Origin: Deltaproteobacteria bacterium
GTDB lineage: Bacteria; Desulfobacterota; Desulfarculia; Adiutricales; Adiutricaceae
DNA length: 51,060 nt
Direction of reading: 5' to 3'
Assembly: GCA_031288415.1 (NCBI GenBank)
Contig: JAITRL010000342.1
Location: forward strand, 1-51,060
The notes under the pieces: generated by a model
What the model saw: the letters and a program-made list of their open reading frames with translations, nothing else
Databases searched by the model: none
Told to the model about the DNA's origin: nothing
Shown here: positions 1-51,060 of the stretch, piece after piece
How positions within the stretch are numbered: position 1 is the first letter of the stretch
How the letters are laid out: every line of letters begins with the position of its first letter
Position numbers and translations under genes: made by a program

Positions 1-735
1 ATCGGGGGGAAGGGCCGGTTCCTCGACCCGCTGGAAAAGGCGCTCAGGGACGTCGGCCCCGAGGGCCCGCCTGAGGCGGAGGGCCCGGGCTTCAGCGACG
101 CCTTTTCCCGCCGCGCCTACAACTGGACAGGCAGAAATTTCGGCACGGGCACGGGCGTGGACTTCAGGGCCCTGACGGACGTTTACCTCGGGATCGCGCA
201 TTTCGCCCAGAACGCCTGCATCGATCCCGAGGCCCCGCGCACGGTCGGGGACATGCTGAACGCCCTGGCGGGCCTGATCCCCGGGATCACCCCGGACGCC
301 GCGGGCGTGAGGCTGCTCCTGAAGCGCATGGCGCATCAGGAGTACCCCAACTCGCTGCAGAAGGCCCTGAAGCGGCTGTCGGAAAAGGATGATCCCGCTG
401 GGGCGGGATTAACCCTGGGTTCGCCTCGACGGGCCTTGACGGCCTTGGCAGGTGAATGGTCACTAACCGAGCAATCTTACGCGCGGCTTCTGGCGGCCCC
501 GGAAGACCGGCCCGCCGGGAGACGGGACCGCAACCGCCGCCATGGCTTTCCCGCCTGCGGGCACCCCTCGCCTGGGGGAGCCGCAGTCCCGCCGGCCTGC
601 CCCTCATCAGCCCCCGGCCCCCTCATCCGCCTTAATCCCGCCGCTCCATCCGGCCCGCGCCGCCGGATCTCCCGGCCCCGCGCGGGCGGCCTCCGCCGCC
701 CTCTTGCCCGAGGTGCATTTCCCCCTCATGCCTGA
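1..735 (+). CDS. Unrecognised protein, 3' fragment with uncertain end
   Basis: An open frame enters from the left edge and stays open to a TGA at 733-735. The first ~130 codons look coding: they use mostly G/C third positions and give a helical, Leu/Ala-rich C-terminal part. After about position 390 the composition changes to Arg/Pro/Gly-rich and third positions become less biased. The last third also runs into the upstream region of the next gene. In the adjacent frame a TAA sits at 410-412, so the true end may be near there, with a frameshift or an eroded C-terminus. I do not recognise the family and assign no function. The start lies outside the window. Confidence 0.45.
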   Translation: MGGKGRFLDPLEKALRDVGPEGPPEAEGPGFSDAFSRRAYNWTGRNFGTGTGVDFRALTDVYLGIAHFAQNACIDPEAPRTVGDMLNALAGLIPGITPDAAGVRLLLKRMAHQEYPNSLQKALKRLSEKDDPAGAGLTLGSPRRALTALAGEWSLTEQSYARLLAAPEDRPAGRRDRNRRHGFPACGHPSPGGAAVPPACPSSAPGPLIRLNPAAPSGPRRRISRPRAGGLRRPLARGAFPPHA

Positions 736-1708
736 CAGACCTATCCTCACCGCCGAAAATTTCGCCGCCGTCTCGCGCTCCTGGAGACGGGACTACCACC
801 GCGATTACCTCGTCATGTACTCTTCCGTTTGGGGGGCCTTCTGCGCGGAACCCGGGCTCTGGGGGCTCCCCCCTGACGACCACATGGCCCACAGGGGCGA
901 CGGCGTCTTCGAGTCCTTCAAGTGCGTCGGCGGAAGGGCCTACTGCCTGGAGGAGCACCTCACCCGCCTGCGGGCAAGCGCCTCCGCCCTCGGGATAGCA
1001 CTCCCCCGGGATTTCGCGGAGACGCTGCCTCTGCTCAGGCAGGCCTACAGGCTGGGCGGCGAGGAGGACTTCGTGTGCCGGATCTGCGTCTCCCGCGGCC
1101 CCGGCAGCTTCACCGTAAACCCTTACGACAGCGCGGGGCCGGAGTACTACCTCGTCACCCTGAAGCTCTCCCGCCCGGCCCCCGAAGCCTACGAGAGGGG
1201 CGTCAGGTTAGTCACCGCGCCCTTCCCCGCCAAATCGGAATTCGCGGGCATCAAGAGCTGCGACTACCTGCACAACGTGCTCGTCAAGAAGCACGCCAGG
1301 GACTCGGGAGCGGACTACGCGGTAAGCTTCGACTCCGAAGGCTTCCTGACCGAGGGCCCCACCGAAAACATAGTCGTGGTGACCAGGTCGGGCGATCTGG
1401 CCGTGCCCTCCTGGAAGCGCATCCTCAAGGGCGTAACCCTCTCCCGCGTGCTCGACAACGCCCGCTCCCTCGTGGCCAGGGGCATGCTCAAATCCGCCGG
1501 GAACCTGGACGTCGCCAGAGACAGGCTCTGGGACGTCATGGAGGAGGCCTTCCTCACGACCACCTCCTTCGACGTGATGCCCGTGACCGAATGGGACGGG
1601 AGGCCCGTCGGGACCGGCAGCCCAGGCCCGGTCGCCAGGGAGCTTCTGCGGCTGACGGCCGCGGAGTACGCTTCCGACGGGCCCTACACCACCCGGCTCC
1701 GGGACTGA
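728..1708 (+). CDS. Class IV PLP-dependent aminotransferase (BCAT / D-amino acid / PabC-like)
   Basis: The protein has 326 residues and the fold-type IV pattern. The PLP lysine is K176 in GIKSCDYLHNVL. The later glutamate is E209 in the TEGPTENI segment that holds the cofactor pyridine nitrogen. These families are branched-chain aminotransferases, D-amino acid transaminases and aminodeoxychorismate lyases; sequence reading alone does not separate them. The ATG at 728 is preferred over an earlier in-frame ATG at 542, because the 542-727 stretch is Pro/Ala low-complexity and lies before the conserved N-terminus. The next gene starts 18 bases downstream, so the two are probably co-transcribed. 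The protein is presumably cytoplasmic. Confidence 0.88.
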   Translation: MPDRPILTAENFAAVSRSWRRDYHRDYLVMYSSVWGAFCAEPGLWGLPPDDHMAHRGDGVFESFKCVGGRAYCLEEHLTRLRASASALGIALPRDFAETLPLLRQAYRLGGEEDFVCRICVSRGPGSFTVNPYDSAGPEYYLVTLKLSRPAPEAYERGVRLVTAPFPAKSEFAGIKSCDYLHNVLVKKHARDSGADYAVSFDSEGFLTEGPTENIVVVTRSGDLAVPSWKRILKGVTLSRVLDNARSLVARGMLKSAGNLDVARDRLWDVMEEAFLTTTSFDVMPVTEWDGRPVGTGSPGPVARELLRLTAAEYASDGPYTTRLRD

Positions 1709-1726
1709 CAGGGAAGGCCTGGCCCC

Positions 1727-2938
1727 GTGGCGGACGACGGCCGCGCTCCCGCCCCTGCCCTGCGGAAAGGCCCGGTCCCGGAGGGGCGGACCGACCTGGA
1801 GGGAACCGATCCCCTCGCCCTGGAGGCGCCGCTCCCGGGACCTGCCGCGGCGCCCGGGAGATCATGGCCCGCGCCTGACGGCCCCGGGCTTTCCCCTGAC
1901 GGCCCCGGGCCTCCGCCTGAAGGATCCGCGCCGGCCGCGGCGCCCCTCCCGGCTGACGAAAGCCGCGGCTCCGCCGGAGCCCCCGGCCCCGGCCGGCTCA
2001 GGCGAATCCTTGGAATCCTGATCGCCGCGGCCTTCGTGATCTTCCTTGCGGCCTACATCCGGAGCCACCTCGCCGATTTCCGGCTGGTGCTCGCCCGGCC
2101 CGTGCCTCCCAAGGCGCCCCTCCTGCTCGCCGCCTCAGTCCTGCTTACTTACTGCGTGAACTCCGGAGTGACAAGAATCACGCTCCTGGCGCACCGGGTC
2201 CGCGTCCCCCGCCTCGAGAACCTCGCGCTGACCCTGGCCACCTCGGCCGCCAACACCTTCCTGCCCTTCAAGGGCGCGGCGGCGCTGCGCGCCTACTATC
2301 TCAGGTCCCGGCACGGCCTCCCGGTGGCGGACTTCCTGTCCCAGAGCCTTCTGGTGGGCATAGCGGCCCTGGCTGCCGCCAGCCTGGCGGGGCTCGCGGG
2401 CCTCCTGGCCCTGAGGGGCCTCGAGCCGGGGCCCGCGCTCGTTTTGGAGGCCTACTTCGCGGGGACTTTCGTCCTCGCGACGCTCCTGGTCTTCGCGGGG
2501 CGCCTCCCCTTCAGGCCGCCAGGCCGCCTCGGGCGCCTCTGGCTGAGCTGGGCGCGCTACAGGGAAACCGCAGGGCTCCTGGCCCGGGTCGCCCTATGGG
2601 ACGCGGCGTTCTTTTCCCTGTGGTGCCTCTCCAACCGCCTCGCGCTCTCTGCCTTCGGCGTGGACCTGGGGCCTGCCGAGGCCCTCTTCTACGCGGGCGG
2701 CCAGATCCACACCCTCCTCATCAACCTCACCCCGGCGGGCCTGGGGGTGATGGAGGCCTGGAGCGTCTTCGCGGGGCAGATCCTGGGCATCACCCCTGCC
2801 GAGGCCCTCCTGGCCCAAGGGCTCTTCCGCCTGGAGACCTTCGCTGTCCTCGGGGCCTCCGGGCTCTGGGGCTGGATCTACCTGGCCAGGCTCGGCAGGC
2901 CCGGGAAGGCCCGGAGCCTCGGCAACGGCGACCCCTGA
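1727..2938 (+). CDS. Lysylphosphatidylglycerol-synthase-type (UPF0104) integral membrane protein
   Basis: The 403-residue protein starts with GTG. An ~85-residue Pro/Gly/Ala-rich cytoplasmic head (with a short repeated PDGPG pattern) precedes about eight hydrophobic segments from residue ~90. The segment around 180-200 (LATSAANTFLPFKG) and the late INLTPAGLGVMEAW segment resemble the UPF0104/LPG-synthase transmembrane family. These proteins flip or modify lipids, or are uncharacterised. No MprF catalytic domain follows, so amino-acyl lipid synthesis is not indicated. A purine-rich stretch (GGGAAGG) lies upstream of the GTG. The gene follows the aminotransferase at 18 bases and is followed by a ~590-base gene-free region. 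The family call is fairly safe; the substrate is unknown. Confidence 0.8.
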   Translation: MADDGRAPAPALRKGPVPEGRTDLEGTDPLALEAPLPGPAAAPGRSWPAPDGPGLSPDGPGPPPEGSAPAAAPLPADESRGSAGAPGPGRLRRILGILIAAAFVIFLAAYIRSHLADFRLVLARPVPPKAPLLLAASVLLTYCVNSGVTRITLLAHRVRVPRLENLALTLATSAANTFLPFKGAAALRAYYLRSRHGLPVADFLSQSLLVGIAALAAASLAGLAGLLALRGLEPGPALVLEAYFAGTFVLATLLVFAGRLPFRPPGRLGRLWLSWARYRETAGLLARVALWDAAFFSLWCLSNRLALSAFGVDLGPAEALFYAGGQIHTLLINLTPAGLGVMEAWSVFAGQILGITPAEALLAQGLFRLETFAVLGASGLWGWIYLARLGRPGKARSLGNGDP

Positions 2939-3526
2939 AGGGCCTTACTGCCCGCCCGCGCAGGAAGCCCGCGCGGGCGCCCGGCAACCCCCCTCTACGC
3001 CGGCAGGCCCGCGAAACCCCCTTAAGCCCAAGGAACGGGCCCCGGCAGCCGGGCCCTTTGCGGCCCAAAGGCCTGACACTCCCTTGAATCGCTCCGTCTT
3101 TCGTGCTAAGTTTGGGACATTAATGCATCCTGCGGGTTCCTCTAAACAGGAACCCCAGCTCCCCGGCTCTCCAGACGCCTTCGGCCCCCGCCGCCGCGGC
3201 GAGGGCCGGGCGCGCGGGCCTTCATGTTTTCGTTGCGAACTCCGCTCCAGGCGGGGCCGCCCGGGCAGTTCCTTAGCCTGCGTCCCTTTCCGTGACGCCT
3301 TCCTTAAACCCTGTCCGCCATGCCCGTGCCCGTGCCCGTGCCCGTCGCGGACTTCCCCGCCAGCCCTGACCGGCCTGTCCCGTCGCCCGCCCGGCCTGAC
3401 TGCCAGTTCTTCCTCCTCCCGCTTCGCCTCACCTTGCCCCAGCAGGCTCAGCCCCCCAGGCCCCCGATCCGCCTGCCGGCCGCGGCGCCGCCCTGGCCCC
3501 GCCTTTCCCCCTCCAGAGCCCCTCAC
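2939..3526 (+). other. Gene-free stretch upstream of hisH
   Basis: No convincing gene. It holds a promoter candidate at 3084-3112 and a short hexamer array (CCCGTG three times, then CCCGTC) at 3323-3346. An open frame continues upstream of hisH through part of it, but its composition is Pro/Arg low-complexity and does not extend the HisH family alignment. Confidence 0.6.
3084..3112 (+). promoter_or_regulatory. Sigma70-type promoter candidate, TTGAAT-17-TAAGTT
   Basis: TTGAAT at 3084-3089 and TAAGTT at 3107-3112 are separated by exactly 17 bases, within a locally less GC-rich patch. The nearest downstream gene on this strand is hisH, about 415 bases away. It is a candidate only. Confidence 0.4.
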
Positions 3527-4189
3527 ATGCCCCACCAGGCCCACGATTACCTCGCCATCATCGAGTACAAGGCCGGCAATCAGACAAGTGTCCGCCGCGC
3601 CCTCAAGCACATTGGCGTGAACGCCGTGGTGACCTCGGATCTGGTCACCCTCTCCAAGGCCGCAGGCATCATCTTCCCGGGGGTGGGCGCGGCCGGCCAG
3701 GCCATGCCGGTCCTCAGGGAAACGGGACTCGGCAACATCATCAAGGACCTGGCGAGCCGAGGGAGGCCCCTTTTGGGGATCTGCCTGGGCTGCCAGATCA
3801 TGCTCGATCACAGCGACGAGAACGACACCGAGACCCTGGGAATCTTCAGGGGCAACAACGTGCGCTTCGACTCCGGGCGCCTGGACGAGGACGGGAGGCC
3901 CATCAGGGTCCCGCACATCGGCTGGAACACGGTGCGGCTCAGCAAGGAGACCGCGCTGTGGGAAGGGGTGGGCCCTGACGAGCAGTTCTACTTCGTTCAC
4001 TCCTATACCCCGGTGCCCGAGCCGGAAGTCGTTATGGGGACCACCTACCATGGCGGGGAGTTCGCGTCGGTTTTCGGGAAGGAGGGCACCTGGGCCCTCC
4101 AGTTCCATCCTGAGAAAAGCGGCCCCCCAGGGCTCAGGCTGCTCGCGAACTTCTACCGCTACTCCGTAAAGGCCGCGGAGGCTGACTGA
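3527..4189 (+). CDS. hisH: Imidazole glycerol phosphate synthase, glutaminase subunit HisH
   Basis: The 220-residue class I glutamine amidotransferase supplies ammonia to HisF for imidazole glycerol phosphate formation in histidine synthesis. The nucleophile is C86 in GICLGCQ; the His and Glu of the triad are H194 and E196 in QFHPEKSG. The N-terminal AGNQTSVRRAL and GVGAAGQAM segments are typical HisH. The ATG at 3527 gives the normal family length; the frame is open further upstream but is low-complexity there. hisF begins ~300 bases downstream rather than being overlapped, which is looser than in many his operons. The protein is cytoplasmic and acts as a HisH-HisF heterodimer. Confidence 0.96.
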   Translation: MPHQAHDYLAIIEYKAGNQTSVRRALKHIGVNAVVTSDLVTLSKAAGIIFPGVGAAGQAMPVLRETGLGNIIKDLASRGRPLLGICLGCQIMLDHSDENDTETLGIFRGNNVRFDSGRLDEDGRPIRVPHIGWNTVRLSKETALWEGVGPDEQFYFVHSYTPVPEPEVVMGTTYHGGEFASVFGKEGTWALQFHPEKSGPPGLRLLANFYRYSVKAAEAD

Positions 4190-4494
4190 CGCCTCCATGC
4201 CTTCCCCCGCCTCAACCCCCGGCCCCCCTTCGGCCCCTGGCCGGGCCCCCTGCGGCAGGCCCTGAGCCCCCCGCAGGAATCCGCGGAACCCGCAGGCTCC
4301 CGGCCTCTTCCGGGCCGTCCCGGCAGGGCGGGCTTCCGGCCGGGCCCTCCGCCTTGGGCGTTTTCCGTTGTCCTGCGGGCCGCGGACAGCCTTGAGCATT
4401 TGAAAGCCTTAAGCCCTGCGCGCCCGGGCCCGGGGGCCCCGGCGCCCGGCGCGGGCGCCGGCCGCCGGGGCCGCCCGAGGAGATGCACCGAGCC

Positions 4495-5340
4495 ATGCTG
4501 AGCAAGAGAGTCATCCTCTGCCTGGACGTGAGGAACGGCCTTCTGACCAAGGGGGTGAAGTTCAAGGGCAACGTGGACATCGGGGACCCGGTGGAGGCCG
4601 CTCTCCGTTATTACCTCGACGGCGCCGATGAGATAGTCTTCTACGACATCACCGCCTCCGCCGAGGACAGATCCATCATCCTCCAGGTGGTGGAGCTGGT
4701 GGCGGAAAACATCTTTATCCCCTTCAGCGTGGGAGGCGGCATCTCCTCGGTCGCCCGCATGCGAGACGTGCTCCTGGCCGGGGCGGAGAAGATCTCCGTC
4801 AACTCCGCCGCGGTGCGCTACCCCGGCCTCATCTCCGAAGGGGCCGAGGCCTTCGGCTCCCAGGCCGTGGTGCTGGGCTTGGACGCCAAGAAGGTCGAGC
4901 CCTCGGCGCAATGCCCGTCTGGCTACGAGGTGGTCATCGACGGCGGCCGCACCCCCACGGGCCTTGACGCGCTGGCCTGGGCCAGGAAGGCGGAAAGCCT
5001 GGGGGCGGGCGAAATCTGCCTCAACTCCATCGACGCCGACGGGACCCTGGACGGCTACGAGCTCGACCTCACCTGCCTCATCTCCTCCAGCGTGGAGATC
5101 CCGGTCATCGCCTCCGGAGGCGCCGGCAACCCCGATCACCTCCACGATGCCCTTACCAAAGGCAAGGCGTCTGCCGCCCTGGTCGCGAGCATCGTGCATT
5201 ACGGGACCTACAGCATACGCTCCATCAAGGAGCGGCTCCTGGAGCTGGGGCTGGCGGTAAGGCTTCCCAAGCTGTCCCGGGAGCGCGGCGGCAGGCCCAT
5301 GGCGCCGGGCCCGGCCGGCCCGGAAGGCGGCGGCCGGTGA
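4495..5340 (+). CDS. hisF: Imidazole glycerol phosphate synthase, cyclase subunit HisF
   Basis: The TIM-barrel cyclase has 281 residues, about 25 more than usual because of a Gly/Pro/Arg-rich C-terminal tail. It converts PRFAR plus HisH-derived ammonia to IGP and AICAR. The two catalytic aspartates are in CLDVRNG near the N-terminus and in GLDAKKVE mid-protein. The phosphate-binding loops SVGGGI and [10 protein letters not shown] are present. The ATG at 4495 gives the canonical MLSKRV start, with a GAGGAG Shine-Dalgarno at 4477-4482; the earlier ATG at 4483 directly abuts that site. The stop overlaps the GTG of the next gene (GTGA), so the amidotransferase downstream is translationally coupled. 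Confidence 0.96.
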
Positions 5341-6125
5341 CCGGCCCCCTCACCATTATCCAGGCCGGCAACATCCCCAGGCGCTACGGCCTGGCCGACG
5401 GCTTCGCCGACATGTTCGTCAAGCGGGCCGCCCTGGAGCCCGGATCCTACGCTGTCCTGGACGCCTGCCGGAGCCCGGGCTACCCCAAGGACCCGCGGGA
5501 GCGCTGCGGCTACATAGTGACGGGCTCTTTGTCCATGGTGACGTCCCGGCCCATGTGGAGCCTCAAGCTCACGGACTTCCTGGTCAAGTGCGCCGACCGG
5601 GAGGTGCCCCTCCTGGGCGTCTGCTACGGGCATCAGATAGTGGCCAGGGCGCTGGGCGGGCGCGTGGACTGGAACCCCCTCGGCCTGGAGATGGGAACCC
5701 ACGAGGTGACGCTCCTGCCCGAGGCGGATAATCATCATCTCCTGCGCGGGCTCCCGGCCAGCTTCCCCGCCAACCTCTCCCACAGCCAGTCAGTCCTGGA
5801 TCCGCCTAAAGGCGCGCGTGTCCTGGCCCGCAGCGGCCACGACCCCTGCCAGATCATGTCCTTCGGGGACAGGGTGCTCACGGTGCAGTTTCACCCGGAA
5901 TTCGACCGCTGGACCATGAACGCCTTCGCGCGGCTCCATTACTCCTTGCGCGACGGGAGCCCGGTGCCCCGCCCCCGCCGCAAGGCCCCGGGCATCCCCT
6001 CCGGCCTCTCCCTGGGCCTCCCCGTCCGGAAGACCCCGGTGCCCGTGCTGATCCTGAGGCGCTTCGCGGATTATTCGCTCCGGAGGCTCCAGAGCGCCTT
6101 CGTCCCTGCGGGATTCGGCGCCTGA
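5337..6125 (+). CDS. GuaA-like class I glutamine amidotransferase
   Basis: The 262-residue amidotransferase domain has its nucleophile at C96 (GVCYGHQI) and H186/E188 in QFHPEFD, so it should be hydrolytically competent. No synthetase domain follows, so this is a free-standing glutaminase or gamma-glutamyl hydrolase of the type often annotated GMP synthase (glutamine-hydrolysing) or glutamine amidotransferase. The last ~60 residues are basic and Pro-rich. The GTG start overlaps the hisF stop by four bases (GTGA), which implies coupled translation with hisF although it is not a known histidine enzyme. The partner or acceptor substrate is unknown. Confidence 0.88.
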
Positions 6126-6561
6126 CCCGCCCGCCGGGCTGCGGGCCCCGTTGCGGGGCCAGGCGGCGGAACGGCCCTGCGGTCTCCCGGGCCATGCCTG
6201 GGCAAGGGGCCTGCAGGATCCGGCCGCCGGAATAACGAAGGCCGCGGGGAACCGACGCCCCCTGCGGGAAAACCCTTCCGGAATAGGCCAAGGGCGCCCG
6301 CAAGCCCCCGCAGCCGATGCCGGCCCGCGTCGGCCCCCAAGGAAGGGGGCCGCGGGAAAAATTCCCCGCCCTCTCAAGGCCCGGCTCCCCCCTTTTCCGG
6401 ATCCGCGGCCCCGCAGGCTTCGGACGGCTCATGGGCCTGGGGGGCCGAAGGTTCCGCGGGCAGTGACGTCCGGGTCTCCGGGAAATCACGGCCCCCCGCC
6501 TCCGGCATCGTCTCCGGGCGGCCGTTGCGGCTACCTCTCCGCAGGGAGCCGGGGCCTGAGG

Positions 6562-6601
6562 GTTCCGCCGCCCTGCGCGGCTCCGGACGGAACTTTTTTT
6601 T
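6562..6601 (+). terminator. Intrinsic terminator candidate
   Basis: GTTCCG (6562-6567) can pair with CGGAAC (6588-6593), directly followed by eight T (6594-6601). The loop is long (20 bases) and can fold internally. It lies ~440 bases after the amidotransferase stop, so it could end the hisH-hisF transcript. Confidence 0.4.
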
Positions 6602-7026
6602 GCGGACTCCCGCCGAGGTTTTGCCGCAATGATTCCAGGCCGTTACATTTTTTTGCTTTTCTGAATTTTTTTTCCAACAATTTCGTCAAATTTTTACAGT
6701 CCCGCCGCGCCTGCCGTTACGCCCCGGTTGCAAGCCTGGGATGAATTTCAGGGCCGTCTGCCTCCGGAGTCCTGTCAGGCTAATTGTTTTACGCGGCGTA
6801 TCCCCATTCCTCCGCCAGCCCTCAGGCAGGGCCGTCCCTAAGGGGCTTGCCCGCCGCGGCGGCCGCCCGCGGCGCCCCTTCCGTCCGGAAAGGCCCTTGT
6901 TATCCAGGGCTTTCCTCCCGAGCCTGCCGAGCCCGTCGCCCTCGCCTGTCCCCTCGCCCTCACCGATGCCCTCGCCCTCGCCGAGCCCGCCGGCCTGCGC
7001 GGCCGGGCGCCCTCTACATTTTTTTC

Positions 7027-7055
7027 TTGCATTTTGTTATTTCAGGTGTGATAAT
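7027..7055 (+). promoter_or_regulatory. Sigma70-type promoter for the first RRM gene, TTGCAT-17-GATAAT
   Basis: TTGCAT at 7027-7032 and GATAAT at 7050-7055 have a 17-base spacer and lie in an AT-rich patch. The predicted start of transcription is near 7062, giving a leader of about 400 bases before the RRM start codon. Confidence 0.65.
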
Positions 7056-7421
7056 CAACAGTGACCCCGTACTGTGCCGAAGCGGCTCCAGTCCGGAGCC
7101 AGGCACCGGCGCCCCGCCGGAACTTTTACCGCTTGCCTTTCGGCACTTTTTACGCCCTTACCCTCCGGCCTTAACCCTCAGACAAGGGCTACGGGAGCGG
7201 GCAAGGGCCGTCCACCGGCTTTCAGGCTTTTCCCGCTTTGCCAAGGTTTTCCCCTTTTGAGACGACTTCCATTCCAAATTCCGACACTTCCCTGAAATTG
7301 AACAAGAAGCTCATTGCCGGGTCCGGGCCCCCCCCGCGCAAGGGAGGGCCCAAGGACATCGGGTGAACTGTCCTTTCGGCACTTACGGGATCCGCCCGCC
7401 GGATCCGCCTTCTTCCTTTTA

Positions 7422-7442
7422 GCCCCGGCCTCCGGCCGGGGC
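7422..7442 (+). promoter_or_regulatory. Perfect 9-bp GC hairpin just upstream of the RRM start
   Basis: GCCCCGGCC (7422-7430) and GGCCGGGGC (7434-7442) form a perfect nine-pair stem with a TCC loop. It ends about 20 bases before the ATG at 7463 and immediately before the GGAG Shine-Dalgarno. No T-run follows, so it is not an intrinsic terminator on this strand. A translational control element is possible (inference). Confidence 0.45.
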
Positions 7443-7462
7443 GCCTCACGGAGACGAGCACA

Positions 7463-7753
7463 ATGAAAACGATTTATGTTGGAAACCTGCCGTTCAGCTC
7501 AACCCAGGCCGAAATCAGCGATCTCTTCGGCCGTTTCGGAACGGTTCACTCGGTAAACGTCATCAACGACAAGGAGACGGGCCGCCCCCGCGGCTTCGCC
7601 TTCGTCGAGATGGACCCCGAAGAGGCCGTCAAGGCCATCGACGCCCTGAACGGCACCGAACTCGGAGGCCGCAGCCTGCGCGTCAACGAGGCCAGGAGCC
7701 GCGAGGACCGCGGCCACGGGGCCGCCAGGAGCGGCGGCTACAGGAGGGAGTAA
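7463..7753 (+). CDS. Single-RRM RNA-binding protein (paralogue 1)
   Basis: The 96-residue protein is one RNA recognition motif plus a short Arg/Gly-rich tail. RNP2 is IYVGNL near residues 4-9 and RNP1 is RGFAFVEM near 42-49. Such bacterial single-RRM proteins, known from cyanobacteria and many Proteobacteria, bind single-stranded RNA; some are cold-induced. The ATG at 7463 has a GGAG site nearby and matches the family N-terminus. It is preceded by a ~400-base leader with a strong GC hairpin, which suggests post-transcriptional control. A close paralogue lies 0.8 kb downstream on the same strand. Confidence 0.95.
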   Translation: MKTIYVGNLPFSSTQAEISDLFGRFGTVHSVNVINDKETGRPRGFAFVEMDPEEAVKAIDALNGTELGGRSLRVNEARSREDRGHGAARSGGYRRE

Positions 7754-8565
7754 GGCCCTGCGGCTTTTAGCCTGCCCGCGGCAGAGAGCCCTGCCTTCCG
7801 TCAGAGTGCCCTGCCCGGCGGGAGAGCCTTCTCCCGCGAAGTTTCAGTTCCGCCAACGCCCGCAGCCGGTCGCGACTTTCGCCCTTTTGCCTTCCGTTTG
7901 AAGCCTGTCCAAGCGAGGGGAGTTCAGCAGCCACAGCATTCATGTTCCCGCTCTTAAGACCGTTCCAGCCCACATCAGTTTTCCAGGCTTTGACGGACCA
8001 AAAAGGGTAACCCCCTTGAAACGGGCTTCCCCGCCGCCCTCCCCGGGCTGCGGCAAGCTCCCTCCAAGCCTCCCGCCCGGCCCGCCCGGTCCCGCCCTGT
8101 TCCCTCGGCCCTCCCAAGGCCGTCCGAAAGCCCGGACCCAGCCCGCCGGGCGGGGACGGCTACCCGCCCCAGTCACCCTCCCCGTGAGAGGGGCCCAACG
8201 GGCCCCAAAGCCTCCCTCAGCTGACCCGGAAACCCTAAAATCCGGCACTGGAACGTGCCTTGAGAGACTGTCCCACGGCGCGCCCACGGGCGCCTCTCCC
8301 CCCCGGCCTTCCGGGGGGCGCCGCAATTTCGCCGCGCGCCCCCAAGGGCGCTCCGCCGGGAGCCTTGCGGTTTCCGGAGCTTCTGTCCACCGTACCAGTC
8401 CATGTCCACCGTGCCCGAAGAAGGCCGCCGCCGGGCTGCCGGCGCCTCCGCCTCCCCGAGGGCCTTTGGCCGCCCGCCTGAACGCCCGCGCGTTCGGCCG
8501 GCCGGGCAATGTCCAGCTTCCGCCCGGGCGCCCCAGCCGCCCCGGCGGGGAAAGATCGTATCCTT
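7754..8565 (+). other. Gene-free stretch between the two RRM genes
   Basis: No supportable gene. The stretch 7870-8010 is distinctly less GC-rich than its surroundings, but no clear -35/-10 pair at 17 bases was found. It may carry the leader of the second RRM gene. Confidence 0.5.
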
Positions 8566-8820
8566 TTGAAAACGCTATTCATCGGAAACCTGCCTTTCTC
8601 CTCGACCCAGGCCGAGATAGCCGAGCTCTTCGGCCGTTGCGGCACTGTCCATTCCGTTAACCTCATTTTCCACAAGGAGACCGGGCGCCCCCGCGGCTTC
8701 GGGTTCGTCGAAATGGACGACCAGGCGGCTGACCAGGCGCTGGCCACTTTGAACGGCACCGAATTCGGCGGCCGGAGCCTCAAGGTCGAGGCCCGGAAGC
8801 GGGACCTCCGCCCCGAGTAG
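8566..8820 (+). CDS. Single-RRM RNA-binding protein (paralogue 2)
   Basis: The protein has 84 residues if started at the TTG at 8566, which yields MKTLFIGNLPFSSTQ, position-for-position parallel to MKTIYVGNLPFSSTQ of the first paralogue. A GGGGAAAG site lies upstream. An in-frame ATG at 8509 would add 19 residues with no counterpart in the paralogue. RNP2 is LFIGNL and RNP1 is RGFGFVEM. The Arg/Gly tail of paralogue 1 is replaced by a short charged end. A strong intrinsic terminator follows 38 bases after the stop. Confidence 0.92.
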   Translation: MKTLFIGNLPFSSTQAEIAELFGRCGTVHSVNLIFHKETGRPRGFGFVEMDDQAADQALATLNGTEFGGRSLKVEARKRDLRPE

Positions 8821-8858
8821 GCCGCCTCAGGGCCGCCCTCGGCCGCCCCCCGTCCCTT

Positions 8859-8892
8859 CGGCCCCCGGCTCCCTCCGGGGGCCGTTTTTTTT
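8859..8892 (+). terminator. Strong intrinsic terminator after the second RRM gene
   Basis: A perfect ten-pair stem (CGGCCCCCGG 8859-8868, CCGGGGGCCG 8875-8884) with a six-base loop is followed directly by eight T (8885-8892). Confidence 0.9.
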
Positions 8893-8978
8893 GCGCGCGG
8901 GGCGCCGCGCCGCCGAAACGGCCTGAACCGCCAAGGCCGCGGCTTCCCGGGCTGCCGCCGCGGCCCTGCGTCTTCAAG

Positions 8979-9026
8979 GCCGCCGCTTCCGGAATCGCCA
9001 TGGCCGCCGCCTCCGGAATCGCCATG
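8979..9026. repeat. 24-bp tandem direct repeat, two copies
   Basis: Copies at 8979-9002 and 9003-9026 differ at one position (CGCTTCC versus CGCCTCC). Each contains GGAATCGCCATG. Confidence 0.85.
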
Positions 9027-10148
9027 GCCGCCGCCGCCTTACGTCATCAAGGGCGCCGCGGCCTTGCGCCTCAGGCTCCGGCAACTCAAGGCGACACGGC
9101 GGACCCGGCAGGGAATGCCAATGACGCCGCGGCGTCTCACGGCCGCGGCTGTCCCGCGCGAACATTTCAAGGCCGGCGCCGCCGTAATCCTTTTACATGC
9201 TCCAAGCCAAAGGCCAAAGGCATTTCAGGCGGGAGCGGCCGAATTTTGCCGTGGCGATCCGGGCCGATCCTGCCTGGACCGGCGAGGCCTGAGACGGGAG
9301 GCGCCTCCGCTCCCCCCCGGAAGCCGCCGGTCAGCCGGGATGCCAGGAGCGGCGGCGCCTGCAGGGCGCGGGCGCCGCCCCCCGGCGCCCCGCGGGTCAT
9401 GCGGCATTTCCCCTGCGCAAAGAGGCCTTGTGAACTCAGGCCGTCCATGAGACGCCTTCCCGCTGTCCTCCCGCCTCAGTGAGATCAAAGCGCCGCCAAC
9501 CGGCTTTGCCTGGACACGGGCATGGCCAAGGAGCAGGCGGCATTTTAAAGAGGGCGTCTCCCCCCTGACTTCGGCAGGCAAGGGGAATTGGCGGAAACTT
9601 TCCGCAAGCCGCGGCTTCCGGGAACTCCGCCTCGTTCGGCCTCGCGCGGAACCGACGATCGGCGCCAAGAGAAAAATTCGGCCGGCAGGCCGTCCCGCGC
9701 TTGCCGCGGCAGGCAAGGCGCGCCTGCCGCGCGCCGCGGCCGGCAAGGCTCCGCGATCCGGCCGCGGCGCGGGGTCCCCCGAACCGGCGCCCTTCCTGCC
9801 GGAATGCCTGAGACAAACGTCATCCCGGCGATCGGCGCGCCGCGTCCGCGGCTCCGGGCCCTGCCTTGCAAGCCAAGCCCCTGCGCCATCAGGGCGGCCG
9901 TCGACGCTCGGCGGGCGACGGCGGCAGGCGGGCCGCGGCATCCGAAGCTCAAGGACGGCGCTTAACCGCCGACGGCCTAATCCCGAACCAAAAGCAGGAG
10001 GCGGGAGACGGCGCGCCGAAAAGGCCCCGGAGGCTTGAATCCAGGAACCCGCAGGGAACCTGCGGTTCAGGGTTCCGCGGACGGCCGCCGGAAAGCCGGA
10101 GGCGCGATCAAGGCCTTCATGCCGCGAAAGAAGCGAGCGGGCGCGATC

Positions 10149-10177
10149 TTGAACCTCTCCGCAGGCTGTGATACCTT
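10149..10177 (+). promoter_or_regulatory. Sigma70-type promoter, TTGAAC-17-TACCTT
   Basis: TTGAAC at 10149-10154 and TACCTT at 10172-10177 are separated by 17 bases. They sit about 90 bases before the AIM24-family gene. Confidence 0.55.
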
Positions 10178-10268
10178 ACGGCATTGCATGGCTCATGCCC
10201 TCTTCCGCGCGCGCCCGGCTTCGCGTTCACGCCGAACGGCCGCCGCCCGCCTGAAGGAGACCTTTCAC

Positions 10269-11003
10269 ATGACCCAGCCGCCTCCCGCGCAGCCGCCCCA
10301 GTACCCTCAACAGCCTCAGCAGTACCAGCAGGCTCAGGCCCTGCCCAAGTTCGAGATCCTCCATCCAGGCGCCTATCCTATCCTGCTCTACCGCCTGAGT
10401 CACGGCGAGACCTTCAAGGCCTCGGCCGGGGCCATGGTGGCCATGGACGCGGAGCTTAAGCTGACTGCCAAGATGGAGGGCGGGTTCATCCAGGCGATGG
10501 CCAGGAAATTCCTCACCAGCGAGAACGTCTTCTTCCAGCGCCTCACGGCCGACAAGGGCCCCGGAACCGCCTACTTCGCGCCGACCTTCCCCGGCGGGAT
10601 CGTCCCGGTCCAACTGGACGGGAGCTTCAGGCTCCGCATCCAGAAGGGCGGCTATCTGGCCTCCACGGACGGCGTGACCCTGGAGACCATCTCGCAGGGC
10701 CTGTCGAAAGGCCTCTTCTCCAAGGAAGGCTTCTTTATCCTGAGGGCCGGGGGGGCCGGGCTCCTGTTCCTGAGCTCCTACGGGGATATCCACGTCCTGG
10801 ACCTCCCGCCCGGCAAGCAGATGTTCATCGACAACGGCCACCTCGTGGCCTGGGACGAGACCATGCCTTACTCAATCCGCCTGGCCACAAAGTCGGTGGT
10901 CACGAGCCTCACTTCCGGCGAAGGGCTCGTCTGCACCTTCACGGGCCCCGGCAGGGTCTACCTCCAGACGCGCAGCCCCCAGGCCGTCAAGCCCGCCAAG
11001 TGA
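10269..11003 (+). CDS. AIM24 / TIGR00266-family protein
   Basis: The 244-residue protein has a Gln/Pro-rich head (residues 1-25). It then shows the AIM24-like beta-rich pattern: PILLYRLSHGETFKASAGAMVAMD near the start of the domain, a central GGFIQAMARKFLTSENVFF segment, and a late PGRVYLQTRSP end. The bacterial family (TIGR00266) is widespread but of unproven function; the mitochondrial homologue Aim24 affects inner-membrane organisation. The ATG at 10269 has an AAGGAGA Shine-Dalgarno at 10254-10260. A promoter lies 90 bases upstream, so the gene is probably monocistronic. No signal peptide is visible. Confidence 0.9.
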   Translation: MTQPPPAQPPQYPQQPQQYQQAQALPKFEILHPGAYPILLYRLSHGETFKASAGAMVAMDAELKLTAKMEGGFIQAMARKFLTSENVFFQRLTADKGPGTAYFAPTFPGGIVPVQLDGSFRLRIQKGGYLASTDGVTLETISQGLSKGLFSKEGFFILRAGGAGLLFLSSYGDIHVLDLPPGKQMFIDNGHLVAWDETMPYSIRLATKSVVTSLTSGEGLVCTFTGPGRVYLQTRSPQAVKPAK

Positions 11004-11859
11004 CGCCGCGGGCCCCGCGCCCCGCCCCCCGGAAACCTCACGCCGCGCGGGCCGCCTTGACGCCCCCCTCTCCGGGCGCCGCCGCGCCTTCAGCGGCTTG
11101 CCGCGCGGCGGCCCCTCCGCAGGCCGCCCGGCCATGCGCCTGCCTTTGAAGGCCTGCGCCCTCCGCCCGGAACGGCCGCCGGCGCCCCGCCTTGGACTGG
11201 GCCCCCTGCCGGGGAGCGGACATGCCGTCCGCAGGCCGTCTTCCGGGACCTGAGGCGTGCCGGGCTCTCCGCGGCCGGCCGCCACGCGTTCGCCGCCGGC
11301 GCCCGGGCCCTCTCCCTCGCTGTCCGCGGCAGGCGCCTTATGCGGTCGATCCTCGGCCCTCCCGCGGCCTGCCGCGGTTTATATGACCCGGCACTCCTTT
11401 GCAGGCCGAGACTGTCCGATTCCCCGTTTTCCGGCCTCTTTCCCGCGACGCCGCGCCAAGCGGCGCCCCGCCTGCGACGCCTCCCTCCTCCCTGGGAAAG
11501 ACCCCGCCGCCCGGGGTACCGCTCCGTTTTCATGTCCCGCGCAAGCCTTTACGGGGCCTTGCCCCGCCATCGGCAGAACGGCGCCGGCCCAGTCCGGCGA
11601 GGGTTTCCGCTCCGCCTAAAGCGGTTGCCGTCGGCGGGTACAGGCCCCGCGCCGCGCCGCGCGACGCGAGGCAAAAGGCCCTCGCCCGGCCGCCCCGGGC
11701 AGGCTGTTTCAGCCGGCCGGTTTTTGCCGCGGCCTGGGCCCGCGCCGCGGCTAAAGCCGCGGCTGACGTAACCGTTGACCTCACCGCCCGGGTCCTTAAG
11801 GGGGGGGTTAGCCTTGAGGGGTTCCCGCCTTAAGGCCGCAGGCTGCCAAGTTCAGCCCT

Positions 11860-11976
11860 GCCTTTGAGGCTTGCCTTTGAGGCTTGCCTTTGAGGCTTGC
11901 CTTTGAGGCTTGCCTTTGAGGCTTGCCTTTGAGGCTTGCCTTTGAGGCTTGCCTTTGAGGCTTGCCTTGAAGGCTT
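11860..11976. repeat. 13-bp tandem repeat array (8 perfect copies plus 1 degenerate)
   Basis: The unit GCCTTTGAGGCTT occurs eight times without a mismatch at 11860-11963. A ninth copy at 11964-11976 has a small rearrangement. The unit is not a multiple of three. The perfect copies suggest recent slippage or expansion. Confidence 0.95.
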
Positions 11977-12642
11977 GGCTGCGCCGGGATCCGCCGCGAC
12001 AGGCGACGCGGCCGGATGCTTCCCCGGCCCGGCCCTCTGCAGGCGCCGTCGGCAGACACGCATGACGGCTCGAAACGGGGCGACGCCGCAGGCCTGATTG
12101 CCTTTCGTTCCCGAGGGAGGCCCTCCGTCTCCGGACAACGGGCTGATAAAGTTTCCGCGAGGAATTTGACTCTTTTTACTGTTTAAGGCTTGAAATTTCA
12201 GGCGCTGGCTCTTGACAAGAGAAAACGCCCTCTGATGACCTGCTCCGGGAAAAAGGGCCGGAAAGCCCCTTAAGCGGGGGAGGGCCAGGTTCCGCCGCGG
12301 CCCCCGGAACTGAAGGGCCAGGGCCGGCAGCCGCCCTGATCGCCTCCTTCGGGCCGGAGAACAGGGGAGAACCCGCCGAAAGGAACATGACCCGCCGCAA
12401 AAGCCGCCGCCGCGGGAGGAGGCCCGAGAGCCCGCGCCGCCGGAAGCCTGAGGTTCCCTCGGCAGGCGCGGGAAAAGGGCAGGCTTCCCCCTTCCCTGCT
12501 CCGCAGGGCGGAGGTCACAGGGAACTTCGCTGCCGGGATTCCCCGCCTGGCCCCGCTCTCCGCTTTACGCTTCCGCCGCAGCTTCCGGCGGCGGACGGCC
12601 GGAGCCGGCCTGACCCTCACCAAACCTAGCGGTAAAGGCCCC

Positions 12643-12671
12643 TTGCCTCCCTTCAAAAAGTGGTTTATCAT
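12643..12671 (+). promoter_or_regulatory. Sigma70-type promoter for cheW, TTGCCT-17-TATCAT
   Basis: TTGCCT at 12643-12648 and TATCAT at 12666-12671 are spaced by 17 bases within a local AT-rich patch. They lie about 170 bases before the cheW start. Confidence 0.65.
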
Positions 12672-12842
12672 AAAATGTCAGCTACCGTGGCCCGCGCTTC
12701 GGTTTGCCGTGCCCTTTACGGCCGTCATCCGCTGCCGCCGCGGCCTGCTGCCGAGCGCGGCTCCGGCCGGCGCAAGTGACGGCGGAGCCCAGCCGCCCGC
12801 CCTTCCCGGCCGTCGGCCTCCCACCCCCTGTTGAGGCGGTAT

Positions 12843-13340
12843 ATGTCAGAAGCGACTCAAAAACTCGACACTGTCCCAGTCCAGACCGAGAACGACGGAA
12901 AATACCTGACCTTCCAGCTGGCCGACGAGGGCTACGGCATCGGCATCCTGAAAGTCCGCGAGATCATCGGCATGCTCCCGGTGACCCCGGTCCCCCAGAC
13001 GCCCTTGTTCCTCAAGGGGGTGATTAACCTCCGCGGCCAGGTCATCCCGGTGGTGGACCTCCGCCTGAAGTTCGGGCTCCCGGAGGAAGAGTACACTGAG
13101 CGAACCAGCATCATCGTGGTGGAGGTAAAGGGCCTTACCGGGAATATCCCCATCGGCATCGTGGTGGACACCGTGTCCGAGGTCATCAACATCCAGGCGC
13201 ACGAGATCGAGCCCGCCCCCGCCTTCGGCTCCACGATAGACATGAACTTCATCCTGGGCATGGCCAAAACCGGCGACGGCGTCAAGATCCTCCTGAACAT
13301 CGACCTGGTGCTTTCCGCCGAGGAGCTGGGCGCCATGTAA
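12843..13340 (+). CDS. cheW: Chemotaxis coupling protein CheW
   Basis: The 165-residue protein is a single CheW domain. It has YLTFQLADEGYGIGILKVREI at the start, a central FLKGVINLRGQVIPVVDLR segment, the PIGIVVDTVSEV segment and a final VKILLNIDLVL strand. CheW links chemoreceptors to the CheA kinase at the inner face of the membrane. The ATG at 12843 with GAGGCGG upstream is preferred to a TTG four codons earlier. No other chemotaxis gene is in the window, so this is an orphan cheW; the only motility-related neighbour is fliI, 26 kb away. Confidence 0.95.
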   Translation: MSEATQKLDTVPVQTENDGKYLTFQLADEGYGIGILKVREIIGMLPVTPVPQTPLFLKGVINLRGQVIPVVDLRLKFGLPEEEYTERTSIIVVEVKGLTGNIPIGIVVDTVSEVINIQAHEIEPAPAFGSTIDMNFILGMAKTGDGVKILLNIDLVLSAEELGAM

Positions 13341-13463
13341 GGCCCTCCTGCCTCCCGTCTTCCTTCCCGGCCTTCCGCCTGACGTTGCGGGCCCTCCCGG
13401 CCCATGCGGCAGCCGGCCCCCGGAGGGCGAGTTTCCTGTCACGGGCGCCTGCCCGCCCGTATG

Positions 13464-13488
13464 CCCCGCGTTCCGGGGGGCCTTTTTT
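13464..13488 (+). terminator. Weak intrinsic terminator candidate after cheW
   Basis: CCCCG (13464-13468) can pair with CGGGG (13474-13478), and a run of six T follows at 13483-13488 after four further bases. It lies 124 bases after the cheW stop, in an otherwise featureless 348-base gap. Confidence 0.35.
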
Positions 13489-13688
13489 CCGGGACCCTGC
13501 GGGCTTGCGCGGGCTTACAGCCCTCCAAGGCCGCCGACACGAACACCTGCGGCGCCGGCCCGCCTTCCCGCGGCCCGGCCGCCGGAGCCATGGAGGCGCG
13601 CCTCGCCTCCCAGGCAGAGCAGGCCCGGCCTCCGGGACAGTCCGCGCGGCCCCGCGGATTAGGGATGGCCCGGGCAAGAGAGAACAGC

Positions 13689-14453
13689 ATGACATCTCAA
13701 CGTCAGATCAAATCGGCAGGAACATTCCTGGCCGCCGGGGCCCGCCTGGCGATCCTAGCGGCGGTCGCGCTCGCCGCCGGCTCCTGCGCCCCCCGCTACG
13801 AGTACCGGGCGATTCCGGCCAGGCCCTTGTCCTCGTACCCGGGCCAGGCTCAGGCGGCCGGGGCTAACGTGGGGGCCGTGGCCTTCTATTCCGGCGAACA
13901 GCTCACCGCCCTTTTCGGCTTCGACCTTAAAAAGGCCGGAGTCATCCCGGTCCAGGTCCTTATCCAGAACAACGGCGGCTCCTCGGTCAACGTCCTGGAC
14001 GGGGCCCGGATCGAGGACTCCAACGGACTCTTGTGGGACGTGCTCCCCTCCGAGGTCGTCTACGGGCGCATCAACGACTACACCTCCGGAGGAATCGACG
14101 CCGGGCAGACCGCTCGCCGCACCGCCACCTGGGGCGTGGCCGGCGCCCTCCTGGGCGCGGCCGTGGGGGCCGCCACCGGCACCAACGTGGGCGAGGCGCT
14201 CGGCAAGGGCGCGGCCATCGGCGCCGCCGCAGGAGCCGCGAGCTCCATCACCGGGGTGGGGGTCGATTCGCCCGACACCGAACAGGACGTGGTCGCCGAC
14301 TTCTCTCAGAGATCGCTGGACGGCAAGTCCGCGGCGCCGGGGGAAGAGGTCTCGGGCTTCCTGTACTTCCCCTCCGAAAGCTCCCAGCCCCGCCGCCTGA
14401 CTCTCAACCTGTCCATCGGCGGGCAGCGCCGCAGCGTGACCGTGAACCTCTGA
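13689..14453 (+). CDS. Lipoprotein with a glycine-zipper segment
   Basis: The 254-residue protein starts at the ATG at 13689 (AAGAGAG upstream). A hydrophobic signal ends in the lipobox LAAGSC with C33 as the lipidated cysteine. A beta-rich domain follows, then a glycine-zipper segment at about 160-190 (GALLGAAVGAATG and GAAIGAAAGAAS), then a second beta-rich part. Glycine-zipper lipoproteins often associate with the outer membrane, but the function here is unknown. It stops three bases before the start of mlaE, so it is very likely the first gene of the Mla-type operon and may act in lipid trafficking or envelope integrity. Confidence 0.85.
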   Translation: MTSQRQIKSAGTFLAAGARLAILAAVALAAGSCAPRYEYRAIPARPLSSYPGQAQAAGANVGAVAFYSGEQLTALFGFDLKKAGVIPVQVLIQNNGGSSVNVLDGARIEDSNGLLWDVLPSEVVYGRINDYTSGGIDAGQTARRTATWGVAGALLGAAVGAATGTNVGEALGKGAAIGAAAGAASSITGVGVDSPDTEQDVVADFSQRSLDGKSAAPGEEVSGFLYFPSESSQPRRLTLNLSIGGQRRSVTVNL

Positions 14454-14456
14454 TCC

Positions 14457-15458
14457 TTGGCCACCTCCGACCTGACTCCCCCTTCCCCCGCGCCCCCCGG
14501 TCCTCCGGGAAGGGCTTCCGGAGGCCCCGCTGAGCCTTCCCGAGGCTTTCAAGCCATCCCGGACCCCGCCGCGTTGCGGGGCCCGGGGGCCGGGCCCGCC
14601 GGGGTCGGGGCCTCCCCGGGCCTCGCCCGCAAGGCCGCCCGCGCCGCCTCCCGGAAGGCCTCCGCGGCCACGGGCCGCGCGGGCCGCTTCTTCTGGGCCC
14701 AGGCGGCCGGGCGCGCCGATCGCCTGGCCTTCCTGGGCCGCACCTTCCTGTTGGGCTTGGAGAGCTCCCTGTCGGGCCCCCTGGGCCGCCGGCGGCTCGT
14801 CTGGTCCATGCTCCTCGAACAGGCCGTCCTGTGCTTCAGGAACTCGGCCCTGCTGGCCTCCGTAATGGGGCTCACGGCAGGCTTCCTGTGGACGGTCGTG
14901 TGGTACGGGGTCCTCTCCAACCTCGGCGGCACCGAGACCCTCGTCTCCCTGGCCCTGCGGATCGAGCTGGCCGAGGTGAGCCCCTTCCTGGTCGCCATGG
15001 TGGTCACGGCCGCCTACACGGGCCCCAGCGCCAGCCGCCTGGCCCGGATCCGGACCTCAGGCGGCTTCGAGATCCTCCGCCTGATGGGCATCCCTCCCGC
15101 CCACCTCCTGGCTTGGCCGCGCTTTCTGGGCCAGCTGGCCGCCTTCCCCGTCCTCATACTCTTCCACTGCGCCTTCACCATCATGGGAGTCTGCCTGGGC
15201 ACCCGTTTCTTCGCGGCCTTCCCCGTCTCCGACTTCCTCGCCCTCCTGGTCTCCGGCGTCAAGGCCTACAGCCTCTTCAGGCTGACCGTCCAAAGCATCC
15301 TCATGTCATTCGTCATGAGTTACTGCGCGCTGCATTACCCCTACAGGGCTGTGGAGGGCCCGGGCGTGGAGGTGCCTGACCGCGTATGGCGCGGCGCGCT
15401 CAAGGGCCTGATCTGGGCTTCCCTTTGCGGCCTCCTGGTGAGCGTCCTCTATGCCTAG
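14457..15458 (+). CDS. mlaE: MlaE-family ABC transporter permease
   Basis: The 333-residue inner-membrane protein starts with TTG. An ~80-residue Pro/Ala-rich head precedes a typical MlaE/PF02405 domain with five or six hydrophobic segments. The domain has an LEQAVLCFRNSALLASVMGL opening, a conserved EVSPFLVAMVVTAAYTGPSASRLARI segment and the LRLMGIPPAHLLAWPRFL coupling region. In Mla systems two MlaE copies form the permease for phospholipid transport between the membranes. Its end overlaps the next gene by eight bases. The family assignment is firm; the cargo (phospholipid) is by analogy. Confidence 0.92.
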   Translation: MATSDLTPPSPAPPGPPGRASGGPAEPSRGFQAIPDPAALRGPGAGPAGVGASPGLARKAARAASRKASAATGRAGRFFWAQAAGRADRLAFLGRTFLLGLESSLSGPLGRRRLVWSMLLEQAVLCFRNSALLASVMGLTAGFLWTVVWYGVLSNLGGTETLVSLALRIELAEVSPFLVAMVVTAAYTGPSASRLARIRTSGGFEILRLMGIPPAHLLAWPRFLGQLAAFPVLILFHCAFTIMGVCLGTRFFAAFPVSDFLALLVSGVKAYSLFRLTVQSILMSFVMSYCALHYPYRAVEGPGVEVPDRVWRGALKGLIWASLCGLLVSVLYA

Positions 15459-16185
15459 CCCCCCCGCCCGCGGACGTCCGCCGGCGCGGCCCGAGGACGG
15501 CCGCCCGGCTTCCCCGGCCCTGTCCTTCTCCGGGGTGCATCTCCAGGGAGGCGCCTCCGCCGGTTGCGCGGTCCTCGACCTCGTTCTCTCGCCTGGGGAC
15601 TCCGCGCTGGTGCTCCACCCGGATCCTGAGGTCCTGCGCGAGGTGATCAGCCTCGCGATGTGCTGGTCCAGGCCCCTTGCCGGCTCCGTACTCTGGGAGG
15701 AAGGGAGGGCGCCGTCGGACGACGGGGTCATGGCCCGCCTCCGCTTTAACCGGGGCGTGGGCCTGGTTCACGCTGGCCTCGCCCTGGTGCCCGGCCGTAC
15801 CGTGGTCGAGCACCTTGTCCTGTTCTACCGCTACCACCTTACCGAGCCTCGCCGGACCCTCGCCGCCCGGGCGATCCGGCTTGTCCGCTCGATGGGCCTT
15901 TGCGCCGCCGACCGGCAGGACCTGCGCAAGGTGCATTCCGAGTGGCTGGAGGAAAGGACCCTCAGGATAGGGCTGTACGCCGTGGCCCTGGCCAAGAGCC
16001 CGTGGCTGTTCGTTCTGGAATCCCCCGGCGCCTTTCTTGGCAAGGACTTCCCTCCCCTCTGGGAACGGATAGGGAGCGAGCGCCGCGAACGCGGCGCCGC
16101 CGTGCTGGTCCTGGACCGCTCCGAGGAAGGCTACGGCGAGGGCGCTTTCCGGAGCGTGGCCAGGCTCGGGGGCCCCGCAAGCTGA
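15451..16185 (+). CDS. Degenerate ABC ATPase-like protein in the MlaF position
   Basis: The 244-residue protein is encoded between mlaE and mlaD, where the MlaF ATPase normally sits. Its outline follows an ABC nucleotide-binding domain: an early strand and loop (residues 40-55), a Q-loop-like GLVHAGLALVPGRTVVEHL (104-122) and a helix before LFVLESPG (186-193). The Walker A position reads HPDPEVLRE (56-64) with no GxxGxGKS/T. No LSGGQ is visible. Walker B lacks the Asp-Glu pair (LES instead of DEP). The reading frame is intact with no stops and overlaps mlaE by eight bases. It therefore looks like a maintained but ATPase-dead NBD. An unrelated fold cannot be excluded without a structure prediction. 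Confidence 0.75.
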   Translation: MPSPPARGRPPARPEDGRPASPALSFSGVHLQGGASAGCAVLDLVLSPGDSALVLHPDPEVLREVISLAMCWSRPLAGSVLWEEGRAPSDDGVMARLRFNRGVGLVHAGLALVPGRTVVEHLVLFYRYHLTEPRRTLAARAIRLVRSMGLCAADRQDLRKVHSEWLEERTLRIGLYAVALAKSPWLFVLESPGAFLGKDFPPLWERIGSERRERGAAVLVLDRSEEGYGEGAFRSVARLGGPAS

Positions 16186-16524
16186 GGGCCGGAGGGCCCG
16201 CAGGTCCCCTCAAGCCCTGCCGGGGGCTGAAACCGGACGGCCCGGCAGGGGCCGGCCGCAGGTCTCTGCAGGTTTTCCCGCCTTCCGGGGCGTTCCCGCG
16301 ATTGGGAACCGCCGCCTTAGGACATGTCGGCGGGCCCGGAGAGACCGGAAGGCTTTGACGCGCCGCAAGGCCTGAGCCGTAAGGAAAAGCCCAGGATCAG
16401 GCGGAAAAGGTCAAACGCCGGCGGTTCCCGCGGCCCGGCCGCTTTTCCGGGGGCTGCGGCCCCCCGGCCGCATAAGCGGCGGGCCGCCCCCTCCGGGGAG
16501 GCCGCGCAAGGAGGCAAGGCAGCG
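16186..16524 (+). other. Gap before mlaD
   Basis: 339 bases without a supportable gene. The mlaD frame is open back to 16324 but is Arg/Pro/Ala low-complexity there, and the good Shine-Dalgarno AAGGAGG at 16508-16514 points to the start at 16525. Confidence 0.5.
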
Positions 16525-17487
16525 ATGGCCGAAGAGAGGACAAGACATCTCACGACCAGGGCCCCCTACACCTTCATGGAGAAGCTGACGGGCTTCATAC
16601 TGGTGGCCCTCTTCCTGCTCGTCATGGGCGCCGCGACCATAGTCGGCGCCGGCCGGGGCCTCTTCAGGGGCTACACGGAGTATTTCGCGGTGTTCAGCCA
16701 GGGCTACGGCATCGCGGCCGGCGTGGACGTGCGCTTCTTCGGCATCAGGATCGGCAAGGTCATCGAGGTCGAGCTCCTGGACAACAACAAGATCCGCATG
16801 AGGCTCAGCATCGCCGACGACTACTCCGGCCGGGTGAAGGGGGACTGCCTCGCCATGGTCAAGAGCCCCACCATCATCGGGGCGGAATACATCGAGATCC
16901 AGCCCGGCACCGACCTGTCCAGGCCTATTCCGGAAGGCGGGCAGATCCCGGCCCAAGACGCGGTCACCCTCGAGGACATGGTGGAGTCCCTCGAGATTCC
17001 CAAGAAGATCGCCCAGGCTGACACGCTGATCTCCGACTTCATCAACATCGCCGACCGGCTGCAGGATTCCGAAGGGCCGCTGTTCGCGACCCTGGAGAAT
17101 TTCCGCATCGTCTCCCAGAGGGTGGCCCAGGGCGAAGGCTCGCTGGGGGCCTTGCTGTCGAGGCCCGACGCCCACGATGAGCTTTTCGCCGCCATCCAGG
17201 AGATCCGCCGGGCCTCGGTCTCCATCCGCGACGCCTCCGCCTCGGTGCGGGCCGCGGCCGCCACCCTCGAACGCGACATCCCCGGCATCACCGAGAAGAC
17301 CGAGCAGATCCTGCGCGAGATAGAGCTCGGCACCCAGTCCTTCCCGGAAGTGGCCCGGGGCGCCAGGGAGGGCGTCAGGGACGTGAACCGGGTACTGGAC
17401 TCCGCCAAGAAGAACTTCCTTATCCGCGGGAACCTCACCCCGGATCCGCCTCCCGAAGGCGTCAGCAGCACCCTCAGGGGCCGCTAG
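16525..17487 (+). CDS. mlaD: MlaD-family MCE-domain protein
   Basis: The 320-residue protein has one N-terminal transmembrane helix (about 19-41) and an MCE domain (about 48-130) with VFSQGYGIAAGVDVRFFGIRIGKV. A long helical C-terminal region (about 150-300) has coiled-coil character. MlaD hexamers bind lipid in the periplasm on the MlaE permease. The long C-terminal helices recall tunnel-forming MCE proteins such as PqiB or LetB, but with only one MCE domain. The start at 16525 is chosen for its AAGGAGG site and because the TM helix then lies at the N-terminus. The stop directly abuts the GTG of the next gene. Confidence 0.92.
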   Translation: MAEERTRHLTTRAPYTFMEKLTGFILVALFLLVMGAATIVGAGRGLFRGYTEYFAVFSQGYGIAAGVDVRFFGIRIGKVIEVELLDNNKIRMRLSIADDYSGRVKGDCLAMVKSPTIIGAEYIEIQPGTDLSRPIPEGGQIPAQDAVTLEDMVESLEIPKKIAQADTLISDFINIADRLQDSEGPLFATLENFRIVSQRVAQGEGSLGALLSRPDAHDELFAAIQEIRRASVSIRDASASVRAAAATLERDIPGITEKTEQILREIELGTQSFPEVARGAREGVRDVNRVLDSAKKNFLIRGNLTPDPPPEGVSSTLRGR

Positions 17488-18501
17488 GTGTCCGGCCCGC
17501 TCCCGCGCCGCGCGCCTGCGGCATCCGGCTTCCCTGCCGCCCCCCGCGCTTTCCTCGCGCCCTTGGCCCTGGCCGCCCTGGCCGCCCTGGCCCTCTCGGC
17601 GGCCGGCTGCGGGGGCCCCCTGCCGCCGGCTGATCCCTTCTACCTCGGATCCGCCAAGGACTCCCTTTCCCGGGGCAACCACTGGTACCTGCGCGGCTGC
17701 TTCCGCGAGGCGGCCAGGTTCTACGATGAGGCCCTCGCCTCCGCCCGCCTCTCCGATTCGGTGGTCCACATGGTGATGTCCTTGAACGCCCTGGGGGCGG
17801 TGCGGCTCGCGGAAGGGAACCTGGGCGCCGCCGCGGCCCTCCTGGACGAGGCCGCCGAGCTCTCCCGCTCGGATCCCGCCATGCCCGAGCTCCCCGCGGT
17901 CCTCGGCAACCTGGGGACCCTCGCCTGGCGGGCGGGAAGGCGTTCCGACGCGCTCGGCTTCTGGGAGGATGCCGCTTCCCGCGCCCAGGCCGCAGGCCTG
18001 TCCCCCGCCGTTCACCTGGCGAGCCTCGCCAGGGCCAGGCTCGGCGAGGGCGCCCCTGCGGAGGCCGCCTTCGCCGATGCCCTCGAACGGGCCCGGGCCA
18101 GCCTGGAGCATCCCGGCACGCCGCCTGCGGCTAGAGCGGACGTCCTCAACCTCCTGGCCAGGGATGCCTACCGCAGGGGGCTTTTGGAAGAGTCGCGGTC
18201 CTTCCTTTCCCAGGCCCTGGAGATCGACCGCCACGAGGAGAACCAGGCCGGCCTGGCCGAGGACCTGGAACTCTCGGCGAAGCTCCAGGGGGCGGCGGAA
18301 GACTTCCCCGCCGCGGCCTCCAGCCTGGAGCGGGCCTTTTACCTGCGCGCGGCCCTCAAGGACCGGGAAGGGACGCGCAGGGTTCTTTCCGCCTTAAGGG
18401 AACTCCGCCTCTCCGCAGGCCTGCCCAAAAGCCTCGAGCGCATCGAGGCGGTGGCCAGGGACCCTGAGCTCTTCAGCCCGATGGACGACCGCTGCCCCTG
18501 A
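17488..18501 (+). CDS. TPR-repeat lipoprotein of the Mla operon
   Basis: The 337-residue protein starts at the GTG immediately following the mlaD stop. A signal with lipobox LSAAGC puts the lipidated cysteine at C41. The rest is helical with several TPR-like repeats (for example about 55-95, 95-140 and 195-240). Canonical Mla operons have a periplasmic MlaC and a cytoplasmic STAS protein MlaB here; neither is present. This lipoprotein is thus a candidate periplasmic or outer-membrane partner of MlaD, which is inference from position. An intrinsic terminator overlaps its last codons, so it ends the operon. Confidence 0.85.
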   Translation: MSGPLPRRAPAASGFPAAPRAFLAPLALAALAALALSAAGCGGPLPPADPFYLGSAKDSLSRGNHWYLRGCFREAARFYDEALASARLSDSVVHMVMSLNALGAVRLAEGNLGAAAALLDEAAELSRSDPAMPELPAVLGNLGTLAWRAGRRSDALGFWEDAASRAQAAGLSPAVHLASLARARLGEGAPAEAAFADALERARASLEHPGTPPAARADVLNLLARDAYRRGLLEESRSFLSQALEIDRHEENQAGLAEDLELSAKLQGAAEDFPAAASSLERAFYLRAALKDREGTRRVLSALRELRLSAGLPKSLERIEAVARDPELFSPMDDRCP

Positions 18502-18515
18502 GGCGGTCCTTTTTT
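18487..18515 (+). terminator. Intrinsic terminator overlapping the stop codon of the Mla operon
   Basis: GACCGC (18487-18492) pairs with GCGGTC (18503-18508) and six T follow at 18510-18515. The TGA of the TPR lipoprotein at 18499-18501 lies in the loop. Confidence 0.75.
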
Positions 18516-18658
18516 CCGGTCCCTCCCCCGGCGGCCGTTTTCCATTCGCCGAGCGGGCCTCCGCCCCCGCTCCGCCGCCCTTCCGGCCAAACCCTGAAGC
18601 CGTCCGCAAGGGGCTTTTTCCATGCTCCTTGAGACTTGACGCGGGAAAGGTTGTCCAG

Positions 18659-19447
18659 ATGCACTTCAGAAACGAGGGCCCCCCCGCTGACCCGCCCCCC
18701 AGGGACGGGGCCCCTGCGGCCCCGCCGGAACCCGCGGCCGGGACCCCTCACGAGGTGGCCCCGTTCAGGAGCGCGGAGGACGACGGGGCCGGCCAGGCCC
18801 TCTGGTCCCTGGAGGCCTGGCGCGCCGCCGCCCCCATCCTGGAAAAGATCCTCGCCCACCCCTTCATCGCCGGGCTACTGGACGGGTCGCTGCCCCGGGA
18901 CGTCTTCACCTTCTACATCTGTCAGGACTCCCTGTACCTGGATGATTTCGCGCGGATCCTCTCGGCCGCCTCCCTCAAGGCCCCCGGCCCGCAGGAGGCT
19001 AAATTCCTGTGCGAGGCGGCCCTGGAGGCGGGCGCGGTGGAAGGGGCCCTTCACGGGAGCTACCTCAAGGGGCAAGACAGGCCTCCCGCGCCCTCCCCCT
19101 CGTGCCTCCTGTACACCTCCTTCCTCTACAGGCACTTCGCCCGCTCCCCTTTCAGCGTGCTCATGGCCTCGCTCCTGCCCTGCTTCTGGATCTACCTCGC
19201 GGTGGGCCGCCACATGCTGTCGCTCTCCGCCGACTCCCGCGGCAACCCCTACCGCGACTGGATAAACACCTACGGCGGCGAGGATTACGCGAGATCCGTC
19301 GACCGGGCGGTGCGGATCTGCGACAGGCTGGCTGCGGCGGAAAGCCCCCAGGGCCGCGAGGACATGCTCCAGGCCTTTCTCGCGGCGTCGAGGATGGAGT
19401 GGATGTTCTGGGACAGCGCCTACAGGAAGGAGGCCTGGCCTGTTTGA
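18659..19447 (+). CDS. tenA: TenA-family thiaminase II / HMP-salvage enzyme
   Basis: The 262-residue all-helical TenA domain follows a ~45-residue Pro-rich head. Active-site positions are conserved: D90 in FYICQDSLYL, C175 in LLPCFWIY and E247 in MEWMFWDSAY. TenA hydrolyses thiamine or its degradation product aminopyrimidine to HMP for thiamine salvage. The ATG at 18659 has GGGAAAGG eight bases upstream; an in-frame TTG at 18629 is less likely. I looked for a TPP riboswitch in the 150 bases upstream and saw none. The gene stands alone after the terminator of the Mla operon. Confidence 0.92.
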   Translation: MHFRNEGPPADPPPRDGAPAAPPEPAAGTPHEVAPFRSAEDDGAGQALWSLEAWRAAAPILEKILAHPFIAGLLDGSLPRDVFTFYICQDSLYLDDFARILSAASLKAPGPQEAKFLCEAALEAGAVEGALHGSYLKGQDRPPAPSPSCLLYTSFLYRHFARSPFSVLMASLLPCFWIYLAVGRHMLSLSADSRGNPYRDWINTYGGEDYARSVDRAVRICDRLAAAESPQGREDMLQAFLAASRMEWMFWDSAYRKEAWPV

Positions 19448-20128
19448 GGCGGTCCCCCGCGCCCGCGCGCCGAGCCTCCGCCCGCCGGGCCTCCCGTCCC
19501 AAGCCTGAGGCGGAAAAACCGCTCTCCCCGCCCCCGCTCCGAGCCGGGGAGCCATCCCGGAGCGGAGCGGGGGCCGCGCGCCGGCCAGAGGCTTTCCCCC
19601 GCGCCGCGGCTCCCGCGAACCGGAGCGGGGGCCGCCGCCGTCGACGCACGCGCCTGCCCTCGGCTGATTGATCGCGCCCGCCGCCGCCTTCCGCGGACTT
19701 ATCGCGCGCGCCCAAGCCCTCAACTGTCCGAACGCGGGCAGCCGCGCTCCCGGCCGGCTGATCCGGCGCGCCCCCGGCTTCAGCCAAAAGATCAAGCGCG
19801 CCGCTTGCCTTAACGGACGGGAACGCCGCGCGGCCGGCCTCAAAGGACGGGCCGCGCGCGCATGCCGCCTGCGGTCACCTGTCCGTGTCCGTGTCTGCGC
19901 CCGCCTGAACGCGCTAAAGGCGCCGGCCGGCCGCTCTTGTCCCGGCCCGCCTGAACGCGCGCGCCGCCTGGGCGGCCGCGCGCGCGCAAACGCAGGCGCG
20001 GCCGCGGCATTCCCCCTGGACGTTTTCCCGGAAATACGCCGGCGGGGCCTCCCGCCGCGGCAAGCCCTCCAGGGCCTGGACTCCGCGCCTCCCTGCGGGA
20101 TCGGCGCCGCGCCCCGCCCAGGGATCAG
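19448..20128. other. Gene-free region between convergent genes
   Basis: 681 bases rich in GCGC runs, without a recognisable gene, terminator or repeat family. Open frames on both strands are Arg/Ala/Pro low-complexity. Confidence 0.5.
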
Positions 20129-21385
20129 CTACCGGCGCGGCGCGGCGCCTATCCCGGACAGGCGCGAGGCGAACCGCGCCAGGGGCGGCCCCAGCGCCAT
20201 CACCATGAGAAGCCTGAGGGTCTGCATGGCCGTGACGAAGGGCAGCCAGGCGCCGGTCCCGGCCGCTATGGCGGTCACGGCGTCCAGGCCGCCGGGGCTC
20301 GTGGCCAGGTACGAGGTGAACGGATCGAAGCGGCCGGACAGGACCATCGCCAGCGCGAACAGCGCGGAGTTCGCGACCATGAAGAAAATCGCGGCCACGA
20401 TCACCGGGGTCTTCGAGAAGAGCCTCGCGAGCTCCGCCCGGGAAAACCCGAGGCCGATCCTCCAGCCGATGAGGAAGCAGCCGGCCTGCAAAAGCCAGGG
20501 CGGGAGCGAGAAGTCCAGCGGCGTCGCGTTTCTGAGGGTCGCCCCCAGGACCAGAGGGAAGAGCACCGCCCCGCCGGGGAACCGGGCGAGGCGGGCGAGG
20601 AGCGCCCCGGCGGCGCAAAGGGCGAGCGACAGGGCGAGGCCGAGGGGATCGAGACGCGGGAAAAAGGGCCCGGCGACCGGCGTCTCCAGGGCTTCGGGCC
20701 CGAAAAGCCTGCCTGCGGCCACAGCGACGAAAGAGACGAGCACCACCCTGGAATACTGCATGTAGGCCACGGTGCGCGGATCCGCCCCGTAGTCGCGGGA
20801 AAGGGCCGTCATCACCCCCGCGCCGCCCGGGGAAAGGCCCCAGACGGCCTCTGCACCGGGAAGAAGGCCTTTGCCGGCGAGGAACAGGCCCAGGCCGGCC
20901 GCCCCCAGCATGGCCCAGGCAGCCCCCCCGAACATGAAAGGCCAGGAGGCCAGGAGTATCCCGGGAAAATCCCCTCCCACGGCGGAGGCCGCCTTAAGGC
21001 CCAAAAGCCCCTTGGCCAGGGTGAAGAGCCGCTCAGGGAGGCGCAGCCGCGCCCCCTTGAAGGCTATGAGGACCCCCGCCGCCATGGGCCCGACGAGACC
21101 CGCGCCGGGGAAGCCGCCCCAGGCCAGGAGCAGGTACAGCGCGGCGGAGAGCGCGAACAGGGCCGCCCATCCCGCGAACCCCTCCAACGGGGCGCCGGCG
21201 CATCTTCCCCATGCGGGGCCGGCCGCGGAGTCTTCCGCAGGCCCGCCCGCCTCCGGGGCGGCGGCGCCGCTTACTGAAGGCCCGCCCGCTTCCGGGGCGG
21301 CGGCGCTTTCAGCCGCCGGCCCGTCTTCCGCAGGCGGGGAAACCGCGCCTTCCGCGGAGGCGGGGTTTCGGCTTTTCCCGGACAC
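20129..21385 (-). CDS. AbrB-family (PF05145) membrane transporter
   Basis: The 418-residue polytopic membrane protein has an ~65-residue Ala/Gly/Pro-rich head encoded by a 39-base direct repeat. The transmembrane part has two halves, each with a conserved segment: WGLSPGGAGVMTALSRDYGAD in the first and TSPGGLDAVTAIAAGTGAW in the second. These are the hallmark of the AbrB duplication family, sometimes annotated ammonia monooxygenase. A few members have been linked to efflux or cell-envelope functions; the substrate is unknown. The GTG start has a GGAGG site upstream. It ends the leftmost gene group on this strand, 22 bases after fbp. Confidence 0.88.
   Translation of the reverse strand: MSGKSRNPASAEGAVSPPAEDGPAAESAAAPEAGGPSVSGAAAPEAGGPAEDSAAGPAWGRCAGAPLEGFAGWAALFALSAALYLLLAWGGFPGAGLVGPMAAGVLIAFKGARLRLPERLFTLAKGLLGLKAASAVGGDFPGILLASWPFMFGGAAWAMLGAAGLGLFLAGKGLLPGAEAVWGLSPGGAGVMTALSRDYGADPRTVAYMQYSRVVLVSFVAVAAGRLFGPEALETPVAGPFFPRLDPLGLALSLALCAAGALLARLARFPGGAVLFPLVLGATLRNATPLDFSLPPWLLQAGCFLIGWRIGLGFSRAELARLFSKTPVIVAAIFFMVANSALFALAMVLSGRFDPFTSYLATSPGGLDAVTAIAAGTGAWLPFVTAMQTLRLLMVMALGPPLARFASRLSGIGAAPRR
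21241..21306 (-). repeat. 39-base direct repeat within the transporter head
   Basis: GCCCGCCCGCYTCCGGGGCG recurs at an offset of 39 bases (from 21241 and 21280), encoding a 13-residue Ala/Gly/Pro unit twice. Confidence 0.7.
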
Positions 21386-21407
21386 TTTCCCGCCTCCGGC
21401 CCCGGGC

Positions 21408-22442
21408 CTAGCTCCTGCGACCCTCGACGAATTCCTGGTAAAGCCTCACGTCTTCGGGGGAGCCGATGATGAGGGGGGTCCGCTGGTGGATGTAGCGCGG
21501 CTCCACCTCCATGATACGCTCGCGCCCGGAGGTGGCCAGGCCGCCCGCCTGCTCCACTATGTAGGCGAGAGGGTTGGCCTCGCACATGAGCCTGAGCTTG
21601 CCGTGGGGCTTCTTGGGATCCTTGAGATCAGCGGGGTACAGGAAGATCCCGCCGTAGAGGAGGTTGCGGTGGAAGTCCGCCACGAGCGAGCCCACGTAGC
21701 GCGCCGTGTAGTTGGTCTTGTGCTCCGCGTATCCGTTCTTGAGGTAGTCGATGTACTTTTTCGTGGGCTCGTCCCAGTAGCTGTAGTTGCCCTCGTTGAT
21801 GGAGTAAATCTTGCCCCTGGCGGGCGTCTTTATGTTCGGGTGCGAAAGCAGGAACTCGCCGATGGAAGGGTCGAGGGTGAAGCCGTTCACGCCCTGCCCC
21901 GTCGAGAAGACCAGGATGCACGAGGACCCGTAGATGACGTAGCCCGCCCCGACCTGCTCGACCCCGCGCTGGAGGGCGTCCTGAAGATCCATGTCGTTGG
22001 TGGCGGGGGTGATCCTCCGGTAGATGGAGAAGATGGTCCCGATGGAGACGTTGGCGTCTATGTTGGAGCTCCCGTCCAGCGGGTCGAAGTGCACCAGGTA
22101 ATTCCCCTGGGGGTACTGGCGGGGGATCTCGATGATGTCGGCCTCCTCCTCGGAGATGAGGCCGCAGCACTCGCCGGAGGCGGACAGCCTGCGTTTGACG
22201 GTGGTGTTGGCGAGCTCGTCGAGCTTCTGGACCTCCTCGCCCTGGACGTTGATCGTGCCCGCGCGGCCGAGCACGTCCACGAGCCCGGCCTTGGCCACGT
22301 CGCGCTGGATGATCTTGCAGGCGAGCACCAGGGCCTGCAGGAGCCTCGTGTAGGAGCCGGTGGCCCCCGTGGAGAGCTGCTGGTTCAAGAGGAGATGGTT
22401 GGAGATGGTAATGCCGATGTTTTCCTGGGAGCTGTCAGCCAT
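21408..22442 (-). CDS. fbp: Fructose-1,6-bisphosphatase class I
   Basis: The 344-residue enzyme hydrolyses fructose-1,6-bisphosphate to fructose-6-phosphate in gluconeogenesis. The metal-binding FDPLDGSSNIDAN segment, ISEEE upstream of it, IYGSS, the sugar-phosphate-binding NYTARYVGSLVAD and the AGG near the C-terminus are present, and the length is normal. The start at 22442 is set by a GGAGG site six bases upstream and by the family N-terminus; the frame is open further upstream but is low-complexity. The AbrB-type transporter follows 22 bases downstream, probably on the same transcript. Confidence 0.97.
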   Translation of the reverse strand: MADSSQENIGITISNHLLLNQQLSTGATGSYTRLLQALVLACKIIQRDVAKAGLVDVLGRAGTINVQGEEVQKLDELANTTVKRRLSASGECCGLISEEEADIIEIPRQYPQGNYLVHFDPLDGSSNIDANVSIGTIFSIYRRITPATNDMDLQDALQRGVEQVGAGYVIYGSSCILVFSTGQGVNGFTLDPSIGEFLLSHPNIKTPARGKIYSINEGNYSYWDEPTKKYIDYLKNGYAEHKTNYTARYVGSLVADFHRNLLYGGIFLYPADLKDPKKPHGKLRLMCEANPLAYIVEQAGGLATSGRERIMEVEPRYIHQRTPLIIGSPEDVRLYQEFVEGRRS

Positions 22443-22814
22443 GGAATCCTCCGAAAAAATTTCCGCCGCCGGGCGTCGCCCGCGAACGCAATGCTCCGGA
22501 GCGGGAAGCGGCGGGGCCCGTCCTGAGGGGGCGGCCGCAGGCGCGGGAGGCGGGGACCGCCGGGAACGGGCGGGGAAGGGGGGAAGGCTTGCCGAAGGCC
22601 GGCGGGAGACGCCGGCGCCGCTCTGCGCGGGCTTAAGGAGGGTACGCTGCCGGAGGGGCGCCGCCTGCCGCCCCAAAGGGGAAATTCTCAGGAAAATGAC
22701 GCCGCGGCCCAGGCCCGGCCGAACGGACGGGAAAGCCGCCGCTGACAAAAACAAAGGCGGCCTTCCGCATGAAAGACCGCCTTGATGTGGTTCAGCCGCG
22801 CTAATGCCCCTCCG
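22443..22814 (-). other. Gap between rpsU and fbp
   Basis: 372 bases holding the rpsU terminator at 22746-22783 and the fbp leader. No clear fbp promoter was recognised. Confidence 0.5.
22746..22783 (-). terminator. Intrinsic terminator of rpsU
   Basis: Read on the minus strand, AAGGCGG (22783-22777) pairs with CCGCCTT (22760-22754), with further pairing inside. It is followed by TGTTTTTG. It lies 32 bases after the rpsU stop. Confidence 0.8.
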
Positions 22815-23039
22815 TCACCTGGGGGTACGCCGGGCGCGGCGCGCCTGGGCCTTGCGGATGCGCCGCAGGGACTCCCGTTGCTTGCGCTTGCGGCGGTCGC
22901 TGGGCTTCTCGTAGGCCTTCTTGCTCTTCAGCTGCTTGATGAGCCCGTCGCGGGCCGCTTTGCGCTTGAGGGCCTTGATCGCCTGCTCGACATCGTTGTC
23001 GCGCACCACGACCTCAATTCCGGTGTCATTTCTGCTCAA
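22815..23039 (-). CDS. rpsU: 30S ribosomal protein S21
   Basis: The 74-residue basic protein has the S21 pattern: IEVVVRDNDVEQAIKALKRK near the N-terminus, YEKPSDRRKRK in the middle, and an Arg-rich tail. S21 binds the 30S platform near the anti-Shine-Dalgarno and helps initiation. The start is the TTG at 23037-23039, with AAGGTG suitably spaced upstream; no in-frame ATG fits. A near-consensus promoter lies ~90 bases upstream and a terminator follows, so it is a monocistronic unit. Confidence 0.97.
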   Translation of the reverse strand: MSRNDTGIEVVVRDNDVEQAIKALKRKAARDGLIKQLKSKKAYEKPSDRRKRKQRESLRRIRKAQARRARRTPR

Positions 23040-23125
23040 CGCGTATCACCTTCTGTCCGGCTTACGATTAAGAGGGCATCCAAGGCATCCGGGGACGCGC
23101 TGAACCTTCTTCCAGCCATGCCGGG

Positions 23126-23154
23126 AATTTAGCTTATGGGGCCCCCGATGTCAA
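23126..23154 (-). promoter_or_regulatory. Near-consensus promoter of rpsU, TTGACA-17-TAAATT
   Basis: On the minus strand a perfect TTGACA (23154-23149) is separated by 17 bases from TAAATT (23131-23126). Transcription would start near 23119, leaving ~80 bases of leader before rpsU. Confidence 0.85.
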
Positions 23155-23339
23155 GGGCAACTCCCTGACATGGATAGCGGGGAAGCGGGCCTGCCAGGCG
23201 ACGCGGGGCCCGCGGCGAGGGATGCGGGGCTTTTCCGCTCGCGCAAGCCCGGGAAAAGACGGCCGGGGCCGGGTCCGCGCCAGCAAGGGTCAAGCCTCCG
23301 GCCGCAGAGGCGGGGAATGAGGCCAGGCCGCCATACTCC

Positions 23340-24617
23340 TCAGCCCGGCAGGTCTTCTTCCTGCCCGGAGCCGGCCGCTCCGGGCTCATGGCCTGCCGCT
23401 GCGGGATCGGGGCCGGCCGCTCCGGGATCGGGGCCGGCCGCTCCGGGCTCATGGCCTGCCGCTCCGGGATCGGGGCCGGCCGGGCCGGGATCATGGCCTG
23501 CCGCTCCGGGATCGGGGCCGGCCGGGCCCGGCTCAATGACCGCGACCGCCGGAGCCGGGCCGCGCGGGCCAAGGACTTCCTCGGGCGCCCCGGCTTCCGG
23601 GAACGGGCCAGGGAAGCCGCCAGGGCCGGCGGGAGGCATGGCCTCCGCTATGAGCTCCTCGCGCCCCTCGCCGGTGAGGGCCGAGAAGCACAGGAGCGGC
23701 ACCTCAGGCGGGAGCTCGCTCCGCCATCCGGAAAGAGCGGCCGCCCGCTGGGCCTTGGACACCTTGTCGCACTTGGTGGCGACCATGACCGCCGGCGAGC
23801 CGAGCTTCCTGAAGAGGTCCAGGAGCATGAACTCGTCATCGCCCAGCCTCCTTCTTATGTCCGCAAGCAGGAAAGACTTCTGGCCCCGGCCCCCCGCGAG
23901 GTAGCCCCCGGCGAGGGCGCCCCAGCCGCGCACCTTGTCCTTGGGGGCCCTGGCGAAGCCGTAGCCGGGAAAGTCCGCCACGTAGAAGGGCTCCTGGCCC
24001 TTGCGCCAGACGACCTTGAAGAAGTTTATCTCCCGCGTGCGCCCTGGCTCGGAGCTGACCCGGGCCATGGCCTTGCGTCCCAGGAGGCGGTTGAGCAGGG
24101 AGGACTTGCCGGAGTTGGAGCGGCCCATGAAGGCGATCTCCCGGCCCAGGGGCTCGGGAAACTGACCGGCCGAGGCGGCGCCCAGAATGAACTCCACAGA
24201 GACCGCGGGCGGGCTCTGCGGCGCGGCGGCCCGGCCCTTGCCCCGCTCCGCGGCGGCGGGGACGGCCCCGGAAGGCCGGCTTTCCCCGCCGGGGGGCGGC
24301 TTGGTTCCGAAGGCCGCCGGGAAGGGCGGCTTGGGGCCACCGGAGGGCTTCCTGGCCTTGAGGGCGCCGCGGGAAGCGGGCTTCCGCGCCCCCGCCCCGG
24401 ACTTGGCCCCTGAGGGCGCGCCCGGCTTAAGGCGCCTTGCGGGCCGCGGGTCAGTCAGCGGCCTGGGGGCCCTGGCCCCTTTGTTCCCGCCGGCGGGCCT
24501 GTTCCCTTCGGCGGGCCTGTTCCCTTCGGCGGCCCGGCCGTCCTTGGCCGGCCTGGCCGTCCCGGATCCGCCTGAGGCCGTTCCGGCCGCAGGCCTGTCC
24601 CCTTTCCCGGAGGCCAT
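23340..24617 (-). CDS. engB: Ribosome biogenesis GTPase EngB (YihA/YsxC) with N- and C-terminal extensions
   Basis: The GTPase core spans about residues 138-325 of 425: G1 GRSNSGKS (165-172), G3 DFPG (215-218), G4 TKCD (281-284) and G5 SAL (312-314). EngB assists late 50S assembly. The usual length is ~200 residues. Here a ~135-residue basic, Lys/Arg/Gly/Pro head precedes the core and a ~100-residue acidic tail follows, ending in seven or eight heptapeptide units of the form [PH][DE]PGAAG (about 362-416). The start at 24617 lies two bases after the stop of the aminotransferase, so translation is probably coupled. An internal start nearer the GTPase core cannot be excluded. Confidence 0.93.
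   Translation of the reverse strand: MASGKGDRPAAGTASGGSGTARPAKDGRAAEGNRPAEGNRPAGGNKGARAPRPLTDPRPARRLKPGAPSGAKSGAGARKPASRGALKARKPSGGPKPPFPAAFGTKPPPGGESRPSGAVPAAAERGKGRAAAPQSPPAVSVEFILGAASAGQFPEPLGREIAFMGRSNSGKSSLLNRLLGRKAMARVSSEPGRTREINFFKVVWRKGQEPFYVADFPGYGFARAPKDKVRGWGALAGGYLAGGRGQKSFLLADIRRRLGDDEFMLLDLFRKLGSPAVMVATKCDKVSKAQRAAALSGWRSELPPEVPLLCFSALTGEGREELIAEAMPPAGPGGFPGPFPEAGAPEEVLGPRGPAPAVAVIEPGPAGPDPGAAGHDPGPAGPDPGAAGHEPGAAGPDPGAAGPDPAAAGHEPGAAGSGQEEDLPG
23370..23534 (-). repeat. 21-bp tandem repeat encoding the EngB heptapeptide tail
   Basis: Roughly eight units of 21 bases (GGCCGGCCGCTCCGGGATCG-like on the + strand) code for [PH][DE]PGAAG. The units alternate between two variants (PDPGAAG and HEPGAAG types). 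Confidence 0.85.
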
Positions 24618-24619
24618 CG

Positions 24620-26299
24620 TCAGGGCAGCTTCCCGCGGCGCCGCAGGAAGCCCTCGAGGCGCGCCAGCGCCTCTTGGATATCCTCCGCGCTCACGGCGTA
24701 GGAGAAGCGCAGGAAACCTTCGGCCCCGCTCCCGAACTCCCTGCCGGGAACGCAGCCCACCCCGGCCTCCTCGAGGATATCGAAGACCAGGGACTTCGAG
24801 TCGGGGCTGACGTGATCGGCCCGGGCGAGCATGTAGAAAGCCCCCAGCGGCTCCGAGAGCACCTTGAGGCCGAGGCGCCTGAGGCCCTCCAGCAGGATCC
24901 GGCGCCGGGAGTCGTAGACCGACCGCATGCGCTCCACCTCCGGCCAGCCTTCGTCCAGGGCGGAGATCGCGGCCTTCTGGACCGCGGAGTTGACGGAGAT
25001 GACGAAGTTCTGGGCCAGCGTCTGCAGCGGGCGGGCGAGATCCGGCGGCAGGGCCAGGTGCCCGGCCCGCCAGCCGGTCATGGCCCAGCTCTTGGAGAGC
25101 CCCCCCACGGCGGCGGCGCGGTCCGTGTACTCGAGGATGGAGTGGTCGCGCTCCTCCCCGTAATTCAGCCCGTGGTAAATCTCGTCGGAGATCACGAATA
25201 CGCCCAGCCCCGCTATGGCCTTGAGGATGTCCGGGCCGAGGACCGCGCCCGTGGGGTTGGCGGGGGAGTTGACGACCAGGGCCTTGACGCCTCTCTCCTT
25301 TTTCAGGAGCTTTTTAAGATCATCCGGGTCGAAACGGAACCCGTCCTTTTCCGAGACGGGGCGAAAGACCGGGACTCCTCCCCAGAAGCGCACGAAGTTA
25401 GGGTAGCAGGAGTAGCAGGGGTCCGAGAGGATCACCTTGTCGCCGGGGTCGATAATAGCCCCGAACAGGAGGGACATGCCGACGGAGGTGCCGGGGCAGA
25501 CCAGGAACCGGCCCGGCGGGAGCCCAAGGCCGTAGCGGGCGCGGTAATGGCGGGACAGGGCTTCCCTGAGTTCCGGGTCCCCCAGGGAATGGGCGTAGCC
25601 GAAGGAGCCCCCGGAGTCCAAGGCCCGGCGCATGGCCTCCACCACGAAGGGCGGGGTCGGGAAATCCGGCTCTCCCACCTCCATGTGGATAATGCCGCGG
25701 CCGGCGGCCTCCAGCTCGCGGGCGCGCTCCAGGACCTCCATCACCATGAAGGGAGTGACCGCCCGGGCGCGAGCGGAAATCCCCGTCGGCGGGGCGGCCC
25801 CGCCGCAGTCCAGGTCGCCTTTGCCGCCGCGGCCCTCCCGGTTCGGGCCCCTGGCGCCTGGCGGCCCTTCGCCCAGGAGAGGCTCGGGCTTCCGGGGGCC
25901 GCCGGCGGGCACCCTGAGGCGGGGCGAGGCCGCCAGGCGCGGCAACGGCTCCCCGTCCGGGCCCTCCCGCAGATCCTCCACCGCCGGGGCGGCGCCCTGT
26001 CCGACATCCTCCCCGGCGGCCGGCCGGGAGCGGGGGGAGGCCTTGACGTCCTGACTGCGCTTGAGGGAGACCGGCTCCCTGGGCCTGAGGGCAGGCGGCG
26101 CCCCCGCAGGGACGGCGGGCGCCCCGGCGCGGGCCTTGGCCTTGGCCGAGGCTTTGGCCGCGGGAGCAGCCGCGCCTTCTCCTGACCCGGCTCCTTCGCC
26201 GCCCGCCGGGCGCCCGGAGCCCGAGCCCTCAGGCTCCGGGCTCTCTTCGGCCCCGGGAGACGGGGCGGGCAAGTCTTCTCTGTCGTCGCTGCCGGTCAA
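24620..26299 (-). CDS. Class I/II PLP-dependent aminotransferase with a long disordered head
   Basis: The enzyme part covers about residues 172-559 and has fold-type I features: VGEPDF near 208-213, NPTG at 348-351, DEIY at 372-375 and the PLP lysine K403 in LSKSWAMTGWR. It resembles AspC-subgroup aminotransferases, with aspartate, alanine or similar amino acids as likely donors. The first ~170 residues are Ala/Pro/Gly/Glu-rich and unlike the family. The TTG at 26299 overlaps the stop of the upstream TPR lipoprotein (TTGA), which supports the long form; an internal start cannot be ruled out. engB follows after two bases. Confidence 0.9.
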   Translation of the reverse strand: MTGSDDREDLPAPSPGAEESPEPEGSGSGRPAGGEGAGSGEGAAAPAAKASAKAKARAGAPAVPAGAPPALRPREPVSLKRSQDVKASPRSRPAAGEDVGQGAAPAVEDLREGPDGEPLPRLAASPRLRVPAGGPRKPEPLLGEGPPGARGPNREGRGGKGDLDCGGAAPPTGISARARAVTPFMVMEVLERARELEAAGRGIIHMEVGEPDFPTPPFVVEAMRRALDSGGSFGYAHSLGDPELREALSRHYRARYGLGLPPGRFLVCPGTSVGMSLLFGAIIDPGDKVILSDPCYSCYPNFVRFWGGVPVFRPVSEKDGFRFDPDDLKKLLKKERGVKALVVNSPANPTGAVLGPDILKAIAGLGVFVISDEIYHGLNYGEERDHSILEYTDRAAAVGGLSKSWAMTGWRAGHLALPPDLARPLQTLAQNFVISVNSAVQKAAISALDEGWPEVERMRSVYDSRRRILLEGLRRLGLKVLSEPLGAFYMLARADHVSPDSKSLVFDILEEAGVGCVPGREFGSGAEGFLRFSYAVSAEDIQEALARLEGFLRRRGKLP

Positions 26300-27096
26300 T
26301 TGTAGTCCTTCATTATGTCGCGCACGCGCCGTTGCGCCTCCACCCCGCGGATGGAATTGGGATCGATCACCACGCAGCGCCCGAAGGCCTCGGCGGCGTC
26401 GTCTTCGCGTTTGAGCTTCTCGTAGCTCTCGCCCAGGAGAAAATAAGCGTCGGCGTACTCCGGGTTCTGGCGGACCGCCGCCGTCAAGTAGTCCACGGCC
26501 TGCTGGAAGTCGCCCTTCTGGTACTCGAGGAAAGCCATGCGGTAGTAGGCCGGCGCGGCGGCCGGGGTCTGGGACGGCTGGGAGATTATTTGCATGTAAT
26601 ACGGCACTGCCGCTTCAGGGTTCCCGGAGGCCTCCTCCACGAGGCCCATGTTCAGGCGGCTCATGGAGCCGTTGGCGTAGGTGAGGTCGCTGATGCAGAT
26701 CTGGAACTCGGCCCTGGCCTTGTCGTACTCCTTGAGGTCCAGGTACACGATCCCCAGGTTGTTGTGCACGTCGGTCTTGGAGGGATCGATGGCGAGGGCT
26801 TGGTTATAGTAGTCCACGGCCTGTTGCGGATCCCCTATGTGATAGTAGGTCCTGCCCAGGTGGTGCTTCACGTCGGCGTTCTGGGGCGCCAGGCGCTCGG
26901 CCTCCTGGAGGGATTGCAGGGCCCTGGCGTAGTCACCCGTGCGGATGGCGACCAGCCCGATGTCGATGATGGCCTGAAGGTGGCGTTCGGAATTGACGGC
27001 GGGCTTCCCGCGGCGGCCGGCCGAGCCGAGGGTGCAGCCGGCCGCCCCCAAGAGGCACAGGGCTAGTAAAACGGCCAGGCCGTGCTTGAGGGGCAT
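26296..27096 (-). CDS. TPR-repeat lipoprotein (PilF/PilW-like)
   Basis: The 266-residue protein has a signal ending in lipobox LGAAGC with C21. Five or six TPR units follow, covering about 40-255 (for example ADVKHHLGRTYYHIGDPQQAVDYYNQALAIDP and TDVHNNLGIVYLDLKEYDKARAEF, each within one unit). PilF/PilW lipoproteins help assemble type IV pilus secretins at the outer membrane, and many other TPR lipoproteins share this layout; no pilus genes are nearby, so the role is open. The gene leads a tightly packed group with the aminotransferase and engB, overlapping the former by four bases. Confidence 0.88.
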   Translation of the reverse strand: MPLKHGLAVLLALCLLGAAGCTLGSAGRRGKPAVNSERHLQAIIDIGLVAIRTGDYARALQSLQEAERLAPQNADVKHHLGRTYYHIGDPQQAVDYYNQALAIDPSKTDVHNNLGIVYLDLKEYDKARAEFQICISDLTYANGSMSRLNMGLVEEASGNPEAAVPYYMQIISQPSQTPAAAPAYYRMAFLEYQKGDFQQAVDYLTAAVRQNPEYADAYFLLGESYEKLKREDDAAEAFGRCVVIDPNSIRGVEAQRRVRDIMKDYN

Positions 27097-27154
27097 GAAG
27101 TCTTCTCCTTGGGAAGCGGCTCCCGGCCGCGCCGGGCCGGCCGGGAGCCGCGCC

Positions 27155-27186
27155 CGGCGCGGCCTTCGTCCGAAAGGGCCGCGCCG
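27155..27186 (-). terminator. Long GC hairpin after hisG, no T-run
   Basis: CGGCGCGGCC (27155-27164) and GGCCGCGCCG (27177-27186) pair perfectly, and the loop can extend the stem with TTCG/CGAA. It lies in the 136 bases between the hisG stop and the TPR lipoprotein. Lacking a T-tract, it may be an attenuator, an mRNA-stabilising hairpin or a non-canonical terminator. Confidence 0.4.
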
Positions 27187-27232
27187 GGGGGGCGGCGAGG
27201 GCAGGGGAACGCGCCCCGGCCCGGCGGGAGCG

Positions 27233-28132
27233 TCAGATCATCTTGTTGAGGGGGTACTCGATAATGCCTTCGGCCCCGCGGGAGAGAAGCCGCGGGATCA
27301 GGTCGCGGACGACGTTACGGGAGACCACGGTCTCCACGCTGAGCCACTCGGCGCGGTACAGGTGGGCCACTGTGGGGGCGCGCAGGCTGGGGAGAAGGTC
27401 CACCACCGCATCCACGTCCGCTTCCCGGACGTTCATTTTGATGCCCACCATGCCTTCAGCCGCGAGGGCCGCCTTCAGGAGCAGGGCCAGCTGGCCGATC
27501 TTGGCCTTCTTGAAAGGATCCTTCAAGGCCTCGCGGTTGGCCAGCAGCTCGGTGGCGGTGACCAGGACCTCGTCGATGATCCGCAGGCCGTGGGCCTTGA
27601 TGGTGCTCCCGGTCTCGGTCACCTCGACTATGGCGTCGGCGAGGCCGGCCGCCACCTTGGCCTCGGTGGCGCCCCAGGAGAACTCCACCTTGACGTCCAC
27701 GCCCTTGCCGGCGAACCACCTGCCGGTGACCCCGGGAAGCTCGGTGGCCACTGTCCGGCCCGCCAGCTGGGACACCTCGGTCACGGGCCCGTCTCCCGGC
27801 ACGGCCAGCACCCAGCGGCAAGGGCGCGCCGAAACCTTGGAATAGACCAGCTCCTCCACCACCTCCACGTCGCTCCCGTTCTCGAGCCGCCAGTCGCGGC
27901 CGGTGATGCCGGCGTCCAGGACCCCGTCAGCCACGTAGCGGCTGATCTCCTGGGCCCGGGAGATGGTCAGGGAGAGCTCGGGATCGTTGACGCCGGGGAA
28001 GTAGCTGCGGGACCCCACGGTGATCTTCCAGCCCGAGCGCGCGAAAAGCTCCAGAGTGGCCTGCTCCAGGGATCCCTTGGGGATGCCCAGACGGAGGATC
28101 CCCCTGGGAGCCTCTTCAGGGGAGGGTGTCAT
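27233..28132 (-). CDS. hisG: ATP phosphoribosyltransferase HisG, long form
   Basis: The 299-residue enzyme catalyses the first step of histidine synthesis (ATP plus PRPP to PR-ATP). The N-terminal [15 protein letters not shown] segment, the central [18 protein letters not shown] phosphate-binding part and a C-terminal regulatory domain (about 215-299, ending [11 protein letters not shown]) show it is the long, self-sufficient hexameric form. It is feedback-inhibited by histidine and needs no HisZ. The ATG at 28132 overlaps the hisI stop by 17 bases. hisH and hisF lie 23 kb away on the other strand, so the his genes are dispersed. Confidence 0.97.
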
Positions 28133-28484
28133 AGAGGTCGCCCTCCCTGAGCCTGTAATGGAAGCAGCTGCGCTTCCCGGTGTGGCAGGCCGCGCCGCCG
28201 GCCTGCTCTATCCTCACCAGCACCGCATCCCGGTCGCAGTCGAGGTAGATCCCTTTGACCTTCTGGATGTTCCCCGAGGTGGCGCCCTTGTGCCAGATCT
28301 CGGAGCGCGAGCGGCTCCAGTAGTGGACCTCCCCGGTGGAACGGGTGAGATCGTAGGCCTCCTCGTTCATGTAGGCGATCATGAGGACTTCGCCGGTCTC
28401 GTCGTCCTGGGCGACGGCGGGGACAAGTCCCCCGCCCTTGCGGAAGTCCGGTCGCAGCTCTCGCGGCGCGTCTCCGTCATCCAT
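28116..28484 (-). CDS. hisI: Phosphoribosyl-AMP cyclohydrolase HisI
   Basis: The 122-residue zinc enzyme opens the adenine ring of PR-AMP, the third step of histidine synthesis. It shows [12 protein letters not shown], the [18 protein letters not shown] segment, the metal-binding DCDRD motif and the two cysteines of ACHTGKRSC. No PR-ATP pyrophosphohydrolase (HisE) domain is fused. The ATG at 28484 is chosen for its GGAGGAGG site; the frame is open upstream but carries no family similarity. It overlaps hisG by 17 bases, and a good promoter lies ~110 bases upstream. Confidence 0.96.
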
Positions 28485-29218
28485 CAGCGAAAAGCCTCCT
28501 CCGTGCGAAAAAGCCGCGACTCCCGGCCAGGGGCGCCGGGAGCTTCGGTCAAGGGATAACCGATTCCTGAAAGGGAAACCGATCTTTGGATTATACAGCC
28601 GCATGAGCCCGGCAACAAGTCTTTCCGCGCCGCCGGGCCGCCGGGCCGCCCGCGTCGGCCGCCTTTCAGGCAAAACCGGGATCTTCGCCGGCTTGCCGGC
28701 CACGCTTCCTCCAAAGGCGTGTTCCTTCGGGCCAGAATTGCCGCAAGCCTTGCCGCCGGGCATGTTCAAAGCCCCGGACAACGCATTTCCGCCCCGTGAC
28801 GGCCGGCCTTCGGGCGCGTGTTTCTCAGGCATGAGGGAACGGCGTTCCTTGGATTGAGCGGGGCCATGCTTCGGAGGCTTGCCGGAGCCGCGGCGGTCTT
28901 CGGGCCCTTCAGGCATTTCCGCTACGAGCCGCCGCCTCCTTTGGCGCCGGCATCACGTGAACCGCGGGCCTGCCCGCCGCGGCGGATTCGCCGTCTGCAG
29001 CCGTCAAGATATGATCCGGGCTCTTCTCCGGGCCTTCCCGGCTTCAATGGTTCAGCCGTCGTCAGGCCAGCCCTTGGGAATGGCGAGTTCTTCCTTATGG
29101 CGCTCAGGATTTCAGCTGTCTGCGGCACTGAGGACTTCCAAGTGCATTTTTTATATAATTTTTAATAAATTATTATATTTAAATAATAAAAAAATATTAT
29201 TTTAAATAATAAATAGTA
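28485..29218. other. Gap between hisI and the toxin-antitoxin island
   Basis: 734 bases without a gene I can support. It contains the hisI promoter at 28590-28618. At about 29145 there is an abrupt change from GC-rich to AT-rich sequence that marks the island boundary. No tRNA or direct repeat was seen at the boundary. Confidence 0.55.
28590..28618 (-). promoter_or_regulatory. Promoter of hisI-hisG, TTGTTG-17-TATAAT
   Basis: On the minus strand TTGTTG (28618-28613) and a perfect TATAAT (28595-28590) are 17 bases apart. The leader to hisI would be ~100 bases. No his leader peptide was recognised. Confidence 0.7.
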
Positions 29219-29638
29219 TTATATTGACATAAACTGCTGGAGTGACATAATTTTAGGATGTTCAAGTGAACTATCTAAAAAATCTCTATCTCCAGTAATA
29301 AATAAATCAATATTAGCTTTTTTTGCGGCACGAAGAATAGGACGGTCAGTTATATCACGAATTTTGGATTCTTCAAAATAAAATATATCATTATTATTTA
29401 ATATAATTAGATCATAACGAGACGCTATAAGTGTATTTTTCATATCTTCAAGCTTAGAAGGAAATTTTTTAGAAAAAAACTTATAATCTTCATCAAGTAT
29501 CTGTTCACATAAAACTAAAGAATATGGAGGATTAGTAGCTTTATTAAGTACTTGAATAGCAACTCCATTTTTAGTATAAATAGAAGAAATTAGGACATTA
29601 GAATCAACCATAACTTTTATTTTTGGGATAATGCTCAA
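29219..29638 (-). CDS. PIN-domain toxin of a type II toxin-antitoxin pair
   Basis: The 139-residue PIN-domain protein of the putative toxin family carries the acidic residues expected for a metal-dependent RNase: D12 (VMVDSNVLISS), E45, D98 (ITDRPIL) and D117/D119 (ITGDRDF). The gene is very AT-rich, unlike the surrounding genome. It starts at a TTG overlapping the antitoxin stop (TTGA). The target RNA is unknown. Confidence 0.9.
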   Translation of the reverse strand: MSIIPKIKVMVDSNVLISSIYTKNGVAIQVLNKATNPPYSLVLCEQILDEDYKFFSKKFPSKLEDMKNTLIASRYDLIILNNNDIFYFEESKIRDITDRPILRAAKKANIDLFITGDRDFLDSSLEHPKIMSLQQFMSI

Positions 29639-29907
29639 AGACCTTCAATCTCCCTTCGAATCTGAAGACAGATCTCCAGGATGTCTTCATCAGAGTTTAT
29701 CCCCGCCTTTTCAAACTTCCCTTCCATTTTTTTTTGCATTTTCCGAAATGCGTATATTGTCGGGTTAGCAATAATCACATAGCCCTGGTCATATATAAAA
29801 GTGACCCGATCGCCTTCGGAAACCTTGAGGATTTCAAGGGCTTCTTTAGGCAGAGTGATCTGGCCTTGAGGCGTCACTATCGCGTCGTCAGTTCTCAGTT
29901 CATTCAT
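29635..29907 (-). CDS. AbrB/SpoVT-type antitoxin
   Basis: The 90-residue protein has an N-terminal swapped-hairpin DNA-binding domain (VTPQGQITLPKEALEILKV, about 14-32, then GDRVTFI). The C-terminal part is helical and should bind and block the PIN toxin. The ATG at 29907 is preferred because GAAGGAG lies 11 bases upstream; an ATG seven codons earlier has no such site. It is upstream of and overlaps the toxin by four bases. The antitoxin gene is visibly less AT-rich than the toxin gene. Autoregulation through operator repeats upstream is likely by family analogy. Confidence 0.9.
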   Translation of the reverse strand: MNELRTDDAIVTPQGQITLPKEALEILKVSEGDRVTFIYDQGYVIIANPTIYAFRKMQKKMEGKFEKAGINSDEDILEICLQIRREIEGL

Positions 29908-30456
29908 CTTGCGTGACTCCTTCTCCATAAATTTGGGGCATGAAGCGTTTTCGCGGGCTTAGGAGAGGCGGTATCCGTAACCGAGATTTCTCGATTATTT
30001 CGGTTAAAAAAAAAATAATTTTCGAGGAACCTTTATTATACACCACTTTGAGAGGCAGTATACACCAAATTTACTTCAGAATAGAAAGGGACCCGAGACG
30101 CCTGTTAAACTATAATACAAATATTTTAGTATTATTAATATTAATATTTTAATCTATATAATATTTATAATTTTAATATAATCTATTATTTATATATTCT
30201 ACCGCAAAATATTTTCTGTGTCAAGGGCTAAGACGACTAAGCCGAGCATCGGACCAGCGGCTCAGCGAATCGGAACCCGTTCGCTCAAAGATCCGGCTCC
30301 CCTGCGGAAAGCTCCCGCCGCAGGGCGCGGCCAGCGAAAAGCGCGTGGTTTCCCTAAAAACGAGGGAAGGATACGGCTAAAGCGGGTCGGATTAAGGCTG
30401 CAGGCGGCGCCCGTCCCCGCCGACCTTGCGGGGAGTCCCCGAAGGCCCCTGCCAGG
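29908..30456. other. AT-rich flank of the toxin-antitoxin island
   Basis: No gene. It includes the antitoxin leader, a pair of direct repeats at 30037-30067, and almost pure A/T sequence at about 30105-30205. The sequence returns to the genome's GC-rich composition near 30230. Confidence 0.6.
30037..30067. promoter_or_regulatory. Direct repeat TATACACCA x2, candidate antitoxin operator
   Basis: TATACACCA occurs at 30037-30045 and 30059-30067, 22 bases apart (about two helical turns). On the minus strand the first copy overlaps a TATAAT-like -10 upstream of the antitoxin gene. That is a fitting arrangement for autorepression, although the distance to the gene is ~130 bases. Confidence 0.45.
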
Positions 30457-31926
30457 TTACGCCTCGCCGTGCCCGGCCGGCCCTTGCGGTCCGCCGCCCT
30501 GAGGCGGGCCGCCGGGAGAGCCGGGCCTTGAGGGACGGCTCTTGGAGGTCCCCGCCCCCCCGGCGCGCGGGCGCCTGGCGATGTCCTTGCCTGCGGGAGG
30601 AGTCGAGGGCCCCTCCCGCGCGGGCAGAGGCTCGGAGGCGGCGGGCCTTGCCGCGCCCCGCTTCGGCGCGCGGGAGAGGCGGCCCCCCGCAGGGCCGGCC
30701 GCAACTCCGGCGGGCCGCCTGCCGGGGCCGCAGGCCCCGACGGCCCCGGAACCCTTTGCGGGCCCCGCTGGAGCCGGAAGCCGCCGCGGACTCCCCTGGA
30801 GGGCCTTCCGAGGGGCGGGCTCCCCGTCCAGGAAGCCCTTGACCTCGCCCGCCCTGGCCATGACGTCCCGGTAACCCTGCCGAAGCCAACTGAGACGGGA
30901 GTCCTCTGTAAAGTCCAGGAGGGCCGGGATCCGGCCTTTGCCCGCGAGAGGAGCGGAAGGCGAGATCACGAGGGCCGCCGCCTCGGAGCCTTCCGGGCCC
31001 TTCCAGGGGCTGCCGGACTCCAGGCTGATCACGACGAGCCTCCGGAAGCCCGCGTTCAGGAGAGGGGCCGCAGGCGTATTGCCCTCGCGGGACTTCCAGC
31101 CGCCGAGTCCCCCGTCCCTGAAGCTCCCGTCCCCCACCTTGCCGGAGGGGTACAGGAAAGGGAGGGCCGCCGAGGCCAGGATCGCGTCTTTTCTGAGGCC
31201 GCGGGGCAGGGACTGGACCAGCCGGAACACGGGCTCTCCCGTGTCGCCGGCTCCCAGGGAAGAGAGGAAAAACTCCCCCAGGGCCCCCTCCGCCCCTCGC
31301 CTGTCGTCAGGGTAAAGCGACACGTACAGGGGCAGGCCGCGCTCCAGCTCTTCATCCCCGCAACAGGCGTCCAAAAGCTCCCGCAGGGGCTCCGTGGAGA
31401 ACAGCCCGCCTTCCGATACGCCGGAGAGGATCTCGCCGGCCTTGGCCAGCCAGGAGGGGAGCCCCGCCCCGGCTGCCGGCGGCGGCTCCTTGAAAACGGC
31501 CGCAAAGGCCCTGGCGACGGTCCTCGGGTTGAGCCTCAGCGGCCGGAAGCCGCCGGGGGCGCCCCAGGCCCGGCAAAGCCGCCCCGCGGCCTCCCGGAGA
31601 TCCGCCGCCGCGCTGACGGCCGCGCCGTTGAGGGCCCCCACGCTCGCCCCGGAGACGGCGGAGACGCTGAGCCCCAGCTCGGCCAGGGCTTTCACCGCAC
31701 CCGCCTCGTAGGCCCCCTTGCCGCCTCCCCCGGACAGGACCAGGCCTACGGCGCCGCAGCCGCTTTGCCCCCGGCCGGGCAGCCTCCTCCCCCCGCCGCC
31801 GCCTTTCAGGGCCGCCCCTCGAGCGGCAAGCCGCGGCGCGCCGGAGGGGCCTTGCGGCCCGCCGGAACCTGCCGCCCCCGCCGGCGGCCAAAGCGGGGGC
31901 TCGTGTTCAGGGAGAGGAAAAACCAT
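30457..31926 (-). CDS. Patatin-like phospholipase
   Basis: The 489-residue protein has a patatin domain at about 58-360: the oxyanion loop SGGGGKGAYEAG, the nucleophile S95 in GASVG and the Asp of the dyad D271 in FRDGG. These enzymes are acyl hydrolases acting on phospholipids or lysophospholipids. Both ends are extended: a ~55-residue Gly/Pro-rich head and a ~125-residue Arg/Pro/Gly-rich basic tail. No signal peptide is evident, so secretion by the general route is not indicated. It has no close neighbour on the same strand. Confidence 0.92.
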   Translation of the reverse strand: MVFPLPEHEPPLWPPAGAAGSGGPQGPSGAPRLAARGAALKGGGGGRRLPGRGQSGCGAVGLVLSGGGGKGAYEAGAVKALAELGLSVSAVSGASVGALNGAAVSAAADLREAAGRLCRAWGAPGGFRPLRLNPRTVARAFAAVFKEPPPAAGAGLPSWLAKAGEILSGVSEGGLFSTEPLRELLDACCGDEELERGLPLYVSLYPDDRRGAEGALGEFFLSSLGAGDTGEPVFRLVQSLPRGLRKDAILASAALPFLYPSGKVGDGSFRDGGLGGWKSREGNTPAAPLLNAGFRRLVVISLESGSPWKGPEGSEAAALVISPSAPLAGKGRIPALLDFTEDSRLSWLRQGYRDVMARAGEVKGFLDGEPAPRKALQGSPRRLPAPAGPAKGSGAVGACGPGRRPAGVAAGPAGGRLSRAPKRGAARPAASEPLPAREGPSTPPAGKDIARRPRAGGAGTSKSRPSRPGSPGGPPQGGGPQGPAGHGEA

Positions 31927-32591
31927 GACGGGTAACCTGCTGACAGGGCGGGCCGAAAACCGGCCGCCGGGCGCGCCTCCTGCCCGGAATCCCGCCGAAA
32001 GCCTGCGGAGCCGCCAGGACAGGGCGGTTGCGGCCTGAGAATGCCCTCAGGCCGTGCAAAGGGGAGCTGATAAAGGACTCCTTGCCGCAGCTTCCCCGAA
32101 AACCGGAAAAGCGCGGCAGTCGGCCTGAAACCGGCGCCGTACTCGCCCCACATTACTAGAACTGACCGGACGGCGCCACCCTCCCCCCGGCTCGCCGGAG
32201 CATGCGCGGGAAAAGCCGGAAAACGTAATTCTTGCAAGGCCCGGCCCAGGCATTTATAATCTACGCGCCGCAGGGCCCGCGCCTTGCCTCTGTCCCGCGC
32301 GGGAACGCGCGGCGGCGCCTGCTTCGGCCGGCCGCTCACCGGGAGACCGGACATCCCACTCCAGCATCAAAGAACTTGGCCTCGTCCGCCGCGCCGGCCC
32401 GCCGGGCGGAGCCTGCGGCCCCCGCCCTCTTGCGCCCCTGCCTCCCAGCCTGTCCCGGCCGCGTTTCCCGCCGCTTTTCCCGTCCGGGGAAAGCCCTGTT
32501 GCCGGAGAGGCCCTCCGGCGGCCTTGGCCGGCCCCTTTAGCCGCGCCATGCCTTCCCGCAGGCCTCGCCCGCCTCTGTTCCGGGGTATAGA
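31927..32591 (+). other. Gap with a consensus promoter and structured leader
   Basis: Holds the patatin leader (minus strand), the promoter at 32232-32260 and a ~330-base transcribed stretch with two hairpins: 32474-32493 (eight pairs, GTCC loop) and 32501-32519 (GCCGGAG/CTCCGGC, AGGCC loop). No frame in it is convincing. Confidence 0.5.
32232..32260 (+). promoter_or_regulatory. Consensus promoter TTGCAA-17-TATAAT
   Basis: TTGCAA at 32232-32237 and a perfect TATAAT at 32255-32260 are 17 bases apart. It is one of the best promoters in the window, yet the first gene downstream starts ~325 bases later. Confidence 0.85.
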
Positions 32592-33044
32592 ATGTCCGCC
32601 TGTTCCAGACATGCCCGGGCGCCCTCGCCCGCCCTCGCCTTCGCGGCCGCCGCGGCGCTCGCGCTTGCCGGCTGCGCCATGACCCTTGATTCCCCGGCCG
32701 AGAGGATGCCCCCCCCCACTCAGTTCGACTTGGCCGAGATCGCCCCGGGGAACCTCCAAATCCCCGTCACCGGTTACACCTGGAACTACCTGGCCGGCAA
32801 CACCCACGTCCGCGTGCAGGGCACGGTCTTCAACGACACCGGCGCCCCTGTCCAAGGCGTGAGGCTCACCGCCGCGCTCTATGACCAGAACGGCTCGCAC
32901 GTGGCCTCCGGCTCCTCCTACGTGACGCCGACCTACCTCGCCGCCGGAGGCAAGGGCCAGTTCGAATTCACGGGCATGGCGAAGAAGGAGAGCGGCGTAA
33001 CCCACACCCGGCTCATCGTCTCTTACCAGGTCTCCCAGTACTGA
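32592..33044 (+). CDS. FxLYD-type lipoprotein
   Basis: The 150-residue protein has a signal ending in lipobox ALAGC with C28. A beta-sandwich-like domain follows, in which GTVFNDTGAPVQGVRLTAAL and YDQNGSHVASGSS resemble the FxLYD domain (interaction or stalk domain of lipoproteins). The start codon ATG at 32592 has only a weak GGGG site and lies seven bases after TATAGA. Function unknown; probably attached to the outer or inner membrane facing the periplasm. Confidence 0.82.
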   Translation: MSACSRHARAPSPALAFAAAAALALAGCAMTLDSPAERMPPPTQFDLAEIAPGNLQIPVTGYTWNYLAGNTHVRVQGTVFNDTGAPVQGVRLTAALYDQNGSHVASGSSYVTPTYLAAGGKGQFEFTGMAKKESGVTHTRLIVSYQVSQY

Positions 33045-33112
33045 CCCTGCCGGGCCGCGGCTCTTCGCGGCCGCTCCCCGCAAAGGCCGCTTCCCCGCCC
33101 TCCTGCCCGTCA

Positions 33113-33592
33113 GCCCTCCAGGCCGCCTTACGCCTGTCCTTCAGCCCCTATCCCGCCTTTGCGGCTTCGCAGGCCTTCAGCCCGCCGCCCCCCGCGCGCC
33201 AGGGCGAAGCCTTCAGGCTTCAGGTGAGCCAAGTGACCTACGGCAAGACCGCAGAGGAGATCGACAAGAGCCGGCTCGGCGGCCGGCTTGCCCCCCAGGC
33301 GCCCGACCCCGCGGGCAAGGTCATCAGGCCCGGTCCGCCGGCCCTCCCGGCCTCCTTGCGCCTGTCCGCCGGCCCTCATTCCGCCTTTGCCGGGTACGGC
33401 AGTCCCGCGCACGCCGGTTCCCGGCACGCCAGTCCCTCCGTACGCCAGGACATAGCCTTCCGGCTTCAGGTGAGCCAAGTGATTTACATCAAGACCTCAG
33501 CGGAGATCGACAAGATCCGGCGCAGCAGCCGGCTGGCCTCCCAGACCCTGGACCACGTGGGCAAGGTGATCAGGCCCGGAATGACCACCGAG
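33113..33592 (+). repeat. Imperfect tandem duplication of the map 5' region
   Basis: Copy A (about 33113-33340) and copy B (about 33341-33592) share upstream sequence, the TTCAGGTGAGCCAAGTGA start region and the first ~37 codons of methionine aminopeptidase. Offsets are 228 bases upstream and 246 bases from about 33197 onward, so an 18-base indel separates them. In copy A the peptide is diverged but still in frame with copy B. Confidence 0.9.
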
Positions 33593-34228
33593 CGGCTCGA
33601 CAGGATCATTCACGACTTCATGAAGTCCCACGGGGCCGTTCCCGCCACTCTGGGCTACAAGGGGTACCCGGCGAGCTCGTGCATCTCCATAAACGAGACG
33701 GTGGTCCACGGCATCCCGGGCTCCCGTGTCATCAGGGACGGTGACATCGTGAAAGTGGACGTCACCACCATCCTGGACGGCTACTTCGGCGACACTTGCC
33801 GGACCTTCAGGATAGGCTCCGTGCCCGAAAACGCGGCCTCGCTCGCAAGCGCGGCCTACGAGTGCATGATGCTGGGCATAGGCACGGTGCGCAACGGCTC
33901 GGCGGTGGGCGACATCGGGGAGGCCATCCAGGACTACGCCGAGGGGCTGGGGTACTCCGTGGTGCGGGACTTCGTGGGGCACGGGGTGGGCAAGCAGTTC
34001 CACGAGGCGCCCAACGTCCCGCACTTCGGCAAGAGGGGCAAGGGGCCCAAGCTCAGGGACGGCATGGTCTTCACCGTCGAGCCCATGATCAACGAGGGCT
34101 GCTGGCAGGTGAACGTCCTCGCGGACGGGTGGACGGCGGTCACCGCCGACGGCAAGCTCTCGGCGCAGTTCGAGCACACTGTCCTAGTGGACGGGCAGGG
34201 GGCGGAGATCCTCACCCTGTCTTCCTGA
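33470..34228 (+). CDS. map: Methionine aminopeptidase type I
   Basis: The 252-residue enzyme removes initiator methionine co-translationally. The five metal ligands sit in VKVDVTTILDGYFGDT (two Asp), GHGVGKQFHE (His), FTVEPMI (Glu) and QFEHTV (Glu). Started at the GTG at 33470, the length and N-terminus (VSQVIYIKTSAEIDKIR) fit the family. The frame continues 82 codons upstream to another GTG at 33224, which begins a diverged copy of the same N-terminus, so a longer product is possible. Ribosome binding is weak at both GTGs. Confidence 0.95.
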   Translation: MSQVIYIKTSAEIDKIRRSSRLASQTLDHVGKVIRPGMTTERLDRIIHDFMKSHGAVPATLGYKGYPASSCISINETVVHGIPGSRVIRDGDIVKVDVTTILDGYFGDTCRTFRIGSVPENAASLASAAYECMMLGIGTVRNGSAVGDIGEAIQDYAEGLGYSVVRDFVGHGVGKQFHEAPNVPHFGKRGKGPKLRDGMVFTVEPMINEGCWQVNVLADGWTAVTADGKLSAQFEHTVLVDGQGAEILTLSS

Positions 34229-34620
34229 CCTCTCAAGCCCGCCCTGGCGCCGCCCGCCGCCCCTGACCGCCGCCTCCCGCTCCCAAGCCCTTGGCCGACG
34301 GCCTTCCTGCTCGCCGCCCGGAAGGCCCCCTTCGGCAGGCCCTCGATCCCGCCGGCCCGACGGCCGCCCCAGCGCACGCGCGCCCGCAGGCGATCACGGG
34401 GCGGCCGCCCAGGACCGCCCCGAAGGGCCGCGGCGCCCTGCCGCCCTTTCCCGCCCCGCCCCGTTGCCCGCCTTCCCGCCTTCCCTCCTCGCGCGGCGCC
34501 CCCTTCCCGCCTCGCGCGGCGCCGGAAGGAGGCTCGCCAGAAGCCCGATTTCCCGCGCTGCGACGGAACCCGCGCTGAGGCTGCCGCCCCGACACACCCC
34601 CCCGGAGAGAGAGCCGGAAC
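34229..34620 (+). other. Gene-free stretch after map
   Basis: 392 GC-rich bases, no recognisable gene, terminator or promoter. GGAGAGAGAG near its end is the ribosome-binding site of the next gene. Confidence 0.5.
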
Positions 34621-35295
34621 TTGAGCACAGACATCGCGGACGAAAGCCCGGAGGCGATTTTCGAACGGGCCAAGAGGTTCTATTTCCCCCACCAGGGGGC
34701 TGACCCTGACCCGGAGGTGGCGCTTTCCCTTTTCCGTCAGGCCGCCTCCCTAGGCTACGCCCCGGCCCAACGGCTCCTGGGGATCTGCCTCCTCGAGGGC
34801 TCCTTCTGCCCGAAAAATCTTGACCAGGCGCGCTTCTGGCTGACAGAGGCCGCCTCCCGCAGCGACCCCCAGGCCTGTCTTTCGCTGGCCCTCATTTACG
34901 CCCAGGGCCTGGGGACCCCAAAACGCTGGGATCTTGCCTGGAGCCTCCTCTCCCGCCCCGAGGCGGAAGCCCTCCCCGAGGCCAGGGAACTCAAGATGAA
35001 GCTCAAGGCCGGGCTGGTAGCCCTCTACCCGGAGATCAACGAGGCCGTGGCCAAGGCCGAAAACGCCCGCAGGGCCCTTTTGGACCGCCGCCAGACGCGC
35101 TTCATAGCCCCCTTCTGGCCCGTGGGACGGCTGGAGGGCCGCCAGGCGGAGTACTTCGCCCTGCTGGACCTCAACCTCGGGAAAATCTCACGGGAGGCTG
35201 CCCTGGCCGCCATCACCAAAGGCCTGGAGGACTACTACTCTGAGATGACCGCGCCTTCCGCCCCTCCCCACGGCGGCCTGCGGCCGAGCCCGTGA
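34621..35295 (+). CDS. Sel1-repeat protein
   Basis: The 224-residue helical protein has two or three Sel1-like repeats in its first half (DPEVALSLFRQAASLGYAPAQ, then NLDQARFWLTEAASRSDPQA with a following LALIYAQGLG). A charged helical second half follows. Sel1 repeats mediate protein-protein contacts. No signal peptide is visible, so it is probably cytoplasmic. The start is the TTG at 34621 with a GGAGAGAG site. Its stop overlaps the GTG of the radical SAM gene (GTGA), so the two are translationally coupled and may act together. Confidence 0.85.
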   Translation: MSTDIADESPEAIFERAKRFYFPHQGADPDPEVALSLFRQAASLGYAPAQRLLGICLLEGSFCPKNLDQARFWLTEAASRSDPQACLSLALIYAQGLGTPKRWDLAWSLLSRPEAEALPEARELKMKLKAGLVALYPEINEAVAKAENARRALLDRRQTRFIAPFWPVGRLEGRQAEYFALLDLNLGKISREAALAAITKGLEDYYSEMTAPSAPPHGGLRPSP

Positions 35296-36464
35296 ACCCC
35301 CCGCCCGGCCGTCTTAAGTTTCGCGGGCAGGCAGGGCCTGCCGCCGGGCATTCCGGTTCAGGCGGCCCTTGCCCGGCTGGCCCCGGGGCCTTTCCGGCGG
35401 CGCGCCCGCCGGCTGAGGCCGCGCCTTCAGAGACGGGAACGGAGAAGCTCCTGCTTTTCCCGGAAAAGCTCGCCTCCCTCCGCAGGGCGGATTTCCAAAG
35501 TCCCGATCCCCTATACCCCGTCTCGGTGGAGCTCTCGCTCACCAACCGCTGCGACCTGGGCTGCGTGTACTGCTCGGACTCGGGCATCCGCCGCGGCCCT
35601 GACCTTTTCACCCCTGCCCTCCTGGAGAGGCTTTTCGATGACCTGGCCGCAGGCGGCGCCCGGGGGGTGGTTTTCGAGGGAGGCGGGGAGCCCCTCCTCT
35701 CCCCCCTGTTCCCGGAGGCCGCCGAAGCCTGCGCGGGCCGCGGGCTTGCTGCGGGCCTCATCACCAACGGCCTGAGGCTGTTCGCCGACGCCGCGGGAGC
35801 GGATTCCCTGGCCAGGCTCCAGTGGATCCGGGTGAGCCTGGATGCCGCCTCCGAGGGGCAGTACGCCTCCCTCAAGGGAAGGCGCGGCTATGCGCGGGCC
35901 CTCCGGAACATAGCCCTCCTGTGTTCCCTGGACCCCAGGCCGGCGGTCGGCGTTGGCTACGTGCTCACCTCCCGCAACGATGATCCCGCGCTCCTGCGGG
36001 AGCTCGGGCTCACCCTCAAAGGCCTGGGCGCCGATTACCTCCAGATCCGTCCCGTGGTGGATCACCCGGAGCTCGAAAGCCGCAGGGACCTCTCAGAGGC
36101 ACTGGCGGATCTCCAGGACGGCTCTTTCAGCGTGAACCTCGCCCCGCTTTCCGACAACCTGCCCGTCGGCAACCTGGGGCTTCCCTGCCTGGCCCACAGC
36201 CTCTCGGCCGTGATCTGCGCCGACCTGAGGGTTTTCGTCTGCGGGAGGCTCAACGCCGATCCCTCCTTCCCCCCCATGGGGGTACTGGGCCAAGGGCACG
36301 GGGAAGGCTTCGGGGGAATCTGGCGCGGAGAGGGGCGCGCCGCCCAGAACGCCCTGCTCCTGGACGGGGCCTGGTGCGCCGCCCGCTGTCCCAGGTGCCG
36401 CATGACCAAGTACAACCGGCTCCTGGCGGATCTCGGGCGACTGAAGACCCCGGACTTCATTTAG
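35292..36464 (+). CDS. Radical SAM protein with a C-terminal cysteine-rich (SPASM-like) region
   Basis: The 390-residue protein has the radical SAM cluster motif CDLGCVYC at about residues 89-96, preceded by a ~55-residue Pro/Ala-rich head. GEP follows in FEGGGEP. C-terminal cysteines (in GLPCLAHS, VICADLRVFVCGRL and CAARCPRC) suggest one or two auxiliary Fe-S clusters. The family modifies peptides, proteins or RNA and cannot be specified further. It is coupled to the Sel1-repeat gene by a four-base overlap. No small precursor peptide was seen next to it. Confidence 0.9.
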   Translation: MNPPPGRLKFRGQAGPAAGHSGSGGPCPAGPGAFPAARPPAEAAPSETGTEKLLLFPEKLASLRRADFQSPDPLYPVSVELSLTNRCDLGCVYCSDSGIRRGPDLFTPALLERLFDDLAAGGARGVVFEGGGEPLLSPLFPEAAEACAGRGLAAGLITNGLRLFADAAGADSLARLQWIRVSLDAASEGQYASLKGRRGYARALRNIALLCSLDPRPAVGVGYVLTSRNDDPALLRELGLTLKGLGADYLQIRPVVDHPELESRRDLSEALADLQDGSFSVNLAPLSDNLPVGNLGLPCLAHSLSAVICADLRVFVCGRLNADPSFPPMGVLGQGHGEGFGGIWRGEGRAAQNALLLDGAWCAARCPRCRMTKYNRLLADLGRLKTPDFI

Positions 36465-36662
36465 CGGGCGGGCGCCCGCTTAGGGAGGCGCCGTGACTGG
36501 CGAAGGGAACCTGACGTCTGACAAGGCCATGACGGGCCGCCGGATCGCCGCCCCCGCCTTCCGCGGAGGCGCGGCCCCTCATGGCCTCCCCGCCTTCCGC
36601 GCAGGCTCCGCCCGAGCGAACCCTTCGCCGCGCGCGGGATCGCGGGGGGAAGGAAGGCGAGC

Positions 36663-38189
36663 GTGAGCCCCCGCGCGCGTCAGAGCCCCGCCGTCCGCCG
36701 CAGGACCGGCCCCCCGGCCGCGGCCCTCCGCCTGGAGGCGGTGGTGCTCTTCCGGGCCAGAAGCGGCGAACAGGATCTCCTGGTGAAGTTCCTGACGGCG
36801 GAGCTCGGGCTCCTCTCAGCCATCGCCAAAAACGCCTCCCGCAGCGTCAGGAGGTTCGGGGGAGGGCTCTTGGACCCCGGCGCCGCGGCCTGCTACGAGT
36901 TCCGGATCCGCGGGGACTCGGACTTCTGCCTGGTGGCCAGGGGCGAACGGATGCCCGGGGCCTTCGCCCCCCTCCCCAAGGCCCCGGTCATCCAGGCCCT
37001 GGCGGCCTGGGCCCTCGAGCTAGCCAGGGTCTTCGAGGCCCCCCGCTCCCCCGCCCCCGAGTCCTTCGCGCTCCTCAAAGGCCACCTCCAGGCTCTTTCC
37101 CTGGCGTCTCCGGAGCCTCCGGCGGCCTCAGCCAGGGCCCTTTCCTTAGGCTTTTCCCGGCGCTACCTGCAGCTCGCCGGCTACGGGCCGGGCCTGTCCT
37201 CCTGCTCGCTCTGCGGCAGGGCGCCCGCGCCGGGGGAGACCTGGAGCTGGGACGCCCGGACTCCTCGGACGGTCTGCCCGGACTGCCTGAAGTCCATGGC
37301 TCCCTCAACCTTGCCGGGACTCTCTCCGGTCCCCGCGCGGCTCCTTTTGGCCCTCGAGGCCCTGTCGCCCTTTGAGTCCCGGGAGGCGCCCCCGCCGCCG
37401 GAGGACTGCGCCCTGGCCGAGCGTCACTTCCGGGACCTTGCCGCTTCCGTTTCCGGGAAACGGTTCCTGAGCGTGCCGTCCCTCGGGCAGTACCTCGCTG
37501 GCATGGCCGGCCAGCGGGAACCCATGAGGGCCTCCCCGGAAGCGCGGGCCGGGCCGGCGCCGTCCCCCGCCGCCTCTTGTCCCCCGCCTTTTCGTGGAGC
37601 CTGCGTTGCGGGAGACCAGGCCGGGCCGGCCGCTCTTGGGGCCGGGCCGCCGGCCTCGGAGGCCGCGGCGGCCGCGCTTGAGGACGGGCCGGCCCCGGAC
37701 GGGGCGGCGGCGGAACCCCTCGCCGCCGCTCCTCCTGAAGCGGGGAGCTTGAGGCCTGCCGAACCTTTGGCGGAAGCCGATTTATCCGCAGATGCCGAAG
37801 CAACGGCTGATGCGGAAGCAACGGCTGAAGCCGAAGCAACGGCTGATGCGGAAGCAATGGCTGAGGCCGAGGCGCTGGCTGATGCCGAAGCAATGGCTGA
37901 GGCCGAGGCGCTGGCTGAGGCGGAAGCAATGGCTGAGGCCGAGGCGCCGGCTGAGGCGGAAGCATTGGCTGAGGCCGAGGCACCGGCTGAGGCGGCTCCC
38001 GCCCCTGAAGCCGAGGCGGCCCTCGCCGTCCCTCCTCGTTCCTGGACGGCTGAGAATGGCGATGAAGCCCGGCACAGGAAAGCTCGGGAAGGCCGCCGGA
38101 GCTTTCCGGAAAACGGCTCCCCCGGAGACGGCCCGCCAGCGGCAGGCCGGCAAGGCGTCAATGGCCTGGAAGAACCGGAAGACGGTTGA
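36663..38189 (+). CDS. recO: DNA repair protein RecO with a hexapeptide-repeat tail
   Basis: RecO promotes RecA loading and strand annealing in the RecFOR pathway. Residues ~22-285 are RecO: an N-terminal OB-fold (LEAVVLFRARSGEQDLLVKF), a helical domain and a zinc-binding set C181-x2-C184 ... C205-x2-C208. Typical RecO has about 240-260 residues; here the protein is 508. The extra ~220 residues are Ala/Pro/Glu-rich, with about twelve hexapeptide units (A-[ED]-A-E-A-x) at ~372-443. The GTG at 36663 has a GGAAGG site. Whether the tail is made depends only on this frame being read through, which it is. Confidence 0.93.
   Translation: MSPRARQSPAVRRRTGPPAAALRLEAVVLFRARSGEQDLLVKFLTAELGLLSAIAKNASRSVRRFGGGLLDPGAAACYEFRIRGDSDFCLVARGERMPGAFAPLPKAPVIQALAAWALELARVFEAPRSPAPESFALLKGHLQALSLASPEPPAASARALSLGFSRRYLQLAGYGPGLSSCSLCGRAPAPGETWSWDARTPRTVCPDCLKSMAPSTLPGLSPVPARLLLALEALSPFESREAPPPPEDCALAERHFRDLAASVSGKRFLSVPSLGQYLAGMAGQREPMRASPEARAGPAPSPAASCPPPFRGACVAGDQAGPAALGAGPPASEAAAAALEDGPAPDGAAAEPLAAAPPEAGSLRPAEPLAEADLSADAEATADAEATAEAEATADAEAMAEAEALADAEAMAEAEALAEAEAMAEAEAPAEAEALAEAEAPAEAAPAPEAEAALAVPPRSWTAENGDEARHRKAREGRRSFPENGSPGDGPPAAGRQGVNGLEEPEDG
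37788..37991 (+). repeat. 18-bp tandem repeat encoding the RecO hexapeptide tail
   Basis: About 11-12 imperfect units of 18 bases such as GCTGAGGCCGAGGCGCTG. Local composition is less GC-rich than the rest of recO. It encodes alternating Ala and Glu/Asp. Confidence 0.9.
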
Positions 38190-38659
38190 CGGGAACGCGG
38201 CGGATGCCGCACAATCCGCTGGCGCGGCAGACTCTTCAACAGCCGCCGGGAACAAGAAGTGTTGGCTCCTCACGGTTCAGGCTGCGGCCAGGGCTCGGGG
38301 CCGTTGCGGCGTAATCGCTGCGGCTGACTGAAACTACGCCGCATGCGGCGGGCGATTGGCCGCTACTCGAAGGCCGCGCCCGCAGCGGAAGGCCGAAGCG
38401 GCGTAGACCGCCGCAACGGAAGGCCGAAGCGGCGAAGACCGCCGCAGAGGAAGGTTGTCACGCGGCCGAGGGGAAAGAAAATGACGCGGCTGACTGCGGC
38501 TGTCACGCCGAGACTTAAGCTGCAGGCCGCGCGGAGGCCGCTAAGGACCCCGCGCGCGCTGCGGGCGCGCGGGCGCCTGCCGGAGGAGGGCCGCCCCGCT
38601 CGCGCCGCCTTCCCCCGCGCGGCAGCCCCTGCCGGGCGCGCGCGGGAGGGGACCCTTCA
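38190..38659 (+). other. Gap between recO and the pseudouridine synthase
   Basis: 470 bases, no supportable gene. A 31-bp tandem repeat lies at 38381-38455. The rest is GC-rich without recognised signals. Confidence 0.5.
38381..38455. repeat. 31-bp tandem repeat, about 2.4 copies
   Basis: The unit begins CGCARCGGAAGGCCGAAGCG at 38381 and 38412, with a partial third copy from 38443. Confidence 0.85.
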
Positions 38660-39400
38660 GTGAGCGGGGACGGCGTAAGGATCCAGAAACTCATCGCCGA
38701 CGCGGGGCTCGCCTCGCGGAGGGGGGCGGAGCGCCTCATCGCCGAGGGCCGCGTCACAATCAACGGCCTTCCCGTGTCGGCCCTGGGAGCCAAGGCCATG
38801 CCCGGCGTCGACGAGGTGGCGGTGGACGGGGAGGCCATACCCTCCCCGGAAGGCCTTCGCTACTACATGTTCCACAAGCCTGCGGGATACCTCACGGCCC
38901 TCTCGGACGGGCGGCTCGGGCGACCCACCATCGCCCCCTTCCTGGAAGGCCTCCCGGTCAGGGTCTACCCGGTCGGAAGGCTCGACCGCGACGTCTCGGG
39001 CTTCCTGGCTCTCACCAACGACGGCGAACTGGCCAGGCGCCTCATGCACCCTTCCTTCCTGGTGCCCAAGATCTACCGCGCCCGCGTGAAAGGCTCCCCC
39101 GGCCCGGAGGCCCTGGAGCTTCTGCGGTCCGGAAGGCTCATGATCGACGGCAGGCCCTGCGCCCCGGCAAAGGCCAGGCTCCTCAAGGACGGCGAAGACC
39201 GAGGCTGGGTGGAACTCACCCTCACCGAGGGAAGGCACAGGCAGGTCAAGCGCATGCTGTCCGCTGCCGGCCATCCCGTCTTGACCCTCAAGCGCCGAGC
39301 CTACGCCGGCATCCCCCTGGACCCCGCGCTCGCCCCCGGGGCCATAAGGCCCCTCTCGGACGCGGAAGTGCAGGCGCTCAAAAGAAAGGCGGGACTGTGA
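38660..39400 (+). CDS. RsuA/RluB-family pseudouridine synthase
   Basis: The 246-residue protein has an N-terminal S4 RNA-binding domain (about 6-55: IQKLIADAGLASRRGAERLI, INGLPV) and a catalytic domain whose key aspartate is in PVGRLDRDVSGFLALTNDG. This family isomerises single uridines in 16S or 23S rRNA; I cannot tell RsuA, RluB, RluE and RluF apart by eye. It starts with GTG at 38660 after a GGGAGGGG site. Its stop overlaps the start of fliI (GTGA), so the flagellar ATPase is translationally coupled to an rRNA-modifying enzyme. Confidence 0.93.
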   Translation: MSGDGVRIQKLIADAGLASRRGAERLIAEGRVTINGLPVSALGAKAMPGVDEVAVDGEAIPSPEGLRYYMFHKPAGYLTALSDGRLGRPTIAPFLEGLPVRVYPVGRLDRDVSGFLALTNDGELARRLMHPSFLVPKIYRARVKGSPGPEALELLRSGRLMIDGRPCAPAKARLLKDGEDRGWVELTLTEGRHRQVKRMLSAAGHPVLTLKRRAYAGIPLDPALAPGAIRPLSDAEVQALKRKAGL

Positions 39401-41265
39401 CCTCCCAAGACGCCAACGGAACCCCGGACCCGAACGCCATAGCCCCCGCCGGCCCTGCGGCCCAGGACGGCCCTGCCGGCGGTCCGGCCAGGCCGGACAT
39501 GACCCCGCCGGCCGCTCCCGGAACCCCTCAGGGGCCCACAGCCCCTGCGGCGGCTCCCGCCCCTTCCCCGCGAACCCGGGGAAGGGGCGTAACCGCCCGC
39601 GGGCGCGTCGCCGCCCGCGCAAGCGTTCCCCCTCCGCCCGGGCCGCCAAAGGGGCCCGCATCGGGGATGCCGTCAGGCGCGGACCCTCAGGCCGCACCTG
39701 AAACGAAAAATGATGCGGATCCTGCCGCATCCGGGCCGACTCCTCCCGCTCCGGGCGCGGCAGGAACCCCGGAGGGATCACCCGCCCCGGCCTCAGGCGT
39801 TCCGGAGGCCGCCGGCTCCCTGGAGGCCGGGGCGGAGGCCGCCGACGGCGACGGCGCGCCGGAGGCGCGGGCCCAGCCGGCGGCTCCCTCCAGCGCCAAG
39901 ACGGCCAGCGCGTTCAAGAACCTCTTCGGGGTGCTCAGGTCATCGTCGCCCATGGCCCTTGAGGGGAGGGTCACGCGGATGGCGGGCCTCGTCATCGAGG
40001 GGAGCGGGCCGGCGGCCTCCGTGGGGGAGATCTGCCTCGTGGACATGCCTGGAGGCCAGGTCCTGGAAGCCGAGGCGGTGGGCTTCAAGGAGGCGGCTAT
40101 CCAGCTCATGCCCATCGGGGACATGACCGGCCTGACCCCCGGCTCCCGCATCCGGGCCACGGGAAGCCCCGCCAGGGTCAGGGTCGGACCCGGGCTCCTG
40201 GGCAGGATCCTGGACGGCCGCGGCGAGCCCATGGACGGCCTGGGCCCGGTGGAATTCGAGGAGAGCTACCCAGTGCGCGCCCTGCCCGGAAACCCCATGG
40301 ACAGGGCCAGGGTGCTCACCCCCGTGGACGTGGGGGTGCGCTGCATCAACGCCCTCCTGACCCTGGGCCGCGGCCAGAGGGTGGGGATCTTCGCGGGGTC
40401 CGGGGTCGGCAAGAGCACCCTCATGGGCATGATCGCCAGGCACATGAGGGCCGACGTGAACGTCATAGCCCTGGTGGGCGAGCGCGGCCGCGAGGTGCGG
40501 GAGTTCATCGAGAAGGATCTGGGCCCGGAGGGGCTCGCCCGGAGCGTCGTGGTGGCCGCCACCTCGGAGCAGCCGGCCCTGGTGCGCATGCGCGGGGCGT
40601 ACGTGGGCACTGCCGTGGCCGAGTACTTCCGCGACAGGGGGAAAGACGTGATCCTCATGATGGACTCGGCCACGCGCTTCGCCTACGCGGCCAGGGAGGT
40701 CGGCCTCTCGGTGGGCGAGCCCGCCACCACGAGGGGATACACGCCGTCTGTTTTCGCGCTCCTCCCGCAGCTCCTTGAGCGGGCCGGGTCCTGGGAGAGC
40801 GGGAGCATCACGGGCATCTACACGGTCCTGGTGGAAGGCGATGACATGAACGAGCCGGTGGCAGACTCCATGCGCTCGATCCTGGACGGCCACCTGGTCC
40901 TGCGCCGCGAGATGGCCTCACGCAACATCTTCCCCGCAGTGGACATCCTGAGCTCCATCAGCAGGCTCATGCCCGACATCACCACCGACGAGCACCGTGC
41001 CGCCGCCGCCCGCTTCAAGGATATCCTGGCCGTCTACGTCAAAAACGAGGACATGGTGAATATCGGCGCCTACCAGAAAGGCGCCAGCCGCGAGGTGGAC
41101 GAGGCCGTCGCCCTGTACCCGCGGTTTGTGGAATTCCTCAAGCAGCCCACCGGCCAAGGCCAAAGCCTCGGCGAATCGGTCGCGGCCCTCATGCAGGTGA
41201 CGCAGGCCACGCGCCCGGATCCGGCCGCCGGGGGCGGCCCGGAACCCCTGCGCCGCAGGGCCTGA
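39397..41265 (+). CDS. fliI: Flagellar/type III export ATPase FliI with a long N-terminal extension
   Basis: The ATPase covers about residues 170-605: Walker A GSGVGKST (334-341), the VGERGREVREF segment, Walker B ILMMDSATRFA and GEPATTRGYTPSVF. FliI powers or gates export of flagellar components with FliH and FliJ; type III secretion ATPases (YscN/SctN) are close relatives. Typical length is ~440; here a ~170-residue Pro/Ala-rich head is added. The GTG at 39397 overlaps the upstream stop. No other flagellar or secretion gene is nearby, so this is an isolated fliI. The flagellar assignment is likely but not proven. Confidence 0.92.
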   Translation: MTSQDANGTPDPNAIAPAGPAAQDGPAGGPARPDMTPPAAPGTPQGPTAPAAAPAPSPRTRGRGVTARGRVAARASVPPPPGPPKGPASGMPSGADPQAAPETKNDADPAASGPTPPAPGAAGTPEGSPAPASGVPEAAGSLEAGAEAADGDGAPEARAQPAAPSSAKTASAFKNLFGVLRSSSPMALEGRVTRMAGLVIEGSGPAASVGEICLVDMPGGQVLEAEAVGFKEAAIQLMPIGDMTGLTPGSRIRATGSPARVRVGPGLLGRILDGRGEPMDGLGPVEFEESYPVRALPGNPMDRARVLTPVDVGVRCINALLTLGRGQRVGIFAGSGVGKSTLMGMIARHMRADVNVIALVGERGREVREFIEKDLGPEGLARSVVVAATSEQPALVRMRGAYVGTAVAEYFRDRGKDVILMMDSATRFAYAAREVGLSVGEPATTRGYTPSVFALLPQLLERAGSWESGSITGIYTVLVEGDDMNEPVADSMRSILDGHLVLRREMASRNIFPAVDILSSISRLMPDITTDEHRAAAARFKDILAVYVKNEDMVNIGAYQKGASREVDEAVALYPRFVEFLKQPTGQGQSLGESVAALMQVTQATRPDPAAGGGPEPLRRRA

Positions 41266-41785
41266 GGCCTTCCGGGCCTCCCGGCGGCGCGGGGCCTGAG
41301 GCCAGGGCGGGCGCGGTTTTCGCCGCAAGCCGAGGCTTTCGCCGCGAGGCGAGGCTTTCCGCGGCTTTCGCCGCAAGGAGAGGCTTTCCGGGGCTTTCGC
41401 CGCAAGGGGCGCCCCGCAGGGCGCGTGTCACGGAACTCGGCAGGGCCAGGCAGGGGCCGCAGGCAAGGGCCCCGCAAAACGGGACAGTTTGATCGGCGGC
41501 CGGCCATCAACGCTAAAACTTTGTTATCATTACCCGCGCGCCCCGCCGCCTGCGGGGCGCGCCCCTGAGGCCTACAGGCCTCGCCCCCCGCGCCTCCGGA
41601 AGCCGCCCTTCCGTTCCGGGCCGGGCGCCTCCCCCCCGGAAATGAGGTGGCCTTTGTCCGCGTTCCTGTCGCGCGAAGAGTTTGCCGGTTCGCCCCGGCC
41701 TGAAATTTCAGGATTCCGGGGCCGCCCCGGCTTACAGGGCCGCCCGGCCGGCCGGGCCGGCCGCGGGGTCCCCGGAAGCCCCCGG
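41266..41785 (+). other. Gap between fliI and the antiporter-like gene
   Basis: 520 bases. A small hairpin (GAGGCC/GGCCTC, 41264-41280) overlaps the fliI stop without a T-run. A repeat family built on TTTCGCCGCAAG occurs at 41318-41406. A less GC-rich patch at 41485-41535 could hold a promoter (TTGATC and TAAAAC, but with an over-long 19-base spacer). Confidence 0.5.
41318..41406. repeat. Dispersed short repeat TTTCGCCGCAAG, four copies
   Basis: Copies (one with G for A) start at 41318, 41337, 41366 and 41395; the last three are 29 bases apart, with CGAGGCTTTCCG-like sequence between. Confidence 0.75.
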
Positions 41786-43243
41786 ATGCCCCGCTGCTTC
41801 CCGAGGCGGCCGGCCTGCCTCTTCGCCGCGGTCGCCTTGGCCGCCGCGTTTTTCCCCGCCCCGCTTTCGGCCTCGGAGGGCGGCGCCCTCGCGCTTGACG
41901 GCGCCGGGCTCTCGCTCGCCTGGGCCGTGCCCTTCGCGGGAATGCTCATGTCCATCGCCCTGTTCCCGCTGTTCGCGCCCTCCTTCTGGGAGCGCAACTA
42001 CGGCAAGGCTTCCGCCGCGTGGGCCTTCGCCTTCCTGATCCCTTCCTTCCTCATCCTGGGCCCCGGCGTGACCATGTACAGCGCCCTCCACACCATCGTG
42101 GGGGAGTACGTGCCTTTCATCATCGTGCTCCTGGCCCTCTTCACCATCGCGGGAGGCATCCGGGTGACCGGCGCCCTCAGGGGCACGCCCGCCGTGAACC
42201 TGGGGATCCTGGCCTGCGGGACCGTGCTGGCGAGCCTCATGGGCACCACCGGGGCCGCCATGCTCCTGATCCGCCCCCTCCTGCGGGCGATCTCGTCCAG
42301 AAGGCACAAGGTCCACAGCGTGGTGTTCTTCATCTTCCTGGTGGCCAACGCCGGCGGGTGCCTGACCCCCCTGGGGGATCCCCCGCTGTTCCTGGGCTTC
42401 CTCAAGGGGGTGGACTTCTTCTGGACCCTCAGGCACCTGTGGCCCCAGACCCTGTTTCTGACGGCCTCGCTGCTCGCGCTTCACTTCGTCATCGACCTGG
42501 CCCTCTGGCGCAGGGAGAAGGCGGCCGGGGCCCCCTCAGGACAGGCCGGCTCCGCGGCCGGCGCAGAGAAGCCGGGGCTCCAAGGGAAGCGCAACTTCCT
42601 GCTCCTGGCCGGAGTGGTGGGCCTCGTGCTTTACAGCGGCTCCGCCGGCGGGGGCGAGATCGTCTTCTGGGAGGACGTGGGCTACCGCCACGCGAACCTG
42701 GCGCGCGACCTGGGGCTCCTGGCCCTGGCCGCGGTCTCGCTCCTGATCACCCCGAAGGAGTCGCGACGCGGCAACCACTTCACCTGGGCGCCCATCCTCG
42801 AGGTGGCCAAGCTCTTCGCGGGCATCTTCATCACGATGATTCCCGCGATCGCCATCCTCCGGGCGGGAACCGGCGGGGCCCTGGGCTCCCTGGTGTCGCT
42901 GGTCACCGCCCCGGACGGCTCCCCGGTCAACGCCGCTTACTTCTGGCTCACGGGCGCGCTCTCCAGCTTCCTCGACAACGCCCCCACCTACCTGGTCTTC
43001 TTCAACTCCGCGGGCGGCGACGCCGCCAGGCTCATGAGCGAGTTTCCCGGCACCCTGGCCGCCATCAGCTGCGGGGCGGTGTTCCTGGGCGCCAACACCT
43101 ACATCGGCAACGCCCCCAACTTCATGGTGCGTTCCATCGCCGAGGAGCGCGGAGTGAAGATGCCCAGCTTCTTCGGCTACATGGCCTGGTCAGTGGGCAT
43201 CCTCGTGCCGCTCTTCATCGTCATGACCTTCGTCTTCTTCTGA
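41786..43243 (+). CDS. Sodium:proton antiporter-like (CitMHS/NhaD-type) membrane protein
   Basis: The 485-residue protein has an N-terminal signal-like segment (about 8-30) and about eleven further hydrophobic segments. Conserved features are GTTGAAMLLIRPLLRA and NAGGCLTPLGDPPLFLGFLKG in the first half, and SFLDNAPTYLVFF with GANTYIGNAPNFMV in the second. This is the pattern of ion-transporter-superfamily antiporters often annotated sodium:proton antiporter or citrate transporter. The ATG at 41786 gives a normal N-terminus; the frame is open further upstream (ATG at 41642) but is Arg/Gly/Pro-rich. The transported ion is an inference. Confidence 0.9.
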   Translation: MPRCFPRRPACLFAAVALAAAFFPAPLSASEGGALALDGAGLSLAWAVPFAGMLMSIALFPLFAPSFWERNYGKASAAWAFAFLIPSFLILGPGVTMYSALHTIVGEYVPFIIVLLALFTIAGGIRVTGALRGTPAVNLGILACGTVLASLMGTTGAAMLLIRPLLRAISSRRHKVHSVVFFIFLVANAGGCLTPLGDPPLFLGFLKGVDFFWTLRHLWPQTLFLTASLLALHFVIDLALWRREKAAGAPSGQAGSAAGAEKPGLQGKRNFLLLAGVVGLVLYSGSAGGGEIVFWEDVGYRHANLARDLGLLALAAVSLLITPKESRRGNHFTWAPILEVAKLFAGIFITMIPAIAILRAGTGGALGSLVSLVTAPDGSPVNAAYFWLTGALSSFLDNAPTYLVFFNSAGGDAARLMSEFPGTLAAISCGAVFLGANTYIGNAPNFMVRSIAEERGVKMPSFFGYMAWSVGILVPLFIVMTFVFF

Positions 43244-43688
43244 GGGACCCGCCGGCGCCCCTCCCCTGGCCTTGCCCGTCTCCCTGGCCTCCCGGACAAC
43301 CATGACCCTCCCGGCCGCCTTGGCCTTTACGGCTTCACCGTCCCCCCGCCTTCGGCGGCTTCCCGCGCGGGCCGCGGAACCGCGCGCGAAAAGCGGGCGA
43401 TCCTCAGGCGGGCCTGGAGGTTTGCGGCGCGCGGCCCGTTCGCCGCTTGCGCCGGATCCCCGGCCCCGCAAGGCTCCGGAGGCGCCGCCGTTTCCCGCGC
43501 GCGGGCCCTGTCCGCGGGAGTGCAGGGCCCGCAAGGAAAAACATTGGGCGCGGGCGCGTTTTCTGTGCTAAGGTGACCTGAGGGAAGCGCCTTCCCGCGC
43601 CTAGCCGCGCGGCCCTTCACTCCAGTTTGTCCCCGGGATTCCGATTAGGTATATAGGGGCCTTGTCGCCCGGACAGGCGGAGAACATC
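43244..43688 (+). other. Gap before the LytR_C-domain gene
   Basis: 445 bases with no supportable gene. It contains the promoter at 43627-43655. A weaker possible element (TTGGGC and TAAGGT, 19-base spacer) lies at about 43544-43574. Confidence 0.5.
43627..43655 (+). promoter_or_regulatory. Promoter TTGTCC-17-TATATA
   Basis: TTGTCC at 43627-43632 and TATATA at 43650-43655 are 17 bases apart. Transcription would begin near 43662, only ~27 bases before the ATG at 43689. Confidence 0.75.
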
Positions 43689-45809
43689 ATGCCCTCGACG
43701 CGGAGCTTACCACTGTTTTTTTCGGTCGCGCTTCTGCTCGCGGCGGGCCCCTTCTGCGCCCGGGCTCCGGCACAAGACGCGGGCCAGGACTATGACCTGA
43801 CCCACCTGTTTTCGGACGATGAGGCCGCTCCGGCCGCCGCCTCCGCCGCGGCTCCGGAGGATGCCGCTTCCCCGGAAACCGCCTCCGCCCCCGCCCTGCC
43901 TCCGGTAGCCCCCCAGGCCCCAACGGCGCCTCAGGCCCCTGCGGCGCCTAAGGTCCAGGCCCCCTCCGCCGCCCCTCCCGCAGCTCCGGCGAAGGCCGGC
44001 CCAGCGCCTCCAACCGCGGCCCGCCCGGAGATACCGGCGGCTCCTTCGCCCGCGGCTCCGGCGGCTCCCAAGCCAGCGACTCCAACAGCGGCCCGCCCCG
44101 AGGCTCCGGCCCGGCCGTCGGCGCCGGCTCCTTCCGCGCCCGAGGCTTCCCCGGAGGCGCCTCGCCCGGCAGAGACCCTGCCTGCGGGGGCCCCTGAAGA
44201 CATTCCGGCTTCCGCCGCCCCCAGCCCGCCATCGCCCCTTGCCGCCGGAGCGGGCTCTCCGCATTTGGAGATGGCCTCCCCCGTCTCCGCGCCTGCGCAG
44301 GCTGCCGTTGCGCAGGGGGAGGCGGCGGCCGCAGAGGCTGTCCCGTCTCCTGCAGGCGCGCCGGAGAGCCAGGAAAGCGGGGCAGAAGGCCAGGAAGGCG
44401 CGCCGGAGAGCCAGGAAGGAGCAGCAGACGGCCTGGAAGGCGCAACTGAAGGCCAGGGCGTCGGCCCTTTGCCGGCCGCCGACGGCTCCTCCATCCTCCC
44501 TCCCGAGTCGAGACGCGTTACCGGCCGCGCCGTAACCATCCCGGCCCAGCCCTGGCGCCGCAGCTCCCTGGATGCCAGGGGAGCCTACACCTCCCAGGGG
44601 GCTCTCCCGGACTTCGACTCCTCCGGGAGCCTCTGGCAAGAGATGGAGGTGGGGGACTTCGCGCGGCCTGCCGGGAGCGGGCCCCGCGCCCCCGCAACCG
44701 ACGGGCCCGCCTCCCCGCAGAGGCCGTCACTGCCCGTGGTGCCGGCCCAGGGAGCGCCCACCCAACTTTCGCCGCCCTCCCCGGCCTCCCGCCCAGGCGC
44801 GCCGTCCCTGCCTCCCTCGGCGCCTGGCGAGGGGGAGGGCGCGACCGCGCCCTCCCCCGATGACGGGTCGGCCCCCGCCGCCGCGCCGCCCTCCGGCGAA
44901 GGGGCGGCTCCCGCCCCCGCCCCCTCGCCGTCCCCATCCCAGGAAAGCCAGGAGCGCCAGCAGCTCCGGGATCTCTTCAGCGACATGCTGCCCGAGGCGG
45001 CAACCCCGCCGCCCGCGCCCGCCTCCCTGCAGCCTCCCGCATCGCCTCCAGCGGCCGCGGCCCCTCAGGGCGCCCCTGCTGCCTCCCAGGGGGCTTCCCA
45101 AGGCGGCCCTCCCGCAGTCTCGGGAGCCCTGACGCCTCCCCCGGGCGCCATGGGCACGGAGGGCGGCTCCTTCGCGCCCTTCCCTGAGGCCGCCCCCGCC
45201 CCGCGGACCCCGCTCCTGCCTCCGGCCCTCCCGCCGCGTGAAGTGGGGCCTGACCGGGGCGACGACGCCCCGGCCTTCGAGAGGCCTGCCATCACCCCGC
45301 CCTCCCCGCCGGAGGATCCCGCCTCCGGCCCGGCCATCGGGCGCGCCGGCTCTCTGCTGGCCGAAGACGGCCCCACCCCCCCAGGAAGCCGCGGCAAGGC
45401 GGCCATCGTCACCCCTCCCGACCCCAAGGCTCCGGCCAAGGACGACCGGAAAACGGGCGCCTCTTCCGGGTCTTCGCCGTCCTCCGGCAAGTCCAAAGGC
45501 ACGGGACAGCGCAGGGCCAGGAGCGCGGCGCCCCTGCCCAGGCCCGATCTCACGGTCATGATCGTCAACGAGACCGGGAGCCCCGCCGCCGCCGACAACT
45601 ACAGGGCGGTCCTGGCCTCCGTCGGCTACCAGGTGGTGGGCATAGCGGAGAGGCCCAGCTCGAGCCCCGGCTCACGCCAGACGGTCATCTCCTGCGTGCC
45701 CGGCAAGGAGGGCCAAGCCAGGGCCCTGGCCAGAAGGCTCCCCGGCAACAAGGCCGTGTCGGTCTCCCGGGAACCCCTGCCCGCCCAGGCGATAGTCATT
45801 ATCCGCTGA
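43689..45809 (+). CDS. Secreted Pro/Ala-rich protein with a C-terminal LytR_C domain
   Basis: The 706-residue protein has an N-terminal signal peptide (hydrophobic about 6-22, likely cleaved near ARA-PAQ). A ~580-residue Pro/Ala/Gly/Ser-rich linker follows. The C-terminal ~85-residue domain resembles LytR_C (PF13399): VMIVNETGSPAAADNYRAVL, a GYQVVGIAE strand, TVISCVPGKEGQARALARRL and a final AIVIIR. LytR_C domains accompany envelope and cell-wall-related proteins. The linker looks long enough to span the periplasm. The ATG at 43689 has a GGCGGAG site and a promoter 34 bases upstream. No enzymatic domain is visible. Confidence 0.85.
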   Translation: MPSTRSLPLFFSVALLLAAGPFCARAPAQDAGQDYDLTHLFSDDEAAPAAASAAAPEDAASPETASAPALPPVAPQAPTAPQAPAAPKVQAPSAAPPAAPAKAGPAPPTAARPEIPAAPSPAAPAAPKPATPTAARPEAPARPSAPAPSAPEASPEAPRPAETLPAGAPEDIPASAAPSPPSPLAAGAGSPHLEMASPVSAPAQAAVAQGEAAAAEAVPSPAGAPESQESGAEGQEGAPESQEGAADGLEGATEGQGVGPLPAADGSSILPPESRRVTGRAVTIPAQPWRRSSLDARGAYTSQGALPDFDSSGSLWQEMEVGDFARPAGSGPRAPATDGPASPQRPSLPVVPAQGAPTQLSPPSPASRPGAPSLPPSAPGEGEGATAPSPDDGSAPAAAPPSGEGAAPAPAPSPSPSQESQERQQLRDLFSDMLPEAATPPPAPASLQPPASPPAAAAPQGAPAASQGASQGGPPAVSGALTPPPGAMGTEGGSFAPFPEAAPAPRTPLLPPALPPREVGPDRGDDAPAFERPAITPPSPPEDPASGPAIGRAGSLLAEDGPTPPGSRGKAAIVTPPDPKAPAKDDRKTGASSGSSPSSGKSKGTGQRRARSAAPLPRPDLTVMIVNETGSPAAADNYRAVLASVGYQVVGIAERPSSSPGSRQTVISCVPGKEGQARALARRLPGNKAVSVSREPLPAQAIVIIR

Positions 45810-46010
45810 GCGGGCGGCCGGCCTTTCCGGTTTCCGCCGCCGCCCGAGGGGAGCCTTGCGCGCCGCGGCCGCAGGCCGCCGCGTCTCCGTCAGGGAGGCC
45901 TTCCCCGCCAAAGCGTGCCGCGCGCTGCCCCCGCGCCCGGCCGCCCCGGAGCGCCTGACGGGCGCGCCGCAGCCGGCTTCTTTTTCCGGCCCAGGAGGAG
46001 CCCCCCGCCA

Positions 46011-47033
46011 GTGACTTCCCGGACCCTCGTCCACCGCGACCCGGGCGGCCAGAGCGCCCTTTACGAGACGGACCTGCGTTACACCGGACTCCTGGAGGGC
46101 AGGCACGGGGAGCGGTTCCGGGAGTACCGCCGCCTCTGGCGCGAGCGTTCCGAAGGCGGCGATCCGGGGGATTTCCCGCTGAGCCTGGATCTCGCCACCA
46201 GTTCGGGCTGCCAGCTTTCCTGCGTCATGTGCCCGCTCCCCCGCAGGCCCGGGGGGCGGCGGCGCCGCCTCATGGACATCGCGCTCTTCAGGAGCCTCAT
46301 GGACGAGGCCAGGGAACGCCTCTTGCCTGCCGTGACCTTCGGGCTGGGGAGCGAGCCCCTGCTGGACAGGCGCATCCCCGCCCTGGTCGCCGCCGCGGCC
46401 GCGGCCGGCGTGATGGACATCCGCCTGGGCACCAACGGCCAGGCCCTGACTCCGGAGATCTCCCTGGCCCTCGCCGACGCGGGGCTCACCCGCCTCGAGG
46501 TATCGTTGGACGCCGCCGGCCCGGAAGGCTACGCGGCCGCGCGCCCCGGCGGCGACTGGGGGCTCCTGGCCCGCAACGTGGAGGGTTTCCTGGCCGTCCG
46601 CGCCAAAAAGGGCCTGGTGACCCCGCTCCTGCGCCTGAGCTTTCTGAGGCTCCCCGCCAACGCGGGGGAGCTTCCCGCGTTTTTGTCAACCTGGGCGCCG
46701 CGGGCGGACATGATCTCCATCCAGAGCCCGGTGTGGTTCCCGGAAAGCCTTCTGCCCGCGCCTCCCCCCGCGCCGCCCGGCCCGGTCGCCTGCCGGCAGC
46801 CTTGGCAGAGGCTGGGGGTATTGGAGGACGGGACCCTGTGGCCCTGCTGCAGCTGGCACGGCGAGGGGCTTCTCGGGGGCCCCGACGCCCTCGGCGGCGC
46901 GGCCGCGGCCTGGGCCTCCCCCGCCATGACGGGCCTGCGGCGCGCCCTGGCCTCCGATGCCCCCCCGGCGCGATGCTCGCTGTGCGCATCGGCGGGAAAA
47001 GCCGCGGAGGCCCTCCCGGAAGGCGGGCTCTGA
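46011..47033 (+). CDS. Radical SAM / SPASM-type protein
   Basis: The 340-residue protein has the radical SAM motif CQLSCVMC (about 66-73), then GLGSEPLLD in the GGEP position and the strand RLEVSLDA. The C-terminal region has CRQPWQRLGVLEDG, WPCCSWHG and RCSLC, resembling a SPASM domain that binds auxiliary Fe-S clusters. Members modify peptides or act in cofactor synthesis. GTG 46011 is chosen for AGGAGGAG ten bases upstream; the frame is open to 45915 but low-complexity. It is not obviously the same subfamily as the radical SAM gene at 35292. Confidence 0.88.
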   Translation: MTSRTLVHRDPGGQSALYETDLRYTGLLEGRHGERFREYRRLWRERSEGGDPGDFPLSLDLATSSGCQLSCVMCPLPRRPGGRRRRLMDIALFRSLMDEARERLLPAVTFGLGSEPLLDRRIPALVAAAAAAGVMDIRLGTNGQALTPEISLALADAGLTRLEVSLDAAGPEGYAAARPGGDWGLLARNVEGFLAVRAKKGLVTPLLRLSFLRLPANAGELPAFLSTWAPRADMISIQSPVWFPESLLPAPPPAPPGPVACRQPWQRLGVLEDGTLWPCCSWHGEGLLGGPDALGGAAAAWASPAMTGLRRALASDAPPARCSLCASAGKAAEALPEGGL

Positions 47034-47444
47034 CGCCGGGCTTCGCCGGGGGCGGCAAAAGACCTCAGGCGCCGCCGGAAGGCTTGCGCCGGCGGGAGCC
47101 CGCGCCGGCGGTCCTTCGGCGGCGCCCGCGGGCGCGCTCGCCCGTAAAACACCCGGGGGAAAGCCCCGCAAGGGGATGCCTCTTCCCGCTTGCTGTTGTC
47201 GCCCTCAGGCGGCAGGCAACCGGGCCGGGATGCGGCGCGCCGGTGACCGGGTCGGGGTTCCGGCCCGGAAGAGCCGGATAAGGGGGCGGCGCCAACCGCT
47301 GAACCATGGTTCGGGGCTGGGGGAGGCCGGCCTAGGCAGGGCAGGTGCGGAGCGGAGCCATGAATGGACAGGTTTGGAAGGGGATATTTCAGGCCCGAAA
47401 AAGCCGCGCCGCCGCCCCCCGATCAAGCGGCGGCCTTCGCAAGC
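47034..47444. other. Gap between convergent genes at the R-M locus boundary
   Basis: 411 GC-rich bases with a terminator candidate on the minus strand at 47398-47434 and nothing else recognised. Composition changes to moderate GC within the methyltransferase gene to the right. Confidence 0.5.
47398..47434 (-). terminator. Intrinsic terminator candidate after the C5-methyltransferase
   Basis: On the minus strand GCCGCCGC (47434-47427) pairs with GCGGCGGC (47415-47408), and after five bases a run of five T follows (47402-47398). Confidence 0.5.
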
Positions 47445-48671
47445 CTAATCTGTAAGGGTTTGCTGAGGCTTTGTTTTGCCGCTGTCGGCATCCGGGCTCG
47501 GCGCGCGGCATCCAAGCAGACGGAAGTACTCCTCCGGCACCGGCTGGATCGGCTCAGGCGGCGGAACCGCGCCATTCGGCTTAACGGCGAGAAGCGGCGG
47601 TTCCTTGTATTGCCGCCCGAAAGCCTGTTCCATCAGCGAACGGCCGAGAATCTCCGCCAATAATGAAGGAACCGCATTGCCGATCTGACGTTGGATCTCG
47701 ACTCGGGATGACTTTATCCTGAAATCCGCAGGGAACGTCTGCAGGGCGGCTAACTCCCTCCAGGACAGTCTGCGGTTTTTCCAGTGAAACGGGCCTATTG
47801 CCGGTCCCGGTTGAGCTTGAATGGTCCATGACGGCCTGTTTTTCGCGAGTTTAAGCAAAAACGGCCAATATCGGGTGCCCCAGCCGAAAAGCGGCAGCCC
47901 GTCTTTCCTGTCAGTATGCCAAAGGTAATTCTCCCCTTCCGGAATCGACGGGAGCAGTTTGCCCCATTTCCCCGTGACAGCAAGCTTTTCGCTTTGATCC
48001 GGCATTATATTCGCCAAAGCATCCCAAGAAGTCACATACGGGGCGATGCCGTTTTTGAGAGGCGAATCGCCTGCTTTGACGTCATTTTCTCTGGAATGGG
48101 TCGGCTGCGGGAAAATAAACTTCTTCCCGTCGCGTAAAGCCGCCAGGAAAAAACGCAAGCGCTGTTGCGGCACCCCGAAATGCACGGCATTAAGTATTTT
48201 CCAGCTTGGCCTGTAGTCAGTCCCCGTCTTCCTGTTGATTTCGGCGATTTTCCTTATTATGAATTGAAAGCCTTCCTCTTTGCCGCTATAGCTGATGCCA
48301 TGCACGTTTTCAAGCAAAAAAGCTTTGGGCCTGAAATCCAGTATAACCCGGAAATATTCTGACAACGTGTTCGAACGGGGATCCTTCAATCTGAGCGTAT
48401 CGCCTCGCGACCAATACGCGGACTTGGAAAAAGGCTGGCAAGGAGGGCCGCCTATCACTAAATCCACGGTCTTTGTTGAACCTGCATAATCACAAATATC
48501 TATGGAGGAAACCTCTTCAATCGGGGCGCAGTGTATGTTGGCTTTGCCGTTTAATGAGAGCGTGCCGCAAGAGTGACGGTCAAAATCATTTCTGTAGATA
48601 ATATTCCAGCCTGCCGCCTCGATTCCGTAATCAAGGCCGCCGCAACCGGAGAACAAACTTATTGCATTCAC
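47445..48671 (-). CDS. DNA C5-cytosine methyltransferase
   Basis: The 408-residue protein has the ordered C5-MTase motifs: I SLFSGCGGLDYG (5-16), IV GGPPCQPFS with catalytic C78, VI ENVHG (121-125), VIII VPQQRLRFF, and X RQIGNAVP near residue 320. It transfers methyl from SAM to C5 of cytosine within a specific site; the target-recognition region lies roughly at 190-310. The ATG at 48671 has AAGGA six bases upstream. GC content is moderate (about half), unlike the flanking genome. By position it belongs with the endonuclease and second methyltransferase to the right. Confidence 0.96.
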   Translation of the reverse strand: MNAISLFSGCGGLDYGIEAAGWNIIYRNDFDRHSCGTLSLNGKANIHCAPIEEVSSIDICDYAGSTKTVDLVIGGPPCQPFSKSAYWSRGDTLRLKDPRSNTLSEYFRVILDFRPKAFLLENVHGISYSGKEEGFQFIIRKIAEINRKTGTDYRPSWKILNAVHFGVPQQRLRFFLAALRDGKKFIFPQPTHSRENDVKAGDSPLKNGIAPYVTSWDALANIMPDQSEKLAVTGKWGKLLPSIPEGENYLWHTDRKDGLPLFGWGTRYWPFLLKLAKNRPSWTIQAQPGPAIGPFHWKNRRLSWRELAALQTFPADFRIKSSRVEIQRQIGNAVPSLLAEILGRSLMEQAFGRQYKEPPLLAVKPNGAVPPPEPIQPVPEEYFRLLGCRAPSPDADSGKTKPQQTLTD

Positions 48672-48748
48672 GTCCTTATGCCTCAGGGTAAAAAATCAAT
48701 TCAGTTTTTCCAGGTTTCCCGCAGAAATCACGTCTGTCAGGCAGTTTG

Positions 48749-49099
48749 TCACAATTCCAGAAAAAATTCCTTCCATTCCTCGGTTTCGTCAGATACGGAA
48801 ATATGTACGTTTATTTCAGCAGTTGCTCCCGTACCCCGCCCACGCATACCGATTCCAGGCGTCCGCTTGGATTAGTTTGAAAAATTAGCCTGAAGAATAC
48901 GGATAGCCTTCCGAGCAGTAATAGTATGGAATACAGGGGAAATCAGCGCTCCCTGGAAACGTCCGCAGGAAGGCCCTTTGGGGATCTGCGGCGCCTGACT
49001 TACCGCAGGCGTGACCGCGCCTTTCCGGAGAGTTTTCCAGGGAAAAATCCCAGCTGGGATACCAAGCTTCTCGCCTGCTGGAAAATGTTACTTCGGCAT
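48749..49099 (-). pseudogene. Broken reading frame of unknown origin between R-M genes
   Basis: On the minus strand a frame from ATG 49099 to TGA 48749 (117 codons) is interrupted only by TAA at 49088-49090 (codon 4) and 48872-48874 (codon 76). The last 32 codons, from an ATG at 48847, read like protein (ATAEINVHISVSDETEEWKE). I do not recognise a family. It may be a decayed small gene, such as a controller or repair gene of the R-M locus, or it may be chance. A 14-bp palindrome lies inside. Confidence 0.25.
49047..49060. promoter_or_regulatory. 14-bp perfect palindrome ATCCCAGCTGGGAT
   Basis: It lies between the endonuclease and the C5-methyltransferase, next to the near-palindromic TTTTCCAGGGAAAA at about 49033-49046. 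Such sites can be operators in R-M loci; no controller gene is recognised here. Confidence 0.35.
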
Positions 49100-49149
49100 T
49101 AGGCTTAAATTAATTATGGAATAATTATTAGATGCATAATATATAATTT

Positions 49150-50061
49150 TTAAAAATATCCTTTAGACAATACAATATTTTCTTCTTCATTTGTGATAAG
49201 CAGTTGTTTAACATGCATAATAAATCTTTCAATGCTACTTATAGCTATAGGATTTGAATTAATAAAGTTTTTATAACTATTAAATTTCAATTTTCTAATT
49301 TTTGCTGATGAAAAACCACGTCGAGTTGATTCATCTATTCTTCTAGCTTTACGCAATATTATTATTTCATCGATAGCTGTTGTTTTTGTACTTATAGGCG
49401 TCATATCAAGCCATTCACATATTAAAATATACTTTGAAGTTGGTACTGTACTTTTTAAATCAAAAGCAGTGGCTACTGCTTCTTGAAACATTGTTTTATC
49501 TAAATTTATTTTACATTCACATGCTAAATATGTTATATTAGTTTCTTTTATTTCGCTATGTGCAAAAGATGAAGTATGACTCGATTTAATAAATAATGGA
49601 CGTGAAATAGCAAAATCTTAATCTTTACATTTCAATATCATACCTCCATCTGATGATTGTGAAGTAATTGAAGCATCAAATCTTATACCTGTAATACATT
49701 TTGTCGGCCCTATAATAATATTATTGTCATTTAATTTTTCACCAAAAATTTTTCTTACTAATAATGGCAAAATCTCTTCAATAATTGTATTATCTAACTT
49801 TAATTGACCTTTTTGTCTGTATAAAAAATCATTTTTACTTAAAAAAATTATATTAAAATCAATATAATTTTTATATATATTCAACAATTTAACGCTTTCT
49901 CCAATGATGTTTTCATAACTGCCTGATAAGGCTAATAGATTATCATACCAATTTTTATATTTTTCTATCGCTAATATGATTGATTTTTTATCAGACTGAG
50001 GTAATTTTAAATTGCTAAGTAAAGCAGTAAGTTTAGCTCCATGAATACCCAAATTTTACAT
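49150..50061 (-). pseudogene. Bpu10I-like type II restriction endonuclease, interrupted by in-frame TAA
   Basis: One continuous 304-codon frame carries two TAA codons, at codon 2 (50056-50058) and codon 148 (49618-49620). The N-terminal part (HGAKLTALLSNLKLPQSDK) and C-terminal part (ECKINLDKTMFQEAVATA, then LICEWLDMTPISTKTTAIDEI) match what I recall of Bpu10I-family endonucleases. The catalytic E-x-K (182-184) lies after the second stop. Around it the frame reads KCKD-stop-DFAISR, where Gln (CAA) would fit. The ATG at 50061 has AGGTGA six bases upstream, but its second codon is TAA; a TTG at 50052 could restart. As read, the product would be truncated and inactive. Very AT-rich, unlike the genome. 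Confidence 0.75.
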
Positions 50062-50071
50062 AAAATATCAC

Positions 50072-51060
50072 CTATTTTATTCTTATTCTACTATAAAAAG
50101 AAGAAGGCTGTATTTCATCAATTTTATTAATTGCAATTTTTAAATCTTCTTTTAAATCTTGTGGTACATATTGTAAAATATTATTTAATAAGATATTGGC
50201 AAGTTTTTTTACTTTATTTAAAGAATTTATTAATTGTTTTGTTGATTTAAAATATAAAATATCTTCATATATATTACTACCATATCTATTAATAAATACT
50301 CTTTCTTGTCTGTTTATTAACTTCATGTTACAACAAGCGCAAGCAATTTCTGTAACTATTTCACCATTTCTAAAATTAGTTTTTTTTACTAAAGATTCTC
50401 GACCAACTATAAATATAATCTGAGAATTATTTTTGCATATACGATTTAATTCATTAAAAACCAATGCCATATCAATACAGTATTGAGTGGCAGTAAAAAA
50501 TCTATTACTCCTATTTTTTCGATTTGAACCTATTTCAGCCTGGGCTGACGGCAAAACGCTACCATTTAAATATTCTGATGAAGCTCGATATTGTTGATGA
50601 TAGTTAAATACATTTATGTAAGGTGGTGAAGTAATAACAAAATCAGCTATTGAATCAATAAAAGATGTATCTCGCGCATCTTCATGAAATATTTTAATTG
50701 GTTTATCTGAAAATGGTAATAATTTAATAATACATTTAAGTTTATGCCATTTTAGCGTTAATAATTTATATGAAAGATTATCTTTATTTAAATCACATAA
50801 TATAATAAAACATCTAAATATAATATCATAATCTATATTTATACATATCTCTTGTAGTATATTTAATGAGTCTATTATATTTATTTTATTATTTAAAGAT
50901 GTATCAGAGTATATTACTCCATAGTGTAATAATAATTTTGTAAATTTTTTTATTATATCTAATCTTTGTGAATGGCTATAATTTATAAATTCATAAATTT
51001 TTGATAAACAAACAGCTGCATAGTTTATTTCTGTTCCATAAGCTTCTTTATGTTGCTCTC
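50072..51060 (-). CDS. DNA amino-methyltransferase (N4-cytosine or N6-adenine), 5' end missing
   Basis: A frame open from the right edge to TAG 50072-50074 gives 328 residues; its start lies beyond the window. It has motif IV TSPPYINVFNYH at about residues 175-186, preceded by EDARDTSFIDSIADFVI, as in exocyclic-amino DNA methyltransferases. The later IIFIVGRES segment fits a core strand. The FxGxG SAM motif is not seen in the visible part. The gene is extremely AT-rich, and its TAG overlaps the ribosome-binding site of the endonuclease gene, so the two form one transcription unit. A TTG-initiated shorter frame (from 50554) would lose the TSPPY motif and is not credible. Confidence 0.88.
   Translation of the reverse strand, partial: EQHKEAYGTEINYAAVCLSKIYEFINYSHSQRLDIIKKFTKLLLHYGVIYSDTSLNNKINIIDSLNILQEICINIDYDIIFRCFIILCDLNKDNLSYKLLTLKWHKLKCIIKLLPFSDKPIKIFHEDARDTSFIDSIADFVITSPPYINVFNYHQQYRASSEYLNGSVLPSAQAEIGSNRKNRSNRFFTATQYCIDMALVFNELNRICKNNSQIIFIVGRESLVKKTNFRNGEIVTEIACACCNMKLINRQERVFINRYGSNIYEDILYFKSTKQLINSLNKVKKLANILLNNILQYVPQDLKEDLKIAINKIDEIQPSSFYSRIRIK

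Follow-up and report, generated by a model that had tools for sequence, protein, structure and literature searches.

A motif-less ABC-type protein conserved in the MlaF position of Mla-type operons of Desulfobacterota

What becomes of an Mla-type transporter when the subunit in the position of its ATPase no longer carries the residues for using ATP? The question is raised by the window, by which we mean the whole stretch of 51,060 nucleotides that was analyzed (contig JAITRL010000342.1, from a deltaproteobacterial genome of 4.7 Mb in 381 contigs, 83% complete). Here, homologues of MlaE and MlaD flank a protein that had been noted, from the sequence alone, to have the outline of a nucleotide-binding domain (NBD) without its motifs, and which we call psNBD.

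The operon and its neighbors

The features of the locus are listed below; the four motif entries refer to aligned motif positions.

13689..14453, + strand: putative lipoprotein with a glycine-zipper segment (ORF from 13404)
14457..15458, + strand: mlaE-type permease (ORF with a TTG start, conserved domain from ~14814, true start unsure; divergent coupling helix)
15451..16185, + strand: psNBD, pseudo-ATPase with an ABC NBD fold in the MlaF position, 244 aa
15616..15639, + strand: former Walker A of psNBD, GxxGxGKS changed to HPDPEVLR, residues 56-63
15946..15960, + strand: former ABC signature of psNBD, LSGGQ changed to LEERT, residues 166-170
16018..16026, + strand: former Walker B/catalytic Glu of psNBD, DEP changed to ESP, residues 190-192
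16117..16119, + strand: former H-loop (switch) His of psNBD, changed to Arg 223
16525..17487, + strand: mlaD, MCE protein, long form of ~320 aa (ORF opens at 16324; AAGGAGG precedes the ATG at 16525)
17488..18501, + strand: TPR protein with an N-terminal signal and a lipobox-like AAGCGGP, a conserved partner gene

The sequence-only reading had described the central protein as lacking Walker A, LSGGQ, and the Walker B Asp-Glu pair, and the aligned positions, which read HPDPEVLR, LEERT, and ES, bear this out. The overlap of its intact frame with mlaE is equally real: the ATG of the 244-residue ORF lies inside the 3' end of mlaE, with 8 bases shared (ATGCCTAG; mlaE stop codon at 15456-15458). The DNA is 67-71% GC, however, and the intact frame is therefore weak evidence by itself. 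A P-loop motif was absent from every reading frame of positions 15001-16700, so no simple frameshift conceals one, and a hidden frameshift or alternative frame carrying the motifs was excluded.

MlaE and MlaD had both been called intact. This held for their domains, as window MlaE matched PF02405 at 1.5e-19 and window MlaD matched PF02470 at 7e-14, each above the curated cut-off. It held only in part for MlaE as a whole, which has an intact frame but is divergent: the protein scored 72 bits in a search of the genome versus 265 and 220 bits for the genome's two other MlaE copies, its coupling helix is altered (SRLARIRTSGGFEIL versus AELAAMKVTEQIDAL in the canonical copy), and the set of coupling-helix contacts known from E. 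coli MlaE (E119, E127/Q128, and the D130 region) is missing.

The gene order lipoprotein-mlaE-psNBD-mlaD-TPR is constant among orthologous loci, apart from minor deviations in one genus and where contigs end, and the glycine-zipper lipoprotein gene is conserved immediately upstream of mlaE in the window's family and in the related group f3. In nearly all genomes of the family (f1), a CheW-domain gene (12831-13340, + strand) also immediately precedes the lipoprotein gene that opens the operon; no such neighbor was seen in f3 or in other Desulfobacterota.

An ABC fold without the residues for ATP hydrolysis

Searched alone, the window psNBD gave zero Pfam matches even at E ≤ 1 and weak ABC matches in NCBIfam (E 0.02-0.2), so that a family profile was needed to establish its nature as an NBD. 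A profile of 36 psNBD orthologues matched PDB profiles of ArtP-type ATPases at 1.7e-26, and also those of LolD and FtsE, and aligned to the genome's own MlaF with 99% probability; a chance resemblance to an NBD is ruled out by these profile scores. The comparison with ABC_tran (PF00005) that had been proposed thus failed for the window protein and succeeded at the level of its family, 20 of the 36 members matching singly (best 9e-8). AlphaFold predicted a confident ABC nucleotide-binding fold for the window psNBD (pLDDT 91, pTM 0.88), and E. coli MlaF (6xgz) ranked second among its Foldseek matches in the PDB (E 3e-11, TM 0.71), with an rmsd of 2.8 over 207 superposed columns. For a distantly related second psNBD, taken from a relative whose only MlaE is that of the pseudo-operon, the prediction reached a pLDDT of 93.3, and the structural matches of this protein in the PDB were NBDs with E values down to 3e-17, including MlaF (6xbd) at 1.8e-15. 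The NBD-like outline is thereby upheld, and a non-ABC fold, which would have refuted it, is ruled out by the two predicted structures and their NBD matches. By fold and family-level homology psNBD belongs with the ABC NBDs (PF00005), and it has none of Walker A, LSGGQ, the Walker B Asp, the catalytic Glu, and the switch His.

Residues were compared among 19 canonical MlaF paralogues, 65 psNBDs from outside the window's family, and 31 from inside it. The Walker Lys and the catalytic Glu are each present in 19 of 19 canonical proteins versus 0 of 65 and 0 of 31 psNBDs, and Arg stands in place of the Glu in 27/65 and 24/31. Conservation of Walker A and the signature has come down to or near background in the psNBDs. 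At the former Walker B turn it is above the protein average (2.84 versus 2.08 and 3.22 versus 2.03 bits), and the turn now forms a conserved (E/D)RP motif, the consensus of the psNBD family, with an invariant Pro (that of DEP, and of ESP in the window). Could such a protein bind nucleotide in a non-canonical manner? The retained NBD fold and the newly conserved (E/D)RP turn speak for this idea, but none of the P-loop Lys and Ser/Thr, the Q-loop, the signature, and the His survives, and these positions vary freely; we regard the idea as scarcely tenable. The results demonstrate that psNBD is an ABC NBD homologue with the corresponding predicted fold, that all of its ATP-binding and hydrolysis residues are lost, and that its position in the operon is fixed. 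Hydrolysis of ATP at psNBD is excluded as far as sequence can exclude it; what the protein does or does not do with ATP is itself inferred.

Distribution of the motif loss and selection on psNBD

A degenerate psNBD orthologue occupies the same operon in 33 of the 37 genomes of the window's family, the remaining four giving no psNBD match. Orthologues are also found in both f3 genomes of the order and in one Desulfarculaceae MAG, and all of these are motif-less. The named records recovered come from Desulfobacterota, the phylum to which the window is assigned by inference. Local decay in a single genome was rejected, as the orthologues across the family are equally devoid of the motifs. A first scan of the genome collection with the window psNBD alone as the query found nothing because the protein evolves too fast, and MlaE was taken as the query instead. 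In this wider survey, loci in the genome collection and the phylum were picked by MlaE, not by the state of the NBD, which yielded 68 named and 30 further loci, and the NBD adjacent to each MlaE was then read. In a tree of MlaE plus NBD (109 rows), 74 motif-less rows fall in one clade (SH-aLRT 98); three changes are needed to account for the 76 null rows overall. The clade comprises 74 non-redundant operons across Desulfobacterota, every one of them without the motifs, from Desulfobacterales, Syntrophales-type and related MAGs, and the cultured Desulfosarcina widdelii, Desulfobotulus alkaliphilus, and Desulfoluna. Neither these operons nor any of the family orthologues keep GxxGxGKS, the finding that would have pointed to a purely local defect. 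We conclude that the loss of the NBD motifs is clade-wide and ancient.

Intact versions of the NBD occur outside the clade in Fibrobacterota, Gemmatimonadota, Spirochaetes, and some Desulfobacterota. Also outside it, one Desulfobacterota group has DDP in place of DEP, and Krumholzibacteriia have loops of the GPSGSGLS type, in which the Walker A Lys is replaced by Leu. With this graded series (intact, then Lys to Leu or Glu to Asp, then fully lost), a route from ABC ATPase to pseudoenzyme becomes traceable. The MlaF-like proteins of two Krumholzibacteriia loci (L131 and L133) combine the Lys to Leu change with an almost intact Walker B, apparently an independent first step of the same loss. In another Desulfobacterota lineage (L171-L175), a half-degenerate NBD of the APVASGKS type, without the catalytic Glu, lies beside MlaE. 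The MlaF position in Azonexus/Dechloromonas (L140 and L143) holds a very divergent P-loop protein on a long branch, with GTTGSGKT or GPPASGKT and with IDG for DEP.

For 56 close pairs (NG86), the median dN/dS was 0.19 for psNBD versus 0.13 for MlaE. Outside the window's family the psNBD ratio is ~0.2, and the protein is under sequence constraint there; in the window's genus the ratio is 0.5-0.7 versus ~0.3 for MlaE. NG86 probably underestimates dS at 85-90% GC3, which biases dN/dS upward, and in view of the high GC and the values of 0.5-0.7 the ratios of the window's genus were not used as proof of constraint. These weak values, the four family genomes without a psNBD match, and the fact that open frames are less informative at high GC would all agree with a slow decay, in which the NBD is dispensable and drifts to loss in the window's lineage. 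Such drift is hard to reconcile with a position kept in 33 of 37 family genomes, an open frame throughout a clade of 74 operons, a new conserved motif joined to a confident fold, and strong constraint outside the window's lineage, the NG86 ratios themselves being upper-biased; we consider it very unlikely. The earlier argument for retained function rather than decay, which had rested on the overlapping frame, thus gains better support from how deeply gene, operon, and fold are conserved and from dN/dS ratios clearly below 1 outside the window's family.

Source of power and role of the complex

Three options had been offered for the locus: transport not driven by this protein, a separate ATPase elsewhere, or a regulatory pseudo-ATPase. 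The search for a second mlaF was successful, as the window's genome has three MlaE loci, two of which (C288 and C262) are strong MlaE matches with a motif-intact MlaF alongside. Nine well-assembled family genomes always have three MlaE loci, two strong ones of canonical type and a weak one at the psNBD locus. Two to four MlaE loci, and hence at least one beyond the pseudo-system, were found in 30 of 32 other genomes searched, and a second ATPase probably exists in most of the 32. A canonical MlaF from another operon might therefore power the window MlaE, either alone or as a heterodimer with psNBD. The two motif-intact MlaF genes and the regular set of three loci in the nine genomes are in keeping with this possibility, and the unlinked, shared MceG, a single one of which can serve several MlaE-type permeases, provides a precedent (PMC9947336). 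The flanks retrieved for the clade loci, up to ~6 kb in length, contained no second NBD; a working partner encoded alongside psNBD, as in a degenerate-site heterodimer, was accordingly missing there.

Two single-chromosome relatives (G446 and G447; CP070768.1, 3.4 Mb, and CP070660.1, 1.7 Mb) weigh against supply in trans. The pseudo-operon holds their sole MlaE, and their best scores with an MlaF query (114 and 122 bits) did not exceed the level of ABC proteins in general, versus 191-208 bits in three control genomes possessing MlaF. As these two genomes lack both a further MlaE and any MlaF-like gene, the system does not require an ATPase in trans. In addition, window MlaE reads SGGFEI at the EExDA-type motif of the coupling helix, which in YrbE is the proposed MceG-binding site (PMC9947336). 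E127 is present in 0 of 96 pseudo-system MlaE proteins; a motif-intact sister group is also without E127, and its loss was therefore dropped as proof against docking of canonical MlaF. An ATPase elsewhere is thus unneeded in the two relatives and cannot be excluded for the window's own genome; overall, we judge it unlikely.

We favor, with a probability of roughly 0.6, the interpretation that psNBD is a conserved pseudo-ATPase acting as a structural clamp or regulatory gate of an Mla-type transporter whose lipid flux is not driven by its own NBDs. By analogy with MlaF, two psNBD subunits would sit beneath the MlaE dimer, resting on the coupling helices (docking is inferred, with no experiment behind it), and the pair may hold or gate the permease. 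The long MlaD hexamer would carry lipid over the periplasm, although transport is again inferred, and the TPR and glycine-zipper lipoproteins would be putative envelope partners. Lipid flux might run downhill or be otherwise powered, as may hold for the MCE systems Pqi and Let, which are described as being without an ATPase (PMC12436622). In E. coli, R52 of MlaF touches the coupling helix of MlaE (PMC7784689), and the equivalent of R52 is Lys or Arg in 55 of 65 psNBDs outside the window's family. Inside the family only a minority retain it, and MlaE R111 is likewise mostly lost; along with the weak psNBD constraint in the window's genus, these losses count against our interpretation, and the complex could be drifting out of use in this family. 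Furthermore, Walker B mutants of M. tuberculosis MceG destabilize Mce1 and Mce4 (PMC9947336); hence it cannot be assumed that an inactive NBD will stabilize its complex well.

A complex that no longer transports, and that persists as a lipid sensor, scaffold, or envelope organizer, would also fit the loss of every catalytic motif, the erosion of R111 and of the coupling helix of MlaE in the window's family, and the CheW gene adjoining the operon across the family. The domains of MlaE and MlaD nevertheless remain recognizable, and purifying selection acts on MlaE (median dN/dS 0.13); we find this role quite unlikely. The clamp or gate interpretation can be extended to the whole Desulfobacterota-wide Mla clade only tentatively, at somewhat less than even odds: the clade would be an ATP-hydrolysis-free lipid conduit, fixed since an ancient ancestor, in which an ABC ATPase became a docked structural or regulatory subunit of a passive or differently powered lipid bridge. 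A dead subunit kept for so long suggests either that lipid moves without the burning of ATP or that the subunit is used in a role other than power.

Like MlaFEDB of E. coli, A. baumannii, and P. aeruginosa, the window operon brings together MlaE, an NBD-fold subunit in the MlaF position, and MlaD. It differs in that psNBD lacks the ATPase motifs and the C-terminal tail of MlaF, in having no MlaB or MlaC, and in its long form of MlaD; the active MlaF ATPase of MlaFEDB and MlaEFD is absent from this operon. No MlaC (PF05494) was found in the window's genome, itself 83% complete. The MlaC shuttle belongs only to the six-part version of Mla. The minimal trans-envelope MlaEFD system of Veillonella parvula (Grasekamp 2023, PMC10665443) shares with the window the three core genes, the long MlaD, and the lack of MlaC, and the two probably have the same ancestral layout, but the MlaF of Veillonella is very similar to its counterparts in model diderms, in contrast to the dead NBD of the window. 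In that survey, synteny together with a canonical profile was the only means by which MlaF was identified, and the protein was left out of the tree, its annotation being uncertain (PMC10665443), so pseudo-NBDs could have been missed. More generally, psNBDs lie near or below single-sequence ABC profiles, and surveys based on canonical MlaF would score such operons as subunit-less.

Mycobacterial Mce1 and Mce4 also combine MCE proteins with MlaE-like permeases in operons devoid of a working ATPase; they depend on the shared MceG encoded elsewhere, whereas the window operon keeps a degenerate NBD. PqiABC and LetAB of E. coli resemble the window system in having MCE tunnels and a membrane subunit without an ATPase (PMC12436622), but neither PqiA nor LetA is an MlaE permease or carries an NBD relic. 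Evolution has partly disabled an NBD in the heterodimeric degenerate-site ABC transporters TmrAB, BmrCD, and PatAB as well; in these, a functional site accompanies the impaired one, whereas the only NBD of the window operon is motif-less, and both sites would be gone in a homodimer. A literature search, with most subscription papers outside its scope, brought up no description of an Mla or Mce system that has a pseudo-ATPase, in agreement with the earlier impression of novelty. The role of ATP in Mla transport and the direction of lipid movement are disputed. A natural Mla complex with an NBD seemingly incapable of using ATP, kept across many genera, reveals which parts are needed without hydrolysis and offers a direct test.

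The TPR protein (17488-18501, + strand) is a conserved companion of the pseudo-system in several distant clades (Syntrophales-type, Krumholzibacteriia, and the CP0706/CP0708 MAGs); its gene was not detected next to most Desulfobacterales copies. A gene for a TENA/THI-4/PQQC family protein (18629-19447, + strand) lies downstream of the operon in some relatives.
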